From positions 1 through 64,000 of the forward strand of contig JAHELC010000004.1 in assembly GCA_024644405.1 (NCBI GenBank): a stretch of 64,000 nt of DNA. Direction: 5' to 3'. The notes beneath the pieces were generated by a model. That model was not told where the DNA came from. It saw only the letters and a list, made by a program, of their open reading frames with translations, and ran no database searches. This DNA is from Nitrospinaceae bacterium (lineage in GTDB: Bacteria > Nitrospinota > Nitrospinia > Nitrospinales > Nitrospinaceae). Below, piece by piece: positions 1 through 64,000 of this stretch (position 1 is the stretch's first letter; each line of letters begins with the position of its first letter). The position numbers and the translations under genes were made by a program.

Positions 1-24
1 GTCAACGAATTGCTGGATAAATAA
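1..24 (+). CDS. Possible 3' end of an upstream gene
   Basis: The first 24 bases read as seven sense codons (VNELLDK) and a TAA stop in frame 1. Nothing but an open frame running in from the window edge supports it, so it may be chance. No function can be given. Confidence 0.2.
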   Translation, partial: VNELLDK

Positions 25-102
25 ACCCTTACAGGCGGGTCTATCGTTTCGTGGAATTTAAAACTGAACCGGGAAATAGGCATTTCCCCTTTTTGGCTTA
101 AT

Positions 103-120
103 GAATGTCCGCTTTTGGCC
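103..120 (+). repeat. Direct repeat, left copy (flanks the acyltransferase gene)
   Basis: An 18-base sequence beginning GAATGTCCGC recurs exactly at 1132-1149. Both copies are followed within a few bases by GCTGCC. The pair are direct repeats about 1.03 kb apart and enclose only the acyltransferase gene at 331-1011, which suggests a small cassette or an interspersed intergenic repeat. No transposase is present. Confidence 0.6.
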
Positions 121-157
121 GGTTGCTGCCAATCAAAGGCGTTAGGTGAGCGTCTAC

Positions 158-250
158 TTTGGGTGAGTGTGAAAGACTCCATTTGATACTGAGAAGTGGC
201 CTTATAGTGGCCCACAGAACACGCCCACGACAGCCAATCCCTCACCCAAA
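158..250. repeat. Long-range inverted repeat upstream of the acyltransferase gene
   Basis: TTTGGGTGAG at 158-167 is repeated as its exact reverse complement CTCACCCAAA at 241-250, 73 bases apart. The region between holds an imperfect hairpin around GTGGCC/GGCCCAC (about 196-215). It lies just upstream of the promoter at 260-288. It could be a regulator site pair or an RNA stem; the sequence alone does not decide. The rest of 25-324 holds nothing else I recognise. Confidence 0.4.
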
Positions 251-259
251 CTCAGCTAC

Positions 260-288
260 TTGACATCTTTGCCCGATTAGAGTCTACT
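260..288 (+). promoter_or_regulatory. Sigma-70-type promoter of the acyltransferase gene
   Basis: A perfect -35 TTGACA (260-265) is followed after 17 bases by TCTACT (283-288, four of six matches to TATAAT). The start codon lies about 36 bases downstream of the expected transcription start, preceded by GAGGAG and GGGAG ribosome-binding sequences. Confidence 0.5.
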
Positions 289-330
289 TCCGGTATTCCG
301 AACTTCTCATGAGGAGAGGGAGTTTTGGAA

Positions 331-1011
331 ATGCCTTACATTTCATACTTTGGCAGCCCTGTCTATGAAGCACGGGTTTGCACATCCCTGGAAGAAATAG
401 TCGAATGCCAGGAGCTGATGTATGTTCTTTTAACTGGTTCCTATTATGGCGGGCAGAATGTCGACCTAATTAGAAAATGGCTGGGTCCCATCGAAAACCA
501 AGTTTATCTAGGTGCTTACTCCAAACAAAATGGCTGTCTCCAGGGAACATTTCGGCTGTTGCCAGATTTCAACCCTACCATTCATTCAAATTTATACGAT
601 GAGGTCTTGGATTTTTTCTCTTCCGGCCAAAGGCTAATCGACGTAGGAGCTTATATCAGTCCGTTTAAAAAAGAGAGATCATCCTTATTTGAAGCTCTCT
701 TCACTCTCACTGCCCAATACCTATTGGCCAGTGAAATCAATGGGGTTTATATCCAAGTGAAAGAAAATGAAGTGCCAAACTATACGGGTCTAGGATTCAG
801 TCCAGCAAGCACTCCTTTTCAACCACTCGGTTGGGATCATTGCTGGAGAGCAATGTTTATGCGTTTTGATCAGATAACCCAGCGTTATGCCAATCCAGAC
901 TTTCAAACTTGCTGGCGGAAAAAGTCAAAAGAGGATTTTAGATTCGCATTTTGGCACCGCGTGATAACCAAAATTAAAGCCCGCCAAGAATGGGTGATAG
1001 CTGAGGATTAA
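331..1011 (+). CDS. GNAT-fold acyltransferase resembling autoinducer/N-acyl amino acid synthases
   Basis: A 226-residue protein. Residues about 72-80 (GTFRLLPDF) resemble the G-x-x-RLLP strand shared by LuxI-type acyl-homoserine lactone synthases and FeeM/PEP-CTERM-associated N-acyl amino acid synthases. A later segment (YTGLGFSPASTPFQPLGW) fits the C-terminal half of the FeeM-like fold. By family it would use an acyl-ACP donor and an amino-acid-like acceptor in the cytoplasm; the substrates are unknown. ATG 331 is chosen because GGGAG lies 8 bases upstream; an in-frame TTG at 325 is an alternative. It stands alone, has its own promoter and sits between direct repeats, so it may be acquired. 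No LuxR-type regulator or exosortase is nearby. Confidence 0.5.
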   Translation: MPYISYFGSPVYEARVCTSLEEIVECQELMYVLLTGSYYGGQNVDLIRKWLGPIENQVYLGAYSKQNGCLQGTFRLLPDFNPTIHSNLYDEVLDFFSSGQRLIDVGAYISPFKKERSSLFEALFTLTAQYLLASEINGVYIQVKENEVPNYTGLGFSPASTPFQPLGWDHCWRAMFMRFDQITQRYANPDFQTCWRKKSKEDFRFAFWHRVITKIKARQEWVIAED

Positions 1012-1131
1012 CGCTATTACTTTGTAACCATCTTTTTAAAATCTTTTCCATTAACCGGCACCGTCAAATCATACTCTTGCTGAACCATACAATTCAAGTG
1101 CTGCCCTGCCCCTGATAGTTGTACCACAGCC

Positions 1132-1149
1132 GAATGTCCGCTTTTGGCC
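1132..1149 (+). repeat. Direct repeat, right copy (flanks the acyltransferase gene)
   Basis: Exact second copy of the 18-base sequence at 103-120, in the same orientation. It lies 120 bases after the acyltransferase stop codon. The intergenic stretch 1012-1490 otherwise holds only the SRAP relic (1258-1398) and the interspersed repeat (1407-1441). Confidence 0.6.
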
Positions 1150-1257
1150 GAAAGCTGCCCTTTATGAGGAAAGTTTAATGAGGCGATTCGCCGTTCCTGC
1201 TATAATCCCTTCTTTTAAAATATTGAAAACGCAGTTCCAATTTTCCGGTATTCCAGA

Positions 1258-1398
1258 ATGTGTGGACGATTCGGATTTGCGGTACCCCAATCAACGCTCA
1301 TGGCGCATTTCGAGGCGCAAGCGTTTCGCGGTGAGTACCTCGAGCGGTACAACATCGCGCCGACGCAGTCGGTTCCGGTGGCCCCCTTTACAAGGTGA
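1258..1398 (+). pseudogene. 5' remnant of a SRAP-domain (YedK/HMCES) gene
   Basis: ATG at 1258 opens a 46-codon frame starting MCGRFG and later reading RYNIAPTQ, then stopping at TGA 1396-1398. SRAP proteins form a covalent link to abasic sites in single-stranded DNA. Cys2, which becomes the catalytic N-terminal residue, and the N-I-A-P-T-Q segment are diagnostic and intact. Family members are usually over 200 residues, so about three quarters is missing. A TATAAT-like element lies near 1200, but there is no clear ribosome-binding site. An interspersed repeat begins 9 bases after the stop, so the gene was probably truncated there. A functional 46-residue peptide is unlikely. Confidence 0.75.
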
Positions 1399-1406
1399 AG
1401 AATCAT

Positions 1407-1441
1407 GTCGCCCTTTCCTTCGACAGGCTCAGGGTGACAGG
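1407..1441. repeat. Interspersed CTTCGACAGG-type repeat
   Basis: The sequence GTCGCCCTTTCCTTCGACA is shared exactly with 7248-7266 (only the continuation differs), and the core CCTTCGACAGG with 2012-2022. All three copies are intergenic. The motif resembles short interspersed intergenic repeats common in environmental bacterial genomes. This copy sits where the SRAP gene breaks off. Confidence 0.6.
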
Positions 1442-1490
1442 TTTTAAATTGCAGCAGGGTTGTTGGAACTCGCCGTCCGCGGAGGACCCG

Positions 1491-1958
1491 CTATTTTGAA
1501 AACTGGCGGAGGTAGTGGATCAACTGCCACACCTGTTTGTCGGTCAGGCTGGGGAAGGCGTACATGCGGGTATGGGGCGAACCGTTCCTGATGATCCAGA
1601 ACAGTTGTCCGTCCGGTAAAGGTTTCATGGTTTCCGCACAGGTGAAGTTCCTCGGCAGGGGGTTGAAGTCGTAACCGGATTCGGCCCGGCCGTCGCCGTT
1701 CTCGCCGTGACAGGTTTTGCAGGCGATGGGTTGCCCCTGCAGTTGGTAGATGAGCTCACCGGCTTTGAGGTTTTTTTCCTCCGGGGCCAGAGGGTTTTTA
1801 AGGTCCAGGAACTCTTCCGGTGCGGTGGGTGTGCTCCGGTATTGCGGGCAGTTGCCTGCGGCCAGCAATGGTCCGGGGGTGACCATGAACATCAACCAAC
1901 CGATCAAAAGAAATTGCATGCTCCGCTGATAAGCCTGATTTTCAACAATACCCTTCAT
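1491..1958 (-). CDS. Periplasmic monohaem cytochrome c
   Basis: A 155-residue secreted class I cytochrome c. A signal sequence covers roughly residues 1-34 (hydrophobic FLLIGWLMFMV, cleavage after LLAA). The haem-binding motif CKTCH is at 80-84 and a likely distal ligand Met is near 132 (HTRMYAFP). The C-terminal helix (DKQVWQLIHYLRQF) is typical of small electron carriers. The start is supported by GGGAG 5 bases before the ATG. By family it shuttles electrons in the periplasm; its partner cannot be named because no oxidase or reductase gene is adjacent. It lies in the repeat-rich accessory region. Confidence 0.85.
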   Translation of the reverse strand: MKGIVENQAYQRSMQFLLIGWLMFMVTPGPLLAAGNCPQYRSTPTAPEEFLDLKNPLAPEEKNLKAGELIYQLQGQPIACKTCHGENGDGRAESGYDFNPLPRNFTCAETMKPLPDGQLFWIIRNGSPHTRMYAFPSLTDKQVWQLIHYLRQFSK

Positions 1959-2008
1959 AGCTTCTCCCTAATTATGATCATCCTCCAATAATTGTACTAT
2001 ATATCCTG

Positions 2009-2030
2009 CCGTCCTTCGACAGGCACAGGG
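2009..2030. repeat. Interspersed CTTCGACAGG-type repeat, short copy
   Basis: CCTTCGACAGG recurs here between the cytochrome gene and the small lipoprotein gene. It is a partial copy of the family also seen at 1407-1441 and 7248-7279. Confidence 0.45.
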
Positions 2031-2093
2031 CAAGTTTGACAAGGGGGAACTATGGAACTACCTTTAAGGTATACGAACCAACAGGAGGGAGTG

Positions 2094-2354
2094 ATGATTA
2101 AAAAATATCCGGCTTGTTTCCTGATGTTATGGTTTTTGGTTGGGTGTTCCGCGGCTCCAACCCCAAAACCCAAACCCGTTGGAGTGACCGGGGCGGTGCA
2201 AGCGTCCGAGACCATCAAACATGGGAGCTGGTGTGAGGCCTGGAGTAAAGCGGGTGAGTATTGTCTCGCACACTGCGAAGATCCTGAACAGGCGGTTTGC
2301 GAGAATACCGAGATGCTCCGACCCTATTGCAAATGTTTGCCACAACAACCTTAA
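2094..2354 (+). CDS. Small cysteine-rich lipoprotein
   Basis: An 86-residue protein with a lipoprotein signal (ACFLMLWFLVGC) followed by a proline/lysine-rich linker (PTPKPKPVG). The C-terminal half has seven cysteines, including CLAHC and CKC, which suggests disulfides or metal binding in the periplasm. The start is placed at ATG 2094 because AGGAGGG lies just upstream; GTG 2091 is adjacent, and an in-frame ATG at 2052 would put the signal peptide too far inside. I do not recognise the family. It converges with the Slp-like gene 9 bases away. Confidence 0.65.
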   Translation: MIKKYPACFLMLWFLVGCSAAPTPKPKPVGVTGAVQASETIKHGSWCEAWSKAGEYCLAHCEDPEQAVCENTEMLRPYCKCLPQQP

Positions 2355-2363
2355 AGCGGCGGG

Positions 2364-2921
2364 TTACCAAAAGTACGGGTAGTACCAGGGGCCGTAAATC
2401 CGGTTAAAATAAAAGGGGTTGTAAGGATAAGGCCCCCAACGGGCCCCGTAGGGACCATACCGGGGGTACCCATAACCCGGGGCGGGCGCATCCCACAGTT
2501 TCAGCTCTTCGACGGCAATCACGGGAAACTCGTATTCCACTTCCCCGATTTTTCCGGATTGGGTTGCCACCAGCGTACCTCCGCCGGTCACCATGCGGCC
2601 TTTGGTATAGATTGCCGCCTCCAGGTAGCCCGGTTTGCGGAACACAAACCGGCCGCGCGACTCATCGCCGAATTCGGGATACCCAAAGCAATCCAGCTCT
2701 TTTTCCACCACTTCGATTTCAGTCACATTTTTCAGGTTGCGCGTCTCAACAATGATGCCCCCCAGAACCACCTTTTTACCCACATGGGTGTCGGGGGAGA
2801 GCAGTAACTGATGGAAGGACAGGGCGGGATCCACCTGGTGCCGCAACCCCTTTGAAATGGGATGGGCGCAACCCGCCAGCAGGAGCAGGCACAACATCAA
2901 AATCAGCTGAATCGGTTTCAT
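2364..2921 (-). CDS. Slp-family outer-membrane lipoprotein
   Basis: A 185-residue lipoprotein with lipobox LLAGC (Cys18). The central region (about 38-150) follows the Slp/YeaY pattern: GKKVVLGGIIVETRNL, then the segment around SRGRFVF, and GRMVTGGGTLVATQSGKIGE. Slp proteins are outer-membrane lipoproteins of unclear function, induced by starvation or acid in enterobacteria. The C-terminal 35 residues are almost only Tyr, Pro, Gly, Trp and Arg, a low-complexity tail I would not expect in E. coli Slp. Confidence 0.75.
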   Translation of the reverse strand: MKPIQLILMLCLLLLAGCAHPISKGLRHQVDPALSFHQLLLSPDTHVGKKVVLGGIIVETRNLKNVTEIEVVEKELDCFGYPEFGDESRGRFVFRKPGYLEAAIYTKGRMVTGGGTLVATQSGKIGEVEYEFPVIAVEELKLWDAPAPGYGYPRYGPYGARWGPYPYNPFYFNRIYGPWYYPYFW

Positions 2922-3127
2922 GGTTCCCCCGCTTCGATATCACCCGGTGCCCGTTCAGCAACGGCGCCGGGACCGTGGGATTCCTGTTGCCGGGATTTCG
3001 CGATTGGGGATTCACACCACGACATCCGGGATCCGTCGGCTTGGTCTATCCCTTATTTGTACCATATATATAAGGGAAGGTTCTACAATCGCCCGGGCCC
3101 CTCCTCTGGATGGAGGGCGAACACTTG

Positions 3128-3192
3128 CCAATACAGAAATCGATAAAAATCCGATCGAGGAGGTCGACGGCGAAGGTTTTGCCGGGGGTGCC
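3128..3192 (-). repeat. mnmE 3'-end-like repeat A (candidate attachment-site remnant)
   Basis: These 65 bases align without gaps to 7310-7374, the last codons of mnmE, with 56 identities by eye. Read on the minus strand they encode GKTFAVDLLDRIFIDFCIGK, against GKTFVDDLLDQIFVDFCIGK in MnmE. There is no stop after the final Lys. The copy begins 3 bases beyond the mtfA stop codon. The 3' end of mnmE is the integration site of SGI1-type islands, so this may be an att remnant. The rest of the 2922-3195 gap holds a palindrome around 3050-3076 and a GC-rich hairpin near 3096. Confidence 0.65.
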
Positions 3193-3195
3193 TTC

Positions 3196-3987
3196 TTAAT
3201 CTTGATGGGTCGATACTCTCTCTGCCGGATCCTGCCGGTAAAAACCCTGCATGACCTGATACAGTTCCGGGCGATAGCGTTTCATGTGTTCGGGTTTACT
3301 GAAAAAATATTCAGTCACCACCGCGAAAAACTCAGCTTCGTCCGTTGCCGCATAACTGTCAAAAAAAGTAGATTGACCGTGTTCCACTTTGTCGCATAGC
3401 TTCAGGTACGCTTTCGAACAGACATCAACCCATCGTTGATACTCTTCAGGAGTTGCCAGTGGCGGAGTGCCATCTGCACTGCCATCGAGCATGTCCAGTT
3501 TATGGGCAAATTCGTGATAGACCAGATTATGGCCTTGTTCCGGATGCCGGGTTTCTCTTTTCACTGCATCCCAGACCAGTATCACCGGGCCGCGATAATG
3601 GGCCTCGCCGAGTATTGGCATGGGGCCACCCACGGGTTCAGTGTGAGTCTGGAAAAAACCCGTGGGCCTCTCAGGAGACAGGACGGTTGAGGGATAAACA
3701 TAAATCGATTCCACATTGCGGTAATAATTGTTCGGCAACGCGAGTATCAACAAGCATGCATGGGCGGCGATGACGACGCGGATCTCATCGGTCAGTTCAA
3801 GGCCACCGCACCCCAGCCAATGCTTTTCGGCAACAAAGATTTGGATAAGATTTTGTAAGCGCTTTTTTTCTTCCTTATTGAGGTGCTGATAGTAGGGAAT
3901 ATTCTTTTGAATGTGCCTCTCCCACTCGCTTGGGAAAGGAACAGCCAATATTTTTTTCCGCCGCCTCTTACGAAACCAATTCCACAT
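3196..3987 (-). CDS. mtfA: MtfA-family zinc metallopeptidase (peptidase M90)
   Basis: A 263-residue cytosolic protein that aligns in outline with E. coli MtfA, a zinc peptidase that also binds and inactivates the glucose-PTS repressor Mlc. The zinc motif HEFAH is at 158-162, followed by KLDMLDG. A downstream acidic helix (DEAEFFAVVTEYFF, near 210-220) supplies the third ligand in this family. Length matches the family (about 265). There is no Mlc or PTS gene nearby, so only the peptidase role is supported. It lies downstream of the CocE-like hydrolase on the same strand, 79 bases away, within the segment bounded by repeats A and B. Confidence 0.9.
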   Translation of the reverse strand: MWNWFRKRRRKKILAVPFPSEWERHIQKNIPYYQHLNKEEKKRLQNLIQIFVAEKHWLGCGGLELTDEIRVVIAAHACLLILALPNNYYRNVESIYVYPSTVLSPERPTGFFQTHTEPVGGPMPILGEAHYRGPVILVWDAVKRETRHPEQGHNLVYHEFAHKLDMLDGSADGTPPLATPEEYQRWVDVCSKAYLKLCDKVEHGQSTFFDSYAATDEAEFFAVVTEYFFSKPEHMKRYRPELYQVMQGFYRQDPAERVSTHQD

Positions 3988-4066
3988 AAAACTTCACCTC
4001 TTTCAATCGATTTTGTCTCCTCAGAATAACATGCGGTGTTTGAATTTTCCCGCGGCGGTGCGCCGC

Positions 4067-5854
4067 TTATGGTTTGGGGATGACGGGCAGGATCAATCGT
4101 GACGGGTACCGGGTGTTGTGGAAGACCTTCTGGTAGGCCGGGATCGTATGGGTGGCGGTGGCGATGGTTTCTCCGGTATTGGGGTTGCGGTCGTAGCGGG
4201 GAAAGTTGCTGCTGGAAACTTCGAGCCGTATCCGGTGCCCCTGTTTGAAGACGTTGCTGGTCGGCCACAACTGGATCCGGATCTGCACCGGTTCGACTTC
4301 TCTGTCCACATTGGATTCCTGATAACCCCTCCGCAAAATCCCGTCGCACAGATTGTAAGCGGACCCGTCGGGATGCACATCGACCAGCTTGGCTGTGAAG
4401 TCCGTCGAGCGCGCACCGGTGGCCACATACAAAACCGCCTCGACGGGACCCGTCACCTCGACCGCGTCGGTGAGGGGCGGCGTGCTGTACACGAGGACGT
4501 CCGCCCGCGATTCAATTGCGTTTTGCAGTTTCGGTCCGGACCGGTAGCTGAGCATGGCGCCACCGGCAGAGGGTACGGGATTCAACGGGTCGTATAAATA
4601 CACGTCCGGCTGTTCGTTGCCCCCGGGGAGAACGGTGTCCAGCTGGCCGTCGCCGTTCACCGAGTTGGCACGGCCCTGGCTGTGCAGATAGAATGCCGTG
4701 TAACGCGTCCGGGCGAGGGGCCATTCGTTTTCGCTGCGCCACCGGTTGGCACCCATCACAAAAATATTGACGCGCGGCATGTTCAGGGGCGCATCCGTCA
4801 GGCCAAGATGGTGGTCGAACCAGGGGATACTGGGGGCGATGCTGGCGGCGCGATAGGGTGGGGGGTCTTTCAACCCCGGTATTTTGGCCGAGTCGGCGTG
4901 GCCCCAGGGGCCGATGATCAGTTTGCTGTGCGCGGCGACCTGCGGCTTGCCCTGGTGGGTGATGGCCAGGTAGTCCGCGATCTGCGTGGGCAGAAAGGGA
5001 TCGAACCAGCCCGCCATCAGCAGAGTGGGAGCCTCCAGATGTTGCGGGCGCCGGTCGCCATCGATCGTTCTCCAGTAGTCGTCCTTTTCTGGATGCGACA
5101 CCCAGTCGTTGAAAAAATCCGTGTCGCCGATGGCGTGGTCGTCCGCTTCAATAATGGGCAACCCGGCCACCCCTTTTTTTAAATCGTCCATGTCGACTTC
5201 GCGGTCTTCTTCGCCGCGACTGCGGATGGTCCAGTACAGCGCGCTTTCCAGGGAAAAGGCATTGCCGGGATAAAACATTTCGCGGAAACTGGTGCTGGCG
5301 ATCTGGATGAACAGGACGTCGGGCCCGGGATCGGTTTGGTCGGAGATCGCCCATTGGGTATGGCCGAAGGAGGAACCGCCCCACATCGCCAGGCGTTTGT
5401 CGTACCAGGGCTGTTTCGCCAGCCACTGCAGGGTTTCGATGCCATCCTCCCGTTCGTGGATCAATGGATAGAATTTTCCGGTGGACCCGTATCGGCCGCG
5501 CGTGCCCTGGATCACCACCGTGTACCCGCGGCTGGCCCAGTAGCGGGCAATCACATCGGAGCGGATGCGATTGCCCAGCGTGTCGGTAAAGGGGATGCGG
5601 ACCAGCAGGGTGGGGGTTTTTTCCAGGTCCTGGGGAGAATGAACGTCGGCGTTTAATTGGATGCCGTCGCTGGTGGTGAACACGACATGGCGTTGGGTCT
5701 TCACCGCATACGACGCTTCCCGGATTCCCTCGTTCGGAAGAAAAAACCGGTTGGCAAAAAAATCCAGGGAGCTGGCACAGCCCGTTGCCAACACGGCCCA
5801 ATAAAGAAATAAAACAAGGTATGGAGAGCGTCTGTTATTTTTTAAAGAAAACAT
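4067..5854 (-). CDS. CocE/NonD-family (peptidase S15-like) alpha/beta hydrolase lipoprotein
   Basis: A 595-residue hydrolase. From M1 (5854) there is a short basic N-terminus, a hydrophobic stretch and the lipobox-like LATGC near residue 26, so it is probably lipid-anchored outside the cytoplasm. The catalytic triad of the CocE family is visible: nucleophile Ser161 in GGSSFGHTQW, Asp285 in AGWFD, and His319 in GPWGH. The C-terminal jelly-roll (about 370-590) ends with the RIRLEVSSSNFPRYDRN segment typical of X-Pro dipeptidyl-peptidase and cocaine-esterase relatives. The substrate is unknown. An upstream in-frame extension to 5959 runs through repeat B and was rejected because it would bury the signal peptide. 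Confidence 0.9.
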   Translation of the reverse strand: MFSLKNNRRSPYLVLFLYWAVLATGCASSLDFFANRFFLPNEGIREASYAVKTQRHVVFTTSDGIQLNADVHSPQDLEKTPTLLVRIPFTDTLGNRIRSDVIARYWASRGYTVVIQGTRGRYGSTGKFYPLIHEREDGIETLQWLAKQPWYDKRLAMWGGSSFGHTQWAISDQTDPGPDVLFIQIASTSFREMFYPGNAFSLESALYWTIRSRGEEDREVDMDDLKKGVAGLPIIEADDHAIGDTDFFNDWVSHPEKDDYWRTIDGDRRPQHLEAPTLLMAGWFDPFLPTQIADYLAITHQGKPQVAAHSKLIIGPWGHADSAKIPGLKDPPPYRAASIAPSIPWFDHHLGLTDAPLNMPRVNIFVMGANRWRSENEWPLARTRYTAFYLHSQGRANSVNGDGQLDTVLPGGNEQPDVYLYDPLNPVPSAGGAMLSYRSGPKLQNAIESRADVLVYSTPPLTDAVEVTGPVEAVLYVATGARSTDFTAKLVDVHPDGSAYNLCDGILRRGYQESNVDREVEPVQIRIQLWPTSNVFKQGHRIRLEVSSSNFPRYDRNPNTGETIATATHTIPAYQKVFHNTRYPSRLILPVIPKP

Positions 5855-5911
5855 ACTGACATATATACCACTTTTAGAATTTGTTTTCCGGGGGTGGTGC
5901 GCTGCTGTTTG

Positions 5912-5952
5912 CCAATACAAAAATCGTAGAAGCTCTGGACGAGGAGGTCGCC
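5912..5952 (-). repeat. mnmE 3'-end-like repeat B (candidate attachment-site remnant)
   Basis: The first 39 bases match 7310-7348 at 34 positions by eye. On the minus strand the copy reads GDLLVQSFYDFCIGK, matching the MnmE C-terminus DLLDQIFVDFCIGK, again without a stop. It lies 29 bases beyond the nhaA stop codon and upstream of the CocE-like gene, so it separates the two. Copies A, B and C all have the same orientation and share CCAATACA and GAGGAGGTCG blocks. Confidence 0.65.
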
Positions 5953-5981
5953 AAGCCACAAGGGAACAGGGAAAGGCAAAC

Positions 5982-7178
5982 CTAGATTTTTTCCTTTGGC
6001 AGGCTGAGGCGGAGCAGGGCGTAAGCCATCAGGGCGGACAGGATCGAACCCACGAGTATACCCAGGCGATCTCCACGGAAGTAGTCACCACTGCCGTGCT
6101 CGAACGCCAGGCCGGCGATGAACAGGCTCATGGTGAAGCCGATTCCGCAGGCAAATGCTACTCCGAGCAGTTGCATCCATCGGACGTTGTTGGGAAGCGG
6201 AACGAGTCGCAGGCCGACGGCGAGGCCGACAAAAAGTAGAACGCCCAGCGGTTTCCCCACGAGCAATCCCGTTATCACACCCAGGGTCACCGGGTGCGCC
6301 AGGTTTTCGAGGGACATGCCGGCCAGTGACAGCCCGGCATTGGCAAATGCAAACACGGGGAGGATCACGAAAGCCACGGGGCCGTGCAGATTGTGCTCCA
6401 GTTCGCCCAGTAATGGTCTGCCCTGCTCGTCCCGCATCGGGATGCACAAAGCGATCAGAACGCCCGCCAGGGTGGCATGGACACCGGACTTCAGGACGGC
6501 GATCCAGAGCACCACTCCGAGCAGGATGTAACTCGAAGTGCGGGTGATACCAGTCAGGTTCATGGTGACGGCAATCGTCAGAGCCAGCGCGCCCATACCC
6601 AGCGCGCTGAGGGACAGGTCACCGGAATAGAACAGGGCAATGATGATAATGGCTGCCAGGTCATCAAAGATGGCCAATGTGAGTAGAAAGACCTTCAATG
6701 CGGTCGGCACACGCCTGCCGAAAACGCCGAGCAGGGCCAACGCGAAAGCGATATCGGTCGCTACTGGAATGGCCCAGCCATCCATGGCAATGGGATTACT
6801 CCAGTTCATCCAGACATAGATCGCTGCGGGCACCACCATCCCTCCGAGGGCGCCCATGCCGGGCAGGATGATTTGCGGCAACGAGGACAATTCGCCTTCC
6901 ATGAATTCGCGCTTGATCTCCAGCCCCACCAGGAAGAAGAACACGGCCATTAGGCCGTCGTTGATCCAGAGTAGAAGAGGTTTATTGATCGACCAGGCAT
7001 CCACTTGAACGGCAACGGTTGTTTTCATAAGAGCGTTGTAAATCCCTGCCAATGGAGAATTGGCAACCAGCATGGCGATCAGGCCAGCGGCCAACAAAAG
7101 AAGGCCGCTGGCCGACTCCAGTTTCATGAAGTTGCGGAAGGCATCTGGAATAAGTGAGGAATTGTTTTTTTCAGACAT
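5982..7178 (-). CDS. nhaA: NhaA Na+/H+ antiporter
   Basis: A 398-residue inner-membrane protein with about 12 membrane helices. It exchanges two protons for one sodium ion, controlling cytoplasmic pH and sodium. The key aspartates are present: D142 in PVATDIAFALALLG and the ion-binding pair D172-D173 in AIFDDLAAIIIIALFYSG (E. coli D133, D163, D164). The VGLEIKREFMEGEL segment is also characteristic. Length is close to E. coli NhaA (388). It sits between mnmE and repeat B, on the same strand as mnmE, so it may be cargo of an insertion at the mnmE 3' end. No nhaR regulator is adjacent. Confidence 0.95.
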   Translation of the reverse strand: MSEKNNSSLIPDAFRNFMKLESASGLLLLAAGLIAMLVANSPLAGIYNALMKTTVAVQVDAWSINKPLLLWINDGLMAVFFFLVGLEIKREFMEGELSSLPQIILPGMGALGGMVVPAAIYVWMNWSNPIAMDGWAIPVATDIAFALALLGVFGRRVPTALKVFLLTLAIFDDLAAIIIIALFYSGDLSLSALGMGALALTIAVTMNLTGITRTSSYILLGVVLWIAVLKSGVHATLAGVLIALCIPMRDEQGRPLLGELEHNLHGPVAFVILPVFAFANAGLSLAGMSLENLAHPVTLGVITGLLVGKPLGVLLFVGLAVGLRLVPLPNNVRWMQLLGVAFACGIGFTMSLFIAGLAFEHGSGDYFRGDRLGILVGSILSALMAYALLRLSLPKEKI

Positions 7179-7247
7179 AAGGCCCTAGTGTACCGTTAAC
7201 GGGGAGATTGGCAAGATGATATCCGTTGAATGTCCGCGGTAAAGCCG

Positions 7248-7279
7248 GTCGCCCTTTCCTTCGACAAGTTCAGGACAGG
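7248..7279. repeat. Interspersed CTTCGACA-type repeat near mnmE
   Basis: GTCGCCCTTTCCTTCGACA is shared exactly with 1407-1425. This copy lies between nhaA and the mnmE stop codon. The pairing of this repeat with both the mnmE end and the SRAP relic fits a region of repeated insertion. Confidence 0.5.
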
Positions 7280-7302
7280 TTATCGGCCCAGGGTGACAAC
7301 CG

Positions 7303-8679
7303 CTATTTTCCAATACAAAAATCGACAAAGATCTGGTCGAGGAGGTCGTCGACGAAGGTTTTGCCGAGGATGCCGCCCAGATGTTCGAGGGCGATGTTGA
7401 GGTCGACGGCGATGAGGTCTTCGGACCGGTCCTCCTGCAGGGAATGCGAAACGCGCCCCAACGCTTCCTGCGCCTGTGCCAGTGCCTGGCGGTGCCGCTC
7501 GCGCGTGATGACCAGCGACTCTCCGGAAGTTTTACCCTCGAGCGCGGACTGGTAGAGCGAGTCTCTTAAAGCTTCCAACCCTTCACCCTGAGTCGCCGAC
7601 AGCGACAAGGCCTCGGCAGCTTTCACTTGCTTCAAAAGAGTGTTGGGATCGATCACCGTCGGCTGGTCGCTTTTGTTGAGAAGAACCAGTTTCTTTTTGT
7701 CCGCTACTTCCTTGATGAGCATGGCGTCGTTGGTGTCGAGTGCGTGCGATCCGTCGAAGATCACCAAAGCCAAGTCGGATTGCGCCAGCGCGTGACGCGT
7801 GCGCTCGATGCCGTGTTCTTCGATCTCATCCGGCTGGTGGCGGAGTCCGGCGGTATCGACAATCGTGATGTGGATGTCTTGGATGCGCACCCGTTCCTCC
7901 AAAGTATCGCGCGTGGTGCCGGGGTGGGGGGTGACGATGGCGCGGTCTTCCTGCAACAGTGCGTTGAGCAGGGACGACTTGCCGACATTCGGTTTGCCGA
8001 CCAGCGCCACCCGCAATCCTTCGCGGTAAATCCTGCCCTGGCGGTAGGAGTCGACCAGTTTTTTGATTTCGATGTTTGTGCTTTGAATATTTTGATCGAG
8101 TTTTTGCTTTTGCTGGAATTCGAGTCCTTCTTCCGGGAAGTCGATCGCCGCTTCCAGTTGCGCGAGCACCTGCACCAGCGCATCGTACAGCGCGTTGAGT
8201 TTTTTTGAGAGTTCGCCCTTGAGGTGCGCGAGCGCGGAGGTGAGGGCTTTGTCCGACGCGGCGTGGATGACGTCGGCCACCGCCTCCGCCTGCGACAAGT
8301 CGAGCCGGCCATTGGTGAACGCCCGCCGTGTAAACTCGCCGGCTTCGGCCAAACGCGCGCCCTGGTCGAGCACCAGTTTTAGAATTTTCGACGAGACATA
8401 GGCGCCGCCGTGACCGTGGATTTCGACCACGTCCTCGCCGGTGTAGCTGTACGGCGCTCGGAAGCGGATCAGCAGAACCTCGTCGACTGCCTGACCGCTG
8501 GCCGGATCGATCAGATTGCCGTAACACACCTTTTGCACTTCGAGGTCGGCCACCCGGGTTCCGCCCTGTGATTGGAACAGGGTCGAAGCGATGGGGACGG
8601 CTTCAGGTCCGCTGATGCGGATGATGTGGATGCCACCTTCACCGACGGGTGTGGCGATGGCGGCTACTGTATCGTTCAT
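7303..8679 (-). CDS. mnmE: tRNA uridine-5-carboxymethylaminomethyl(34) synthesis GTPase MnmE
   Basis: A 458-residue protein, the usual length. With MnmG it modifies U34 of tRNAs reading two-fold codon boxes. The N-terminal tetrahydrofolate-binding domain comes first (VAAIATPVGEGGIHIIRISG, EIHGHGG). The embedded G domain shows GKPNVGKSSLLNALL, DTAG and NKSD. The C-terminus FCIGK carries the conserved Cys455. The ATG is preceded by GGAGGT. It is the last gene of the rpmH-rnpA-yidD-yidC-mnmE operon; a jag gene often found between yidC and mnmE is absent. Its 3' end (7310-7374) is the parent of repeats A and B. Confidence 0.97.
   Translation of the reverse strand: MNDTVAAIATPVGEGGIHIIRISGPEAVPIASTLFQSQGGTRVADLEVQKVCYGNLIDPASGQAVDEVLLIRFRAPYSYTGEDVVEIHGHGGAYVSSKILKLVLDQGARLAEAGEFTRRAFTNGRLDLSQAEAVADVIHAASDKALTSALAHLKGELSKKLNALYDALVQVLAQLEAAIDFPEEGLEFQQKQKLDQNIQSTNIEIKKLVDSYRQGRIYREGLRVALVGKPNVGKSSLLNALLQEDRAIVTPHPGTTRDTLEERVRIQDIHITIVDTAGLRHQPDEIEEHGIERTRHALAQSDLALVIFDGSHALDTNDAMLIKEVADKKKLVLLNKSDQPTVIDPNTLLKQVKAAEALSLSATQGEGLEALRDSLYQSALEGKTSGESLVITRERHRQALAQAQEALGRVSHSLQEDRSEDLIAVDLNIALEHLGGILGKTFVDDLLDQIFVDFCIGK
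7310..7374 (-). repeat. mnmE 3' end, copy C (intact gene end)
   Basis: This is the genuine mnmE 3' coding end, listed because it matches 3128-3192 and 5912-5952. The terminal block GATTTTTGTATTGGAAAATA corresponds in position to the attB of SGI1-family islands at the end of mnmE (trmE/thdF); that site is established knowledge for Salmonella and relatives, and its use here is inference. Confidence 0.6.
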
Positions 8680-8809
8680 GGACGGAGTACCTCCGCTGGC
8701 CGGGCAAGGCCCGGAGCTAATTTTAAAATCTCCGAAATGCGCTCCACGGTCATCGCGTGCACGTAACCGTCAGCAAATTCCCCCTCCGGGTAGGAGCCCT
8801 CGCTAGAGG

Positions 8810-10489
8810 TTAGTCTTTTGCTACATGGTAGATATAGTATTGCTGGGCGATGGTCAACAGGTTGTTGACGGTCCAGTAGATGACCAGTCCGGAGGGGAAG
8901 GTGATGAACAGAAAGGTGAAGAGGATCGGCATGAACATGAAGATTTTCTGTTGCACCGGGTCGGCGGTGGAGGGCGTCATTTTCTGTTGCAGGAACATGG
9001 TGGCGCCCATCAGCACCGGGGTGACGTAGTAAGGGTCCTGCGCGGACAGGTCCTGGATCCACAGCATGAACGGTGCGCCGCGCAGTTCGATGGAGAAGAA
9101 CAGCGCGTGGTAGAGCGAGATGAACACCGGAATCTGCAACAGCATGGGCAGACAGCCGCCTAGCGGGTTGACCTTGTACTTTTTATAGAGGCCGATCATT
9201 TCCTCGTTGATTTTCTGCCGGTCACCCTTGTGCCGTTCCTGGATGACTTTGATGTACGGCGCGATTTTCTGCATGCCCTTCATCGACTTGAAGCTTTTGT
9301 GCGTCAGCGGGAACAGGATCAGTTTGATGACGAAGGTGAGGCCGATGATGGACCAGCCGTAGTTGCCGAGAATCCCGTAAAAAAAGCCGAGGGCTTTCAG
9401 GATGGGTTTCACCAGGAAGGCGAACTTGTTACCCAGCCAGCCGTAGTCGATCAGCCGGAACAGTTTGTGTTCCGCGTTCTCCAGGATTTCCAGATTTTTG
9501 GTGCCGATGTACAAGAGGTGCGTGGCGGATGCGGTCGATTGCACCGATTCAAAATTGAGACTGACGTAAACCTGGTCCTCGGTCTTTTTGAATACCTGGG
9601 ACGACTTGATGCCTTGGTCGGGTATCAGCGCCGCGGCGAAATATTTGTTCTGGAAAGCCGTCCATTGGATATCCCCGCGATAGGTGATGGTTTTGTTGAT
9701 TTCGCCGGCGGGGTTCTCCTGCCGTTCGTTGTTGGCGAACGTAGTGGGTCCCGAGAACGAGATGAAATCGGCCTTCACATCGACCTGTCCGCCCAGGCCG
9801 GGTCCCCAGACGACCGAGTACTGCAGGTTTTCCGCCGTCATGTTGGGAGCCTGGATTTGATTGTCCACGGCAATCAAGGCGTTGTCCCATTCGAAATGAA
9901 AGGTGCGCCGGACCTCGAAGCCGGACGGATGTTTCAAATGAAACACCAGATCGGATGAGGGGTTTGACTTGCTGATCTCTATGTAGGGCTGCGACGGTTC
10001 GAAGTGGCCGTTCATCAGCACCTGATCGACCGCCGGGTGGCCGGTTTCCAGGGTCAGGGGGTATTTGGCGCCGGCAACCTGTGGGACCAGGTCGATGGGT
10101 CCGTCCCCCTCGGGGTTGGTGTATTGATGCATCTTGACATGTTTGAGCACGCCGCCGCGGGTGGAGAACGTCATTGTCATCGGTCCCTTCACGACCTCTA
10201 CCAGAGTTTCTGCATGGGTTTGAGGAATCGGGGTAGTGGGCGTTTGTGCCGGCTGGCCTGCCTCGGGTACGGCCTGCCCGGATTCTCCCGAGGGCAGGTC
10301 TTGGGGTTGAGGCAGAGAGGGCACTTCCGGAATGCCGGGTAACGGCGTACTGGGTTGCTGTTGTGCCTGTTGCTCGATTTCGCCAATGGGTTCCTGTGGC
10401 GGCGGCGGAGAGATTTTTGCCAGAAACACTCCCCAGAAAATGAAGACCACCAGTGACAGCGCGAAAGCGATCATCGCTCTATTTTCCAA
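8810..10489 (-). CDS. yidC: Membrane protein insertase YidC
   Basis: A 559-residue inner-membrane insertase working alone or with SecYEG. An N-terminal membrane helix (MIAFALSLVVFIFWGVFLA) is followed by a Pro/Gln-rich linker (about 30-90), then the large periplasmic beta-sandwich domain of Gram-negative YidC (about 90-350). The conserved five-helix core follows, with KYKVNPLGGCLPMLLQIPVFISLY near 445-470 and FPSGLVIYWTVNN near the end. The cytoplasmic stretch FKSMKGMQKIAPYIK precedes it. The big periplasmic domain indicates a Gram-negative cell. It follows yidD by 17 bases and precedes mnmE by 130 bases. Confidence 0.97.
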   Translation of the reverse strand: MENRAMIAFALSLVVFIFWGVFLAKISPPPPQEPIGEIEQQAQQQPSTPLPGIPEVPSLPQPQDLPSGESGQAVPEAGQPAQTPTTPIPQTHAETLVEVVKGPMTMTFSTRGGVLKHVKMHQYTNPEGDGPIDLVPQVAGAKYPLTLETGHPAVDQVLMNGHFEPSQPYIEISKSNPSSDLVFHLKHPSGFEVRRTFHFEWDNALIAVDNQIQAPNMTAENLQYSVVWGPGLGGQVDVKADFISFSGPTTFANNERQENPAGEINKTITYRGDIQWTAFQNKYFAAALIPDQGIKSSQVFKKTEDQVYVSLNFESVQSTASATHLLYIGTKNLEILENAEHKLFRLIDYGWLGNKFAFLVKPILKALGFFYGILGNYGWSIIGLTFVIKLILFPLTHKSFKSMKGMQKIAPYIKVIQERHKGDRQKINEEMIGLYKKYKVNPLGGCLPMLLQIPVFISLYHALFFSIELRGAPFMLWIQDLSAQDPYYVTPVLMGATMFLQQKMTPSTADPVQQKIFMFMPILFTFLFITFPSGLVIYWTVNNLLTIAQQYYIYHVAKD

Positions 10490-10506
10490 CGTTCAATCTC
10501 CTGTCA

Positions 10507-10719
10507 TTATTTGAGCGGATCGTGTCCCCCTTCATGCCAGGGGTGGCATTTCATAAGCCGGGCCACAATCAACCACGCGGCTTTGAACAACGAAAACCGC
10601 TCCAGGGCCTGGCAGGAATATTCCGAACAGGAGGGATGAAAGCGGCATGCGGGCAGAAACATGGGTGAAATCCATCGTTGATAGAAGCGAATCACTGCTT
10701 TAAAAATCCGGTTCAACAT
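10507..10719 (-). CDS. yidD: Membrane protein insertion efficiency factor YidD
   Basis: A 70-residue membrane-associated protein that helps YidC-dependent insertion. The family signature is complete: an amphipathic N-terminus (RIFKAVIRFYQRWISP), then CRFHPSCSEYSCQAL with three cysteines, and KCHPWHEGGHDPL at the end. Length is typical. It lies between rnpA and yidC, the conserved position. Confidence 0.95.
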   Translation of the reverse strand: MLNRIFKAVIRFYQRWISPMFLPACRFHPSCSEYSCQALERFSLFKAAWLIVARLMKCHPWHEGGHDPLK

Positions 10720-10774
10720 GGTTTCAATATTCTTAAGGAAAACACTGAGGTGATAACGGGTTTCAAGGGTAAAT

Positions 10775-11119
10775 TTATTGGGCGGCCTGAAGTGTTTGTG
10801 TCAGTTTTTGTTCCAGGATGGCATAAGGCAGGTTGACCAGTTTCCTTGCGGATATCACCACGATATCCATGTCCTGTCCCCCCAGGTTTTTATGGTGCCG
10901 GAAAATTTCCCGGATTTTCCGTTTGGCCCGGTTGCGGTCCACCGCATTGCCGATTTTTCTTGAAGCGATGATGCCTAAACGTTTCCGGCCTAATGAGTTG
11001 GGGAGAAAAAATAGAGTGCAGGTGCGATCCACCATTTTTTTCCGGCCCTGGGTCATTACTTTTTTGAAATCAGAGCGGGCCAACAACCGTTCATCCTTGG
11101 TCAACGACTGGTTCGCCAT
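10775..11119 (-). CDS. rnpA: Ribonuclease P protein component
   Basis: A 114-residue basic protein that binds the RNase P RNA and assists 5' maturation of tRNAs. The RNR-like motif NRAKRKIREIFR is at about 73-84, and the start LTKDERLLARSDFKKVM is typical. It begins 3 bases after the rpmH stop codon, the classic arrangement. The rnpB RNA is not in this window. Confidence 0.95.
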   Translation of the reverse strand: MANQSLTKDERLLARSDFKKVMTQGRKKMVDRTCTLFFLPNSLGRKRLGIIASRKIGNAVDRNRAKRKIREIFRHHKNLGGQDMDIVVISARKLVNLPYAILEQKLTQTLQAAQ

Positions 11120-11122
11120 GAC

Positions 11123-11257
11123 TCAGGCCGACAGCCGCTTGCGTCCTTTTCGCCTTCGATTGGCAAGTATCCGGCGGCCACCCACCGTTGCCTGACGTGC
11201 GCGGAACCCATGGGTCCGTTTTCTGCGTAAATTTTTGGGTTGATACGTTCGTTTCAT
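11123..11257 (-). CDS. rpmH: 50S ribosomal protein L34
   Basis: A 44-residue, very basic protein. It starts [20 protein letters not shown], as in L34 of most bacteria, and ends with [12 protein letters not shown]34 is part of the large ribosomal subunit. It is the first gene of the rpmH-rnpA-yidD-yidC-mnmE transcript; a near-consensus promoter lies about 90 bases upstream. In many genomes dnaA and the origin lie just upstream of rpmH. Here they do not: the next gene is a secreted protein. Confidence 0.97.
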
Positions 11258-11344
11258 ACAATACCCAGACCGCAACCAGCTATAACTGATTGATTTTAAA
11301 AGGGTTTATTGATTTTAGGAAAATGGTGCAGGAAATCAGCATCG

Positions 11345-11373
11345 ATTATTTCATTCGGCTTGGCGCTTGTCAA
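11345..11373 (-). promoter_or_regulatory. Promoter of the rpmH operon
   Basis: On the minus strand a perfect TTGACA (plus-strand 11368-11373) is followed after exactly 17 bases by AATAAT (11345-11350, five of six to TATAAT). It points to rpmH with a leader of roughly 80 bases. The intergenic stretch 11258-11586 is AT-rich and holds this promoter; I find no DnaA boxes and no convincing gene in it. Confidence 0.7.
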
Positions 11374-11586
11374 GGGAAGTTTTCTGACATGAGCGGAGAC
11401 GCGGTCCTGCTTGACGGATTTTCTGCAGGAAACGAATTATTTACCATATTTTCAGTGAGTTCCATAAATATTTCTGTTTACAATGCAGGTTAATTTGCTA
11501 TCATGAGTTTATCCGTAATTGCTTAAAAATAAAGGGCCTAAGTGTAGCTTTCATTTTCGCCGACCCATTTGAAGGAGGAGCTGGTT

Positions 11587-12660
11587 ATGGCTCGTTGGAA
11601 CACAGTCCTTGGATACACCTTAATGGCTTTAACAGCTTTGATTCTGTCCGGCAATCCGGTATTCGCGGAATCATCTGAGCAACAGATATATCAAGTGGCG
11701 CAAAACGTTCCCGGTCTCGATACCATGGATCAGGGAAGCGGGACCCTGGGCGGGGAAGAAAAGAAACCGGTCGTTGAGAATTCAGAAGAAGGCAAAAAGA
11801 GATTCGAAAAAGCCAAAGGTATTAAAGCTAAAAAGGTGCTTTCAACGGCTGGAAAAAAGGGGGACGATGCCAAAACATTGATTCCTTATTCCCAGTTTTT
11901 TACTGCAGGGTATGTGGGAGAGGAAATGGACCCGGTAGGCGGTGTTTTGGGCAACCGGGCGGCAAGATCTTACGGGGGGTTGATTTCCCATGATGCCATG
12001 ACGTATTCCGATGTCCTTTACATCGATATCGGGCAGGAAGACGATGTTCAGGTGGGAGACCGCTTCATTATTTATTCTCAGTATCAAGATGTCCGCCATC
12101 CCCTGCAAACCTTTTCCATCACCTTTGAAAGAGAAATTGATGTGTTGGATGGCGACTACCAGGGCGAATTCTCTCACGACATGTTTGCCCCCAGAACCGA
12201 TTCCGTCGGAAGTCAGATCAGGGTTAAAGGAGTGATCCGGGTGATCGAGACGGCGAGCATTACTTCCAAGGCGGTCGTTGAGCAGGCTTTTAACCCGATC
12301 CAGGTGGACGACCTCATCGTCCCCTTTCCTGATAGGCGTCCCCCCATGATCGCCATGAATTATGTTCCCCCGAAAAAGGATATCAACGGGTATATCCTCA
12401 GCAATCGGGGCAACAACCTGATGTTCACTGTGAATGAGGTCGTTTTCCTCGATCAGGGTGAAGAAGACGGAGTGGAGGTGGGGGATCGCTTCGAGATTTA
12501 TGCGTATCCGCTGACCATCGACGAGGATGAAGATGATATCAGCCCTGACGTTATCGGCGAAATCACGGTGATCTCTATTCAGGAAGATACATCCACGGGA
12601 GTTATCTTGAATGCCACCGAACCAATCATCCCGGGTCACAAGATCCGAAGCAGACGCTGA
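11587..12660 (+). CDS. Secreted protein with two similar GDRF-I-Y domains
   Basis: A 357-residue protein with a Sec signal peptide (hydrophobic LGYTLMALTALILSG, cleavage after VFA near residue 29). A charged low-complexity stretch (about 50-95) follows. Two similar units follow: YSDVLYIDIGQEDDVQVGDRFIIY near 145-168 and NEVVFLDQGEEDGVEVGDRFEIY near 285-307. This V-x-V-GDRF-x-I-Y pattern recalls small beta-barrel modules seen in FlgT and LysM-associated periplasmic proteins; the assignment is tentative. ATG 11587 is preceded by GGAGGAG at good spacing; an upstream TTG overlaps that site and is rejected. It converges on tyrS with 4 bases between the stops. Confidence 0.7.
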   Translation: MARWNTVLGYTLMALTALILSGNPVFAESSEQQIYQVAQNVPGLDTMDQGSGTLGGEEKKPVVENSEEGKKRFEKAKGIKAKKVLSTAGKKGDDAKTLIPYSQFFTAGYVGEEMDPVGGVLGNRAARSYGGLISHDAMTYSDVLYIDIGQEDDVQVGDRFIIYSQYQDVRHPLQTFSITFEREIDVLDGDYQGEFSHDMFAPRTDSVGSQIRVKGVIRVIETASITSKAVVEQAFNPIQVDDLIVPFPDRRPPMIAMNYVPPKKDINGYILSNRGNNLMFTVNEVVFLDQGEEDGVEVGDRFEIYAYPLTIDEDEDDISPDVIGEITVISIQEDTSTGVILNATEPIIPGHKIRSRR

Positions 12661-12664
12661 AGTC

Positions 12665-13873
12665 TCAGGTCGTGATTTTTAGAAACCGTTTTTTCCCCAC
12701 CTTGATCAGGTATTCCTGATCTCCGTTCAAGGCCAGGTTGGCATCGGTGACCTTTTCCCCATCCACCGATACAGCACCTTGCTGGATCATGCGTTTGGCA
12801 TCCGAAGTGCTGGGGCAGACCTTGGTATCGGCCAGCACTTTCCCAATCCAGCGCGGTTCCGCACCCCAAGTCTTTACAGTAGGAATTTCCGAAGGCAGGT
12901 TTTTATCCTTGAATACATTCTCAAATTCCCGGGCGGCCTGTTCAGCGGCTTTTTCGGAATGGTAACGCGTCACCAGTTCCTTTCCCAATTGCACCTTCAC
13001 ATGCTTCGGGTTCATCTCTCCGTTCGCCGCTTTATCTCGCAGTTTTTTTAAATCGTTTGCCGCGATATCGCTCAACAGTTCAAAATAACGCCACATGAGA
13101 TCGTCCGAGATGGACATGATCTTTCCGAACATGTCTCCCGGCGGATCCATCACGCCGATGCTGTTGCCCAGGCTTTTGCTCATTTTCTGAACGCCGTCCG
13201 TTCCTTCCAACAGGGGCATGGTGACGATGTTCTGCGGATCCATCTGGTAGGCTCGTTGCAGATCTCTTCCCACCAGCAGGTTGAATTTTTGATCGGTGCC
13301 TCCCAATTCCACGTCTGATTTCATGGCCACCGAATCGTATCCCTGAATCAACGGATACAGCAGTTCGTGAATGGAAACCGGTTGATTGCCGGCCAGTCGT
13401 TTCTGGAAGTCGTCGCGCTCGATCATGCGGGCGACGGTGTACCGGGCGGCCAGATTGATCATGTCGGTCGAGGAGAACTTGTTCATCCACTCGCTGTTGA
13501 ACATGATGGTGGTTTTGTTTTTATCGAGGATTTTGTAGACCTGTTCGAGATAGGTTTGAGCGTTTTGCTTGACTTCTTCCGGCGTCAGGCTTTTACGGGT
13601 TTCAGATTTGCCGGTGGGGTCGCCGATCATCCCCGTGAAATCGCCGATCAGAAACACCACTTCGTGGCCCAGTTCCTGGAACTGTTTCATCTTCTGCAGA
13701 AGCACCGTGTGGCCGAGATGCAGGTCCGGAGCGGTCGGATCGAAGCCGGCCTTGACTCGCAGGGGCTTGCCTGTTTTAATGGATTTCTCCAAAGCGCGGA
13801 CCAGGTCTTTTTCGTCTATGATTTCAGACGTGCCGCGTTTGATGATTTTAAGTTGTTCCTGGGCGGATGCCAT
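12665..13873 (-). CDS. tyrS: Tyrosyl-tRNA synthetase
   Basis: A 402-residue class I aminoacyl-tRNA synthetase that charges tRNA-Tyr. The ATP-binding HIGH motif appears as HLGH in [17 protein letters not shown] and the second motif as KMSKS in [14 protein letters not shown]-terminal S4-like RNA-binding segment ([19 protein letters not shown]) ends the protein. The length fits the shorter TyrS/TyrZ-type group. ATG 13873 gives the usual N-terminus ([11 protein letters not shown]); an in-frame extension to 13936 is open but has no ribosome-binding sequence. No T-box leader was seen. Confidence 0.95.
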
Positions 13874-14001
13874 GGCTTCGTGGGTAAGGGCGATTGCTAA
13901 AAAAGGAAAGCTACCATACCCCCCTGCAAACTGCAATCGGTTTGGCGAGAAGCGTCATCCATCGGTGGGCCGGCCGCTACCAACCCTTCAATGAGTGCGT
14001 C

Positions 14002-14364
14002 ATGTCGGAACCTCAAGCGTTACCGGAAAACCTGAAAAGATATCATTATGCCGCCATCGGTTTCGTGCTGTTGAACGCAGTCTATTTGATTCTGACCTAT
14101 TGGAAAGTACCGGCTTTTAACATTACGCCCCAGGTGGTGGGCTCTGTGCTTTTCCTGATCGTTTTTATCGGGATCTTAGCATTTTTTGTTTACCGGGGCT
14201 CCCGGAAGCTGGTGATGGTGCTGGCGGCGATTTATGCCGGGCGGGTTTTGTTTTCTTCGTATACAATGGTCATGGGAACGGCGTTTCCGCTGGTTCCCTA
14301 CGTGCTTCCCACCACCCTCATTGGTTTTTACCTGTTTGGACGAATCATCTGGAACTGGCCTTGA
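14002..14364 (+). CDS. Small integral membrane protein with four helices
   Basis: A 120-residue protein with four hydrophobic segments: YAAIGFVLLNAVYLILTYW, VVGSVLFLIVFIGILAFFVY, LVMVLAAIYAGRVLFSSYTM and LVPYVLPTTLIGFYLFGRII. I do not recognise the family. ATG 14002 is preferred since an upstream in-frame ATG (13894) would overlap the tyrS start region and add a non-membrane extension. hutH follows 27 bases later and a methyltransferase after that, so the three are probably cotranscribed. Confidence 0.6.
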   Translation: MSEPQALPENLKRYHYAAIGFVLLNAVYLILTYWKVPAFNITPQVVGSVLFLIVFIGILAFFVYRGSRKLVMVLAAIYAGRVLFSSYTMVMGTAFPLVPYVLPTTLIGFYLFGRIIWNWP

Positions 14365-14391
14365 ACCGTTTAACATAACTGGGTAGCTTGC

Positions 14392-15918
14392 ATGAAAACT
14401 CTGGTATTGAACGGCGATCAACTGACTTTGCAGGACGCCGTCTTCGCCCTGCACAGCGGGGCTTCCGTTAAAATATCGCGTGAGGCCAAAGACCGAGTCA
14501 AAGCGGCGCGGCTGCATATCGATGCGGCCATCCGCGAGAAGAAGGTGATCTATGGCATCACCACCGGATTCGGCGCGTTCAGCGACGTGACCATCTCCCG
14601 CGCCCAGGGGAAACAACTTCAAAAAAACATTCTCATGAGTCATGCCGCGGGTGTGGGGAATCCTTTATCCGATGACAGTGTCCGCGGTACGTTATTGTTG
14701 ATGATCAACAGTAAAGCCAAGGGGCACTCCGGCCTGCGCCCCAAAACTCTGGATACTTTAATCCAAATATTCAACAAAAAGGTGGTTCCAGTCGTTCCGG
14801 AACAGGGATCGGTGGGAGCCAGCGGCGACCTGGCGCCTTTGGCCCACTTGTCGCTGGTGTTGATCGGGCGGGGCCAGGCGCGTTACCAGGGGCGGACGCT
14901 TTCGGGAGCGCAGGCGCTCAAGCGTGCCGGCATCACTCCCGTCGAGTTGGCGGAAGGCGAGGGCCTGGCTCTCATCAACGGCACTCAGGTCATGACCGCC
15001 ATCGGCGCGCTCAACCTGCACCGGGCCCTCCAATTGGCGAAAGTTCTGGATATTGCCGCTGCGATGAGTCTCGAAGTGTTATTAGGAAGCAACAAACAAT
15101 TCCACAAACGCATTCATCATCTGCGGCCGCATCCGGGGCAGATCGATTCCGCCGCCAACATGCGGCGCATCACCGACGGCAGTGAAATTATTTCCTCGCA
15201 CAAGGATTGCGGGCGGGTGCAGGATGCTTATTCCCTGCGGTGCGTTCCGCAGGTGCATGGCGCCAGCCGCGATACCCTGGTGCACGTCAAGCGTGTGGTC
15301 GAGACGGAGATGAATTCCGCCACCGAAAACCCATTGGTCTTTACCAACGGGCAGGTGATGTCCGGAGGTAACTTTCACGGTCAGCCGGTGGCGCTGGCGA
15401 TGGATTTTCTGGCCATCGCGCTGGCGGAGTTTGCCAGTATTTCCGAAAGACGCGTGGAACGGATGGTCAATCCCATGCTGAGCGGACTGCCGTCGTTTCT
15501 GATCAAGGAAGGCGGGGTGAACTCCGGCTTCATGATCGTCCAATACACCGCCGCGGCATTGGTGTCGGAAAACAAGGTGCTGGCGCATCCGGCTTCCGTC
15601 GATTCGATCCCGACGTCCGCCAACAAGGAAGATCATGTGAGCATGGGGACGATTGCCGCACGCAAGGCGGGACAGGTGTTGGAGAATGTCAAGCAGGTGG
15701 CGGCCATCGAATTGTTGTGCGCGGCACAGGCGCTGGATTTGTTCACCAACCTGAAACCGGGCAAGGGATCGCTCGCCGCTTACCAGGTGATCCGTCGCCA
15801 CGTCCAGCATATGAAGCGCGACCGGGAACTGGCGCCGGATATTGCAACTGTCGCCGCTCTTATAGATAATGATGAAATTTTAAAGGCCGTCGAAAAAACC
15901 TCCGGACCTCTCTTGTAA
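14392..15918 (+). CDS. hutH: Histidine ammonia-lyase (aromatic amino acid lyase family)
   Basis: A 508-residue enzyme that removes ammonia from L-histidine to give urocanate. The MIO prosthetic group forms from Ala143-Ser144-Gly145 in GSVGASGDLAPLAH. Tyr54 in YGITTGFG is the catalytic tyrosine. Ser83-His84 in ILMSHAAG matches the histidine-selective pattern rather than the HH or FL pairs of tyrosine and phenylalanine lyases. Length is typical. No hutU, hutI or hutG lies nearby, so complete histidine degradation is not encoded here. The downstream methyltransferase begins 32 bases later. Confidence 0.9.
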   Translation: MKTLVLNGDQLTLQDAVFALHSGASVKISREAKDRVKAARLHIDAAIREKKVIYGITTGFGAFSDVTISRAQGKQLQKNILMSHAAGVGNPLSDDSVRGTLLLMINSKAKGHSGLRPKTLDTLIQIFNKKVVPVVPEQGSVGASGDLAPLAHLSLVLIGRGQARYQGRTLSGAQALKRAGITPVELAEGEGLALINGTQVMTAIGALNLHRALQLAKVLDIAAAMSLEVLLGSNKQFHKRIHHLRPHPGQIDSAANMRRITDGSEIISSHKDCGRVQDAYSLRCVPQVHGASRDTLVHVKRVVETEMNSATENPLVFTNGQVMSGGNFHGQPVALAMDFLAIALAEFASISERRVERMVNPMLSGLPSFLIKEGGVNSGFMIVQYTAAALVSENKVLAHPASVDSIPTSANKEDHVSMGTIAARKAGQVLENVKQVAAIELLCAAQALDLFTNLKPGKGSLAAYQVIRRHVQHMKRDRELAPDIATVAALIDNDEILKAVEKTSGPLL

Positions 15919-15950
15919 TCAACCTTATTGTTGAGCCATCCTGTCGATTC

Positions 15951-17069
15951 ATGAATTCTTCCGTTTTTACAGATGACCAGGACTGCCTGCCTTTGCTGTC
16001 GGACGTCGGCCGGGCCTGGCAGGGGTTGGACCGTTCTTCTTCGCCGGAAATGAGCGTGCGCTTGCGGGAGTTGTTTGAACATCTCAATACCCGTTTGGGT
16101 TTTGCCCCGACCGATGAGGGAAAACGCCATCAGGAAACGTTCAATCGGCTGCTCCGCTACGCCTATCCCGAGCTGATGATCGATCTGGCGGACCGGGTGT
16201 ATGTCCAGCACGAACGCCCCATGGTATTTTTGAATCAGGATCATATCCAACTAAACCGCAATGCCGATTCGGATCCGCCTCAGCCTTCGAAATCCCTTGA
16301 AGATCTCGGCCCGGACATGGAAACCCTGTTCCGCGAGCTGGCCGAGACGCTCCAAAACCGGAAAGCTTTGCGGGACGACCCGGTGGTGGTGCGCATGCTG
16401 GCGGAGAGTTACAGTTATTACATGGCGTTGACCAAAAATTTTCCGTGGGAAGATCCACTCAAGGACCAGATTCCGCCGGGGACGGCGCCAGTGCTGGATG
16501 TCGCCACCGGCTTAACGGGGTTCAGCCTGATTCACGACTGGCCCGCGTCTCATCCCAAGCTGGTGCTGGCGGACAGCATGCCGTTCATCGTGGAGGGACT
16601 CACCCATTTTAAGAATCTGCTGGACCGGCGCAACGTGGAAATCCTCCAGGCGGAATTTCCCGAAAGCCCGGGAACCTCTTATAAGTTCGGAACCATTCAC
16701 GTCAGCAAATTCCTGCACCATCTGCAAAGAGACGAACGCAAACAGTTCTTGCGGTGGGCGCAAAACCAGTTGACGCCCGGCGGGCAGTTGTCCGTTATCG
16801 ACACCGATCTCGAGAACCGGATTTTAATTGCCGCCGAGGATTTGGATTACGCCAACAAACTGATGCCGGGGTATCTCTCGACGCTGGTTAAAATTGAAGA
16901 GCGGTTTTGTCACAACCTGGTGGATGATATTCGTGAGATGGGATATGCCGTCCGCAATTTTGATTTTCACGAGTACCACGACGAGACCGACGCCTACAGC
17001 CATTACCCCGGCGACAACCTGCCGATCAAGTTCCTCGGCTTCGAAATCCTCGCGCAAAAGAGTTCCTGA
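15951..17069 (+). CDS. SAM-dependent methyltransferase, unknown substrate
   Basis: A 372-residue protein. The C-terminal half is a class I Rossmann methyltransferase: motif I VLDVATGLTGFSL near 178-190, an acidic strand end LVLADSMPF near 204-212, and a post-motif region TPGGQLSVIDTDLEN near 277-291. The N-terminal 150 residues are helical and not recognised; they may form a dimer or substrate domain. It lies 32 bases after hutH and is probably cotranscribed with it, which may point to a histidine- or urocanate-related substrate. That link is inference only. Confidence 0.75.
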   Translation: MNSSVFTDDQDCLPLLSDVGRAWQGLDRSSSPEMSVRLRELFEHLNTRLGFAPTDEGKRHQETFNRLLRYAYPELMIDLADRVYVQHERPMVFLNQDHIQLNRNADSDPPQPSKSLEDLGPDMETLFRELAETLQNRKALRDDPVVVRMLAESYSYYMALTKNFPWEDPLKDQIPPGTAPVLDVATGLTGFSLIHDWPASHPKLVLADSMPFIVEGLTHFKNLLDRRNVEILQAEFPESPGTSYKFGTIHVSKFLHHLQRDERKQFLRWAQNQLTPGGQLSVIDTDLENRILIAAEDLDYANKLMPGYLSTLVKIEERFCHNLVDDIREMGYAVRNFDFHEYHDETDAYSHYPGDNLPIKFLGFEILAQKSS

Positions 17070-17099
17070 TGGGAATTGCCTCAGTTACCCGGAAGGGAT

Positions 17100-17477
17100 T
17101 TATTTTTCCGGATTGGGTTTGAGGGATTTTTGAACGGTTTGCCATTCGGTGCCGATGGTTTTAAGCGCCTTGGTTTCCATGGTACGGTACAGATCCACTA
17201 TACGTCGGCCCTCGGCGGTCAGTTGCGCGCCGCCTCCGCCTTTCCCGCCTTTGACGCGTGCCACCAGAGGATGTTTGAAGCAGTGATTCATGGTATCGAC
17301 CAGGTCCCACGCCCGGCGGTAGCTGAGTCCCAGCTCGCGCGCGCCGGCGGAAATGGACCCAGTGCGTTCGATGGCTTCCAGCAGATCGACTTTACCCGGG
17401 CCCAGGGCGATGTCCTTGCCAGCCTTGATGCGGATGCGGGGGCGGCAGGTGAATTTGAGTTGTTTGGGTCCAGCCAA
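17100..17477 (-). CDS. ModE-like winged-helix regulator (DNA-binding domain only)
   Basis: A 125-residue protein. The N-terminal domain matches the ModE/LysR-type winged helix: KVDLLEAIERTGSISAGARELGLSYRRAWDLVDTMN at about 28-63, then VKGGKGGGGAQLTAEG, the wing typical of ModE. It lacks the C-terminal TOBE/Mop molybdate-binding domains of E. coli ModE (about 262 residues). Short ModE-like proteins exist; whether this one senses molybdate is unknown. Start is TTG 17477, preceded by AGAGAGG. It follows the NAGPA-domain gene by 10 bases. Two molybdoenzymes occur elsewhere in the window (33.9 and 60.6 kb). Confidence 0.8.
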   Translation of the reverse strand: MAGPKQLKFTCRPRIRIKAGKDIALGPGKVDLLEAIERTGSISAGARELGLSYRRAWDLVDTMNHCFKHPLVARVKGGKGGGGAQLTAEGRRIVDLYRTMETKALKTIGTEWQTVQKSLKPNPEK

Positions 17478-17487
17478 GGAAACCTCT

Positions 17488-18354
17488 CTACTTTTTAGAG
17501 GGGGAGAGGCGGGTGATGCCCACCACGTTGGGAATCGGCCAGGCCAGGGTGTTGGCGTCGGTTTCGTTGGCCCCAGTCGAATAGCTTCCCACAAATTCCA
17601 GTTCGTTTTTTCCTGAATGAACATACATCTGGGCTTCGGAGCCGCCCTCCACGTACATGGCACGCTTCAATTGGATAGGTAAATTCAGCAGATTGTCGAT
17701 CAAATCGTGAGTGCTGAACGGGGATCGCACATGGATAAACAGGATGTCTCCCGTTTGATTCATCCCGATGGCCGCGGTGCTCCATTTTTTATCCTGTTGT
17801 TCCCAGACATTTTTACCGTCGCAGGAAATCATGCGGATGCTTTGGACCAGCGTGTGATACAACTTTCGCAACTGGTCCACGCTCTGGCAATCCCGGTCCA
17901 GGATCTGGGCGTGCGGCAGAGACTTCTTTTTGGGGTCAAATACCAGCAAGGCGCGGTCCTTGGAGTACCAGCGGTTGTTGACGTGGCCGAAGGTCCTCAT
18001 CAGGGAGACACTGGTGAGTTTATCGGCCTGATACATGCTGGCATTGATGGCCGCGACCATTCCGTTTTGCCGGACCCATTGTTTGGCTGACAGGCGCTTG
18101 CCCCCGGGTGATGCCGAGGCATTCAGGAGCCGGAACTGAAACTGTTTGGGATCGATCTTTAATATACGAATCAGGTTGTCGCCCACGTCGGATTTATCGG
18201 GCGAGATAAAGGCCCCATATTCCAACCCCGGTTCCAACCGTATCCACGGTTTATGTTTCGATTTGTTCTGGGCGGCGGGGTCCTGGGAAAGGAGCCCGAA
18301 TCCTGCCAATGCTGCTGTAATAAGGACCAGGCAGGTGAAGATTCTTTGAGTCAT
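17488..18354 (-). CDS. Secreted phosphodiester glycosidase-like (NAGPA domain) protein
   Basis: A 288-residue protein with a Sec signal (MTQRIFTCLVLITAALAGFG). The NAGPA/DUF2233 domain follows: VAAINASMYQ near 99-108, AAIGMNQTGDILFIHVRSPF near 196-215 and MYVEGGSEAQMYV near 237-249, where related proteins have N-x-G-F and GGGSS elements. In animals the domain removes GlcNAc from phosphodiesters; bacterial roles are mostly unknown. ATG 18354 is supported by the AAAAGG upstream and the signal peptide; a longer frame to 18510 is rejected. Confidence 0.75.
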   Translation of the reverse strand: MTQRIFTCLVLITAALAGFGLLSQDPAAQNKSKHKPWIRLEPGLEYGAFISPDKSDVGDNLIRILKIDPKQFQFRLLNASASPGGKRLSAKQWVRQNGMVAAINASMYQADKLTSVSLMRTFGHVNNRWYSKDRALLVFDPKKKSLPHAQILDRDCQSVDQLRKLYHTLVQSIRMISCDGKNVWEQQDKKWSTAAIGMNQTGDILFIHVRSPFSTHDLIDNLLNLPIQLKRAMYVEGGSEAQMYVHSGKNELEFVGSYSTGANETDANTLAWPIPNVVGITRLSPSKK

Positions 18355-18556
18355 GGATTTGCCTTTTAAAATCTTAAGGGTGATTTCAGCCAACAAGATG
18401 ACGATGGGAGTTCCAGGATGGCCAAGCTCAAGACTTCGGCTGATTATATCAGGAATTTCATGGAGATCAGGGGCAAATTCATGAATTCGTTTGTGTTGTT
18501 TTTCGCTCAAGTAGAGGAAAGAAGGGTTAAATATGGTGAAATTGTGTAACCATCAG

Positions 18557-18584
18557 TTGATTATGATAATAATTCGTTTATAAT
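18557..18584 (+). promoter_or_regulatory. Promoter of the DUF4399 lipoprotein operon
   Basis: TTGATT (18557-18562) and a perfect TATAAT (18579-18584) are separated by 16 bases in a very AT-rich stretch. It gives a leader of about 115 bases before the lipoprotein gene. Apart from this, the 350-base gap 18355-18704 holds nothing I recognise. Confidence 0.55.
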
Positions 18585-18704
18585 AGATTAACTTTGAATG
18601 TATCACTGATTTATCATTGATTAAGAGCAGTTTTCTGTTAATTTAAGGTCCAGATTCGGGATGTTGCATCCGCTGAAACTAGACCCTCAAAAAAAGGTGC
18701 GAAT

Positions 18705-19184
18705 ATGAGCTTATTGGTGCGATGTGGGTCTGTTTTTTTGATGGTTTTGCTGGTGGGATGCGCCTCCGAGGGTGGAGGAGATAAAATGTCCTCCAAGAAA
18801 ATGGAGGGTTCCGGCGGCGAAGTCCATCAGATGAAATCCATGATGGGCGCGGGTGTGACCATTGTTAAACCGGCACCGATGGCAGACGTGACCAGTCCCG
18901 TCGAAGTTTGTATGGAAACCCAGGGCTATGTTGTTGAACCCGCCAAAAACGGAGTCAACGAAGGGAAAGGGCATCACCACTTGATTATCGACGCGGACCT
19001 GCCCGATCTCAGTCAGCCGGTACCCAAGGATGCGCAGCACATCCATATGGGCGACGGGTCGACGTGCAAAACAATTGAATTATCCAAGGGGAAGATGTAT
19101 ACCATTAAGGCTTTGTTCGCCAGAGGCAATCACGTTCCTTACGACCCCCCGGTTACCGATTCCGTAGTTGTTTTTGTAAAGTAA
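18705..19184 (+). CDS. DUF4399-domain lipoprotein
   Basis: A 159-residue lipoprotein with lipobox LLVGC (Cys19). The mature part carries the DUF4399 pattern: ITIVKPAP-type strand (VTIVKPAPMADVTSPVEVCM), EGKGHHHLIID, HIHMGDGSTCKTIEL and HVPYDPPVTDSVVVFVK. The histidine cluster GKGHHHLIID is the most conserved part and might bind metal; the family has no known function. A 57-residue lipoprotein gene follows 25 bases later and shares the operon. Confidence 0.8.
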   Translation: MSLLVRCGSVFLMVLLVGCASEGGGDKMSSKKMEGSGGEVHQMKSMMGAGVTIVKPAPMADVTSPVEVCMETQGYVVEPAKNGVNEGKGHHHLIIDADLPDLSQPVPKDAQHIHMGDGSTCKTIELSKGKMYTIKALFARGNHVPYDPPVTDSVVVFVK

Positions 19185-19209
19185 AAATAAATCAAACAGG
19201 GAGATGGAC

Positions 19210-19383
19210 ATGAACATTTTGTGTAGAGTATTAGCAGTATTTTTTATTCTGGTCCTCGTCGGCTGTGAAACGACCGGTGGTTCCGGTGGCGGGTCTGCTG
19301 CCAGTGTTTCGGATAGCGGCGGAATGACTGATGAACAACTCGTAAAGATGGGTATCAAAGAAACCTACGATAAAAGACAGTAA
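19210..19383 (+). CDS. Very small lipoprotein
   Basis: A 57-residue lipoprotein: MNILCRVLAVFFILVLVGC gives a clear lipobox at Cys19, then a Gly/Ser-rich linker and MTDEQLVKMGIKETYDKRQ. ATG 19210 is preceded by AGGGAG at 7 bases; ATG 19204 overlaps that site. No family is recognised. It is the second gene of the operon with the DUF4399 lipoprotein and is followed by a strong terminator. Confidence 0.65.
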   Translation: MNILCRVLAVFFILVLVGCETTGGSGGGSAASVSDSGGMTDEQLVKMGIKETYDKRQ

Positions 19384-19403
19384 TTTATTTGGGTATTAAG
19401 AAG

Positions 19404-19434
19404 CGCGGGCCTCACAAGGCCCGCGTTTTTTTTT
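19404..19434 (+). terminator. Rho-independent terminator
   Basis: An 8-bp GC stem CGCGGGCC/GGCCCGCG with a 6-base loop is followed by nine T residues. It ends the two-lipoprotein operon. A HAD-hydrolase gene on the other strand ends at 19448. Confidence 0.9.
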
Positions 19435-19447
19435 GCTTGAAACCGGT

Positions 19448-20149
19448 TTACCGGGAATCGAGCGGAGTCAGGAATTCCGAGAGGCTTTCCAGGATAATGT
19501 CCGCGCCGGGGAAATCAATATTCTGGTTGAGTCGGTTTCTGACAATGATGCAGGCCATGCCCGCCTCTCGGGCGGCGGTGAGGCCCTTCAGCGCGTCTTC
19601 CACCACCACACATTTCGCCGGCGGCAGGCCCAGTTCCCGTGCCGCTTCCAGGAAAATATCCGGAGCGGGTTTTTCCGGCCGGGGCGGGGCTTTGCCCAGG
19701 ATGGTTTGAATCAATGCGTCCGCATTTTCGTTTTTGAGGATGGCGCGGATGTCGTGGGCCCACGAACCGGAAGCGATCGCCACTTTGAACCGTCCGTTTA
19801 AGCCCTGGATGAATTGTTTGGCTTCGGGAAACAACTTGATGTCGCCGTTCCGGCAGAACCGGGAATAGATTTCGAATTTCTGTTGCCGCATGTCCTCCGG
19901 CGTTGCGTCCAGCTTTAAATCGTAGCGCTCAATTTCTCCCTGAATGCCTTTGCCCTTGGACGTGAACTCCACCCAGTACTCTTCCGGATCGATGCTGTGT
20001 CCATAGCGTTCAAAAACTTCGTTATAGGCGCGGTAATGGAACGGCTCCGAATCGGCGATCAGGCCGTCGAAATCGAGAATGACGCCTTCGCTCCGGTCCA
20101 GCAGTGCCTTCAGTTTGTGCATTCTTTCCGAAGAACCAATTTCGCTCAT
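19448..20149 (-). CDS. HAD-superfamily hydrolase (phosphoglucomutase/phosphatase-like)
   Basis: A 233-residue cytosolic HAD-IA protein. Motif I is DFDGLIADSE near residues 22-31 (nucleophile the first Asp), motif II is VAIASGS near 115-121, and motif III/IV is KCVVVEDALKGLTAAREAGM near 176-195. These fit beta-phosphoglucomutase-like phosphatases; the substrate cannot be read from sequence. It follows lepB by 28 bases on the same strand and may be cotranscribed with lepA-lepB. Confidence 0.9.
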   Translation of the reverse strand: MSEIGSSERMHKLKALLDRSEGVILDFDGLIADSEPFHYRAYNEVFERYGHSIDPEEYWVEFTSKGKGIQGEIERYDLKLDATPEDMRQQKFEIYSRFCRNGDIKLFPEAKQFIQGLNGRFKVAIASGSWAHDIRAILKNENADALIQTILGKAPPRPEKPAPDIFLEAARELGLPPAKCVVVEDALKGLTAAREAGMACIIVRNRLNQNIDFPGADIILESLSEFLTPLDSR

Positions 20150-20177
20150 AGGGGTTTGAAGGGATAAAAGAGTCGAC

Positions 20178-20861
20178 TCAACGATAAACCGAGTTGCCGA
20201 GGCGATCCGTGCGCAGGCCGGTATCCTCGCTGTCCCAGGACCAGTAAATCCATTGCGCCTTGCCGCGTAAATTTTTCAGATCTAAAAATCCCCACATCCG
20301 GCTGTCGTGACTGTTCTCCCGGTTATCCCCCATGACAAAAATATGTCCCTCTGGAATGCGCCGAGGCGGCATGTTGTCCCTGGGGACCAGTGAGGACGGG
20401 GGTTGCGAGTGATGCGCATACGGTTCTTTCAACAGCTTGTCGTTGATATACACTCTCTGCTGGATCACCTGAAGGGTTTCTCCCGGCAGTCCGACCACCC
20501 GCTTGATAAAATCCTTGGAGGGATCTTCGGGATATTTGAAAACGACAATGTCCCCACGCTCCGGAACGCTGGAGAAAAAATGATAGTCCGGAAACAGTTG
20601 GATGCTGGTAAACGGGATTTCGTTGGGAACATGAATGCTGTAGCTGAACTTGGAAACCAATAGATGGTCCCCGATCAGCAAGGTCGGTTCCATGGATCCA
20701 GACGGGATTTTGAACGCTTGAATGATGAAGGTCCGGATCAGCAGGGCCAGGATCAGCGCGATGATCAGCGCTTCCGCGTATTCCCGGACGACGGTTTTCT
20801 GCGGTTTTTCGGCCTTCAGGACTTCTGCCGATTCTTCAGTATTTTCCGGTTTATTTGACAT
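20178..20861 (-). CDS. lepB: Signal peptidase I
   Basis: A 227-residue inner-membrane protease that removes Sec and Tat signal peptides. One N-terminal helix ([20 protein letters not shown]) precedes the catalytic Ser56 in [10 protein letters not shown]. The catalytic Lys120 is in [11 protein letters not shown], and the box E motif [14 protein letters not shown] is present. Its start overlaps the end of lepA by 11 bases, which suggests translational coupling. Confidence 0.97.
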
Positions 20862-22653
20862 CCGTTCTCAGTACCGCCAAAAATGCTTCCTGCGGAATTT
20901 CCACTTTGCCGATGAGTTTCATTTTCTTTTTGCCGGCTTTTTGTTTCTCCAGCAATTTTCGTTTTCGGGTGATGTCACCGCCGTAGCACTTGGCCAGAAC
21001 ATTTTTGCGGAGAGCTTTGACGGCCTCCTTGGCGATGACTTTACCGCCGACCGAGGCCTGGATGGCTACCTCGAACATTTGCCGGGGGATCTGTTCCTTG
21101 AGTCTTTTGACCAGCTCCCGCCCTCGCGGGTAGGCTTTGTCCTTGTGAACGATCATCGAAAGCGCGTCCACCAGCTCCCCATTGAACAGGATGTCCAACT
21201 TTACCAGATTTGATTCCCGGAAATCTATAAAATCATAATCGAACGAAGCGTATCCCTTGGTCGAGGACTTGAGCTGGTCGTAGAAATCCAGCACGATTTC
21301 GCTGAACGGCATATCGTACTGCATGAGCACGGTTTTGGGAGTCAGGTATTCCATCTTGGTTTGGATGCCACGGCGGTCGCGGGTCAACGCCATGATGGTG
21401 CCCACATATTCCTCCGGCATGATGATGGTTCCCGCCACGTACGGTTCTTCAATCCGGTCGGCCCGCGTTTGCCGGATCAGGTTCACCGGGTTGTCGATCA
21501 TCTCTTCTTCGCCGTTTTCGTGAATCAACCGGTAGATGACGGTCGGCGCCGTGGTCAACAGTTCCACCCGGTACTCCCGCTCCAGCCGCTCGCGCACGAT
21601 CTCCATGTGCAGGAGTCCCAGAAATCCGCAGCGGAAACCGAAACCCAGTGCCGCCGAGGTTTCCGGTTCGTAAGTGAACGAGGAGTCGTTCAACCGGAGT
21701 TTCTTGAGTGCGTCGCGGAGCGGTTCGTAGTGGTCGCCCTGTATGGGATAGAGACCGCTGAACACCATGGGCTTGACATCCTTGTACCCGGCCAGCGGTT
21801 TTGCGCAGGGCCGGCCGGCTTCGGTGATGGTATCGCCGATATGGGTCTGGTCGAGTTGCTTGATGCCGGCGATGATATATCCCACTTCACCGGCGCTCAA
21901 TTGTTTGACCCGGCGGGGGGCTGGGGTAAAAGTGCCCAGTTCCTCCACCTCGAATTGATTGCCCGTCGCTATCATCCTTATGTTCATGTCCTCTTTGATT
22001 GTGCCGTCCATCACCCGGGTCAGGGTGATCACGCCGCGGTAGGAGTCGTACCAGGAATCGAACAGCAGGCTTTGCAGCGGGTTGTCGATATTTCCTGAAG
22101 GAGGCGGAATGAGGCGGACAACCGCTTCCAGGATGTCCTTGATGCCGATACCCTCCTTGGCGCTGGTCAGAATCGCGTCGGTCGAGTCGATCTGCAAAAC
22201 GTCTTCCAGTTGTTCCATGACCCCTTCCGGATCGGCGCTGGGCAGGTCGATTTTGTTGATGACGGGAATGATGTGCAGATCGTGTTGCATCGCCAGGTTG
22301 ACGTTGGCGATCGTCTGTGCCTGGATGCCCTGCGACGCGTCGACCACCAGCAGGACACCCTCGCAGGCCGCCAGACTGCGCGACACTTCGTAGGTGAAAT
22401 CGACATGGCCGGGGGTATCGATCATGTTAAAAACGTAATGCTCTCCATCATCCGCCTTGTAGTGAAGACGCACGGTCTGCGCCTTGATGGTGATGCCGCG
22501 CTCGCGTTCCAGGTCCATGCTGTCCAGAACCTGGTCCTTCATCTCTCTTTTCTGCAAGCCGCCTGTCTCGAGAATCAGTTTGTCCGCCAGCGTGGACTTG
22601 CCGTGATCGATATGGGCGATGATGGAAAAATTACGTATGTTTTTTAATGGCAT
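20851..22653 (-). CDS. lepA: Elongation factor 4 (LepA)
   Basis: A 600-residue translational GTPase, the usual length. The G1 motif [14 protein letters not shown] is at the N-terminus, followed by [19 protein letters not shown] and NKIDLPSA. The C-terminal EF4-specific domain ends with [24 protein letters not shown], typical of LepA. It promotes back-translocation or ribosome assembly and initiation under stress. It heads the lepA-lepB-HAD gene group. Confidence 0.97.
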
Positions 22654-22762
22654 GAAAATTTTGTGTTGGCTTTCAAATCAATGAGTGGTCGTTTCAATCT
22701 GCAAACAGACCGGGTCAGGGTTGATGTGAGGCGGGAGTCAGCGGACCCGCCGGAAACCGGGC

Positions 22763-23851
22763 CTACGTGGTTCCGGCATCCACCTGGGGAATCGATACCC
22801 CCGGGGGCGATTTCCGGGAAGGAGTTTTAACGGTCCATTGCGCGGTTTTCTGCAGTGTCAAGGGCAGGGGGTGAAGATCGGACAACCGTTTTAGATCATC
22901 CCGCCAATCATGGAACCGGAGTTTGATCGCTTCGTAATCCCGGGCGTTGTCGATATCCAGCGCCGCTCCGGGCAGAGGGGATTCCAGTCCCATGAATCGC
23001 GTATCCATAATATTTGAGATACATTCCTCCAGTCCCTGCTTGGGAACCCAAGACCGGAAAAACCGCACCAGGGGCTTGAGGTTCAGCCATGAAAAAAACA
23101 GGCCCAGCAGTAATCCGATGTAATACCGGTAACGGCTCTTCTTGTCCTTGCCGATGATTTCCCACCCGAAGAGAATCACGTTTCTAAAATTGCGCTGGTA
23201 CCGGTACTGGTACATCTGTTGCACATAATGACGATTTCCTATGCGGATGGGTTTGACCAGGTGCAGGTTGTTGATCCGGTACCGTCGCTCTTTTAGATGA
23301 AGGTACGCCATTTGGATTCCCGGTTTTCCCGGCTCGGGATAAAAGGGCCTGAGGCTTTCTTCCGGAGTTAAACCCGTCAGAAGATCATAATTTTCAAGAT
23401 CACTGTTTTGAATAAAATAATCGATTTCGTGCGACGTGATCAAGGGTGAATCGCAGGGAACCACCAGGACCGTCCGGTCCCGGTAGGGGGAATTCTCCAG
23501 TTCGTTTTCGGGCACTCCTTCCGGCAGAGTGTGCAAAAAACTGTGCCAGACGTTTTCGTAGAGATTCCGTTTTTGCTCCAGCACATGGATGGGTTTCGGA
23601 CTGATCCGGTTGATGCCGTCTGCGTCGAGGTGCTTCAAAAGGGCGTCGCGCGGGCCGGTGATGGTGATACTGCGAACGGACTCCGCTCCCTGTAAGGCTT
23701 CAATCACATAGCTGATCACGCATTTACCCTCGATCGGCAGGAAGGCTTTGTGCTGATGGTTCACCTTGTAGCTGTCTTTGCCCTCCCCAGCGACCAATAG
23801 GGCATCGTATTGTTTTGATTCCATGGCCATGTCCCCGCTGGCTGCTTTCAT
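22763..23851 (-). CDS. MobA/GlmU-like nucleotidyltransferase, unknown substrate
   Basis: A protein of about 362 residues. The N-terminal region YDALLVAGEGKDSYKVNHQHKAFLPIEGKCVISYVIEAL follows the nucleotide-sugar/molybdopterin nucleotidyltransferase pattern (LAGG-x-GKR...K then the second strand), but with AGEGKDS in place of the usual AGGxGxR. Asp residues in VLVVPCDSPLIT mark the metal-binding strand. The last 130 residues are not recognised and include a possible membrane-associated stretch (YYIGLLLGLFFSWLNL). The start is uncertain (ATG 23851, 23830 or 23824). It has no near partner that would identify the substrate. Confidence 0.65.
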   Translation of the reverse strand: MKAASGDMAMESKQYDALLVAGEGKDSYKVNHQHKAFLPIEGKCVISYVIEALQGAESVRSITITGPRDALLKHLDADGINRISPKPIHVLEQKRNLYENVWHSFLHTLPEGVPENELENSPYRDRTVLVVPCDSPLITSHEIDYFIQNSDLENYDLLTGLTPEESLRPFYPEPGKPGIQMAYLHLKERRYRINNLHLVKPIRIGNRHYVQQMYQYRYQRNFRNVILFGWEIIGKDKKSRYRYYIGLLLGLFFSWLNLKPLVRFFRSWVPKQGLEECISNIMDTRFMGLESPLPGAALDIDNARDYEAIKLRFHDWRDDLKRLSDLHPLPLTLQKTAQWTVKTPSRKSPPGVSIPQVDAGTT

Positions 23852-24042
23852 GAGAAACACTCAATTATATAATATTAAAGCCGGAAATAATGATCAAAAT
23901 GCGAAATCGGGCCATTCTCTTGAAGGGCCTATAAATCAAGGCGATTTTTTTCCGGAGAGCGATTTTGGGCCTTGATCTCCCCCGAGAATTTGATTATACA
24001 CAGTATTCATCTGTAACCGCTCCACCGGGAACCCTTCATTTC

Positions 24043-25161
24043 ATGTCTGCCAACACGCCGTTAAAAACCACGCCGTTTTTTGAAATCCACAAAAAACTGA
24101 ACGGCAAGATGGTGCCCTTCGCCGGGTGGAACATGCCCATCCAATATGCCGGGGTGATGGAGGAACACCGGGCAGTACGCGCGGGTGTGGGGGTGTTCGA
24201 CGTCAGCCATATGGGGGAAATTGACGTCCGGGGCCGCGAGGCCAAACCGTTTCTCCAGAAATTGCTGACCAATGACATGGAACAACTCGACAACGGCGGC
24301 ATCCTGTATTCGCTGATGTGCTATGAGAATGGCGGTGTGGTGGACGATTTGTTGGTGCACCGGTTCGCGGAGGATCATTATTTCCTGTGCGTCAACGCCT
24401 CCAATACGGACAAGGATTTTGAGTGGGCAAGCCGCCTGGCCGGAGAATTTGACGTGCAGGTGATCAACATCAGCGACCGCACCGCCCAGCTGGCGATTCA
24501 AGGTCCCAAGGCCGAGCCCCTGCTGCAGAAGCTGGCCGATGTGGCGCTGGGAGATATGGCCTATTACCGCTTCCAGAAAGGCCGGGTGAGCGGCGTCGAG
24601 GCCGTCATTTCCCGCACCGGGTATACCGGCGAGGACGGGTTTGAAATTTACCTGGATGCGGGTTCAGCGGTGCCGGTGTTCGAGTCATTATTGGAGACGG
24701 GAAAGAAATTCGATCTGCAACCCATCGGCCTGGGCGCCCGGGATACCCTGCGCATGGAAATGGGTTACGCACTTTACGGCCAGGAGATCGATGCCGACCA
24801 TTCACCTCTGGAAGCGGGTCTGGGCTGGGTCATCAAGCTCAAGAAAACCGACGCCTTTATAGGACAAGAACCTCTTAGAAATCAAAAGGATAAAGGCATA
24901 ACGCACAAGCTGGTCGGAATCACATTGACCGACCGTGGCGTGCCCCGTTCTCATTACCCGGTGCTGCATGACGGGACCCCGGTGGGCGAGGTGACCAGCG
25001 GAACTTTTTCACCGACCTTGAATACCGGGGTGGCCTTGTGTAATGTACCCACGGAATTATCAAAACCCGGCACGCGGCTGGAAATCGCCATCCGCAACTC
25101 GACGGTTGCGGGAGAGGTGACGTCCCTGCCGTTTGTTCCCAGCCGGGTGAAAAAAAAATAA
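24043..25161 (+). CDS. gcvT: Glycine cleavage system T protein (aminomethyltransferase)
   Basis: A 372-residue cytosolic enzyme. It transfers the methylene carbon from the aminomethyl-lipoyl arm of GcvH to tetrahydrofolate, releasing ammonia. The N-terminus shows KMVPFAGWNMPIQY and VGVFDVSHMGEIDVRG; the centre has ISRTGYTGEDGFEIY, and GARDTLRMEMGYALYGQEID follows, all typical of GcvT. ATG 24043 matches the family N-terminus; the upstream in-frame extension to 23965 has no support. gcvH and gcvPA follow. A glycine riboswitch was sought in 23852-24042 and not seen. Confidence 0.95.
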   Translation: MSANTPLKTTPFFEIHKKLNGKMVPFAGWNMPIQYAGVMEEHRAVRAGVGVFDVSHMGEIDVRGREAKPFLQKLLTNDMEQLDNGGILYSLMCYENGGVVDDLLVHRFAEDHYFLCVNASNTDKDFEWASRLAGEFDVQVINISDRTAQLAIQGPKAEPLLQKLADVALGDMAYYRFQKGRVSGVEAVISRTGYTGEDGFEIYLDAGSAVPVFESLLETGKKFDLQPIGLGARDTLRMEMGYALYGQEIDADHSPLEAGLGWVIKLKKTDAFIGQEPLRNQKDKGITHKLVGITLTDRGVPRSHYPVLHDGTPVGEVTSGTFSPTLNTGVALCNVPTELSKPGTRLEIAIRNSTVAGEVTSLPFVPSRVKKK

Positions 25162-25245
25162 AAACCCTGAACTCTGTAAGCTTCAAATTACCGGGTTTCG
25201 GATTAACATTTTCAATCGCAGACGAACAACAACAAGGAGGCGAGG

Positions 25246-25635
25246 ATGGAGGTCCCGAAAGATCTTCGATACACGAAAGAACACGAATGGCTGAAAGTGG
25301 ATGGGACCAAGGGAGTGGTTGGCATCACCCATTTCGCCCAGGACCAGTTGGGTGACGTGGTGTTTGTCGAGGTGCCCGCGGTGGGAACCGAGTTGGGACA
25401 GGAGAACACCTTTGGAGTGGTGGAGTCGGTCAAAACCGTATCCGATTTGTATGCCCCGGTCGCCGGCAAGGTCGTCGCCGTCAACAAGGATCTGGAAGCC
25501 AGCCCCGAACTGGTCAACAAGGACCCCTACGGCAAAGGCTGGATGATCGAAATCGAACTGTCCGATTCCGGTCAGTCCAACGGCTTGCTTTCTGCAGACG
25601 ATTACGAAGCTTTCATCAAGGAACAGCAGGGATAA
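25246..25635 (+). CDS. gcvH: Glycine cleavage system H protein
   Basis: A 129-residue lipoyl carrier. Lys63 in VVESVKTVSDLYAP is the lipoylation site. The start MEVPKDLRYTKEHEWL is standard and is preceded by AAGGAGG. It shuttles the aminomethyl group between the P and T proteins and passes reducing equivalents to a lipoamide dehydrogenase. A gene for such an enzyme type lies at 27.7 kb and another at 32.4 kb, but neither is in this operon. Confidence 0.96.
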   Translation: MEVPKDLRYTKEHEWLKVDGTKGVVGITHFAQDQLGDVVFVEVPAVGTELGQENTFGVVESVKTVSDLYAPVAGKVVAVNKDLEASPELVNKDPYGKGWMIEIELSDSGQSNGLLSADDYEAFIKEQQG

Positions 25636-25660
25636 TCAGCATCCCGCATCCAACGGACAC

Positions 25661-27004
25661 ATGCGCTATATCCCGCACACTGAAACCGATATCCGGGAAA
25701 TGCTCTCCGCCATCGGCATCAAGGAGATCGAGGAGCTGTTCCACAGCATCCCTGAGGCCCTGCGCCTGGAGGCTCCTCTGGATCTGCCCCCGGCACTGCC
25801 GGAGGCAGACCTCACCCAGGCCCTGAACCAGCTGGCGAGCCGCAATGTGAATCTTGCTGAATGTGCGGTGTTTCTCGGTGCCGGGGCGTACCGGCATTTT
25901 ACGCCGTCGGTGGTGAATCACCTTCTCCTGCGCGGCGAGTTTCTGACCAGCTACACCCCTTACCAGCCGGAAGTCAGCCAGGGCACCCTGCAGGCCATCT
26001 TCGAGTTTCAAAGCTTCGTCTGCATGTTGACGGGTATGGAAATCGCCAACGCATCGATTTACGACGGTGCGTCTTCACTGGCGGAAGCGGTGCTTATGGC
26101 GCACCGCGTCAACAACCGGAGAGAGGTGTTAATGGCCCGCACCGTTCATCCTGAATACCGGCAGGTGGTGGAGACGTATACGCGGGGCATCGATTTCAAA
26201 ATTACTGAAGCGCCTTATCAGGAAAACGGCCAGACGGATTTGGACTTTATCAAACAGCACGTCACCGACGACACCAGTTCGGTGGTGATCCAGTCCCCCA
26301 ACTTTTTCGGCATCGTGGAACAGTACGCCGAGTTGGGAGAATTTTTGAAAGACAAGGATACCCTGCTGATCGTCGTCGTGGCGGAAGCGACGTCGTTGGG
26401 CATCCTGAAACCGCCCGGCGAACGCGGAGCGGATGTTGTCGTCGGGGAAGGGCAGGGTTGGGGATTGCCGGTGTCCTATGGTGGACCCCATGTCGGATTT
26501 TTCGCAACCCGGGAGCCGTTTTTCCGGCAGATTCCGGGTCGCATCGCGGGCGAGACGGTCGACCGCGCCGGCCAACGTTCCTATGCACTGACCCTGGTGA
26601 CGCGCGAGCAATTTATCCGCCGTGAAAAGGCGACGTCCAACATTTGTACCAATCAGGGCCTGTGTGCGCTGGCGGCGACGATCTGGCTGGCGGCGATGGG
26701 CAAGCAGGGGGTGCGGGACCTGGCCCTCCAGAATCTGAAAACCGCCCACGCACTCAAGGATAAACTGCAACAGTTAAAGGGGTTCAGCCTCAGGTTCCCG
26801 GCTGATACCTATAATGAATTCGTGCTGGAATGCCCCGGCCCGGCGCAGGAACTTCACGCCAAACTGCTGGAAGCCCATATCGTTGCCGGTCTGCCGTTGG
26901 GGAATTTTTATCCTGAACTGGATCATTGTCTCCTCCTCTGCGCGACCGAAATGAATTCTCTGGAGAGCCTGGATCACTTCGCCGGCCAACTGGGTTCCAT
27001 GTAA
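25661..27004 (+). CDS. gcvPA: Glycine dehydrogenase (decarboxylating) subunit 1
   Basis: A 447-residue alpha subunit of the split-type P protein, with start MRYIPHTETDIREML and landmarks FLGAGAYRHFTPSVVNHLLLR, ASIYDGASSLAEAVLMA and GLPVSYGGPHVGFFA. It works with the GcvPB subunit, which carries the pyridoxal-phosphate lysine. GcvPB is not downstream: an HU gene follows after 218 bases. The partner must be elsewhere in the genome. The gap 27005-27222 contains a GC hairpin (CCGGGG/CCCCGG near 27031-27046) with no T run. Confidence 0.95.
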   Translation: MRYIPHTETDIREMLSAIGIKEIEELFHSIPEALRLEAPLDLPPALPEADLTQALNQLASRNVNLAECAVFLGAGAYRHFTPSVVNHLLLRGEFLTSYTPYQPEVSQGTLQAIFEFQSFVCMLTGMEIANASIYDGASSLAEAVLMAHRVNNRREVLMARTVHPEYRQVVETYTRGIDFKITEAPYQENGQTDLDFIKQHVTDDTSSVVIQSPNFFGIVEQYAELGEFLKDKDTLLIVVVAEATSLGILKPPGERGADVVVGEGQGWGLPVSYGGPHVGFFATREPFFRQIPGRIAGETVDRAGQRSYALTLVTREQFIRREKATSNICTNQGLCALAATIWLAAMGKQGVRDLALQNLKTAHALKDKLQQLKGFSLRFPADTYNEFVLECPGPAQELHAKLLEAHIVAGLPLGNFYPELDHCLLLCATEMNSLESLDHFAGQLGSM

Positions 27005-27222
27005 ATCAAAAACAGATCAAGAGAAATCCGGACCGGGGTCATCCCCGGCGATCGTTTATGTAGGACCGCCGTCTTCAAGGAAATTGAAAAACTTTCGGGA
27101 AATAACGGGTTTTTTGATGTACAAACCGCAATTTTAGACTATCATTTAAGTGATTGGCCACGTCCCAGTGGCATTCTATCCGGGTCATTTAAGACCTTAA
27201 CCGTGTAAAGGAGATCATACGC

Positions 27223-27552
27223 ATGGCAGCCAAAAAAACCTCGAATGCAAACAAACCACCCACCAAATCAGAAGTATTGAATCACATCGCCTCGGAAACA
27301 GGATTGACCCGCAAAGAAGTCGGCGCCGTATTCGAATCTCTTGGGGGGATGATTAGCAAATCGCTCTCGTCGCGCGGACCCGGTCTGTTCAACGTGGTGG
27401 GAATGATGAAAATCAAAGTGGTCAAGAAACCGGCTACGAAAGAAAGAAAAGGCATCAATCCTTTCACCGGCGAAGAGGCAATCTTCAAAGCCAAGCCCGC
27501 CCGCAAGGTGGTCAAGGTTCAGCCGCTGAAAGCTCTCAAAGACATGGTGTGA
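27223..27552 (+). CDS. HU-family DNA-binding protein
   Basis: A 109-residue nucleoid protein. The pattern KSEVLNHIASETGLTRKEVGAVFESL, then a beta-arm region LFNVVGMMKIKVVKKPATKERKGINPFTGEEAIFKAKPARKVVKV, is the HU/IHF fold. An N-terminal Lys/Asn-rich extension (about 15 residues) makes it longer than E. coli HU (90). AAAGGAG lies 9 bases before the ATG. It is a monocistronic unit followed by a strong hairpin. Confidence 0.92.
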   Translation: MAAKKTSNANKPPTKSEVLNHIASETGLTRKEVGAVFESLGGMISKSLSSRGPGLFNVVGMMKIKVVKKPATKERKGINPFTGEEAIFKAKPARKVVKVQPLKALKDMV

Positions 27553-27598
27553 CCGTACCCCGTCACACTGCAGTACCCCAACAAAAATTACACAGCAG

Positions 27599-27631
27599 GC
27601 TCAAGGCGAAGGATCGCCTTGAGCTTGTTGT
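27599..27631 (+). terminator. Hairpin after the HU gene
   Basis: A perfect 11-bp stem GCTCAAGGCGA/TCGCCTTGAGC with loop AGGA is followed by TTGTTGT. The T tract is interrupted, so termination is likely but not certain. Confidence 0.65.
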
Positions 27632-27709
27632 ATAAAATCCCTCCTCTTTTTTTATTTCCAGCACTCTTTACCCAACGCGATCGTTCTGTAAACAAAATTT
27701 CTTTAATAT

Positions 27710-29083
27710 TTATTTGATTTTACCGGTCAGTTCTTCGGCGGGATAGGTGAGGATTTCGGAGAGGGTGGGATGGTAATGCGGCATGTCTAAGAGGTCTTTC
27801 ACCGTGCCTTTAAAGTACATCACGGCTATCAGTTGATGAATCAGCTCGCCGCCTTCGGGACCGGTGATGTGGCCGCCGAGGATCTCCCCGCTTTTCGGAC
27901 CGCACAACAGTTTCACATGGCCGTGCGTCTCTCCCAGGCACAACGATTTTCCGTGATCGTCGAACGGATACGACGCGGCGAGATATTCGATCCTTTTCTT
28001 CTTGCAATCCTTTTCGGTGAGGCCGACGCTGGCTACCTGCGGATCGGTGAACACCACGTTGGTGGTGAGGCGTTCGTCGACTTCGCGCGGTGTTTGACCA
28101 AGATGCACCGCGTTCCACCCGGCGACTTCCCCCTGCTGGATGGCGATGTGCACCACTTCGTGCAGACCGTTGACGTCCCCGACTGCAAAGATGTGCGGCT
28201 GACTGGTCTGCATGGCGCAATCGACGCCGATACCCCACTCTTTCATTTCAACTCCCGCGGCGTCGAGGTTCAACCCGTCGGTATTCGGGCGGCGTCCCAG
28301 CGCATCCAGGAGGCACGCGGCGGAGACCGATTTCTCCTCACCTTCGTGCAGGAAACGGACGGTTTTATGATTCCCCTCGGCGGACACCTGTAGCAACTGT
28401 GTGCTGGTGTAAACGGCCATGCCCTCTTCACGGAACCGCGCTTCGACCGGCTGTGCCAGATCTTCATCAGTGAACGACAGGATGTGTGGGCTGCGCTGGA
28501 TCAACGTCACCCGCGTGCCGATGCGTTGGTAAAACTGTGCCAGTTCCGTAGCGACGGGTCCCGCGCCCAGCACGATCATCGACTGCGGAAACTCTTTCAA
28601 CTCCAGTACGTCGTCGCTGGTGATGTAGCCCGTTGCCTCCAGGCCGGGAACGGGAACCTGATCGATGACCGATCCAGTGGCAATGATGAACGATTTCGCG
28701 GACAGCCGTTGTCCTCCGGCTTTGATTTCATGGGGCGACACGAAAGAGGCTTTGTCCTGTATCAAGGTGAAGCGTGGGTTCTTGAGTTGCCCGATGCGGT
28801 AGTCGGCGAATTCGCGGATGAGTTTGTTTTTGCGATCGATGATGGCCGCCAGATCGGCCCGGACACCCGACGCCGACAGTCCGAACTCCCCGGCGCGTTG
28901 CATGAGGGCCATGATGTCCGACGAGCGCAAAATGGTTTTGGTGGGCATGCACCCGCGCAGGATGCACAGGCCGCCGAGCGGGCCGGGATCGACGATCGCC
29001 ACCCTGGCGCCTGCCGATTGTGCCGTATCCGCCGCAGCGTAACCGCCGGAGCCGCCGCCGATGACGATGACATCGTAATCCAT
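27710..29083 (-). CDS. FAD-dependent pyridine nucleotide-disulfide oxidoreductase
   Basis: A 457-residue flavoenzyme of the lipoamide dehydrogenase/mercuric reductase group. The N-terminal FAD site is MDYDVIVIGGGSGGYAAA; the redox disulfide is in GGLCILRGCMPTK (CX4C). A second Rossmann motif (VLGAGPVATELAQF) binds NAD(P)H, and the C-terminal dimerisation domain ends with HYHPTLSEIL carrying the usual HxHPTxxE-type motif. It lacks the typical GGTCLNVGCIPSK wording of E3, so the substrate is uncertain. ATG 29083 is taken as start; the longer frame runs through the TPR gene upstream and is rejected. Confidence 0.88.
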   Translation of the reverse strand: MDYDVIVIGGGSGGYAAADTAQSAGARVAIVDPGPLGGLCILRGCMPTKTILRSSDIMALMQRAGEFGLSASGVRADLAAIIDRKNKLIREFADYRIGQLKNPRFTLIQDKASFVSPHEIKAGGQRLSAKSFIIATGSVIDQVPVPGLEATGYITSDDVLELKEFPQSMIVLGAGPVATELAQFYQRIGTRVTLIQRSPHILSFTDEDLAQPVEARFREEGMAVYTSTQLLQVSAEGNHKTVRFLHEGEEKSVSAACLLDALGRRPNTDGLNLDAAGVEMKEWGIGVDCAMQTSQPHIFAVGDVNGLHEVVHIAIQQGEVAGWNAVHLGQTPREVDERLTTNVVFTDPQVASVGLTEKDCKKKRIEYLAASYPFDDHGKSLCLGETHGHVKLLCGPKSGEILGGHITGPEGGELIHQLIAVMYFKGTVKDLLDMPHYHPTLSEILTYPAEELTGKIK

Positions 29084-29150
29084 ACAATGGGTCTGGGTGA
29101 GTGGCGAACCGCCACGGGTAAATTTAAAATCCTGATCCCCGTCAGGGGAG

Positions 29151-29675
29151 TTACTCGAAATCTTCCGGCGACAGGTTGAACTCTTTATAGCATTCCGTGA
29201 GCAGGCTGCCTGCCGTTTCCACCATGTGCAATTCTCCCTGTTCCTCGAACAGTTTTTTGGCGAGACGCAGGTGATGGATGGCCTCTTTGCCCTGCTTGAC
29301 GGAGTAATGTACCGTCGCCAGGTTGCTGTGAGCACGGGCGAAATTGGGATTGATCTTGAGTGCCTCCTGGTAATGCTTGACCGAGTCCTCGATCATATTC
29401 AACAGGTTGCAAATGAGCGCCAGGCTGTAATGGGCCATGACGTCGTCCGGTTTCAACTCCACCGCTTTTTGGAAACAAGGTAAAGCTTTGGCGTTTTGCT
29501 GGAGTTTGCCGTACCGGCTCCCCAGGTTGAACCAGGCCCGGAAGTGTTCGGGGTCCAAAGCCACGGATTGTTCATAAGCGGCGATAGCGCCTTCGTTGTC
29601 TCCGGCCCGGCCCAGGGTGACTCCTTTCTGGAACCAGCCTTCGGCACTTTGGGGCGTTGTCGACTCGGTAGTCAT
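29151..29675 (-). CDS. TPR-repeat protein
   Basis: A 174-residue protein of four to five tetratricopeptide repeats, e.g. AEGWFQKGVTLGRAGDNEGAIAAYEQSVALDPEH near 11-44 and VMAHYSLALICNLLNMIEDSVKHYQEALKINPNF near 79-112. It has no signal peptide. TPR units mediate protein-protein contacts; no partner is evident. It lies 67 bases upstream of the disulfide oxidoreductase on the same strand. Confidence 0.85.
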   Translation of the reverse strand: MTTESTTPQSAEGWFQKGVTLGRAGDNEGAIAAYEQSVALDPEHFRAWFNLGSRYGKLQQNAKALPCFQKAVELKPDDVMAHYSLALICNLLNMIEDSVKHYQEALKINPNFARAHSNLATVHYSVKQGKEAIHHLRLAKKLFEEQGELHMVETAGSLLTECYKEFNLSPEDFE

Positions 29676-29901
29676 CGGATCATCCTTCTATAAAAAAGAT
29701 TCAAAAGTGCGAATAAAATGTCGATTGAGAATGGCCCATATGCTACCCAGTTCACAGGCCAATTGCAACCTTCAAGGGCCTTTAACCGCACCGTTTGACC
29801 GGAAAATACGGGAGACCCCTTGACCCCGGACCAAAAATGATTTTAAATGACACTCTTCAAAGAAAAACCGTTAAACCTGAATTTTTGAGGAATTGAAACC
29901 A

Positions 29902-30177
29902 ATGGCTGTTATCGAACCGGGGTCCGAGGAGGAACAGAGAGTTCTGGCCCGTTGGATCCGGCGGGGCCGGGATTTAGTGGTCGGCACTTCCGCCATGGGG
30001 GAATCCTACCTGGATCCCAAGGTGCAACGCGAAGCAGAGGTGCAGAAGCTGACCGAGGATTACGTTAAATTCGATCACGAGGTGGCGGAACAACTGCCCC
30101 ATTTGAAGGGCCGTTTCCGTTGGGATCTGGAAAAATATTTCCGCGATCATTACGGTCCTTACCTTCCCATAGAATGA
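29902..30177 (+). CDS. Small conserved-looking protein of unknown function
   Basis: A 91-residue soluble, charged protein with the C-terminal segment FRWDLEKYFRDHYGPYLPIE. No domain is recognised. ATG 29902 is preceded by GAGGA at 10 bases. A Rieske-like gene follows after 16 bases and a lipoprotein gene after that, so it is probably the first gene of a three-gene operon. Confidence 0.6.
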   Translation: MAVIEPGSEEEQRVLARWIRRGRDLVVGTSAMGESYLDPKVQREAEVQKLTEDYVKFDHEVAEQLPHLKGRFRWDLEKYFRDHYGPYLPIE

Positions 30178-30193
30178 ATTTCCAAAAACCGAA

Positions 30194-30517
30194 ATGTCAG
30201 AAGTCCGCATATTAGATCTGGCCGATGCTCCGCAGGAGGGGCAGGGGAAACGGGTCGAGTTCAATCATCCTTACACCGAAATCCTTTATGCCCTGGGGGT
30301 GTATTTCGCCAAAGGCCGCTATTTGGCCATTATCGACGTCTGCAAGAAATGCAATTCCAGTCTGGCGCAGGGAAAGGTGAACGGCATGTACGCCCTGTGC
30401 GCACGGGAACAGCACGCCTGGCACATCAAATCCGGTCTCTTCAAATTCGACCGCACCCAGTCCCTTCCCACCTACCGCGTGACCGTCAAGGACGAGGGCC
30501 TGTATATCGAGATATGA
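30194..30517 (+). CDS. Rieske-fold-like protein with altered metal ligands
   Basis: A 107-residue soluble protein. The order of elements resembles a Rieske [2Fe-2S] domain: a first loop with C50-K-K-C53, a second loop with C69-A-R-E-Q-H74-A-W-H77, then LPTYRVTVKDEGLYIEI, which is the usual closing strand pair. In canonical Rieske proteins the ligands are CxH and CxxH; here the histidine positions hold Lys52 and Glu72. Cys53, His74 and His77 are nearby and could bind a different metal. It may be a non-Rieske relative or a repurposed fold. It lies 16 bases after the 91-residue gene and 23 bases before the PD40 lipoprotein. Confidence 0.55.
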   Translation: MSEVRILDLADAPQEGQGKRVEFNHPYTEILYALGVYFAKGRYLAIIDVCKKCNSSLAQGKVNGMYALCAREQHAWHIKSGLFKFDRTQSLPTYRVTVKDEGLYIEI

Positions 30518-30540
30518 TTACCTGAGGTAGAGGCGGTCTT

Positions 30541-31710
30541 ATGGCAATGCGATACTTACATCTTCCTTTATCTCTAGTGCTGGGACTGGCGCTGTTGGTA
30601 TCCGCCGGTTGTTTTGGTGGATCCCCGGTTTCCGAGGAAACCCGGTCCCGTATTGAACAGAAGGCTGAAACGGCGAAGGGATTGATTCGGGATAGGGCGC
30701 AGTCCGGGGAAGATATCAGCGGGGTTCTGGCAATGATGGAAGCCGCCGCCGGCCGCTTTGACAAGGGGGATGTGACAGGGGGCGAGGCCCTTTTGGATCA
30801 GGCGATTGCGAAGCTTCAATCCGGGGAGAGCGTCCCACTCGAGTTCGGCGAACCGGCGACCGATTTCTATATTGATCCGCAACCGGTTTCGATACTGGGT
30901 TATGACTCATCGAAGGGAATTATGGAGCCCTTCATCACCCGTGACGGTCAGTATCTTCTGTTCAACAACGGCAACGCGGCCCACAACACCGATGGTACAA
31001 AAGGCGAGCCCGACCTCCATCACGCCCAGCGGATCAACGATCATACCTTCCAGTACCTGGGAAAAATCCGGGGAGCCAACTCGAACATGGTCGACGGCGC
31101 GCCCTCGCTCGACCAAAACGGCCGGTTGTTTTTTATTTCCCCGCGCGCCTATCGGGAAAAGCGTGCAACGATTCATACGGGAATCTTTAACAATGGCGAA
31201 GCCACGGACATTGGCCTTGTGGCGGGAAATGTCTCACCCGACAAACCCGGCTGGCTCAATATGGACGCTGAAATCAGCGCCGACGGCAAGACGCTGTATT
31301 ACACCGTGAATCAGTGGAATACGGATTTCAATGTCCCCAAAACATCGGATCTGCAGGTGGCGCAATGGGTGGAAGGCCGATTCGAACGACGGGACGATTC
31401 CGATCAAATTTTTCGCAACATCAATACGGAAGAACTGGAGTACGCGCCCTCGCTTTCCGCAGATCAACTCCAACTTTCGTTCACCCGTTCAAAGATCAAA
31501 ATCATAGACGGGAAATTCCGCGGGATGGTCAGCCGCATTCTAATGGCGAACCGGCGATCTACCAACGAGCCTTTCGGCAAACCCCGGTGGATCAAGGCGA
31601 TCACCGGACTTGTGGAGGGGTCGACCGTCACGCCGGACAATAAAATCCTCTACTACCACAAAAAGGAAGCGGGCACTTTCCATCTTTATCAGGTGAGAAG
31701 AATCCAGTAA
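30541..31710 (+). CDS. Lipoprotein with PD40/TolB-like beta-propeller repeats
   Basis: A 389-residue lipoprotein with lipobox VSAGC near Cys24. A helical region (about 30-100) is followed by WD40-like PD40 repeats, e.g. ITRDGQYLLFNNGN near 131-144, ldQNGRLFFIS near 191-201, ISADGKTLYYTVN near 246-258 and VTPDNKILYYHKK near 366-378. Such propellers, as in TolB, act as binding platforms in the periplasm. It is the last gene of the small operon with the altered Rieske protein. Confidence 0.8.
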   Translation: MAMRYLHLPLSLVLGLALLVSAGCFGGSPVSEETRSRIEQKAETAKGLIRDRAQSGEDISGVLAMMEAAAGRFDKGDVTGGEALLDQAIAKLQSGESVPLEFGEPATDFYIDPQPVSILGYDSSKGIMEPFITRDGQYLLFNNGNAAHNTDGTKGEPDLHHAQRINDHTFQYLGKIRGANSNMVDGAPSLDQNGRLFFISPRAYREKRATIHTGIFNNGEATDIGLVAGNVSPDKPGWLNMDAEISADGKTLYYTVNQWNTDFNVPKTSDLQVAQWVEGRFERRDDSDQIFRNINTEELEYAPSLSADQLQLSFTRSKIKIIDGKFRGMVSRILMANRRSTNEPFGKPRWIKAITGLVEGSTVTPDNKILYYHKKEAGTFHLYQVRRIQ

Positions 31711-31732
31711 ATGATGTTTTGGAAACGGGAAC

Positions 31733-32008
31733 CTATTCCCACTGTTCCAAAATGAAAGCATTGCCGTTCGCATCGCAAACCTTTTTCCCTCTGAGGCAGA
31801 TTTCAACCAGTTTGAGAGCCAGTTCTCTGGTTTGGCTTCCGCTATCTCCATACACGTTGAAGTCTTTACCCAGCAGTTCCGGAGATTCGACGCGGCAATA
31901 AAAATTCCTGTTCTCTGAGGTGGCAAACGGTCCCTCGATTTTAAAGCTGAACGGGCGTCGTTGCCCCTGTTCATCAATAAATGCGGTCAAATAATAAGGG
32001 TTGTTCAT
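31733..32008 (-). CDS. Small hypothetical protein
   Basis: A 91-residue soluble protein (MNNPYYLTAFIDEQGQRRPF...), with GGGGAGAA before the ATG. It contains three cysteines and alternating beta-type segments. No family is recognised. It converges with the PD40 lipoprotein gene 22 bases away. Confidence 0.6.
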   Translation of the reverse strand: MNNPYYLTAFIDEQGQRRPFSFKIEGPFATSENRNFYCRVESPELLGKDFNVYGDSGSQTRELALKLVEICLRGKKVCDANGNAFILEQWE

Positions 32009-32145
32009 TTCTTCTCCCCGAAGCTATAAAGCCATTGATCCAATTAACTATTACATGAACTGTATTTGTCATGCAATAATCCCAGATAAGTGTTCGGGCG
32101 GCAAGTTTAAAACCCGTTCACTACCTGCCTATCTTTGCAATAAGT

Positions 32146-32266
32146 TGTGGATAATTCGTTGATATCATGTGGAAATTTTGTGCTGAAATCCGACTAAATA
32201 CTTGTGGGAAAAACGGGTTGAAAACCTGAGGGTTGGAGGCAGGGTTTATTCACAGCCTGTGGAAAA
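32146..32266. other. Cluster of DnaA-box-like sequences; candidate origin or DnaA-controlled region
   Basis: In 121 bases there is a perfect DnaA box (TGTGGATAA, 32146-32154, reverse of TTATCCACA), TTATTCACA at 32246-32254 (fits TTATNCACA), TGTGGAAAA at 32258-32266 (fits TTTTCCACA in reverse), and two seven-of-nine matches at 32168-32176 and 32203-32211. The gap 32009-32354 is otherwise free of genes and includes AT-rich flanks. dnaA, dnaN and gidA are not nearby, so this may be oriC of an atypical layout or simply a DnaA-bound regulatory region. Confidence 0.4.
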
Positions 32267-32354
32267 CTTTTTTGGTTTTTCTGGGGAGGTCTACGAAATA
32301 ATGCCAAAACAGACTTCCGTTGGCAGGGTTTCATTTTAATTTTTGTAAAGCGGG

Positions 32355-33794
32355 TTACCGCCGCCAGGCGTGAAACTTTTGGATGAAATTCAGCAGGCCT
32401 GTGGGCGCATGGTTTTTTTTCCAGATGCCGGCGACGTATTTGTTGGCTTCCGCCATGGTGGGATAAATGTGGATGGTACTCAGAATCTGGTTCAGTCCGA
32501 GGCCCTGCTTCATGGCCAGCACGTATTCGGCCATCAAATCTCCCGCGTGGTAGCCGACAATGGTGACGCCCAGTATCTTGTCCTTGCCGGGCGGGGTCAA
32601 TACTTTTACATAACCCTTGTCCTCGCTGTCGGCGATGGCGCGGTCGAGGTCGTCGATGCCGTACGTCGCCACGTCGTAGGGGATGCCCTGTTCCTGCGCG
32701 TCTTTTTCGTTGAGGCCGACGCGTGCCACTTCCGGATCGGTGAACGTGGCCCACGGAATGACGCGGTAATCCACCTTGAATTTCTTGAAAGGACTGAACA
32801 ATGCATTGACCGCGCAGTACCAGGCCTGGTGGGCGGCGGTGTGGGTGAACTGAAACGGGCCCGCCACGTCGCCGCAGGCGTATATATTTTTGTGTGTGGG
32901 GGTTCTCAGGTATTGATCGACCTCCACCGTGCCGCGCGGTCCCAGCTTCACGCCGATCTCTTCCAGGCCGAAGCCTCTGGCGTTGGCGGCGCGGCCGACC
33001 GCGACCAGCAGTTGATCGAACTCCACCTGCTGCGTTGTCCCCTCTTTTTCCACCTGCATGTATTGTTTACCGTCCTGTACCACCACTTCCTTGCACTTGG
33101 CATTGACGCGCACGTCGACGCCATCAGCGAGGAATTTCTGGCGTACGGTACGGCTGGCTTCTTCGTCTTCGCGAATGAGGATGTCCGGCAGCATTTCAAC
33201 GAGGGTGACCTCGCTTCCCAGCCGTGCGAAACATTGCGCCAGCTCACACCCGATCGGGCCGCCACCCATCACCATGAGTTTCTTCGGCAGCTTGAGCAGG
33301 TTCCAGATGGTGTCCGTGGTCAGGTAGTCCACCTGATCGAGGCCGGGAATCGGCGGCACCGCAGGACGCGCGCCGGTGGCGATGATGATGTTTTTCGTGG
33401 TCAGCGTCTTGCCGTTCACCTCGATCTCGTGCGGAGAGAGAATTTGTGCGGAGCCGGTATAGCAGTCCACACCCAGTTTCGTGTAACGCTCGATGCTGTC
33501 GTGCGGTTCCACTTTTTTAATGACGTGGTGCACGCGCTCCATGACGTCCGGAAACTCGAAATCCACCTGCGCCGATTTGAGGCCGAAGTCCTGCGACCGT
33601 TTGATGTAGGACAGGATTTTCCCGGTGCGAATGAGCGCTTTGCTGGGCACGCATCCGGTGTGCAGGCAATCGCCGCCCATCTTGTGTTTTTCGATCAGCG
33701 CGACTTTGGCCTTGACGACCGAGCCGATGTAAGCCGACACCAGCCCCGCCGAGCCGGCGCCGATCACGATGAGGTTGTAATCTTTTTTCGCCAT
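32355..33794 (-). CDS. Dihydrolipoamide dehydrogenase / mercuric-reductase-like flavoprotein
   Basis: A 479-residue FAD enzyme. It starts MAKKDYNLIVIGAGSAGLVSAY (FAD site); the redox disulfide is in GGDCLHTGCVPSK (CX4C), the NAD site is VMGGGPIGCELAQCF, and the second FAD segment is IYACGDVAGPFQFTHTAAHQAW. The C-terminal HIYPTMAEAN replaces the HAHPTLSE catalytic motif of E3: the first catalytic His is kept as His-Ile-Tyr-Pro, as in mercuric-reductase relatives. No merR, merT or lipoyl-dependent complex is nearby. ATG 33794 is favoured over the in-frame ATG at 33803. Confidence 0.88.
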   Translation of the reverse strand: MAKKDYNLIVIGAGSAGLVSAYIGSVVKAKVALIEKHKMGGDCLHTGCVPSKALIRTGKILSYIKRSQDFGLKSAQVDFEFPDVMERVHHVIKKVEPHDSIERYTKLGVDCYTGSAQILSPHEIEVNGKTLTTKNIIIATGARPAVPPIPGLDQVDYLTTDTIWNLLKLPKKLMVMGGGPIGCELAQCFARLGSEVTLVEMLPDILIREDEEASRTVRQKFLADGVDVRVNAKCKEVVVQDGKQYMQVEKEGTTQQVEFDQLLVAVGRAANARGFGLEEIGVKLGPRGTVEVDQYLRTPTHKNIYACGDVAGPFQFTHTAAHQAWYCAVNALFSPFKKFKVDYRVIPWATFTDPEVARVGLNEKDAQEQGIPYDVATYGIDDLDRAIADSEDKGYVKVLTPPGKDKILGVTIVGYHAGDLMAEYVLAMKQGLGLNQILSTIHIYPTMAEANKYVAGIWKKNHAPTGLLNFIQKFHAWRR

Positions 33795-33948
33795 AGATAT
33801 CAATAAGCCGGAAGGAGTCGAATATCACGGGTCGCCAAATTAGTCGATATTGTACCCGATTCCTTACATAACTGGTGCAAGGAACAGGGAGGAGGGAAAC
33901 ATTGATGGTTAGCGGCTCGCGTCAGCGTGCCGCAAGTTGCCCCTGCGG

Positions 33949-34686
33949 CTAGTAGGTGATTTCGCCGCCGGAGATGCGGCGGGGAGTTTTGCCCAGGTCC
34001 AGCGGGTGGTCGGTGCCGGGGAGGATGGTGCCGTCGGGCGAGTACGGGCCGATCTTGCTCCAGGTGCCATACTGCAACTCGTTGACATATTCGATCTTCA
34101 CAATCGCTTTGGGGTTTTTGTAACCGTACTTGAACGGGACGATGACGCGCAGGGGAAACCCGTGTTCGTCGGACAACGGGGCGCCGTTCATTTGCGTGAC
34201 CCAAAGCGTGCGCGGATGGTTCAGGTCTGCGAGTGACAGGTGCTCGGTATAAATGTCGCCGCAGTGGAACACTACGCCGGTGGCTTCCGGTTGCGGCGGG
34301 CAGAGTTTCATCAGCTCGGAAAAATGGAAGCCGCTCCATTCCGCCTTGGCGGACCAGCACTCGACGCATTTCAGCCGCGAAGTTTGCGTCATCGTCGGCA
34401 GGCCTTTGAGTTGATCCAGTGTAAAGTGTTTCGGGGTTTCGCACAGACCGCCGACCTCCAGCGTCCAGTCTGCGGCTTTAATGCGTCTGAGGGGTTTCCA
34501 GTAATTGATGTAGAACTGCTTGAATTTGCCGACGCGGGTTTTGCCGACGAAATCGGTGCCCGTGAAATAATCCGGTTCGGCCCGTGCCGAACCCGGCCGG
34601 CTCCACCAGCCCTGGACGAATGCCGCGCAGAAGGCAAACGTGCGGGCCAGGAACGATCTTCGGTTTAATCGATCGAACGAACGCAT
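33949..34686 (-). CDS. Tat-exported YedY/MsrP-like molybdenum enzyme
   Basis: A 245-residue oxidoreductase of the sulfite oxidase fold, molybdopterin domain only. The twin-arginine signal LNRRSFLARTFAF is at residues 8-20. The Mo-ligand cysteine is in RLKCVECWSAKAEWSG near 106-121. HGFPLRVIVPFKYGYKNPKAIVKIEY near 173-198 is a family signature. By analogy it reduces or oxidises a small periplasmic substrate such as methionine sulfoxide or sulfite; no msrQ-type haem partner is adjacent. ATG 34686 gives the Tat signal directly. It overlaps the upstream SUMF1-like gene by 22 bases. Confidence 0.85.
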   Translation of the reverse strand: MRSFDRLNRRSFLARTFAFCAAFVQGWWSRPGSARAEPDYFTGTDFVGKTRVGKFKQFYINYWKPLRRIKAADWTLEVGGLCETPKHFTLDQLKGLPTMTQTSRLKCVECWSAKAEWSGFHFSELMKLCPPQPEATGVVFHCGDIYTEHLSLADLNHPRTLWVTQMNGAPLSDEHGFPLRVIVPFKYGYKNPKAIVKIEYVNELQYGTWSKIGPYSPDGTILPGTDHPLDLGKTPRRISGGEITY

Positions 34687-35321
34687 CGGAATCCCAGAAA
34701 GCTGAGCCGTTCCCCCGGAGGGATGGTGGCTTTTTCGAAGGCTTTGCTGTATTCGAAATCGAGGTGCAGGTTCCACAGGCCGCCGCGAATGATTTTCAGC
34801 GGCCCCTGGGCATCGGCGGTCCATTCCCAGACCGATCCCGCCATGTCGTGAATGCCGTAAGGGGAGACATCCTGTTTATTGAACCCCACCTTTTTTTTGA
34901 CCACGCCGGAGTAAAAAGGATGCGGACGTTTTTTGGGTTTGTGGTCGCCCCAGGGGTAGATGAACCCGTATTCTCCCCGCGCCGCTTTTTCCCATTCCGG
35001 CTCGCTGGGCAACCGGCCTCCAATTTTATTGCAGTATTCTTTGGCCAGGTACCAGGTGACTTTGGTGACCGGATGCCGGGCCGCCCCTTTACGGAAACGG
35101 TGGTCGGGAAACTGTGCCTGGAACTCCTCGTTGGTGACCTCGTTCAGGTCGATGAGAAACGGTCCGAGGAACAGACGCCGCTCCGGTCCGTGGGGCGACT
35201 GGTTTCCTTTCCCCATAGTGAACGGACCTTCCGGGATCAACACCATGGACGAGGCAGACGCGATGACGGGGAGGCCGAGCGACACAAGGACGATCCAGCT
35301 GGCAAGACGAAGTAAGCTCAT
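34665..35321 (-). CDS. Secreted SUMF1/FGE-fold protein
   Basis: A 218-residue protein with a signal peptide (LLRLASWIVLVSLGLPVIASA). The formylglycine-generating-enzyme fold is shown by FLIDLNEVTNEEF, RLPSEPEWEKAARG, YPWGD, VSPYGIHDMAGSVWEWTAD and LSFLGFRCV. The catalytic cysteine pair of true FGE (in RGGSWxC...C) is missing: the segment reads RGGLWNLHLDFEYSKAF. It is therefore a structural or binding relative, not a sulfatase activator. It overlaps the Mo-enzyme gene by 22 bases, which suggests the two act together. Confidence 0.85.
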   Translation of the reverse strand: MSLLRLASWIVLVSLGLPVIASASSMVLIPEGPFTMGKGNQSPHGPERRLFLGPFLIDLNEVTNEEFQAQFPDHRFRKGAARHPVTKVTWYLAKEYCNKIGGRLPSEPEWEKAARGEYGFIYPWGDHKPKKRPHPFYSGVVKKKVGFNKQDVSPYGIHDMAGSVWEWTADAQGPLKIIRGGLWNLHLDFEYSKAFEKATIPPGERLSFLGFRCVRSID

Positions 35322-35516
35322 ACTTGAAAGTCTACCAAGGGCGCGGGTACCGGTTCAACAGTTTAAAGAAAATGATTGATAAATAAGGGTTTATAGGCAA
35401 TTAAAAGCGCGGCGGAAACCGGTGGGTGGTAATTTTATAAACAACCACTTATAATGTAATTTTAAATACACGTATTTTCAATGAGAAGTCCGCATCGGGC
35501 TTTCGGATAATCCGCC

Positions 35517-35834
35517 ATGACCCAGCCCTCAGAAAAATCCTACGGCACCGCGGTTTGTTTTGCGGGCGTGTTCGGTCTTTTGGGAATCCAGCATTTTTAT
35601 CTGGGCCGGTATCTGCTCGGATTATTGGATTTGGGGTTATCGGTCGCCGCTTTCGCGTTTTTTTTTCTGGGCCAATCCACCGAATCCATAATATTCGGGA
35701 TGATTTTTCTATTGATCGATATCGTGCATTCGATCTATGTTTTGGTGAAGCTCCTGGCCGGAGAATATGAGGATGGCGAAGGCCGGTTGGTGATGTACCC
35801 CGGGCAGAAAATCCACCCCGAAAATGTTGTTTAA
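35517..35834 (+). CDS. TM2-domain membrane protein
   Basis: A 105-residue protein with a TM2 domain: GVFGLLGIQHFYLGRYLLGLLDLGL at about 19-43, then further hydrophobic helices. The GxxGxHxFYxG motif is conserved. TM2 proteins occur across bacteria and eukaryotes with poorly known roles. A second TM2 gene follows 18 bases downstream. Confidence 0.85.
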   Translation: MTQPSEKSYGTAVCFAGVFGLLGIQHFYLGRYLLGLLDLGLSVAAFAFFFLGQSTESIIFGMIFLLIDIVHSIYVLVKLLAGEYEDGEGRLVMYPGQKIHPENVV

Positions 35835-35852
35835 TCTAAAAAGGAGGAGAGT

Positions 35853-36119
35853 ATGAATCAGGTAGCCACTGAAAGACCCATGGGAACCATGCCCCAGCAA
35901 GGACAAGTGAGTCCCAAAGGATATGTTCCCGCCATTTTGATTTGTTTGTTTCTGGGCGGACTCGGCGTGCATCGCTTCTGGGTAGGGAAAATCGGTACCG
36001 GTATTCTACAGCTGTTGACTTTGGGCGGCCTCGGAATCTGGGCGTTGATCGATCTCGTCATGATCATCTGCGGCAAATTCACCGACAAGCAGGGGCGCCT
36101 CATCAAATCCGAGGGTTAA
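35853..36119 (+). CDS. TM2-domain membrane protein
   Basis: An 88-residue TM2 protein. Helix 1 plus motif is AILICLFLGGLGVHRFWVGKIGTGILQLLT and helix 2 is GIWALIDLVMIICGKFTDKQG. It is preceded by AAAGGAGGAG. It forms a pair with the TM2 gene upstream and is followed by a terminator. Confidence 0.88.
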   Translation: MNQVATERPMGTMPQQGQVSPKGYVPAILICLFLGGLGVHRFWVGKIGTGILQLLTLGGLGIWALIDLVMIICGKFTDKQGRLIKSEG

Positions 36120-36146
36120 CGCACCGAAAAAAGTATTGCTTCAAAC

Positions 36147-36183
36147 AGCGGCACCGTTTCTCCGGAAGCGTGCCGCTTTTTTA
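36147..36183 (+). terminator. Rho-independent terminator after the TM2 pair
   Basis: An 8-bp stem AGCGGCAC/GTGCCGCT with a 15-base loop is followed by a run of T. It separates the TM2 genes from the convergent guaA. Confidence 0.8.
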
Positions 36184-36249
36184 TTTTCAGGATCACAACA
36201 ATGGAAAGTGATCGCGTTACAACCCGGCTTGATGGGCCGTAGCGGCCCG

Positions 36250-37806
36250 CTACTCCCACTCGATGGTGCCGGGGGGTTTGGAGCTGATGTCGTAGACGAC
36301 GCGGTTGACGCCTTTCACTTCGTTGATGATGCGGTTGGAGATTTTACCCAGCAGGTCGTAGGGCAGGGGCACCCAGTCGGCGGTCATGCCGTCGGTGCTG
36401 GTCACCGCGCGCAGGGCGACCACGTTCTCATACGTCCGGGAGTCGCCCATCACCCCCACGGTTTTGACCGGCAACAGCACTCCGAACGACTGCCAGATTT
36501 TCTTGTACAGTCCCGCCGCCTTGATCTCTTCCAGAATAATCTTGTCCGCTTCCTGCACCATGATGATCCGTTCCGGCGTCACGGCGTCGATGATGCGGAT
36601 GGCCAGTCCCGGCCCGGGAAACGGCTGACGGGAGATGATTTCGTCGGGCATACCCAATTCGCGTCCCAGCGCGCGCACTTCGTCTTTAAACAATTCGCGG
36701 AGCGGTTCCACCAGTTCCAGATTCATGTCCTCCGGCAGGCCGCCGACATTGTGGTGCGACTTGATCACCGCCGACGGGCCCTTAAAGGAAACCGACTCGA
36801 TCACGTCCGGGTACAGCGTACCCTGTGCGAGAAATTTGAAATCGCCGGCTTTCTTGGCTTCTTCCTCGAAGACGTGGATGAAGGTGTTGCCGATGATCTT
36901 GCGTTTTTGTTCCGGGTCGGTCACGTCCTTCAGCTTATCCAGAAACCTTTTCGAGGCGTCGACGACTTTCAGGTTCATGTGAAAATGTTCGCGGAAGGTT
37001 TCTTCCACCTTGGTGCGCTCCCCGGTGCGCAACAATCCGTTGTCGATGAAGATGCAGATCAGCCGGTCCTTGATAGCCTTGTGCAGGAGCACGGCGACGA
37101 CGGAGGAATCGACCCCGCCGCTCAGTCCTAACAGCACTTTACCGTTCTTTACCTGGGCCTTGATGTCTTTGATCGCGTAGTCAGCGAACGATTCCACCTT
37201 CCACAGCGGTTGGCATTTGCAGATATTGAAAAGAAAGTTCCGGATGATTTTGATGCCTTCCTGGGTGTGGACCACCTCCGGGTGAAACTGCAGGCCGTAA
37301 ATCTTGTCGATGGGATTCTCCATGGCCGCCACCGGAGAGTTGTCGGTGAATGCCGTGGTCTGGAACCCCTTCGGCAATCGGGAGATGCGATCGCCGTGGC
37401 TCATCCACACCACCGATTTGCTGTGGACGTCCTTGAAGAGATGAGAGAAGGTTTTGACCATCAGTTCCGCCCGGCCGAATTCGCGCTCCTTGGCGGGGTC
37501 GACCACGCCCTTCAGCAGGCGGGTGATCAACTGCATGCCGTAACAGATGCCGAGAACCGGCACGCCCATCTCGAAGAGTTTGGGATCGACCAGCGGCGAG
37601 TCGGGTTCCATCACGCTGGCGGGTCCGCCTGACAGGATGATGCCTTTCGGATTGAACGCCTCGATGGTTTTGAATTCGACCGTACAGGGATGAATTTCGC
37701 AATACACTTCGCATTCGCGCACCTTGCGGGCGATGTTCTGCGTGTACTGTGATCCGAAATCGAGAATCAGGACTTTCTGCTCGTGGATGTCTTTGGTTTT
37801 GCTCAT
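36250..37806 (-). CDS. guaA: GMP synthase (glutamine-hydrolysing)
   Basis: A 518-residue enzyme that converts XMP to GMP with glutamine and ATP. The glutaminase domain has the nucleophile Cys in GICYGMQLI near 86-94 and the HPEV element in FHPEVVHT. The PP-loop of the ATP pyrophosphatase domain is SGGVDSSV near 229-236. The C-terminus [14 protein letters not shown] is invariant in the family. It lies downstream of guaB on the same strand, separated by two hairpins in a 218-base gap. Confidence 0.97.
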
Positions 37807-37939
37807 CAGAATTTTTTCTTTTTAAAGGGACCTATTAAGGGATTGAATTTGTAGTTGCCCCATTTATGGGGCGCATTTCTAAACCGCTCGATAAATCGAG
37901 CGACTACAGAAAAGGAAAGGAATCATCAACCACCCCCAG

Positions 37940-37960
37940 CCCCTCCTTTAGAAGGAGGGG
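37940..37960. repeat. GC-rich hairpin repeat between guaB and guaA
   Basis: A 9-bp perfect stem CCCCTCCTT/AAGGAGGGG with a 3-base loop. Closely similar palindromes occur at 39717-39736 and 54121-54138 and a weaker one near 3096, so it belongs to an interspersed hairpin family. Confidence 0.6.
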
Positions 37961-37974
37961 AGTCCAATCCAAAA

Positions 37975-38000
37975 TTTCCTCTCCCCAAGGGGAGAGGAAA
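37975..38000. repeat. Perfect 12-bp hairpin between guaB and guaA
   Basis: TTTCCTCTCCCC is followed by AA and its exact reverse complement. It lies 25 bases downstream of the guaB stop. It could attenuate or protect the guaB-guaA transcript; on the minus strand only a short T stretch follows. Confidence 0.6.
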
Positions 38001-38024
38001 AAATTAGTACCGGGCCTTGCCCGG

Positions 38025-39488
38025 TTATTCGATATTGTAATTGGGGGCTTCCTTGGTCACGATCACGTCATGCACGTGGCTTTCCCGCAAACCGGACGGC
38101 GTGATCTTGATGAACGTGGACTTCGTGCGCAATTCCTTAATGTTTTTGCATCCGCAGTACCCCATGCCGGCCCGCAGCCCGCCCAGCAGTTGGTGGACGG
38201 TGAACTCCACCGAGCCCCGGTAGGGGATGCGCGCCTCGACGCCTTCCGGAACCAGCTTGCTTTCGTTGAGTCCCCGTTCCTGGAAGTAGCGGTCGCTGCT
38301 GCCGTCGGACATGGCTCCGATCGATCCCATGCCGCGGTACTCTTTATAACTTCGCCCCTGGTACAGAATTTTTTCTCCCGGGCTCTCCTCGGTGCCGGCG
38401 AACAGCGACCCGATCATCACGCTCGACGCCCCGGCGGCGATGGCTTTGGTGATGTCTCCCGAATGGCGGATACCCCCGTCGGAGATGATGGGAATGCCCT
38501 TGGCTTCCGCCATTTCGACACATTTTTTAACAGCGGTGATCTGCGGCACGCCGACACCCGTCACCACCCGCGTGGTGCAGATCGATCCCGGCCCGATGCC
38601 CACCTTCACAGCGTCCGCCCCGGCTTTGATCAATGCCTCGGTGCCCTCTACGGTGGCGACATTGCCGCCGATGAGCTGCAGTTTCGGGAATGTCTTTTTG
38701 ATAGTTTCGATCGTCTTCAGCACTTTGTCCGAATGCCCGTGGGCGCTGTCGATCACCAGCACGTCGAGGCCCACCTCAGCCATTTCGCCGATGTGTTCCA
38801 TATAGTCGGACGAGACGCCCAACGCCGCACCCACCAGCAGGCGGCCTTTGTCATCCTTTGCGGAATTCGGGTACTCGGTCGATTTTAAAATATCTTTGAG
38901 AGTCAACAAACCCTTCAGGTTGCCCTTGGCGTCGACAATGGGCAGTTTTTCGATGCGGTGATCGTGCAGCATTTTTTTGGATTGGTCCAGCGAGAGGCCT
39001 TCTTTGATGGTGACCAGTTTGTCCCGGGTCATCAGGGTGGACAGCTTTTTGCTCTTCTGGGTTTCGAAACGGATATCCCGGTTGGTGAGAATGCCCACCA
39101 GTTTTTTGCCCTGGGTGATGGGGATACCGGTGATGTTGTACTTGTCCATGACCTCCAGCGCTTCGCCCAGCGTCTGGTCCGGTTCCAGTGTGATGGGATC
39201 GTCGATGACCACGCTGACGGCGCGCTTGACGCGGTCGATCATCTTGCGTTGCTGGTTGGGCGCCAGGTTACGGTGGATAATGCCGATGCCGCCCTCTTGC
39301 GCCAGTGCGATCGCCATGCCGGCTTCGGTGACCGTGTCCATGGGCGCGCTCAACAGCGGGCAGTTCAATTTGATTTTCCGGGTCAGGCGGGTGCTCAGGT
39401 CGACATCTGCGGGCAGCACCTTGGAGTAGGCGGGCAGGAGTAATACATCGTCGAATGTGAGGTAGGTTTCCGGTTCTCTCGTTGCCAT
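38025..39488 (-). CDS. guaB: Inosine-5'-monophosphate dehydrogenase
   Basis: A 487-residue enzyme that oxidises IMP to XMP, the first step to GMP. The catalytic Cys is in GIGPGSICTTRVVTGVGVPQ, and the NAD/IMP loop GGNVAT precedes it. Two CBS domains are inserted at about 95-210 (NITGIPITQGKKLVGILTNRD and RIEKLPIVDAKGNLKGLLTLKD). The N-terminus TYLTFDDVLLLPAYS is typical. ATG 39488 is chosen; an in-frame extension to 39557 is not conserved in style. guaA follows on the same strand. Confidence 0.97.
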   Translation of the reverse strand: MATREPETYLTFDDVLLLPAYSKVLPADVDLSTRLTRKIKLNCPLLSAPMDTVTEAGMAIALAQEGGIGIIHRNLAPNQQRKMIDRVKRAVSVVIDDPITLEPDQTLGEALEVMDKYNITGIPITQGKKLVGILTNRDIRFETQKSKKLSTLMTRDKLVTIKEGLSLDQSKKMLHDHRIEKLPIVDAKGNLKGLLTLKDILKSTEYPNSAKDDKGRLLVGAALGVSSDYMEHIGEMAEVGLDVLVIDSAHGHSDKVLKTIETIKKTFPKLQLIGGNVATVEGTEALIKAGADAVKVGIGPGSICTTRVVTGVGVPQITAVKKCVEMAEAKGIPIISDGGIRHSGDITKAIAAGASSVMIGSLFAGTEESPGEKILYQGRSYKEYRGMGSIGAMSDGSSDRYFQERGLNESKLVPEGVEARIPYRGSVEFTVHQLLGGLRAGMGYCGCKNIKELRTKSTFIKITPSGLRESHVHDVIVTKEAPNYNIE

Positions 39489-39600
39489 TTGTGTGTGGGA
39501 AGGGGGCGAATTCGTTGAAAACGGTCCACCCCGGTTCACAAAAAGTAATCCTATCATGCTTCCCCGCCCGATTTCACATTATTTTTCTCTTACCCAGAGG

Positions 39601-39760
39601 CCAGCGTGACGCTGGACCCAGCTTGACTAGAGGGGAGCGATTGTCATTCTGAGGAGCCGCAGGGGACGAAGAATCTGTGTTTATCTGTGTGCATCTGTGG
39701 TTCCAAATCACCCCAACCCCTCTTTTAAAAGAGGGGCACATTAAGTTCAGCGTTACGCTG
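39601..39760. repeat. Repeat-dense intergenic region between guaB and the transglutaminase gene
   Basis: The 307-base gap 39489-39795 contains no gene but several palindromes: CCAGCGTGACGCTGG (39601-39615), a perfect 20-base palindrome centred on TTTTAAAA (39717-39736), and CAGCGTTACGCTG (39748-39760). The stretch 39644-39675 (TCATTCTGAGGAGCCGC...GAAGAATCT) is of a type widely scattered between genes in environmental bacteria. A related CCAGCGTTACGC half-site recurs at about 41281. Confidence 0.6.
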
Positions 39761-39795
39761 GCCCCTCTGGGGAAGAGTGTGTTAACCTGATTGTT

Positions 39796-41241
39796 ATGAA
39801 ACTTAAATCTTTATTCCATATTTTAGTCATTGGAATGGCGCTGTGTTGGGCCGGATGGGCCTTCGCGGTGCCGATCACCGATGGGGACGACTGGTCCGGC
39901 ACCTATTACAAGGGCAATAAAATCGGTTTCAATCATGCCCGGGTCAAGGTGCGGCAGGATAGTATCTCCGTCCATACCAAAATGTATTTCCGGCTGAAGT
40001 CGGGCCAGACGGATCAATCGACAATATTGACCCAGGACACCACGCTGACTCCGGATTTGCGCCTTAAAGGTTTCGTTCTGCTGCAGGAAATCATGGGCAA
40101 ACGGCAGGAGGTGGTGGGACGGGTCCAGGGCTCCCAGCTGACTCTGGAAATCAGCGGCCGCGGGTTCCATAAAAAACAGTCGATCGACTTCCCTCCGGGA
40201 ATTCACCCCTCTGCCACCGTTTGGCTGAATATCATGAAAGACGGGTTTGAGGTCGGCAAGAAGGGCAAGCTCAACCTGTTCATCGAAGCCTTTCGGATGG
40301 TCATGCCCATGACCTATGAAATTTTGAGACAAGAGACCATTCAATTTGACGGCAAGAAGGTGGAAACTTTCGTGATTCAGCAGAAGTTTTCCGGCATGAC
40401 CACCACGTTGTGGACCACTCCTGAGGGCGATGTGCTGCGGGAACTGTCGATGACTGATTTCGAGTCGATCCGGGAACCGAAAGAGGTGGCGACCCGCCTG
40501 GGCGACAAGCCGATGTCGGTCAGCAGTTTCATCACGCTCAGCCTGGTCAAAATCAAGCAACCCATCACTGCGTCGGATAATAAAGAACGGCTGAAACTGA
40601 AGCTTTCCAATGTGCACAGCCCCGAATCCATTCCGCAGGACCACCGGCAGAGGGTCATCAAAACCGAGAAAAACGGGGAGGAGTCCTACACCACCACCCT
40701 GTTGATCGAGCGGGAACCGAGGGCGCCGGTGCAACTGGTATCTCTGCCGGTTCCCACCAGCCAGCATAAGGATTACTTGCAGGACGCCCCTGAAATCCAG
40801 GTCGAGCATCCTCTGATCCGCACGTTGGCGCTGGATCTGGTCAAAGGACAGAACGATGCCTGGAAGGCCGCCAAGCTGATCAGCACCTGGGTCTATGACA
40901 ATCTCGACAAAGTGCTGGTGGATTCCTTTACCGCGCTGGATGCCCTGCACGACCGGCGCGGCGAATGCCAGTCCCACACCAACCTGTTCACCGCGCTGGC
41001 ACGGGCGGCGGGCATCCCCACCAAGGTCGTCAATGGCCTGGTGTACTCGCAGGAATTCAAGGGATTCCTCTACCACGCCTGGCCGGAAGTCTGGGTCGGC
41101 GAATGGCGCGCGCTGGACCCCACACTGGGTCAGCATCACGTCGACGCCACCCACATCAAGCTCTCCGAAGGCAATTACGCCGGGGCGCTGAAGCTGATGG
41201 AATTCATCGGCCAGGTCAATATAGAACTGTTAGAGCAGTAG
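39796..41241 (+). CDS. Secreted transglutaminase-like domain protein
   Basis: A 481-residue protein with a signal peptide (LFHILVIGMALCWAGWAFA). The long N-terminal half (about 25-340) is beta-rich and not recognised; similar proteins carry a fibronectin-like domain here. The transglutaminase-like fold follows: nucleophile Cys in RRGECQSHTNLFTALARAAGIP near 391-412, His in FLYHAWPEVWV near 427-437, and Asp in ALDPTLGQ. Such periplasmic domains act as proteases or peptide-bond cleaving/forming enzymes. It stands alone, with hairpin repeats upstream. Confidence 0.85.
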   Translation: MKLKSLFHILVIGMALCWAGWAFAVPITDGDDWSGTYYKGNKIGFNHARVKVRQDSISVHTKMYFRLKSGQTDQSTILTQDTTLTPDLRLKGFVLLQEIMGKRQEVVGRVQGSQLTLEISGRGFHKKQSIDFPPGIHPSATVWLNIMKDGFEVGKKGKLNLFIEAFRMVMPMTYEILRQETIQFDGKKVETFVIQQKFSGMTTTLWTTPEGDVLRELSMTDFESIREPKEVATRLGDKPMSVSSFITLSLVKIKQPITASDNKERLKLKLSNVHSPESIPQDHRQRVIKTEKNGEESYTTTLLIEREPRAPVQLVSLPVPTSQHKDYLQDAPEIQVEHPLIRTLALDLVKGQNDAWKAAKLISTWVYDNLDKVLVDSFTALDALHDRRGECQSHTNLFTALARAAGIPTKVVNGLVYSQEFKGFLYHAWPEVWVGEWRALDPTLGQHHVDATHIKLSEGNYAGALKLMEFIGQVNIELLEQ

Positions 41242-41547
41242 GTCCCTTCCCGGTATTTCCCGCATTTTTGTATATTTGGACCAGCGTTACGCGGACTCCT
41301 CAAGTCCCTGAAAACCAGCCGTTTGCTTTTCTGTCCATTTTGTCCACAGGCTGCCAAGGCTTAATCACGGGGCTCTAAAAGGGTTATAGGCGAGTCATCC
41401 TTATTTTATAGGAGAACGAGCGGTGGGCATGCTTTTCATCCTTATCTGATGCGCTGAAAAAGCCCGACACCCCCGGAAAACCCGGTTATCTCTGTGAATT
41501 ACGCACCTCCCGCAGCCGCTGTTATTTTCCCTATCTATCAGATTTAA

Positions 41548-41570
41548 AAGGAGTTGTTTCGTAACTCCTT
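41548..41570. repeat. Hairpin upstream of the nrdJ promoter
   Basis: An 8-bp stem AAGGAGTT/AACTCCTT with a 7-base loop lies 49 bases before the nrdJ -35 element. No T run follows. The 583-base gap 41242-41824 otherwise holds the nrdJ promoter and operators; I see no gene and no cobalamin riboswitch. Confidence 0.45.
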
Positions 41571-41618
41571 ATATCAAAACGACTTGAAAAATCGAAAAAT
41601 TATTTAGAGATAATCCGG

Positions 41619-41646
41619 TTGACAACCCTACATATGGTGCTATTGT
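41619..41646 (+). promoter_or_regulatory. Promoter of nrdJ
   Basis: A perfect TTGACA (41619-41624), a 16-base spacer and TATTGT (41641-41646). The spacer is filled exactly by NrdR-like box 1. The leader to the start codon is about 170 bases. Confidence 0.65.
41625..41640 (+). promoter_or_regulatory. NrdR-like box 1
   Basis: ACCCTACATATGGTGC matches the palindromic NrdR consensus (ACACTANATNTAGTGT type) at 13 of 16 positions by eye. It occupies the -35/-10 spacer. NrdR is the ATP/dATP-sensing repressor of ribonucleotide reductase genes. Confidence 0.65.
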
Positions 41647-41656
41647 GGGCTACCAA

Positions 41657-41672
41657 CTACTAGATGTAGTGA
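41657..41672 (+). promoter_or_regulatory. NrdR-like box 2
   Basis: CTACTAGATGTAGTGA matches the NrdR consensus at 13 of 16 positions. Its centre is 32 bases from that of box 1, three helical turns, the usual spacing of paired NrdR boxes. It overlaps or follows the expected transcription start. Confidence 0.65.
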
Positions 41673-41824
41673 TTGGTTATTTAATGATTTAGCACTTAAA
41701 TTACTGTTGAGTAACAGGTTTTAATTTCATTCGAAGGCTTGGTTTTACTTTCAATTAACAAATATTTCTCGATTCATAAGTGTTCGGGGAATAGGATTTT
41801 TAATGTAAGTTTTTGGAGAGATTC

Positions 41825-44800
41825 ATGCATATTCACCGCACAATGACCCAGGGTTTAGACGATGCCTACAGCGACCTTACTTTTGTGGAACGGACCTCGC
41901 GGATCATCAACGCCGACGGTTCGGTGGTTGCCGAGATCAACAATGTAGGTGTGCCCAGTACGTGGTCGCAGGTGGCGGTGGATATCATGGCCCAGAAATA
42001 TTTCCGCAAAGCCGGAGTACCGGCCCACACCAAAAAGCGCTATGAAGCCGGCGTTCCCGAGTGGTTGTGTCCTGCCGAAGCGGATACCGAGGCGCTGTCC
42101 CAGCTGCCCGAAGAAAAACGGTATGGACAGGAAACCGATTCGCGTCAGGTATTTCGTCGGCTGGCCGGGTGCTGGACCTACTGGGGATGGAAGAGCGGGT
42201 GCTTCACCAATGAAGATGCCGCCCGTGCTTATTATGACGATATGCGTTACATGTTGGCCCGCCAGTATGCGGCCCCCAATTCCCCGCAGTGGTTCAACAC
42301 CGGTTTAAACTGGGCTTACGGTATTGAAGGACCCGCGCAGGGTCATTATTATGCCAATCCGGAAACCGGCCTGCCCGAAAAATCGAAAACCGCTTACGAG
42401 CGGCCGCAACCGCATGCCTGCTTCATTCTTTCCGTCAGCGACGACCTGGTGAACGAAGGCGGCATCATGGACCTGTGGAACCAGGAAGCGCGCCTGTTCA
42501 AATACGGCTCCGGCACCGGCACCAACTTTTCGAAACTGCGCGGAGCGGGAGAAGCCTTGTCCGGCGGCGGTCAATCGTCCGGCCTGATGAGTTTTCTGAA
42601 GATCGGCGACCGCGCGGCCGGCGCCATCAAATCCGGCGGCACCACACGCCGCGCCGCCAAGATGGTCACCCTCGACATCGATCATCCCGACATCGAAGAG
42701 TTCATCGAATGGAAGGTGCGGGAAGAACGCAAAGTGGCTGCGCTGGCGGTGGGCAGCAAGCTGTGTCGCAAGCATCTCAAGAACGTTTTACAGTCCTGCT
42801 GGGACTGGGACGACGAAGAGAACCGGTTCAACATCCACTCCAACAAAAAACTGCGCAAGGCGGTGCGCGAAGCCGTGCGCGATTTCATTCCGGAAAACTA
42901 TCTGTATCGCATCATCCAGTTGGGGACGCAGGGCGTGCGCGACATCGAGTTCGAGGAATACGACACCAACTGGACGTCGGAAGCGTATCAGACCGTGTCG
43001 GGCCAGAACTCGAACAACTCGGTGCGCCTGACCAACGATTTTCTGAAGGCGGTCGAAAACGACGGGGCATGGGATCTCACTTCCCGCACTTCAGGCAAGG
43101 CGGTGAAAACCGTAAAGGCCCGGGATTTGTGGAAAAAGATCAACGAATCGTCCTGGGCGTCCGCCGATCCCGGCGTGCAGTTCGACACCACGGTCAACGA
43201 ATGGCATACCTGTCCGGAAGGCGGCCGCATCAACGCCTCCAATCCCTGCTCGGAGTACATGTTTCTGGACGACACCGCGTGCAACCTCGCTTCCATCAAC
43301 CTGATCCGGTTTTATGATGAAGAGAGCGGGCAGTTCGACGTGCCCCGGTTCATCGAAGCCTGCCGGTTATGGACGCTGACGCTCGAAATTTCCGTGTCCA
43401 TGGCGCAGTTTCCGAACAAGGCGATTGCGCAGAAAAGTTTTGAGTATCGCACCCTGGGTCTCGGATACGCCAACCTCGGAACCCTGCTGATGGTGCAGGG
43501 CATCGCTTATGATTCGAAAGAAGCGCTGGCCATCACCGGCGCCATCACCGCGCTGATGACGGGTACCTCGTACGCCATGTCGGCCGAAATGGCGGCCGAG
43601 CTGGGACCGTTCTCGCGGTACGAGGCCAACCAGAAACACATGTTGCAGGTAATCCGCAACCATCGCCGCGCCGCTTACAACTGCGACTCTTACGAGTACG
43701 AAGGCCTCACCACTTTCCCGCAGGGCATCGACGCCGCGTATTGTCCCGAATATCTCCGGACCGCGGCAGTGGAGTCGTGGGACCGCGCCCTGGAGCTGGG
43801 GGTTCGGCACGGTTACCGCAACGCGCAGACCACCTGCATTGCCCCGACCGGCACCATCGGTTTGTTGATGGATTGCGACACCACCGGCATCGAACCCGAT
43901 TTTGCACTGGTCAAGTACAAGAAACTTGCAGGCGGCGGTTACTTCAAGATCATCAACCAGTCGGTGCCTATGGCGCTGAGGAAACTGGGGTATCCGGTAT
44001 CGGAGATCAATGACATTGTCAGCTACTGCGTGGGTTCGGGCAGTCTCGCCGCTTCTCCGGTTATCAACCACGAATCGTTGAAGGCCAGGGGCTTTACCGA
44101 CGAGGTGCTGGAGAAGGTGGAAAAAGAATTACCGAAAGCCTTCGATATAACGTTCGCCTTCAACAAACATGTGCTTGGGGAGGCCTTCTGCAGGGAAACC
44201 CTGGGCATCCAGGAAGAATTGTTGGACGATTTCAGCTTCAACATGCTCAAGCATCTGGGATTTTCCGATGAAGACATCTGCCAAGCCAACGACGCGGTGT
44301 GCGGCACCATGACCATTGAAGGAGCGCCGCACCTGGATGAAATACATTATCCGATTTTCGACTGTGCCAACAAGTGCGGCAAGTACGGCAAGCGGTTTAT
44401 CCGCCACGAAGCCCATATTCATAAAATGGCCGCCGCCCAGCCGTTTATTTCCGGCGCGATCTCCAAGACCATCAACATGCCCAACAGCTCTTCGGTCAAG
44501 GAAGTGGAAGAAGCTCACATGCAGTCGTGGAAACTGATGCTCAAAGGAACCGCGGTGTATCGTGACGGATCCAAGCTCAGCCAGCCGCTCAACAGTGTGG
44601 CGGCGGACGACTTCAAGCTTTCCATGCTGGAGGAAGAAGAGGAACAAACGCCACTCAAGGTGGCGGAGGAAATGGTGCAACTGATCAAGAAGCGCCACAC
44701 CCTGCCTCACCGCCGGAAAGGTTACACGCAAAAAGCCGTGGTCGGCGGACACAAGGTGTATCTGCGCACCGGTGAATACAACGACGGTACATTGGGTGAA

Positions 44801-45472
44801 ATTTTCATCGACATGCACAAGGAAGGCGCGGCCTACAGAAGCTTGATGAACTGTTTCGCGATCTCCATTTCACTCGGTTTGCAACACGGCGTTCCGCTCG
44901 AGGAGTTTGTCGATGCGTTCGTTTTTACCCGGTTCGAGCCCAACGGCATCGTTATCGGCAATGACCGAATTTCCATGTCGACTTCGACGATAGATTATAT
45001 TTTCCGGGAGCTTGCCATCAATTACCTGGGTCGGAACGATCTGGCCCAGGTAACTCCTGAAGACCTGCGCTCCGACGCACTTCAGAAAAACGAAGAAGTG
45101 TCGCCAGAAGATCAGGAAGGAGAGGCCGAAGAAGGCGTGGGCGAGATCGCCGAACTGGATTTGGGAATTGACGAAGAGATACCGCCGACGGACGCACCGG
45201 CTGAAACCTCCGAGCCTCATCCGGTGGGAGGCAACGGCAACGGCCATGGCAAGTCCAACGGTGGGACCAACGGTGGGACCAACGGCGGAACGGTTGTTCA
45301 CGGCCTGGGAACCGTGGTCCTCACCAACCGCGGTACGAAAAACGGCTCCGCGCTGGCCAAACTGAAAGGCTACGAAGGCGACCCGTGCGGTGAGTGCGGT
45401 CAACTCACCCTCGTCCGGAACGGCACGTGTCTGAAATGTTTATCTTGCGGTGCAACATCCGGGTGTTCATGA
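41825..45472 (+). CDS. nrdJ: Vitamin B12-dependent (class II) ribonucleoside-diphosphate reductase
   Basis: A 1215-residue enzyme that makes deoxyribonucleotides with adenosylcobalamin, so it works with or without oxygen. The catalytic alpha/beta barrel shows [35 protein letters not shown] (substrate cysteine region) and [23 protein letters not shown]. After about residue 1000 comes the RNR extension domain, then an acidic linker, a Gly/Asn/Thr tandem repeat (NGGT, three units) and a C-terminal cysteine cluster CGECGQ...CLKCLSCG...CS that probably acts as zinc finger and reducing tail. ATG 41825 is preceded by GGAGAG; the TTG at 41813 overlaps that site. NrdR boxes lie upstream. Confidence 0.95.
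45257..45292 (+). repeat. Tandem 12-base repeat inside nrdJ
   Basis: Three consecutive units of AACGGTGGGACC (third unit with two changes) encode NGGT three times in the linker before the C-terminal cysteine cluster. The first two units are identical in DNA, which suggests recent slippage expansion. Confidence 0.85.
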
Positions 45473-45510
45473 CTTAACCCTCCGAATCATCCGGAGCACC
45501 GTGGTTTAAG

Positions 45511-45556
45511 GGCCAGATCCTTATTTACCCTGCCAAAGTAAGGATCTGGCCTTTTC
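45511..45556 (+). terminator. Terminator after nrdJ
   Basis: A 13-bp perfect stem GGCCAGATCCTTA/TAAGGATCTGGCC with a 15-base loop is followed by TTTTCT. It also faces the convergent gene ending at 45573 and may work in both directions. Confidence 0.9.
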
Positions 45557-45572
45557 TAATTTGCGACCCGCT

Positions 45573-46544
45573 TCAATCCTGAAGCGGGTTTTCTGTTTGG
45601 AAACCGGTTTCGGGAGTGGCCGATTTGGCGCAACGGAAACCGAAGGTCGGATTGTTGATGTTGGGGTCGGCCAGGTTGCGGTAGGAAATGGTGGCCATCT
45701 CCGGCGGACTCCTCCAACCGCCGCCTTTGACCGGATACAGGGAGTTGCTTTGCAGTTCCGGCCGGGATTCGACAAGCGACGGCAGTACAATCGGGGTGCT
45801 GACCCATTCCCACACATTGCCGATCATATCCAATGCTCCGAAGGGGCTGGCGCCTCTTGGAAAGGAACCCGGCGGCGCGGCATTCACAAACCCGTCCCGA
45901 TCCCCCTGAATATTCCTGAACATTTCCAGAGGCTGGTCGCCCCAGGGAAACAGGTGCTCCGAGTTTCCGCGGGCGGCGGCTTCCCATTCGTTTTCTGACG
46001 GCAGGCGTTTGCCGGCCCACTGGCAATAGCGTTGGGCGTTGAACCAGTTGATCCCCATGGCCGGACACTGCGGGCACTCTTCGCCGCCGGTGTAGAGGGT
46101 CTCATCGTAGTCCGGGTTGAATTGCTTGTATTGCGCTACCGTGATTTCCTTTTGGTCGATCAAAAACTCAGGCAGGTTTTTGTGTTCGAGTCGCTGGTTT
46201 TGTCCCACTTGAAATGGGGATACATTTTCCGAGGGAACCCAGTAAGACCCGGCCGGAATCCGGACCAGTATCGACTGGTCCTTGTGATGGATCACAGTAG
46301 GCAGGTGAAACGTTCTGGGAATTTGCGAAGTGGGTGCGGGCCGGATCGTGGGCCGGGTATATTGAACCGGTGCTTTGGGTTTGGGTTTCTGAGGGACCGG
46401 GACGGTTTTGCCCGGCTGAGGTTTGACTTCGGGGAACAGAGTGCCGTGCTGGGTTCGCTGATGAGAACGGGGCCGCTTTTCGGGGGGAGTTCCACAGCCT
46501 GAAACAAAAAGTACCGTCAACAACAGGATGCCCGCAAACTTCAC
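45573..46544 (-). CDS. SUMF1/FGE-fold lipoprotein
   Basis: A 323-residue lipoprotein with lipobox VSGC (Cys17). A Pro/Lys/Thr-rich linker (about 20-90) leads to the SUMF1 domain: LVRIPAGSYWV, FLIDQKEITVAQYKQF, PAMGINWFNAQRYCQWAGKRLPSENEWEAAARG, FPWGDQP, SPFGALDMIGNVWEWV and GGGWRSPP...FGFRCA. As in the SUMF1 gene at 34.7 kb, the catalytic cysteine pair of FGE is absent after GGGW. It is therefore a probable binding domain in the cell envelope. Its ATG overlaps the stop of the TPR lipoprotein gene (ATGA), so the two are translationally coupled. Confidence 0.88.
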   Translation of the reverse strand: MKFAGILLLTVLFVSGCGTPPEKRPRSHQRTQHGTLFPEVKPQPGKTVPVPQKPKPKAPVQYTRPTIRPAPTSQIPRTFHLPTVIHHKDQSILVRIPAGSYWVPSENVSPFQVGQNQRLEHKNLPEFLIDQKEITVAQYKQFNPDYDETLYTGGEECPQCPAMGINWFNAQRYCQWAGKRLPSENEWEAAARGNSEHLFPWGDQPLEMFRNIQGDRDGFVNAAPPGSFPRGASPFGALDMIGNVWEWVSTPIVLPSLVESRPELQSNSLYPVKGGGWRSPPEMATISYRNLADPNINNPTFGFRCAKSATPETGFQTENPLQD

Positions 46545-46963
46545 CGCGTTGCCGCCTCTTCTTTCATGTATTGATCCATCTTCTTTTTCAAACGGCGGTA
46601 GATGGCGTATTCCCTATCCGCTTTTTCCTTTTGACCCATCTGTTCGTAAGTGTAGCCCAGGCTGTAATGCGCATCCACAAAGGTCGGGTCGATACGCAAA
46701 GCGGTCAGGAATGATTTTTCAGCGAGGTCGTACTTTTCACGGTAGTTGTGAATTCCTCCCAGCCCATAGTATCCGTTTGGGTTTTTGGGGTTTTTGTCGA
46801 TGGCATTTTGAAACGCCTGTTCCGCGCCTTCATAATCCTGTGCTTCGACTTTGGACAGCCCTTCCTTGTAATATTCGTCACTGTTTTTGTCCGAGCATTG
46901 CGGTAAAATCAAAGCCAGACTACAGAGCAGGAACAGGGTTGAAAAAGTTCGGTTGGAGGGCAC
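46541..46963 (-). CDS. TPR-repeat lipoprotein
   Basis: A 140-residue protein with a signal ending LALILPQC (lipobox-like, Cys23) and two to three TPR units: YKEGLSKVEAQDYEGAEQAFQNAIDKNPKN near 32-61, GYYGLGGIHNYREKYDLAEKSFLTALRIDPTF near 64-95, then AHYSLGYTYEQMGQKEKADREY. It is probably anchored in the periplasm. The SUMF1 lipoprotein gene follows with a 4-base overlap. Confidence 0.85.
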   Translation of the reverse strand: MPSNRTFSTLFLLCSLALILPQCSDKNSDEYYKEGLSKVEAQDYEGAEQAFQNAIDKNPKNPNGYYGLGGIHNYREKYDLAEKSFLTALRIDPTFVDAHYSLGYTYEQMGQKEKADREYAIYRRLKKKMDQYMKEEAATR

Positions 46964-47116
46964 GTGGGGCCTTTTTTGTTAGGTGAAAATGCGTCGGGTC
47001 CTGAGTCTTTTGGATCGTCAGTGAGACTATTAAAAATGATAACACCATTAACAGGTTTCTGCCAGAACAACCCCTCCCGCATGTTTAAACTGATTGGATA
47101 AGGGACTGTTGCGCTC

Positions 47117-48400
47117 ATGGAGATCAACTTCTATTGGATAGCCTTCGGCGTCGGAGCGTTTCTGGTTTGTGTGCTCGCGGTGTTGATCGTCAAAGGCTAC
47201 GGGCTTTTGCAGGTGCGGTGGTTGAATATCTCCCGTTTGCGCAATCTCCAACAACAGGCATCCGAAACCTCCGACCCGGTAGAACGCGCTTCTCTGAATG
47301 CGATCACCCTCCGTTGCGAAGCCCTGCGCGGCCGCTGGGTGCTGGGCGAAGCGGACTTGGCCTTGATTGAAAACACGCGGAAACTGGTCCGGGAGATCGC
47401 GGAACTTCATTATCCCCAATCCGCCCAGCCCCTCGCCGAGGCCCGGATCGAGAACGTTCTGAACGCTTTTCTTGAAATGAAGACGCACATCCTGCAGTTG
47501 ACCCGGTTGCGGGGCATTCGGGAATGGACCCGGTTTCGGCTGCGCCACCTGGTGTGGTTGTCGGAAGCGTGGGCGCGCAAAACCCAGTTGGAGCAAACCC
47601 CAACGGTAAAGGCCGTGCGCCGTTCTAAACTGCTTCCCATCGTCAAATGGATCTATACGGCCCTGCGTTCCTTGGATCTGGTTTTCTGGTCCTTGAAAAT
47701 GACGGTATTTTTTTTGTACGATATCGTGTTTAAAGTTTTTCTTATCCGGTGGACTTTGCTGGTGGGAGAAAGCGCCATTCGGGTTTACAGCGATCGGGAC
47801 AAGGATGAGGAAATTTCTCCGGAAGAACTGCTGGAGGATATGGATGCCCTGCCGGATCCCAGGGATTTTCAGGAAACCGGTTTGACCGGGGAGGTTAAAG
47901 AGCTGGTGGATGCCTCGCGCAATGCCCTTTTATTTCATCTGGGGGCAATGAGCTGGCGGGAAGCGCGACAACGGTATGACGGCCTGGTGAAAGATATTGC
48001 GCGCGTCCATCATCCGCAATCGGAGCGGCCACTGTATGAAGCGCGTTTGTATGATCTGCTGATCGGTTTCTCACGCTTTGCAGAGCAGGTCGTGAATCTC
48101 AAGTCCAAACCGGTCATCAACAAAATGCTCAGACTCCGCCTGTCTCATCTGTTGAAGGTGAAGGACGCCGCGAACTGGGCGCTAGAAAACCAGCTGGTCG
48201 AATTGGCGCGGAAATACAAGGTCGGGACCGCAGTTAAATATTCCGCCCTCATGTACAAAGCGTTTAAGAAGGGACATCCGGGTATTTTGTTCAAGGATGT
48301 GGCGCTGACGCTTACGCGGGAAGCGGGAAAACGATGGGTGCTGATTTACCTCCACGATAAGATTGCCGTGGAGGCCCACTGGGTCTACAAACCGAAATAG
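47117..48400 (+). CDS. Membrane protein with an internal duplication, unknown function
   Basis: A 427-residue protein. An N-terminal helix (FYWIAFGVGAFLVCVLAVLIV) and a central hydrophobic stretch (LDLVFWSLKMTVFFLYDIVFKVFLIRW, near 188-215) anchor it. Two halves resemble each other: LVREIAELHYPQSAQPLAEARIENVLNAF near 92-120 and LVKDIARVHHPQSERPLYEARLYDLLIGF near 292-320, each followed by a basic helix ending in RLRHLV/RLSHLL. An acidic linker (DRDKDEEISPEELLEDMD) resembles an EF-hand loop. I recognise no family. Confidence 0.7.
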   Translation: MEINFYWIAFGVGAFLVCVLAVLIVKGYGLLQVRWLNISRLRNLQQQASETSDPVERASLNAITLRCEALRGRWVLGEADLALIENTRKLVREIAELHYPQSAQPLAEARIENVLNAFLEMKTHILQLTRLRGIREWTRFRLRHLVWLSEAWARKTQLEQTPTVKAVRRSKLLPIVKWIYTALRSLDLVFWSLKMTVFFLYDIVFKVFLIRWTLLVGESAIRVYSDRDKDEEISPEELLEDMDALPDPRDFQETGLTGEVKELVDASRNALLFHLGAMSWREARQRYDGLVKDIARVHHPQSERPLYEARLYDLLIGFSRFAEQVVNLKSKPVINKMLRLRLSHLLKVKDAANWALENQLVELARKYKVGTAVKYSALMYKAFKKGHPGILFKDVALTLTREAGKRWVLIYLHDKIAVEAHWVYKPK

Positions 48401-48418
48401 AAGGTTCCGGTGAAAAAC

Positions 48419-49474
48419 TTATTGTTTGGAGGTGGTCATGGCTTTGCCCAGATTGGAGATCTCCGCGACCAATTGAATCCTGTCCGACTGCAGGCTCATG
48501 CGCTTGTCGATGAGGGTGTCGATCTGGACGTTGACCTGGTCAAAACTTTCATCCCCGGGATATTCGCTCAGTAAAGTCTGGAACGCATCGTTGATTTTCA
48601 GCTCCACATGGAAGCTGTTTTGAAACGACAGGATCAGGGACTGGAAGATATTCTTGAAGCCTTGGGAAATGGAAAATTTATGTTTGTTGGTCAGAGCCCA
48701 GTTTTTTAAAGTATCGGCCCCTTGTTCAACCGCCCTTTTGGAAGCGCCCAGTTCAATATTGGCGATTTTGACGAAAGAGGCTCCGTTTTCCGGAACGTAA
48801 TTTGATACCCCGGTCACTTCTGGTCTCTCCATTTCGGAGATGCGGGCTTTGATGAGGTAGACCAAACTCTGGTTGGAATGGACAATAGATTTGAACAGAT
48901 AATACGATGGATTGTTCTGTTCCAACTGGCCCATCCGTAGTTTTAACAGTTGATTTTCACCTTCCAGGGCACGGATGATGGTTCGCCGCGACCGCAGATC
49001 GAACTGGTTGACCACCGACAGGTCCCGAGTCAAACTGGCCTCAAACAAATTGTAAGTGTCGTCGAGCGATTGACGGATGATCTGGGTATATTCTTTCAGG
49101 TACCCGTTGAATTCTTTAACCTGGGGGCGAAACCGGTCCGTTTTGAATTCGGGTGCGTAAATCGTGTCGAGTTTGGCGCTGGCGGTTTTGAATCTTTCCT
49201 CAATGACGGCCGACATCTGGCGTTTTTTCTGCAGTGCGTCCTCTTCCCCGATGGTCTCCATCAATACCCCCTGACTCACATCGTCGATGGCCGAGGTTTG
49301 GGTGAAAACTTCCGTCAATTCGTTGTACAGGCTCGTCGAACTTTCCAGATACCGTGTGTATTCGTTAAGATCGTGAAACAGGTCCGTATTGCCACTGGGA
49401 GCGGCAACCAGGTTTTTACTGAATGAAAAAACGCAAATCAGAAGTATGGCAAAAACGCGGTATCGAAAATTCAT
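48419..49474 (-). CDS. Secreted helical protein of unknown function
   Basis: A 351-residue protein with a signal peptide (FAILLICVFSFSKNLVAA). The rest is almost all helical, with likely coiled-coil segments (RRTIIRALEGENQLLKLRMGQLEQN near 173-197). No domain recognised. It converges with the duplicated membrane-protein gene, 18 bases between stops, but lies on the other strand. Confidence 0.7.
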   Translation of the reverse strand: MNFRYRVFAILLICVFSFSKNLVAAPSGNTDLFHDLNEYTRYLESSTSLYNELTEVFTQTSAIDDVSQGVLMETIGEEDALQKKRQMSAVIEERFKTASAKLDTIYAPEFKTDRFRPQVKEFNGYLKEYTQIIRQSLDDTYNLFEASLTRDLSVVNQFDLRSRRTIIRALEGENQLLKLRMGQLEQNNPSYYLFKSIVHSNQSLVYLIKARISEMERPEVTGVSNYVPENGASFVKIANIELGASKRAVEQGADTLKNWALTNKHKFSISQGFKNIFQSLILSFQNSFHVELKINDAFQTLLSEYPGDESFDQVNVQIDTLIDKRMSLQSDRIQLVAEISNLGKAMTTSKQ

Positions 49475-49533
49475 AACCCTCTTTCCTTAGATAGGGGAAA
49501 CATCCGGTGCCTTGCTTTGCGGGCAGGATTGAC

Positions 49534-49562
49534 CGGAGTTGGGAGTGGATACCCCAACTTCC
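49534..49562. repeat. Hairpin upstream of the secreted helical protein gene
   Basis: CGGAGTTGGG pairs with CCCAACTTCCG across a 9-base loop, one bulged base. It lies about 60 bases upstream of the start codon at 49474 and may be in its leader. Confidence 0.35.
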
Positions 49563-49733
49563 GTCATTTCCACACGTTTCCCAATTTCTCGTTTTTATTG
49601 ATCTAATCTCAGGATAAGTAAGGAACAGGCGCTTGGCAAACATTATTTTAGAATGTTATTGTAAATTTAACTGGAGTTGCTTTTAATGGATTGAATTATA
49701 TGAAGTTTCTATGAAATCGGGGGGTTAGGAGGT

Positions 49734-50585
49734 TCACCCGATTGGGTCATGCGGGGGCGTCATCCGGTAGGCTACACGCACTTCGCTGGCATAAACATCC
49801 GCCCAATGGGAGGCCTGCTTTTGCTCAGGGGTCCACAGGTCGCGCCAGTGGCAGGGTTTCTGAATGTAGTCGTCCCACTCCAGAAACCGGAAGTCCAGGC
49901 CCAGAACCTGGAACCAGATTTCCAGCAGGGCACGGCTGGGGAAGGTGGTTAGGACGAGTTCCTTGCCTTTATAAAGGAAAGCATTGGGCAGCCGGTAATC
50001 TTTTTTCTCCGATTGGGTCAACGAGGTCAGCAGGATGGGACTCTCGAACGTTTCATCCTGCAAATGAGAATAATACTGGAGCGCGTCTTTCCCCTGCAGG
50101 GCGGCGTAGCGGGCGGTGAAAGTATCGAGCAGAATACATTTGCGCGCCACCCGCGCCATCAACTGAAGCAGGCGAAAGGGTTCCATCACGTAATAAAGCA
50201 GGCCGAAACAGAGGACCGTATCGAAACTATCCGGTTCGCGGGCTTCCAGGAATTCAAACACGTCCTGCACTTCGAACCGGTAAGAGTCTGGAGGAACCTG
50301 CATTCGGCTGAATAAATCCTCCCCTTTGCGGATCATGGCGGCCTCGGTATCCACGCCGTGAACGTGGCGCGCCCCCAACTGTAACGCGGCGTGGGAGAGG
50401 GTCCCCATGTGTGAGGCCAGATCCAGCACCCGGCAGTTTTTTATCACGTCGGCATTCCGGGCCAGCAGGGTGTCCACCCGGCCGTTCAGGCATTCGTAAT
50501 GATAAGGAATGGCCCAGCGTTTGCCGCGGCTGTCTTCCTTTAAAAAGGGCGAATCTTCCGGGAAATAAGAATGGACTTTTTTCAA
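49734..50585 (-). CDS. SAM-dependent methyltransferase (CmoB-like Rossmann domain)
   Basis: About 283 residues from TTG 50585, or 309 from TTG 50663. The methyltransferase core shows RVLDLASHMGTLSHAALQLGARHVHGVDTEAAMI (motif I and II) and FDTVLCFGLLYYVMEPFRLLQLMARV. The style recalls CmoB/DUF1698 enzymes, but the substrate is unknown. The far start is doubtful because TATAAT, a likely -10 element, lies just after it; the near TTG is preceded by AGG at 7 bases. It is divergent from pstS. Confidence 0.7.
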   Translation of the reverse strand: MKKVHSYFPEDSPFLKEDSRGKRWAIPYHYECLNGRVDTLLARNADVIKNCRVLDLASHMGTLSHAALQLGARHVHGVDTEAAMIRKGEDLFSRMQVPPDSYRFEVQDVFEFLEAREPDSFDTVLCFGLLYYVMEPFRLLQLMARVARKCILLDTFTARYAALQGKDALQYYSHLQDETFESPILLTSLTQSEKKDYRLPNAFLYKGKELVLTTFPSRALLEIWFQVLGLDFRFLEWDDYIQKPCHWRDLWTPEQKQASHWADVYASEVRVAYRMTPPHDPIG

Positions 50586-50796
50586 TCGTAACCTATTGAT
50601 ATATTGAGCATTATTTGCACATTGAAGAGTACGGGAGGCCCGCTGACGGTTATTATAGCTCAATTGACTGAAAAAGCAGGAGGAGGATTGATTGTAAGGT
50701 CTGCTGAACCTCTGCGACCAATAAAATCAGTTGCATTGATATATGTAGATAGGTAAATATGTCCTGATTGAGGGGTTTATTTTAAAGGGATTTTCA

Positions 50797-51714
50797 ATGC
50801 CAGGAAGATTTTCGAAAAAATTAATTCTGGGCATGGCTCTGATCCTGTTGGGAGTGGGAATTTCCATACAAATATGGCCGGGAGGTGGGTTTCACGTCCT
50901 GGCCCAGGATTCTGCAGTGATCCGGGTTGCCGGGTCGACCACGGTTTTGCCTATCGTGTCCCGCGCGGCGGAGAGGTTTCAGGCTGACCACCCAGCGATC
51001 AAAATCACAGTCAATGCCGGCGGCTCCGGTGTGGGAGTCCACGGTGCCGGCACCCGGCGGTTGGATATCGGCCTCGCCTCCCGTGAGATCACTCCGAAAG
51101 AAAACGATCGTTACGCTTCACTCCACACGACCGTCATCGGTCGCGACGCCGTCGCGTGCGTGGTGTCCTCCGAAATATTTCGCAGTGGCGTTCATGCGCT
51201 TTCCAGAAAACAGATCGGCGACATTTATCTCGGCAAGATCACCAACTGGCGGCAAGTCGGCGGACCGGACCGGCAAATCATCGTCATCGACAAGGAGACA
51301 CACCGCGGCACCCGCCATGTGTTCATGCGCTATCTGTTCGGAAAATCAAACGCGCGGGCACCGGGTGCACGGCTGGTCACCGGATCCAACAACGAGGAGC
51401 AGGCTAAAATCGCCCAGAGCGATGCCGCCATCGGCTTGCTTTCCATCGCCTGGATCAATGACGATGTGGTCGGCATCGGCATCCGCGAAGGCCGTCGGGT
51501 CATCAAACCCACCCTGGAGAACGTACGCTCCGGACGTTTTCCGATCGCCCGCAACCTGAATCTGGTGACTGCCGGTGAGCCCAATGATGTGGTTGGACGA
51601 TTTGTCGATTACATGCTGAGCCCGAAAGGACAAGAACTCGTTCAAGCCAGCGGGTACATTCCCATTCACTCCCCGCAAGCCGTCTCCAAGGTGGCGGGTT
51701 CTCATTCCAAATGA
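50797..51714 (+). CDS. pstS: Phosphate ABC transporter substrate-binding protein
   Basis: A 305-residue periplasmic phosphate receptor. A signal or N-terminal anchor (KLILGMALILLGVGISIQIW) precedes the mature start VIRVAGSTTVLPIVSRAAERF. The phosphate-contact elements GGSGVGVHG and ASREITPKE are present, as is IDKETHRGTRHVFMRYLF. It delivers phosphate to PstCA. It starts the pstSCAB operon, in which each later gene overlaps the previous one by 4 bases (ATGA). No clear Pho box was found. Confidence 0.93.
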   Translation: MPGRFSKKLILGMALILLGVGISIQIWPGGGFHVLAQDSAVIRVAGSTTVLPIVSRAAERFQADHPAIKITVNAGGSGVGVHGAGTRRLDIGLASREITPKENDRYASLHTTVIGRDAVACVVSSEIFRSGVHALSRKQIGDIYLGKITNWRQVGGPDRQIIVIDKETHRGTRHVFMRYLFGKSNARAPGARLVTGSNNEEQAKIAQSDAAIGLLSIAWINDDVVGIGIREGRRVIKPTLENVRSGRFPIARNLNLVTAGEPNDVVGRFVDYMLSPKGQELVQASGYIPIHSPQAVSKVAGSHSK

Positions 51715-52583
51715 ACACGCGCTCCCTGTTTCCCGAAAGGGGACCGGCATTCTGGGGGACCGGTTTCACCGCCCTCATTGCTTCCGGAACTATCTTCATT
51801 CTGTTTGTCAGTCTGGTGATCGAAAGCGTTCCCGTTTTTAAAACCCAGGGAGTTTCATTTCTGTGGGGCACGGATTGGTTCGCGGGCGAGGCCTACGGGG
51901 CCTTACCGATGATTTTCGGTTCGTTGATGGTTACCGCTATCGCGGTGGTTCTGGTTTTCCCTTTCGCGCTGGGCAGCGCCATCCTGACCTCGGAGTTTCT
52001 CAACGGCCGTTTGCGCCTGATGGTTAAAGCCGCAATGGAGTTGCTGGCGGGCGTGCCCGGCATCATCTACGGGTTGATGGGCATCGCATTGCTGACGATA
52101 TGGGTGCGCGATGTATTCGGCCTCATCGACGGCAACACCTTATTTACGGCGGGTCTTTTGCTGGCGGTGATGGTTCTGCCGACGGTCATGACGCTTTCCG
52201 AAGATGCCCTGCGTGCGGTGCCCGGTGAATTCCGCGACACGGCGCTCAGCCTGGGGCTGACGCGCATGGAGATGGTTCTGAAAGTGGTGGTGCCGCAGGC
52301 GCTGCCGGGATTAGCGGGGGCGGTGTTTCTGGGACTGGGACGTGCCATGGGCGAGACCATCGCCGTCATGCTGGTGATCGGCGGCATCGACCGCATTCCG
52401 CAACCCTGGTTCAACCTGTTCGCGTCCGGACAAAGCATTCCCTCCAAGATTGGACGCGAAGCCGCCGAAGCACTGGGCTTCGACCTGCAATGGAGCGCCC
52501 TGATCGCGTTGGGACTGGTGTTGTTCGTGATGGTCATGGCGCTCTCACTGGCCGGAAATTTATTGTTGAGGAGAGCCCGATGA
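51711..52583 (+). CDS. pstC: Phosphate ABC transporter permease PstC
   Basis: A 290-residue inner-membrane permease with about six helices. The EAA-type loop is PGEFRDTALSLGLTRMEMVLKVVVPQALPGL near 176-206, followed by GLGRAMGETIAVMLVIGG, the conserved PstC segment. It forms the channel with PstA and overlaps both neighbours by 4 bases. Confidence 0.95.
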   Translation: MNTRSLFPERGPAFWGTGFTALIASGTIFILFVSLVIESVPVFKTQGVSFLWGTDWFAGEAYGALPMIFGSLMVTAIAVVLVFPFALGSAILTSEFLNGRLRLMVKAAMELLAGVPGIIYGLMGIALLTIWVRDVFGLIDGNTLFTAGLLLAVMVLPTVMTLSEDALRAVPGEFRDTALSLGLTRMEMVLKVVVPQALPGLAGAVFLGLGRAMGETIAVMLVIGGIDRIPQPWFNLFASGQSIPSKIGREAAEALGFDLQWSALIALGLVLFVMVMALSLAGNLLLRRAR

Positions 52584-53431
52584 ACCGACGCCTCTTCAAA
52601 GAACGAACACTCCTGATTGCGTTGTACAGTTTGACCGTTTTCGGCTGTCTGGTGCTGGCGGTCATTCTGGCAACGGTGATTACCAGGGGAGGCCCCGCCC
52701 TCAGTGGCACTTTTCTTTTCGAGGAGGCGCGCAACTTCGGGCTGGAGGGCGGTATTTTGTATCAGATCGCCGGCACTCTGATTTTGATGACCGGCGCGGC
52801 TCTCGTCTGCCTACCGGTGGCTTTGGGATCGGTCCTGTTTCAAACCGAGTTTCTGCATTCCCCGCCACTGAAAAAAATATTCCGCCTGCTCATCTACTCG
52901 CTCAATGCCGTGCCCACCATTATTTTCGGATTGATCGGCTATCTGTTCTTCGGCGTGTTTCTGGAGGCCGGGGTGTCGTGGGTGACGGGTGTGTTGATTC
53001 TGGCGGTGATGATTCTGCCGACCCTGCATGTCAGCATTCACGAAGCGGTGGAGTCGATTCCAGACCATTACCGGGAAGCGGGGCTGGCGCTGGGCTTGTC
53101 GCCGGGACAGCAGATGCGCGCCGTCGTTCTGCCGCAAAGCCTGCACGGCATCATCACGGGAACCCTGCTGGGACTGGCCCGGGCGGCGGGGGAGACGGCG
53201 GCCATCATGTTCACCGCCACTGCGTTTTCCGGCGTGCGCCTGCCGCAGTCGTGGACCGAGCCGGTGACCACCCTGCAGACGCATATCCTGGTGCTGGCGC
53301 AGGAAGCGGCCAATCCGATTGCGCTTACAAATGCCTGGGGCGCGGGACTCGTACTGCTGACGCTCGTATTTATTTTGATCACAGCGACGCTCTGGATTCG
53401 GTCCGGTTTGGAAATGGAGGCGGAACGATGA
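52580..53431 (+). CDS. pstA: Phosphate ABC transporter permease PstA
   Basis: A 283-residue permease with about six helices. The EAA loop is PDHYREAGLALGLSPGQQMRAVVLPQSLHGI and then GLARAAGETAAIMFTATAF. ATG 52580 overlaps the pstC stop; the longer in-frame reading from 52490 lies inside pstC and is rejected. Confidence 0.95.
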   Translation: MNRRLFKERTLLIALYSLTVFGCLVLAVILATVITRGGPALSGTFLFEEARNFGLEGGILYQIAGTLILMTGAALVCLPVALGSVLFQTEFLHSPPLKKIFRLLIYSLNAVPTIIFGLIGYLFFGVFLEAGVSWVTGVLILAVMILPTLHVSIHEAVESIPDHYREAGLALGLSPGQQMRAVVLPQSLHGIITGTLLGLARAAGETAAIMFTATAFSGVRLPQSWTEPVTTLQTHILVLAQEAANPIALTNAWGAGLVLLTLVFILITATLWIRSGLEMEAER

Positions 53432-54147
53432 CGGCCCACGCCATTCAACTGGAACGGGTACGCCTCAGTTATTCGGGTAAAGCCGTGATCGAGACGGCGT
53501 CCTGCACGGTGCGCAAAAATGCGGTGACGGCGGTGGTGGGTCCGTCGGGCAGCGGCAAGTCCACTTTGCTGAGAACGCTGTGCCGCATGAACGACCGGAT
53601 TCCGGGATTCCAGGTGGAAGGCCAGGTGCAGGTGCTGGGACGGGACATTTACGATCCGGGGATCAACGTGTATGACCTGCGCAAGCGGGTGGGCATGGTG
53701 TTCCAGAAACCCTGCGTGTTTCCCAAGTCGATTGTCGAGAACGTCCTCTTCGGCCTCCGGTTCCACGCTACCATCAACGGTAAAAATTTTTCCGAACGAG
53801 CGGAGCAGGCCCTGCGCGATGTGTTTTTGTGGGACGAGGTGAAGGATCGCCTGGACGATCCGGCGCATACGCTGTCACAGGGTCAGCAACAGCGGCTGGC
53901 CATGGCGCGCACCCTGGCGGTCGATCCCGAAATCCTGCTGATGGACGAACCGACCTCGGCACTCGATCCCAAATCCTCCCGCGCCATCGAAGATCTGATC
54001 CTTTCCCTGAAAGATAAACACACCATTGTACTGGTGACGCACAACGTCGACCAGGCCGAGCGCGTCGCCGAAGACCTCATCTGCGTCGACGACAAAACCA
54101 TCTGCCACAAACCCTGCCATCCCCTCCCGGGGGAGGGGACTTGTTGA
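53428..54147 (+). CDS. pstB: Phosphate ABC transporter ATP-binding protein PstB
   Basis: A 239-residue ATPase. Walker A is GPSGSGKST, the Q-loop is MVFQKPCVFPKSI, the signature is LSQGQQQR (usually LSGGQQQR), and Walker B is ILLMDEPTSALD, with the H-loop THNVDQA. The signature has Gln in place of the first conserved Gly. The last ten residues (CHPLPGEGTC) are encoded by a GC hairpin repeat. ATG 53428 overlaps the pstA stop. No phoU follows. Confidence 0.93.
   Translation: MTAHAIQLERVRLSYSGKAVIETASCTVRKNAVTAVVGPSGSGKSTLLRTLCRMNDRIPGFQVEGQVQVLGRDIYDPGINVYDLRKRVGMVFQKPCVFPKSIVENVLFGLRFHATINGKNFSERAEQALRDVFLWDEVKDRLDDPAHTLSQGQQQRLAMARTLAVDPEILLMDEPTSALDPKSSRAIEDLILSLKDKHTIVLVTHNVDQAERVAEDLICVDDKTICHKPCHPLPGEGTC
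54121..54138. repeat. GC-rich hairpin overlapping the pstB 3' end
   Basis: CCCCTCCC/GGGAGGGG with a 2-base loop, inside the last codons of pstB. A CTTTTT run follows shortly after the stop (about 54147-54152), so it may also act as terminator of the pst operon. It resembles the hairpins at 37940-37960 and 39717-39736. Confidence 0.6.
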
Positions 54148-54328
54148 CTTTTTACGGTATTCGATTATCTCTAACCTCAATTCAAAGTTATTAATCTGAC
54201 AAGCCGTAAGAGGCGTAGAATCTTTGAATTCCGCGCACAAAAAGACCAGGGATAAACCCCTTTAAATGGATGGACGAAGGGCATATAATTTCGGTAATAC
54301 GGATGAAACGGTGAATCAAGGTTCAAGG

Positions 54329-55900
54329 ATGAAGAGACAAAAAGCCCGCAAAGATGAATTTGTGTTTTCGACTGGCGACGAGGCGTTGTCGACTCTGGGG
54401 GAGGAGTTGCGCCAGAAATACCCGGAGATGCTGGAGAAATTCGCGCGTCTGCAGGGATCGGACCCGGTGGTCCGGCGGCTGGTGGATACGGTGCGCGACC
54501 TGATGCCCTACGAGTGGCAGGACGCCGAACGGTTTTATGAAGGGGCGATGTATTGCGTGCGCGGGCATTACCTGGGGGCGTTGGGGGTGTTTTCCGAGAT
54601 CCTGGAAGCCGAGCCGGAAGCGTATCCGGTGTATCACCTGCTCGGGTACGTATGCGGGAGCATGGGCAAATACAAGATGGAGGTCGATTACTACCGCAAG
54701 GCCATCAAGGTCAAGCCGGACTATCCGCAGGTATATTACGATCTGGCGCTCGCCTACTGGATGATGGGCAAGGAGAGCAAGGCCTACGCCGCCATGAAGC
54801 AGGGGGTGGCGATCAATCAGGATTTCGCCGTGGCGGACCATTGGCTCACTTTTGCTTCGGATCACCTGGGGCGTTATCAGGATCCGGACGGCCTCGGGGA
54901 AAAGGAAGAGGGTGAGAAGGTGCGCTGCCTGACGCAGGCGTATTACCTGCTGGGCATGGCCTATCTCGATTATGGATTGAATGCCAATGCGCGTTCGGCT
55001 TTCAAGAACGCGGTCAAATTAAAAGAGGATTTTGCCGACGCGCATTATCAGCTGGGAGAGCTGCATCTCAAAAAACTGCGCAATCTCAAGCGCGCCCACA
55101 GTTACCTGGAGACCGCCGAATCGTTGTACACCCAGGCAAACGATCTGGCGCGGGCCGGCCTGGCCCATCAACTGCATGTACCGGTGGCAGAAATCTCCGA
55201 TAAGGAACAGGCGGCCGACGACTGGTTGAAAGAGGGTCTGCGGCTGCAGCAGTTGGGGTTGTACCAGAGTGCGGTGGATGCCTGTAAGAAGGCCATCGCG
55301 TTTCAGCCGGATGATGTCGACGCGTATTACAACATGGGCATCGCGTACGGCAGTCTGGAGGATGTCGGGCAACCCAAAATAGATCAGGCCATCGGCGCGT
55401 TGAAACATGCGGTGCGCTTGAAACCCGATTTTGTTCACGCCCATATCGCTTTAGGGGCCTCGTACATCCGGCGCGGTGATTTTCAGGAAGCGGTGGACCT
55501 GCTGGAGGATTCGGCGCATCTGGCTCCCGACGATTATAATGTTTTTTACTACCTGGGAACGGCGATGCGCATGATGGGCAAGGTCCAGGAGTCACTATCC
55601 ATTCTCGAAAAGGCTGTTTCCCTGGCGCCGGATTCGGTGCATGCCCGGTTTTCTCTGGGCTTGGCGTATTATGATTCGAAGCGCCTGGAACTGGCGCGGG
55701 ATGAATTTCTGGAGACGGTTCGCATCCGCCCGGATTTTGCCGATGCGCACTTTCTTTTGGGCAGTTTGTATCATTCGGCGCTGGAGGATTCAGAGCGATC
55801 CCTGTTTCATTTGAGAAAAGCGGAGAAGCTGTTTTTGAAACTCAAGGATTACCCGAAGGTATCTCGTGTCCGGGAATTGATGTCGGCACAACCGGTCTGA
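54329..55900 (+). CDS. Large cytosolic TPR-repeat protein
   Basis: A 523-residue protein with no signal peptide. Many TPR units are visible, e.g. YPVYHLLGYVCGSMGKYKMEVDYYRKAIKVKPDY near 97-130, YYDLALAYWMMGKESKAYAAMKQGVAINQDF near 134-164, AYYNMGIAYGSLE... and NVFYYLGTAMRMMGKVQESLSILEKAVSLAPDS. It is a scaffold by family. ATG 54329 has AAGG just upstream; a GTG at 54311 is possible. The downstream gene overlaps its stop by one base (TGATG). Confidence 0.85.
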   Translation: MKRQKARKDEFVFSTGDEALSTLGEELRQKYPEMLEKFARLQGSDPVVRRLVDTVRDLMPYEWQDAERFYEGAMYCVRGHYLGALGVFSEILEAEPEAYPVYHLLGYVCGSMGKYKMEVDYYRKAIKVKPDYPQVYYDLALAYWMMGKESKAYAAMKQGVAINQDFAVADHWLTFASDHLGRYQDPDGLGEKEEGEKVRCLTQAYYLLGMAYLDYGLNANARSAFKNAVKLKEDFADAHYQLGELHLKKLRNLKRAHSYLETAESLYTQANDLARAGLAHQLHVPVAEISDKEQAADDWLKEGLRLQQLGLYQSAVDACKKAIAFQPDDVDAYYNMGIAYGSLEDVGQPKIDQAIGALKHAVRLKPDFVHAHIALGASYIRRGDFQEAVDLLEDSAHLAPDDYNVFYYLGTAMRMMGKVQESLSILEKAVSLAPDSVHARFSLGLAYYDSKRLELARDEFLETVRIRPDFADAHFLLGSLYHSALEDSERSLFHLRKAEKLFLKLKDYPKVSRVRELMSAQPV

Positions 55901-57180
55901 TGAATCGAACGCTCACGATAAAAACATTTTTTTCGGGATGGGTTGCGGCCCCTCTGTTCCTGTTGTTTCTGTGCATGGGAAACGCGGAAGCGGCAAAGAC
56001 CCAGGCCGATATTGAGCAAGAGATCGATTCGTTGTCCGCTCTGGAAATGGCGGAGCGGGCGTTGGTGGATACCTTGTATTATAATTTCGATCCCTGGTTC
56101 CCCCGGTTTCAACGCCGCATCCAGAAGCTGGAAGCCGGTCCGCAAAGCCTTGCCGATCAACTGGAGCTCATGCGTTTGTATTTTTACATGGCCGGCCTGA
56201 ACGGCGAGCTGACCCACGTCCTCTCTTTTACCAGCAAGTTTAAAATCCAGAAAATCAAAGACGATTTCATGTATTACAGCAACAAGGCCAGGGTCCTGGC
56301 GGAAACCCTTCTGGATAACCCGGAGCTTTCCAAAGAAGATTACGCGGATGCTTATTTTTTTCTGGGCGTGTCGGAAGGTTATGTGGCTCTCCTGGAATAT
56401 GGCGAGGGGAACCTGCTGTCTGCACTGATCGACGGCCTGAGCGCTGACAATCATCTTGAAGATGCCTTGAAACTGGATCCCGGTCATGCCGATGCGCATG
56501 TGGGATTGGGAGTCTACCGGTACGGCAACACCCGCCTGGGCGGACTGGGTAATTTGATCATGCAGGGCGGGAGCGACCTGCGTCTGGTGGGTTTGCGTCA
56601 TATTGAAACCGCGCTTGAGAAAAAGATTCTGTCGAAACCCCTGGCGCTCAAAACACTCGCCTGGTTTTATGTTTCCGAACAGATCAATCCGGATAATGCC
56701 GACCTCCCCGACAACGATCCGCTTTCAACTTATGTTGCCCGATCGCGCGCGTTGTTTCTGCTGGACCAATACGAGCGTCTATATTTCGTCGACGTGCCGG
56801 AAGGCTTTGTCGGCAACAAGGGTCTGGCGATGATGAAAGCCATTCAGTTCGTCCTGGATGGCGATTATGCCAAAGCGCTCACGCAATTTGAGAAGAATCT
56901 GAAAATATGTGACTACCTGATACGCGTGAAAAAATTTAAACTCAATCCGCAATATCTGGATACCGTGAAAGCCGCCGCCAAGTTCTGCCGGCTGATGATT
57001 GCCGCCGCAGCGGATTCGGGTATATCCCATTCCGAATCCTGTGTTCACGTCAACGAACAGATTGACTTCATCGAAAACGGGGGCAGTATGATCGAATACG
57101 AATCCTCCAAAATCCGTGGGGAAATCCAGGATGTATTCTACCGCCGCCTTAAAGACCTTTCCTCCCGCCTGGACTGCTGA
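55900..57180 (+). CDS. Secreted TPR-like protein
   Basis: A 426-residue protein with a signal peptide (VAAPLFLLFLCMGNAEA). Helical repeats with TPR character are seen at YADAYFFLGVSEGYVALLEYGEGNLLSALIDGL and HLEDALKLDPGHADAHVGLGVYRYG. The pattern resembles tetratricopeptide proteins partnered with envelope machines, but no partner is identified. It is coupled to the TPR gene upstream by a one-base overlap. Confidence 0.75.
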   Translation: MNRTLTIKTFFSGWVAAPLFLLFLCMGNAEAAKTQADIEQEIDSLSALEMAERALVDTLYYNFDPWFPRFQRRIQKLEAGPQSLADQLELMRLYFYMAGLNGELTHVLSFTSKFKIQKIKDDFMYYSNKARVLAETLLDNPELSKEDYADAYFFLGVSEGYVALLEYGEGNLLSALIDGLSADNHLEDALKLDPGHADAHVGLGVYRYGNTRLGGLGNLIMQGGSDLRLVGLRHIETALEKKILSKPLALKTLAWFYVSEQINPDNADLPDNDPLSTYVARSRALFLLDQYERLYFVDVPEGFVGNKGLAMMKAIQFVLDGDYAKALTQFEKNLKICDYLIRVKKFKLNPQYLDTVKAAAKFCRLMIAAAADSGISHSESCVHVNEQIDFIENGGSMIEYESSKIRGEIQDVFYRRLKDLSSRLDC

Positions 57181-57286
57181 CCTTTCTGCGATTAAGTGCT
57201 GTCTCGTAAGTTTTTTCATGTTTCCTTGATTTGTAAGGAACCCCCCTCCAGCACGACTAAACTACCAGCGTGAACAGTGTTTTGGG

Positions 57287-58228
57287 GTGCTTGTGAGAGT
57301 TTTTTATAGATTCCTGGATAACAAGAAGTTTGTTTTGATCCTGTTGTGGATCGGGCTCACTGCCTGGGATTTCACCGAGCACAGTATTCCGCTGAGAGAC
57401 ATTCTGAGCGGGGGACCGAGCAAGGACGGCATCCCCGCCATCGACCGGCCCCGGTTTGTGCCTGCCTCTAAAGCCAGCCGGACTTTTATGGAAGACGAAG
57501 ACCGGATCATCGCGTTGGTGGTGAACGGCAAGAAGAAAGCCTATCCCATTAAAATTCTCAACTGGCACGAAATCGTGAATGACCGCATCGGCGGTCGCAA
57601 AGTGGTAGTGACGTTTTGTCCGTTGTGCGGCACCGGTATGGTGTTCGACGCGAACGCGGCGGGCCGGCAATTGAACTTCGGCGTGTCCGGTTTGCTATAC
57701 CAGAGCGACGTGCTGTTGTACGACCGCCAGACCGAGAGCCTGTGGTCGCAGATCAAGCAGGAAGCCGTAACCGGCAAGCTGACCGGAACCCGCCTGCAAT
57801 TGTTGCCTTCGACACTAACCACCTGGGGCGCGTGGAAAAAGCAGCACCCGGATACGTTTGTGCTGTCCACCCAGACGGGATTTTCCCGGGATTACGACGA
57901 CGACCCTTACGAAGGTTACACCACCAACCGGACGGTCATGTTCCCGGCCGGCCGGTTGAATCCTCGTTACCATCCCAAGGAACAGGTCATCGGTGTGAAG
58001 TTGGATGGGCTGACCAAGGCGTATCCGTTCAGCGAGCTGGCGCAGGTGCGATCGCCCTTCAAGGACAAGATCGGAAAGAAAACCGTGTGGGTGACGTACG
58101 ATTCCAAATCACGGACGGCGACGATCAAGGATGCTGCGGGAAAAGAACTGCCGTCGGTGGTCGGGTTCTGGTTCGCGTGGTATGTGTTCCACAAGGACAC
58201 GCAGGTCTACACCACGCCAAAGAATTGA
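57287..58228 (+). CDS. DUF3179-domain membrane-anchored protein
   Basis: A 313-residue protein starting with GTG (57287; GTG 57293 is an alternative). An N-terminal helix (FVLILLWIGLTAWDF) anchors it. The DUF3179 core shows KKKAYPIKILNWHEIVND, VVVTFCPLCGTGMVFD (two conserved cysteines), FGVSGLLYQSDVLLYDRQTESLWSQI and TWGAWKKQHPDTFVL. The family function is unknown; the CPLC pair suggests a redox or metal site. Confidence 0.85.
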   Translation: MLVRVFYRFLDNKKFVLILLWIGLTAWDFTEHSIPLRDILSGGPSKDGIPAIDRPRFVPASKASRTFMEDEDRIIALVVNGKKKAYPIKILNWHEIVNDRIGGRKVVVTFCPLCGTGMVFDANAAGRQLNFGVSGLLYQSDVLLYDRQTESLWSQIKQEAVTGKLTGTRLQLLPSTLTTWGAWKKQHPDTFVLSTQTGFSRDYDDDPYEGYTTNRTVMFPAGRLNPRYHPKEQVIGVKLDGLTKAYPFSELAQVRSPFKDKIGKKTVWVTYDSKSRTATIKDAAGKELPSVVGFWFAWYVFHKDTQVYTTPKN

Positions 58229-58290
58229 ATGGGAATGCTATACTGTGAGTCAAAGCTCCATTGAGAGTTTTTAAATCTATAAGAGGCGTA

Positions 58291-59001
58291 ATGAAGAGGA
58301 AGATCATTTTATTGTCGGTGATTCTGGTTGCAGTGGCTCTGTATTTTAAGTTTGATCTGGGGCAGTACCTGTCTCTGGAGAGTTTGAAATCGAACCGCGA
58401 CCAACTGCACGCGTTTTATGAAGCCAACGCCGTGATGATGATCGCGGCCTTCATTGGAGTGTACATCGTGACCGTGGCGTTGTCCCTGCCGGGGGCGACG
58501 ATTCTAACATTGTGTGCCGGGGCGATTTTTGGTTCGGTTACCGGCACGCTGGTGGTGAATGTCGGCGCGACCATCGGTGCGACGCTGGCGTTTCTGGTGG
58601 CGCGGTTTTTATTGCGCGACTGGGTGGAGAAAAAATTCGGCGCAAAGCTGAAACCGTTCAACGACGGCTTCTCCAAAAACGCCATCAACTACATGCTGTT
58701 TCTGAGGCTGGTGCCGCTGTTCCCGTTTTTTCTGATCAACCTGGTCTCCGGCCTGACGCAGATTCGGTTGCCGGTTTATTTTTTCGGGACGATGTTCGGG
58801 ATCCTGCCGGGCACGTTCGTGTACGCCAACGCCGGGAGCAACCTGGCATCGATCAACCAACTCAGCGACATCGCTTCGCTCGAAGTACTCGGATCGTTTG
58901 CGTTGCTGGGATTGTTTGCGCTGATCCCCACCGTTTACAAATACATCAAATCCAAAAAAAAACCCCCTTCGGCACCCGATGGAGTCGAGCAGGAAGGTTG
59001 A
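58291..59001 (+). CDS. TVP38/TMEM64-type (VTT domain) membrane protein
   Basis: A 236-residue inner-membrane protein with the VTT/DedA-like fold: AAFIGVYIVTVALSLPGATILTLCAGAIFG near 50-79 and then NAINYMLFLRLVPLFPFFLINLVSGLTQIRL near 130-160, where the R-x-x-P-x-x-P-F motif is characteristic. Relatives act as lipid scramblases or transporters. ATG 58291 is preceded by AAGAGG; an in-frame start at 58261 has weaker support. Confidence 0.88.
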   Translation: MKRKIILLSVILVAVALYFKFDLGQYLSLESLKSNRDQLHAFYEANAVMMIAAFIGVYIVTVALSLPGATILTLCAGAIFGSVTGTLVVNVGATIGATLAFLVARFLLRDWVEKKFGAKLKPFNDGFSKNAINYMLFLRLVPLFPFFLINLVSGLTQIRLPVYFFGTMFGILPGTFVYANAGSNLASINQLSDIASLEVLGSFALLGLFALIPTVYKYIKSKKKPPSAPDGVEQEG

Positions 59002-59052
59002 TCCTGGTGCGCCTCGGTTATATCCTAATGCTATTGTAGCCTGTTAATGGGA

Positions 59053-59994
59053 TTATTTTACCTGGGGTTGGGGGGTGGGATCGAGGTTGGATTTGAAGGT
59101 GTTGAAGATGTTCTGGATGGGGGGAATCAGTTTTTTCTGCAACTCGTCGGGCACCCAGTTGATTTTTTCGACCGGCCAGTCCTGCACCTGTGCTACGTCC
59201 AAACCATACTTGGAATAATGTTCCGCCAGGGTTTGTTCGTACCCGTACACCAAGGCGTTCTCCAATATTTTATGGTACAGGTCGCGTATCTGCAGGGGAT
59301 CGAACAAGCCTTCCAGAAACGTCTGGGTCATTTCCGCGATGAGGGGTTCGGCGTGTTCCAGAAATTCAGGCGAGTGGGCTTTCTCGAGGGTGCGGTAGGT
59401 GATGATCACATCCTGCAACAGGTACTTGATCGTTTTGGGATCGGTCAGTACCGGGCCACGATCAAGGTTCAGACTGTCCTTAAGCTCTTTCACCAGCCGC
59501 ACCGAATCGTAAATGATGGACTGCTCCCACCCGGACTGGTTCCAGACGATAATCGGCCTCAGCCAATTGATTTTGCGGTTGGCGTCTTCCAGGTGCATGG
59601 TGATGGTGGGGCGGGTTTTGTTGCTGTGCGGCAGGCGACCGCCCCACATTTTGAGATCGAGTGCCAATCCGTAGGGCACGAACGCTTCCGCCAATGTCTT
59701 GAAATAGACCGCCACCAGTTTTTCCATGTTTTCATGTTTGTCGAGCGGGCTGTTCTGCGGCAGGTTGACGATGCAGTAGAACCGCCAGATCCGCCGGAGG
59801 GATTTGCCGAAGGGATCGGCGATCAGGTACGTGCCGCCCCAGATGCCGGAGGTGATGGGCACATCGATGTTGTGTATCTGGCGCATTCGGGAAGCGACGC
59901 TCACTGCGACCTTACCGTACAACTCGTTCAGGTAGTAGAGGTTGATGCAATCGTCTTCAGTGAATACCGGTCCAGAGGCTTTGGGTGCATCCAT
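59053..59994 (-). CDS. Hypothetical soluble protein
   Basis: A 313-residue protein with no signal peptide and no membrane segment. Segments such as GIWGGTYLIADPFGKSLRRIWRFYCIVN and RLPHSNKTRPTITMHLEDANRKINWLRPII are distinctive, but I recognise no family. It lies on the minus strand, converging with the VTT gene 51 bases away. Confidence 0.65.
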   Translation of the reverse strand: MDAPKASGPVFTEDDCINLYYLNELYGKVAVSVASRMRQIHNIDVPITSGIWGGTYLIADPFGKSLRRIWRFYCIVNLPQNSPLDKHENMEKLVAVYFKTLAEAFVPYGLALDLKMWGGRLPHSNKTRPTITMHLEDANRKINWLRPIIVWNQSGWEQSIIYDSVRLVKELKDSLNLDRGPVLTDPKTIKYLLQDVIITYRTLEKAHSPEFLEHAEPLIAEMTQTFLEGLFDPLQIRDLYHKILENALVYGYEQTLAEHYSKYGLDVAQVQDWPVEKINWVPDELQKKLIPPIQNIFNTFKSNLDPTPQPQVK

Positions 59995-60177
59995 GGGAAA
60001 ATCAGTTCGAAATTCAGTTGTTGATGTCGTGTTCGTGTCGCGGGTACAAGAGCCTTTTTCTTATCATATTAAGGCCAAAAAGTCTTGGATATATTTTGTT
60101 GCAGAGGGTGAAGCGGGATGGATTTTCAGGTTATTTTCCCGACAGAGGGAGGCAGGAGGGATAATGTTGATCGGGTG

Positions 60178-60450
60178 TTAGAGTCCCTCTTCCGTGGATG
60201 CATTGGTTTCGCTGATGACAATGACATGATTTTTATTTACCGCCATAAAGGGAACCTGGTAAAGAAGCTTGCCGGATTCCTCATCATAGACCGCCGCGCT
60301 GGACACCGGGATAAACTTGTCAGCTTCACTGTTCATCAAGTCCAGGAGGCGCATGTTGGGCAGGCAATGGACATCGCCCTCGATTTTTTCTCCAGCGGTG
60401 CGGATAATGGTGTTGATCTTGACCTTTTTGACCATGCTTTTATAAGCCAT
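60178..60450 (-). CDS. Small beta-rich protein of unknown function
   Basis: A 90-residue soluble protein. The core KKVKINTIIRTAGEKIEGDVHCLPNMRLLDLMN, then FIPVSSAAVYD and LYQVPFMAVNKNHVIVISE, resembles an unnamed domain common in environmental bacteria (Sm-like layout of strands). GGAGG is 9 bases before the ATG. It is separated from the next operon by 148 bases. Confidence 0.7.
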   Translation of the reverse strand: MAYKSMVKKVKINTIIRTAGEKIEGDVHCLPNMRLLDLMNSEADKFIPVSSAAVYDEESGKLLYQVPFMAVNKNHVIVISETNASTEEGL

Positions 60451-60598
60451 GCGCTAACGCCTCCATAAGTTGTCATTTTCCGTCTAAGGTACTGTAAACC
60501 TTTTAATTAAAAGTGTAACGCCCTAACCCTTCAAAATCCAGCAAAACCTTTGATTATTGGAAACTTGGGACACATGAAAGGAATTGAAGAAAGGGAGA

Positions 60599-61723
60599 TT
60601 AGCCGGGACGAGCGTTGAACTGAATACGGTGAAACCCATCGGTTCCAGAAGGAAACGGGTCGCGCTGGCCATCGCGCTGGATTCCGCTGTATTGGTCGGC
60701 GGCACGGACGGCAATGGAATAACGGCCACGCCGGTGCAATTTCATGGGGAAGGACCAGAACACCCAGCTGTAGGGGGACAATGGTTTTTCCAGCCGGGCG
60801 AGGGACCAACTGCGTTCGCCATCTATGCTTACCTGGACATATTGAATGCCCCGGTCCCCGGCAAAGGCGATCCCCCTGATCACGGTCTTCGAGCCCTGCA
60901 CCCATCCCCCGTTTTTAGGGTAATCGATGCGCGAAATGATTTTCACTTTGCCGTCACGGGACCAGTTTTTTTTCTCCCAGTAGCCGGTATGGCGTTCGTT
61001 GGACACTTCAATTTCGCGAATCCATTTGACCTGCTTGATGCCGTACAGGCCGGGGACCAGCAATCTCAGGGGGAACCCGTGTTCGCGCGGCAGGGGTTTG
61101 CCATTCATGGTATGAGCCAGCAAAGCGGCACGGTGTCGTCCCCGGCTGAGGGGGATTCTGTCGTGGTAGCCGTCGGCGCCTTTAAAGATGAGCGTCCGGG
61201 TAAAAAAGTCAGGATCCGCCTCGTCCAGCAAGTCTCTCAGGGAAACTCCTTCCCACTCGGCATTGCCCACGGCGTAACCGCCGACCGGATTGCCGATACA
61301 GCTCAGGGTGATGATCCGCTTTACGGCGGGCCGTTTCCGGATTTGATCGAGAGACAGGGTAATTGGTTGGTCAACTTTTCCGGTAATATTCAGACGCCAG
61401 GCTGCGGAGTTGAATCCCTTCGGGGGACCGTGGATGTCTTGCACATAAAATTCTGCATTGGGCGTAATGGGTGACACAACGCCGGTTGGCGCGGTTACTT
61501 TGGGTTGCATGTCCGCCACCCGGGTGAGGCCCGGCTCCCTTGACAGGGAGGGGGAACGGGCAGACCTTTTCAAGTTACCGGGAGTTCCCGGCTGCCTTTC
61601 AGAGTTGGGGCCCAGCGTCACCCTAGCCTGCGACGGTTCGCCGCCCGCCAGGGCCCGTAAAGGATACACTATCAGGGATAAAACGCCGAGCCACAGAAAG
61701 CGCAGAAACTGGTAGCGCGTCAC
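60599..61723 (-). CDS. Sulfite-oxidase-family molybdenum enzyme with dimerisation domain
   Basis: A 374-residue protein. The Mo-ligand is Cys142 in ITLSCIGNPVGG; the pterin domain covers about 75-250, with EHGFPLRLLVPGLYGIKQVKWIREIEV. A C-terminal Mo-co dimerisation domain follows (IRGIAFAGDRGIQYVQVSIDGERSW, then VFWSFPMKLHRRGRYSIAVRAAD). It probably oxidises a small sulfur compound in the periplasm. The N-terminus TRYQFLRFLWLGVLS has a Tat-like frame (TRxxFLR), but Tyr replaces the second Arg. Start is GTG 61723. It is the last gene of the sigma/arsM operon, 21 bases after arsM. Confidence 0.85.
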   Translation of the reverse strand: MTRYQFLRFLWLGVLSLIVYPLRALAGGEPSQARVTLGPNSERQPGTPGNLKRSARSPSLSREPGLTRVADMQPKVTAPTGVVSPITPNAEFYVQDIHGPPKGFNSAAWRLNITGKVDQPITLSLDQIRKRPAVKRIITLSCIGNPVGGYAVGNAEWEGVSLRDLLDEADPDFFTRTLIFKGADGYHDRIPLSRGRHRAALLAHTMNGKPLPREHGFPLRLLVPGLYGIKQVKWIREIEVSNERHTGYWEKKNWSRDGKVKIISRIDYPKNGGWVQGSKTVIRGIAFAGDRGIQYVQVSIDGERSWSLARLEKPLSPYSWVFWSFPMKLHRRGRYSIAVRAADQYSGIQRDGQRDPFPSGTDGFHRIQFNARPG

Positions 61724-61744
61724 TGCTGTTCACCCCGATCCAGG

Positions 61745-62716
61745 TTAGCTGCAACAGGAATCATCATCGGAGGCTTTTTCCTCTGGATCGATGATATTGA
61801 ACATCTCCCGGTAGGGAGGAGAGTCGAGCACGCTTGCGAAATCTTCATCCACTTCCACGGGAACGCCCATGGGAAACTGGATGTTCCGAAAAGTGACGGC
61901 ATGCAAAGGACCGGCATAGATCGCCTGCACTTTTCCGGGACAACAGGATTGTTCAACCGGTACGGATTTGTAGGCGGTCAGGATGTAGGAGTAAAATCGG
62001 ATACCCTCGACAATTTTCCACAAGTAGTCCTTCTGCAGAGTGAAACCGTGGAAATCGCTCTGTTTCGAGTAGTTGATGAACTCATCGAGAGTCAGTGCGC
62101 CGGAGACGCATTCGCCCCACAGTTCACGGTTGTTGCGCATTTCCTGAGGAACCGGTTTGTCCGAAATGATATCGGCGATGACGAATCGGCCGCCGGGTTT
62201 AAGGATTCGATGAATTTCGCGGAAGACTTCTTCCTTGTCGGTGGACAGGTTGATGACACAGTTGGAGGTGACCACATCCACGGACTGGTCGTCCATGGGG
62301 ATGGCTTCCAGGAACCCGTGCTTGAACTCGATATTGTTGTACCCCAGGTTTTTGGAAACCTGTTCGGAGTTTTTGCGGGCACTGGCGAGCATTTTCTCCG
62401 TCATGTCCACGCCAGTGACTTTGCCTTCCGGCCCTACAAATTTTGCGGCGATGAAACAGTCGATGCCGCCGCCGGAACCGAGGTCCACCATGGATTCGCC
62501 GGGAGCGATGTTGGCCCGGTTCACGGGACTGCCGCATCCGTAGGAGATATCCATCACCTCGGAAGGAATATGCGAGAGATCTCCGGGATCGTAATTCACC
62601 GGGCAACATAAACTTTCCTGGGTAGCGACGGCGGCTTTGGAATAATAGTCGCGGACGTCGTCGCGGGTGACTTCAGAACGCGTTTCGGTTTCTGTGCCGG
62701 CTCTCCTGTCATTCAT
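61745..62716 (-). CDS. arsM: ArsM-like arsenite S-adenosylmethionine methyltransferase
   Basis: A 323-residue class I methyltransferase. Motif I is MVDLGSGGGIDCFIAAKFVG near 76-95. Cysteines expected to hold As(III) are at CCP near 37-39, YGCGSPV near 59-65, and ECVSGAL near 202-208; NCVINLSTDK is a family segment. The C-terminus has added CCPGK and a final DDDSCCS. By family it methylates arsenite, possibly to volatile or methylated forms. Other ArsM-like enzymes of unknown substrate exist. It lies between the anti-sigma and sulfite-oxidase genes, and an ArsR gene is divergent nearby. Confidence 0.85.
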   Translation of the reverse strand: MNDRRAGTETETRSEVTRDDVRDYYSKAAVATQESLCCPVNYDPGDLSHIPSEVMDISYGCGSPVNRANIAPGESMVDLGSGGGIDCFIAAKFVGPEGKVTGVDMTEKMLASARKNSEQVSKNLGYNNIEFKHGFLEAIPMDDQSVDVVTSNCVINLSTDKEEVFREIHRILKPGGRFVIADIISDKPVPQEMRNNRELWGECVSGALTLDEFINYSKQSDFHGFTLQKDYLWKIVEGIRFYSYILTAYKSVPVEQSCCPGKVQAIYAGPLHAVTFRNIQFPMGVPVEVDEDFASVLDSPPYREMFNIIDPEEKASDDDSCCS

Positions 62717-62747
62717 CTGAACATTCCTTTCCGATTATATTAATTTG

Positions 62748-63053
62748 TCAACCTGATTGTTTAAGGGAATTTTTGATTTTGGTTTTAGACTGCTCACTGA
62801 GAACCACCTGCTGTTGAGTCGGTGCCTCTTCTCCCGACAGCTTCCGCGCGAGGGCGCGGATCGTTTCCAATTGATTTTTATAAAAGCAGCATACATCGCA
62901 AATGGCAATATGAAACTTGAGCCGCAACCGTTTGCCCAAGGGCAGGGAGTGATCCATCATCTCCGAAATAAGGGGTGTGGTGTCCCGGCACGTCATTTGG
63001 AACCATTGGAGCATTTGCCCCATGAATTTTACCATTATTGAGTTTGATTTCAT
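62748..63053 (-). CDS. Zinc-binding anti-sigma factor (ZAS-type)
   Basis: A 101-residue protein from ATG 63053, which overlaps the sigma-factor stop by one base (TAATG). The zinc signature H-x3-C-x2-C is HIAICDVC near 65-72, as in RsrA/ChrR-type ZAS domains. There is no membrane helix, so it is cytosolic. By family it holds the ECF factor inactive until a signal (oxidant or metal) releases it. A Gln/Ser/Lys-rich tail follows. A start at ATG 63035 is possible. Confidence 0.82.
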   Translation of the reverse strand: MKSNSIMVKFMGQMLQWFQMTCRDTTPLISEMMDHSLPLGKRLRLKFHIAICDVCCFYKNQLETIRALARKLSGEEAPTQQQVVLSEQSKTKIKNSLKQSG

Positions 63054-63622
63054 TACTGCTTCGTGTCCCAATGACTCGTTTCCAGGCATTTGCGGAGTTG
63101 GTTCCGGGCCCGGTGCAAAATTACCCACAAATTAGTCGGCTTGATACCCATTTCCTTACAAATTTCCTCCGAAGCCAGCCCTTCTATCTCCTTCAAAACA
63201 AATATGTTGCGGAATTTATCTGACAGCCGGTCCATACATTGGGACAAAGCCTCCACGAGCTGGTGGTTTTCGGCGGCTTTGTGAGGGTCGGTATCCCAAT
63301 TTTTTGGAGCGTTCAGCCAATGTCCGTCAGCATGGTAAGCGTTTTCCAAGGGATCAGATCCGTCCTCCGGGGTCAGCTCAAATGTTCTCTGGGTCTTCAA
63401 TTCCCTGAAATGGTCCAGGATTTTATGTTTGAGAATGCCGAACAGCCAGCTTTTTTCGGTGGATCTTCCCTGGAAAGAACTTTTGGCCTGCAGAGCAGCG
63501 AGCAGGGTGACCTGCACGATCTCCTCAGAGGCATCCGGATTTTTCACCCGCACCAGAGTATATCGATACAGCATATCACCGTATCGGTCCACCCACAAAT
63601 CGCTGTTCAGAGTTTCCGGCAT
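63053..63622 (-). CDS. ECF-type RNA polymerase sigma factor
   Basis: A 189-residue sigma factor. Region 2 covers about 11-75 (DRYGDMLYRYTLVRVKNPDASEEIVQVTLLAALQAKSSFQ, WLFGILKHKILDHFRE). Region 4 covers about 128-185 (LSDKFRNIFVLKEIEGLASEEICKEMGIKPTNLWVILHRARNQLRKCLE). It heads the operon with its anti-sigma factor, arsM and a sulfite-oxidase-like gene. It is divergent from arsR; only 70 bases separate the two starts, so shared control is likely. Confidence 0.93.
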   Translation of the reverse strand: MPETLNSDLWVDRYGDMLYRYTLVRVKNPDASEEIVQVTLLAALQAKSSFQGRSTEKSWLFGILKHKILDHFRELKTQRTFELTPEDGSDPLENAYHADGHWLNAPKNWDTDPHKAAENHQLVEALSQCMDRLSDKFRNIFVLKEIEGLASEEICKEMGIKPTNLWVILHRARNQLRKCLETSHWDTKQ

Positions 63623-63655
63623 CTTTACGATAATCCCACACTAAGATTGGAGTTG

Positions 63656-63685
63656 TTGACTTCCGCCTCTCGAAGCTCATATACT
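63656..63685 (+). promoter_or_regulatory. Promoter of the arsR-type gene
   Basis: TTGACT (63656-63661) and TATACT (63680-63685) are separated by 18 bases. The expected transcription start falls at or within a base or two of the ATG at 63693, and no ribosome-binding sequence precedes it, so the mRNA may be leaderless. Confidence 0.5.
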
Positions 63686-63692
63686 GGCTTCC

Positions 63693-64000
63693 ATGAACCA
63701 GACACCTGATGCAGGAGAATGCGCGAAAATATTAAAATCACTGGCCGATGAGTCGCGCTTGAAAATCGTCCGTCTTTTGTTGAACGGAGAGCAAAGCGTT
63801 TCCGAAGTGGTCCGCTCCCTGCGCATGGCCCAGCCCCAGGTCTCACATCACCTTTCGATTTTAAGGAGTTCCGGATTGGTGAATACTCGAAGAGAGGGTA
63901 AAAAAATCATCAATTTTATTGATCCGGAAGTCAAATACATCCTGGAAAAGAAAGAAATCGGTTTGGATCTGGGATGTTGTTCCATCCAATTTGACAATAA
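63693..64000 (+). CDS. ArsR/SmtB-family regulator (3' end beyond the window)
   Basis: The first 102 codons of a winged-helix repressor: ECAKILKSLADESRLKIVRLLLNGEQSVSEVV near 9-40, then the recognition helix MAQPQVSHHLSILRSSGLVNTRREGKKI near 45-72. The visible end GLDLGCCSIQF has a Cys pair near residue 95 that could bind As(III) or another thiophilic metal, typical of ArsR proteins controlling arsM. The window ends before the stop. Divergent from the sigma-factor operon. Confidence 0.9.
   Translation, partial: MNQTPDAGECAKILKSLADESRLKIVRLLLNGEQSVSEVVRSLRMAQPQVSHHLSILRSSGLVNTRREGKKIINFIDPEVKYILEKKEIGLDLGCCSIQFDN

Follow-up and report, generated by a model that had tools for sequence, protein, structure and literature searches.

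Displaced mnmE tails

The window, by which we mean the whole stretch of 64,000 nucleotides that was analysed, forms the beginning of contig C27 in a 2.98-Mb Nitrospinaceae genome in 40 contigs (G000). On the minus strand, its genes are ordered rnpA, yidD, yidC, mnmE, nhaA, cocE, mtfA and slp, with a small open reading frame (ORF) and a cytochrome c gene beyond. The anchor is mnmE (7303–8679, minus strand), an intact core gene recognized by the Pfam and NCBIfam MnmE models, the last 72 nucleotides of which (7303–7374) are the source of a repeat. A first displaced copy of this tail occurs at 5905–5950 (minus strand; mnmE nucleotides 1332–1377, 46 bp, 7 mismatches, 85% identity) and a second at 3125–3192 (minus strand; mnmE nucleotides 1306–1373, 68 bp, 10 mismatches, 85%). 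Between mnmE and the first tail lies an acquired nhaA gene (5982–7178, minus strand; NCBIfam NhaA). The two tails enclose an acquired gene for a CocE/NonD-family hydrolase (cocE; 4067–5854, minus strand; TIGR00976) and mtfA, which encodes an M90 peptidase (3196–3987, minus strand; PF06167) and occurs at other loci in relatives.

Repeat comparison and shuffles confirm the original prediction that the mnmE 3′ end has been copied twice on the same strand, each time behind the stop codon of a same-strand gene: one copy sits 3 nucleotides after the mtfA stop (which ends at 3196) and the other 31 nucleotides from the nhaA stop (which ends at 5982). The predicted locations held, but not the exact lengths, as both copies extend a few bases further. 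With up to three mismatches, GATTTTTGTATTGGCAAA occurs exactly three times in the window, against 0.09 times expected from shuffles. In the whole genome the copies have E-values of 8e-16 (3125–3192) and 6e-8 (5905–5950), and the next match (0.03) is unrelated. A genome-wide search for the block outside mnmE, as the prediction had proposed, returned these two displaced copies, both behind the intact gene, and nothing elsewhere; presence at three places in the genome rules out a dispersed repeat as the identity of the copies. We also discarded a hidden full-length 72-bp site at 5905–5976, the left 29 nucleotides of which, compared by eye, agree at 7 positions, the chance level.

Neither copy retains the stop codon (TGT and CAG occur instead). 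Relative to mnmE, the copy at 3125 has five synonymous and eight non-synonymous differences over 72 nucleotides, and the copy at 5905 has two and four, respectively, over 42 nucleotides. Both had been predicted to read the MnmE carboxy terminus still; they are coding remnants, but decayed ones. Because the stops are lost and many changes are non-synonymous, the copies are, as judged from their sequences, decaying remnants of a gene end and not conserved sites. The further suggestion that they represent an mnmE 3′ end acquired from another host agrees with some comparisons and is not proven. The sequences are too short for a foreign origin to be demonstrated: the copy at 3125 has an identity of 0.83 to mnmE of the congeners G001 and G002, only slightly above the 0.82 to mnmE of its own genome. 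Sliding identities along mnmE reveal no imported tract.

Gene content behind mnmE in relatives

We searched for mnmE in 61 genomes and compared 20 loci with flanks of up to 14 kb. G001, G002, G003 and G007 are congeners and G008 belongs to another genus of the same family; the genus is represented by one genome per species, mostly fragmented, and all comparisons are between species. Six genomes of the family (G004, G005, G006, G009, G010 and G011), one of them 94% complete, have no full-length mnmE match, which may reflect assembly breaks or loss.

What lies downstream of mnmE differs in each congener. In G003, mnmE is followed by the cytochrome c gene and then by a tail (76 bp, 95% identity); in G002, 5.4 kb of other genes separate it from a tail (35 bp, 89%); in G001, the cytochrome gene stands directly behind mnmE and a decayed piece of the mnmE interior (nucleotides 1160–1266) lies 1.7 kb downstream; and in G007 the locus ends at the contig end. 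In 15 loci from other genera, no displaced mnmE tail was seen. This variety rules out a conserved mnmE–nhaA–cocE–mtfA synteny, the arrangement that had been named as telling against insertion, and the prediction that the nhaA and cocE–mtfA segments are stacked insertions is supported. A match to cocE is absent from 25 relatives; nhaA has no close homologue in 40 relatives, in which homologues at 40–58% occur at other sites; mtfA, present in about half of 41 genomes, occupies unrelated positions across the order; and the congeners carry other genes behind mnmE. In G003, one mtfA gene lies between direct repeats of about 60 bp that correspond to the 5′ region of a small ORF resembling a zinc ribbon (C28, approximately 5910–6940).

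Beyond the second tail, the slp lipoprotein gene, the small ORF (2052–2354, plus strand) and the cytochrome c gene (1491–2921 for the region) are probably resident flank, because the cytochrome gene is found at or near mnmE in four congeners (next to it in G001 and G003; close by in G002). Closer to the contig start, identical AATGTCCGCTTTTGGCCG repeats at 104–121 and 1133–1150 (plus strand) bracket a FeeM-like gene (325–1011) with a GC content of 43%, compared with 54% for the window; AATGTCCGCTTTTGGCCG belongs to the dispersed intergenic repeats of this genome and possibly marks another inserted gene.

The right edge of the mnmE homology falls at the stop codon, within 4 nucleotides, in the copies of G000, G002 and G003. 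Homology would be expected to stop there if donor and recipient carried different intergenic DNA behind the gene. The left edge differs between copies; the mtfA-side tail and the G003 tail behind the cytochrome gene have nearly coincident starting points in mnmE, a possible hint of a fixed site. The mnmE junctions have GGGCGG/GCGG in common with the post-stop sequence of relatives, a resemblance that is only suggestive.

These comparisons bear on the main rival to the addition of foreign DNA, namely that mnmE and its neighbours were duplicated in tandem and most of the extra mnmE was then deleted, leaving the 3′ tail. Such a history would fit the G001 locus, which retains an interior piece of mnmE and not its end, and the G003 copy, in which mnmE states private to that species recur; on C34 of G001, moreover, a gene tail and an SGNH gene have genuinely been duplicated in tandem (the MBOAT–SGNH case). 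However, the cargo at mnmE is unduplicated and differs between copies, and neither cocE nor nhaA is native to the genus. With two further observations from other loci (below), we consider tandem duplication followed by deletion unlikely, although it retains some probability as an origin of the kind (plain tandem duplication of an mnmE pseudogene) that had been named as refuting the prediction.

Tail copies behind other genes

Stretches of 860 kb from G000 (about 29% of that genome), 452 kb from G001, 355 kb from G002 and 400 kb from G008 were scanned for tail copies. Among 1,938 ORFs, 12 genes have a stop-anchored tail copy within 8 kb; ten of the copies lie downstream on the same strand, one is downstream and inverted and one is upstream (p = 4e-5 under equal chance). 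This statistic measures a bias and not a rate, because at least two of the ten downstream cases are other phenomena (a tRNA region and the MBOAT–SGNH duplication) and because mnmE and the radical-SAM gene are each counted in two species. Copies anchored at 5′ ends show a weaker bias (7 upstream versus 4 downstream). A 568-amino-acid gene on G000 C16 and several matches on C32 were rejected as tails, being REP-like or tRNA repeats.

In the 860 kb of G000, the last 40 nucleotides of a radical-SAM gene recur 2.9 kb downstream, two bases past the stop of an EthD gene. One such tail is present in G000, two in G001, three clear ones in G002 and one in G003. The order is radical-SAM–SelO–…–EthD–tail in G000, radical-SAM–EthD–decayed tail–tail–SelO–DedA in G001 and tail–MaoC–tail–DedA–SelO–…–tail in G002, in which the intact radical-SAM gene is absent; the G003 locus has the tail alone. 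EthD and SelO are swapped in order, with SelO behind the intact gene in G000 and behind a tail in G001. Anchor-gene fragments of variable length, together with displaced foreign genes, are found both at mnmE (G000, G002 and G003) and at the radical-SAM loci. The G000 radical-SAM tail copy is 87% identical to G001 and 90% to G002, versus 80% to the gene of its own genome, and this greater closeness to other species argues against tandem duplication. Sequence behind two of the G002 tails and the G003 tail resembles that behind the intact G000 gene, and part of it is a dispersed repeat. The array (G000 C16, 380–400 kb, and counterparts) adjoins groESL/queF, and its order is permuted in four species. 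The repeat AATGTCCGC was considered as a cassette site and rejected: it is a dispersed intergenic repeat that does not occur at the mnmE tails and follows some radical-SAM tails. The 860 kb of G000 contain 22 copies of it, versus about 7 expected, and many lie within ORFs.

Tail copies also occur behind a 129-amino-acid gene in G002 (126 bp, 98%) and a 122-amino-acid gene in G008 (80 bp, 82%). The G002 locus (C5, 164926–167566) reads gene A (the 129-amino-acid gene), blc, a reversed methyltransferase tail, the A tail, a 161-amino-acid gene and the methyltransferase gene; in the G001 counterpart, the 129-amino-acid gene is followed by blc, with the methyltransferase gene 2.4 kb further on. In G002, the methyltransferase tail is joined to the 129-amino-acid-gene tail at AAAACCG, a 7-bp microhomology that is present in both parents and is the one clear case at a non-homologous junction. 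The arrangement would result if a fragment ordered A–blc–M (M being the methyltransferase gene) entered a chromosome ordered A–X–M by one crossover in A and one illegitimate join, or if such a fragment were circularized and integrated by a single crossover. Tandem duplication does not readily account for it, because neighbour ends can meet at a microhomology only through DNA in which the genes are ordered differently. With 98% similarity of the displaced tail to the gene of its own genome and only 74% for the methyltransferase piece, a single donor is not a good explanation.

A further candidate is insertion with long target duplication, in which the end of a gene would be cut by staggered breaks and duplicated by repair synthesis. 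The same end product is known, as far as PMC1643837 relates it, from a pairwise strain comparison of Helicobacter pylori restriction–modification genes (Nobusato et al. 2000), in which inserted genes likewise lie between direct repeats of the target; local direct repeats also outnumber inverted ones in our scan (33 to 4 in G000 and 13 to 0 in G001, counts that include paralogues). In contrast to the cases related there, the repeats described here end at the stop codon and stack. Long target duplication leaves that end point unexplained, as well as the radical-SAM tails that differ within one genome like alleles of different species and, in G002, the joining of the ends of both neighbouring genes, and we regard it as very unlikely.

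Site-specific recombination

The original prediction invoked an SGI1-type attachment site at the mnmE 3′ end, a proposal with which the variable left edge of the homology, the lack of a nearby integrase and the similar scars at unrelated genes do not agree. The mnmE flank contains no integrase, as had been noted, and no recombinase was seen at the scar loci. The suggested search for an SGI1 Int-type tyrosine recombinase elsewhere in the G000 genome yielded XerD-like and XerC-like proteins and a single remnant-like P4-type protein, in which HxxR and the tyrosine are not readable; by reading, this genome has no intact non-Xer tyrosine recombinase. Similar-sized matches to the P4-type integrase-like protein (L206:4345–5493, minus strand) are present in five congeners, and it is apparently conserved across the genus. 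In G001, three tyrosine recombinase genes that stand side by side on a 5-kb contig (C21) resemble a recombinase-in-trio element.

We found no fixed short attachment core with constant boundaries among the mnmE copies, which measure 68, 46, 35 and 76 bp across the congeners, and no single target gene, given the scars at the radical-SAM, 129-amino-acid and 122-amino-acid genes; the 18-bp SGI1 core matches at 13–17 of 18 positions. The other form of the prediction, a cassette array driven by a recombinase, is not supported, given scars at unrelated genes and copy lengths that range from 29 to 128 bp; a motif common to the tails of different genes was not found beyond chance. An integron cassette array is not supported either: integron-integrase matches fall far below the cut-off and belong to XerC/XerD, and the repeats are coding tails.

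Site-specific insertion could still have operated in another form, in which integrase-less elements resembling CIMEs were stacked by accretion at an mnmE attachment site and were formerly moved by a recombinase acting in trans. This form keeps some weight because trmE islands, which encode int and xis, integrate in tandem (islands are known at mnmE/trmE 3′ ends, where integrating in tandem is not rare; PMC7449626) and because integrase-less array members exist elsewhere, as CIMEs in tandem arrays (PMC7563491) and as 15 Dehalococcoides islands without an integration module (PMC3146451). The near-identical start of two of the tails is in its favour, and viral contigs with an integrase just behind an mnmE tail exist. 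In IMG/VR, a strict pattern retrieved no phage with an mnmE tail closely like that of this genus, and a looser pattern retrieved 12 contigs, of which several carry long stretches of mnmE derived from unrelated hosts. SGI1-family and Dehalococcoides ssrA islands resemble the arrays described here in their tandem insertions behind a conserved 3′ end, with end repeats, but they have site-specific recombinases and a short fixed core, which we did not find, and here other genes are involved too. Against accretion of such elements stand the absence of a common core among scars at unrelated genes, the variable lengths and decay of the copies, and the lack of an integrase at the loci or, by reading, an intact non-Xer tyrosine recombinase in the genome, and we judge it distinctly unlikely.

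Proposed addition of genes behind core genes

On balance, although narrowly, we think it probable that the arrays arose by repeated homology-facilitated illegitimate recombination, or by insertion of circularized homologous fragments, at the 3′ ends of core genes. DNA from a relative, comprising the 3′ part of mnmE and other genes, would recombine by a homologous crossover within mnmE, and the other end of the fragment would join the chromosome illegitimately, at a microhomology located within the old mnmE tail or immediately ahead of it. The added genes would land directly behind mnmE, and the old tail and everything behind it would shift downstream, where the tail would decay. Two such events would give mnmE, nhaA, a tail, cocE and mtfA, a second tail and the resident genes; the copies would then be old mnmE ends, with nhaA the latest addition and cocE–mtfA an earlier one. 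By an alternative route, a circularized fragment could reach the same product through one crossover in the tail. The direction and order of events, the donors and the route of DNA uptake are what we infer here; the genome contains ComEC, a common gene that offers weak support for DNA uptake. Competent bacteria provide documented cases of homology-facilitated illegitimate recombination; in Escherichia coli it is rare, and linear DNA may also circularize there and integrate by one crossover (PMC3240628).

Comparable displacement is known at other loci. At rhs loci, core fragments of variable length precede displaced tips, in strings that follow the intact gene on its downstream side (Jackson et al. 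2009, PMC2935791), and circular intermediates with homologous recombination have been proposed (PMC2935791). The arrays described here share such core-gene fragments before displaced sequences behind an intact gene. Whereas rhs displaces an alternative carboxy terminus, the mnmE or radical-SAM anchor keeps its own and whole genes are displaced. For type VI secretion immunity arrays of Vibrio cholerae, homology-facilitated illegitimate recombination has been proposed, with the 3′ end of the effector gene shifted back (PMC5361080). There, as here, modules are added behind a conserved anchor and older genes are pushed back together with the anchor's 3′ end; unlike those arrays, ours involve housekeeping loci in another phylum, with no competition module or immunity selection. 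Transposed plant genes with flanking repeats, for which circles have been proposed, form a related pattern (PMC2869330).

Displacement arrays have been described for toxin and competition loci, and the present ones concern housekeeping genes in an uncultured phylum. We tentatively raise the possibility that, throughout the genus, accessory genes accumulate behind core genes by additive recombination, forming integron-like arrays without an integrase. The finding points to homology-anchored, integrase-free addition as a possible general route by which genes enter genomes. The fossil tails would then act as oriented scars, recording which genes were added, in what order and from which relatives.

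Follow-up and report, generated by a model that had tools for sequence, protein, structure and literature searches.

The window analysed here, i.e., the whole stretch of 64,000 nucleotides, encodes a 107-residue protein with a Rieske fold in which the ligands of the metal site appear to have been relocated (P1; 30194..30517, + strand; identified from the ORF translation, profiles, a structural model and alignment). The pattern conserved in the aligned family reads C-x2-C ... C-x4-[C/H]. We see about even chances that P1 is a cytoplasmic Rieske-fold protein that no longer carries the [2Fe-2S](Cys)2(His)2 cluster but binds one zinc or iron atom via Cys50, Cys53, Cys69 and Cys/His74, and that it is made together with a small partner, P2, encoded directly upstream.

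The translation of 30194-30517 agrees with what an initial sequence-only reading had described, i.e., an open reading frame with CxKC and CxxE...H...H in its two loops. The motifs are CKKC (Cys50, Lys52, Cys53) and CAREQHAWH (Cys69, Glu72, His74, His77), and no signal sequence is visible. The genome carrying the window has a size of 2.98 Mb and is 96% complete. When the window copy is compared with those of five congeners, dN ranges from 0.085 to 0.135 and dS from 0.40 to 1.29 (dN/dS about 0.07-0.22). Across the 58 full-length orthologues, the mean pairwise identity is 0.55 (minimum 0.33). Given the low dN relative to dS and this number of full-length orthologues, we consider P1 a real gene. 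Contamination or misassembly of a metagenome-assembled genome is ruled out as its source, since P1 is also present in three single-contig genomes (G010, G047, G057).

Profile and model evidence both assign P1 to the Rieske fold, and here the profile evidence is decisive. In a profile-profile comparison (hhalign), the P1 family matches five canonical Rieske ferredoxins from its own phylum with 99.5% and an E of 5e-23. The respective alignment runs without gaps from residue 31 to the C-terminus and thereby through both loops. The AlphaFold2 model, built from six close sequences, is of moderate quality (pLDDT 70, pTM 0.62) and poorest in and after the loops (residues 51-90, pLDDT 53-58). Searching the PDB with this model using Foldseek, the best 50 of 174 matches (E <= 10) are all Rieske or NirD proteins, with 1/174 at E <= 0.001; the fold matches include the NirD-type structures 3c0d, 2jza, 4aiv and 2jo6. 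Structural superposition with VIA gives a Z of 7.9 over 84 residues (rmsd 5.2) for 2i7f, a value below 8 that is by itself not decisive for the fold, and 2.0-2.4 A over 57-67 residues for several other structures. That is, profile, model and structure matches place P1 in the Rieske fold superfamily, i.e., a barrel with two ligand loops. The sequence-only reading had proposed a Rieske domain with both loops kept and a structure prediction in comparison with NirD and Rieske ferredoxins; the prediction, moderate as the model is, and the profiles bear the domain out.

Among the Pfam and NCBIfam models tried, P1 passes no curated family cut-off. Searched against Pfam as a single sequence, the window P1 gives no match at E <= 1 and stays below the curated cut-off of the Pfam Rieske model PF00355, which is matched by 8/22 aligned family members at E <= 0.1 (best 2.9e-4). 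The NCBIfam model HcaC (NF007422) is matched by the window P1 at E 8e-8, with 32.3 bits being below the curated cut-off of 113, and by all 22 aligned members at E <= 0.01. For the NirD model TIGR02378, the window P1 reaches 12.6 bits, also below the respective cut-off of 74.65, and half of the aligned members (11/22) match at E <= 0.01. PDB searches identify 2i7f at E 0.019 for the single sequence and Rieske ferredoxins from E 1.2e-6 for the family profile.

To count the metal-ligand columns, we used the 58 full-length P1 rows from 57 genomes, where G064 provides two rows and the partial copies of G016 and G055 are left out. All codon positions given in the following are on the + strand. Within the profile-profile alignment, Lys52 (30347..30349) and Glu72 (30407..30409) are found opposite the canonical histidines, Cys53 (30350..30352) opposite the residue that follows the first His, and His74 (30413..30415) at +5 from Cys69; the PDB matches 2i7f and 2e4p provide the same columns. 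The inner cysteines of loop 1 (Cys50; 30341..30343) and loop 2 (Cys69; 30398..30400) are present in 58/58 rows, and so is Cys53, the proposed new ligand of loop 1. The canonical His column of loop 1 is occupied by Lys in 16, Cys in 15 and Ser in 10 rows besides others, with His in 2/58. In loop 2, it contains Glu (34), Asp (14), Gln (7) and others (3, of which His 1). CxH and CxxH, the motifs of the Rieske [2Fe-2S] cluster, occur together in 0/58 rows, and the replacement of both canonical histidines claimed for the window protein is confirmed. Two loci (L009, L013) show CKHC at residues 50-53, i.e., the canonical His together with the new Cys.

Column 74, the proposed new ligand position of loop 2, holds Cys in 44, His in 13 and Thr in 1 of the rows. 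The only Thr74 orthologue (L037) has a His at 77 and a Cys at 83. Counting +5 and +7 of loop 2 by the bovine Cys numbering, residue 74 falls into the column of Ser163 of the bc1 Rieske protein and Trp76 into that of Tyr165. PMC12445004 describes hydrogen bonds of these two bc1 residues, that of Ser163 to a cluster sulfide and that of Tyr165 to S-gamma of the first ligand cysteine.

In total, ten columns are invariant among the 58 rows (M1, P13, H25, T28, Y32, C50, C53, C69, G81, Y94). The chance of finding all three Cys among them is 6e-4 if the 107 columns are exchangeable, with Cys being often conserved anyway. His25 (30266..30268) is part of a six-residue loop (25-30) that is absent from the canonical ferredoxins compared; it may cap the site or act as an extra or alternative ligand.

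The sequence-only reading had suggested that Cys50, Cys53, Cys69, His74 and His77 could form a different site and had proposed a family alignment to see whether C53, H74 and H77 are conserved. The cysteines (58/58) and Cys or His at 74 (57/58) survive this comparison, but His77 has to be dropped from the ligand set, as its column contains Asn in 44, His in 9 and Ser in 5 rows; the invariant His25 had gone unnoticed. Cys83 was also considered. It is present in 48/58 rows, yet several canonical paralogues (e.g., L095-L098, L101) also have a Cys at the equivalent position behind the loop-2 Gly, such that Cys83 is, judging from the alignment, probably inherited and outside the new site. Disulfides in place of a metal leave His at 74 unexplained. 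An exchange between Cys and His is expected of a metal ligand but not of a disulfide partner, and we read residue 74 accordingly.

The whole-genome search for the P1 family covered one phylum (Nitrospinota, 77 genomes). At E <= 1e-3, the family is found in 59/64 genomes of the order and 0/13 outside, and a profile search of these 13 genomes also yields no P1 relative. According to PMC3578206, the group to which this order belongs includes marine nitrite oxidizers; the passages covered hold nothing on P1. A contig search with the single P1 sequence returns 5 relatives, all from congeners. The 22-row P1 profile has 0 relatives among viral contigs, phages are without match at E 0.01, and plasmids without match to the P1 query at E 1e-5. 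Using a Cys74 orthologue as query, 4 weak partial matches to plasmids are obtained (E 2e-3 to 7e-3), one of which is annotated as a ferredoxin subunit.

CxH/CxxH is retained by each of the 46 other Rieske loci inspected across these genomes, so the relocated ligands are no lineage-wide quirk. The 46 loci comprise 4 from the window's genome, 35 secondary matches of the phylum search and 7 from genomes re-searched by profile. In one of the loci of the window's genome (L087; G000:C40:27767-27991), the canonical Rieske domain is located close to the beginning of an open frame of 538 residues and is possibly part of a larger fused redox enzyme. In a tree computed with a quick method from few columns, with canonical rows from Nitrospinota only, the 58 P1 rows form one group (SH-aLRT 99) next to 10 canonical proteins. 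On this tree, one change suffices to account for Cys74 versus His74, which has therefore to be taken as one historical exchange and not as repeated proof.

P1 can be lost: within a single genus, G005 and G006 retain P2 without an intact P1 at the locus. For G006, an N-terminal P1 remnant is found that runs into unrelated sequence (L091; G006:C91:6441-6521, - strand); L090 is the respective locus of G005. The respective contig of G013 stops at P2, and in G048 (65% complete) and G063 (81% complete) neither P1 nor P2 is found. G064 contains two P2-P1 pairs (L038, G064:C5; L040, G064:C76), i.e., a duplication or a mixed bin.

P2 (29902..30177, + strand) is a protein of 91 residues with three predicted helices and no significant family match. 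It is located directly upstream of P1, with 16 nt between the two genes in the window. Every full-length P1 (58/58) is preceded by P2 on the same strand. The distance from the end of the P2 match to P1 is 12-27 nt for 57/58 loci and 121 nt for the remaining one (stop codon included). P2 is found in 61/77 genomes of the phylum, all within the order, i.e., the P2-P1 pair is nearly universal there. The protein is strongly conserved, with D58, R73, E77 and others present in 58/58 sequences; its C-terminal part is conserved around FRWDLEKYYRDRYGPYLP. Concerning family and fold, only insignificant matches were obtained (Pfam E 0.085, NCBIfam E 0.088, Foldseek best E 3.3 for a moderate model with pLDDT 73). 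A coupling of P2 His59 loss to P1 loss is ruled out, given that Arg59 is also found in L009 and L013, which keep P1.

A PD40 protein that, judged by eye, seems to carry a lipobox is encoded 23 nt after P1 (30541..31710, + strand). The operon of P1 with the 91-residue protein and this gene, as originally proposed, is correct with respect to adjacency and to the former gene. The PD40 gene, in contrast, adjoins P1 in 3/58 loci, all of the window's genus, which rules it out as a functional partner. In a separate count, it is present in 1/41 loci with at least 1700 bases downstream, a set that does not include the window locus (1500 bases). In the 48 longer loci, inspection by eye of the ORFs downstream of P1 revealed no third conserved operon gene, and P2 alone is the conserved same-strand partner. 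In some members of one family (L077, L078, L081, L084, L085 and others), P1 is followed on its strand by a gene of about 132 residues that starts with MSLDL...VVTVRP.

Two divergent neighbours are likewise frequent, namely a TPR protein (29151..29675, - strand; 56/56 loci with enough upstream sequence) and a dihydrolipoyl-dehydrogenase-like flavoprotein (27710..29083, - strand; 43/44 such loci). The latter lies near gcvPA (25661-27004) and may thus be the L-protein of glycine cleavage. Together with a second dihydrolipoyl-dehydrogenase/MerA-like flavoprotein (32355-33794, - strand), it flanks the P2-P1 pair. Another protein of 91 residues (31733-32008, - strand) has no Pfam or NCBIfam match and is encoded close to P1 in the window's genus only. 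Further away, the start of an MsrP-like molybdopterin protein (33949-34686, - strand) overlaps the end of a protein with EgtB/GldK-like matches (34665-35321, - strand); judged by eye, the latter seems to have a signal sequence. A scan of 8 neighbouring proteins gives no match to an oxygenase or to NirB.

From the fold, the ligand changes, their conservation and the constant P2-P1 pair, we infer metal binding, its nuclearity, the identity of the metal and a contact with P2 as follows. The inner cysteines of both loops (Cys50, Cys69) would stay in place as ligands. The second ligand of loop 1 would be shifted by one residue, turning C-x-H into C-x2-C, i.e., a knuckle as in zinc ribbons or rubredoxin. 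In loop 2, the respective shift would be two residues (C-x2-H to C-x4-C/H), such that the ligand role would pass to residue 74, which corresponds to a side chain in contact with the cluster of bc1 Rieske proteins. One tetrahedral metal ion, either zinc or iron, would then be held by Cys50, Cys53, Cys69 and Cys/His74. If the metal is zinc, P1 would act as a stabilised binding module, probably towards P2, and have a structural or docking role; an iron site would make it a small electron carrier similar to rubredoxin. The interchange of Cys and His at residue 74 leans towards zinc, which we consider no less likely than iron. Being made together with P2, P1 would most likely work on or with it.

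The closest precedent we can draw on is an engineered one. As told in PMC2946596, the H44I/K45C/H64C variant of the archaeal Rieske ferredoxin ARF (Iwasaki, Kounosu and Tao 2005) contains a mononuclear Fe(Cys)4 site. Its K45 is at +3 from the inner Cys42, which is the column of P1 Cys53, and the C-x2-C of loop 1 is present in 58/58 P1 sequences. By analogy, the loop-1 spacing and this counterpart favour a mononuclear site in P1. The analogy covers loop 1 only: the engineered C-x2-C of loop 2 is not found in P1, which has C-x4-[C/H] in 57/58 rows and no Cys at column 72. A bolder version, in which nature turned a Rieske [2Fe-2S] protein into a mononuclear iron protein by the engineers' loop-1 shift, and this new kind of one-electron carrier serves with P2 a core redox step of the order of Nitrospina and its nitrite-oxidizing relatives, we consider unlikely. 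Speaking against the single-metal site as proposed are Thr74 in L037, the invariant His25 as a potential ligand instead of residue 74, and the survival of P2 without P1 in two genomes.

NirD, the small subunit of assimilatory nitrite reductase, has a Rieske fold without the canonical cluster ligands. P1 might similarly be metal-free, with the fold used as a protein-binding or scaffold subunit as in enterobacterial NirD and the cysteines being structural or redox thiols. The NirD structures among the fold matches and the 11/22 members matching TIGR02378 are in line with this, while the score of the window P1 far below the NirD cut-off is not. Furthermore, three invariant Cys plus a Cys/His position argue strongly for a metal, given that three Cys are an uneven number and His cannot pair, which renders a metal-free P1 quite improbable. 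We deem it still more improbable that the site is formed by Cys50, Cys53, Cys69 and His25, leaving residue 74 a second-sphere role only. Here, the 58/58 conservation of His25, Thr28 and Tyr32, the location of their six-residue insertion loop, which by strand order should be at the barrel end that carries the cluster loops, and the one orthologue with Thr74 have to be weighed against Cys or His at residue 74 in 57/58 rows, a column known to contact the cluster (PMC12445004). His25 could also owe its conservation to fold or partner binding.

The remaining alternative keeps a [2Fe-2S] cluster of Cys3His or Cys4 type, with Cys50 and Cys69 on one iron and Cys53 and Cys/His74 on the other, which would make P1 a ferredoxin of lower potential than Rieske proteins. 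Like Rieske proteins, P1 has two ligand-type residues in each loop, four in total, and 3Cys-1His [2Fe-2S] proteins exist, e.g., mitoNEET. On the same scaffold, H64C alone led to a low-potential 3Cys-1His [2Fe-2S] cluster in ARF, as PMC2946596 reports. According to the same review, however, ARF with the loop-1 C-x2-C is mononuclear, a Cys at the loop-1 His position itself gave no cluster, and the double His-to-Cys exchange largely failed. We therefore regard a retained cluster as rather unlikely and prefer the single metal ion.

Rieske cluster loops are similar in geometry to rubredoxin and zinc-ribbon scaffolds, and engineering has shown that a single metal atom can replace the two-iron cluster of a Rieske site after a few residue changes (PMC2946596). 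With an orthologous family that appears to have undergone such a switch naturally, the evolution of cluster versus single-metal sites could be tested directly. Among the titles and abstract openings covered by a literature search, no natural C-x2-C Rieske protein is named. P1 and P2 would also provide a lead to function in relatives of Nitrospina, a major marine nitrite oxidizer.

Compared to known systems, P1 resembles NirD in having a Rieske fold that lacks the canonical ligands, with NirD structures among its fold matches. It differs in its Cys set, as we know of no NirD with one of this kind, in the absence of NirB among the 8 neighbours scanned, and in its low NirD score. With rubredoxin and zinc ribbons, P1 shares a C-x2-C knuckle followed by a Gly-containing turn, but its scaffold is a complete Rieske barrel and its second knuckle is C-x4-C/H. 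The ARF triple mutant has in common with P1 the Rieske scaffold, the change from C-x-H to C-x2-C at the same loop-1 column and four ligand-type residues, two per loop. P1, in contrast, is natural and order-wide, has C-x4-C/H instead of C-x2-C in loop 2, and its metal site is a prediction from sequence. Finally, the Rieske-type ferredoxins of aromatic-ring dioxygenases (HcaC, BphF/BphA3, CarAc; 2i7f, 1fqt, 1vck) differ from P1, in which both His are replaced, Cys53 and Cys/His74 are new, an extra loop carries His25, and the 8 neighbour proteins scanned are without oxygenase match. Still, P1 shares with them its length, the barrel, both inner cysteines, a gapless alignment of the loops and an aromatic residue at +7 of loop 2.
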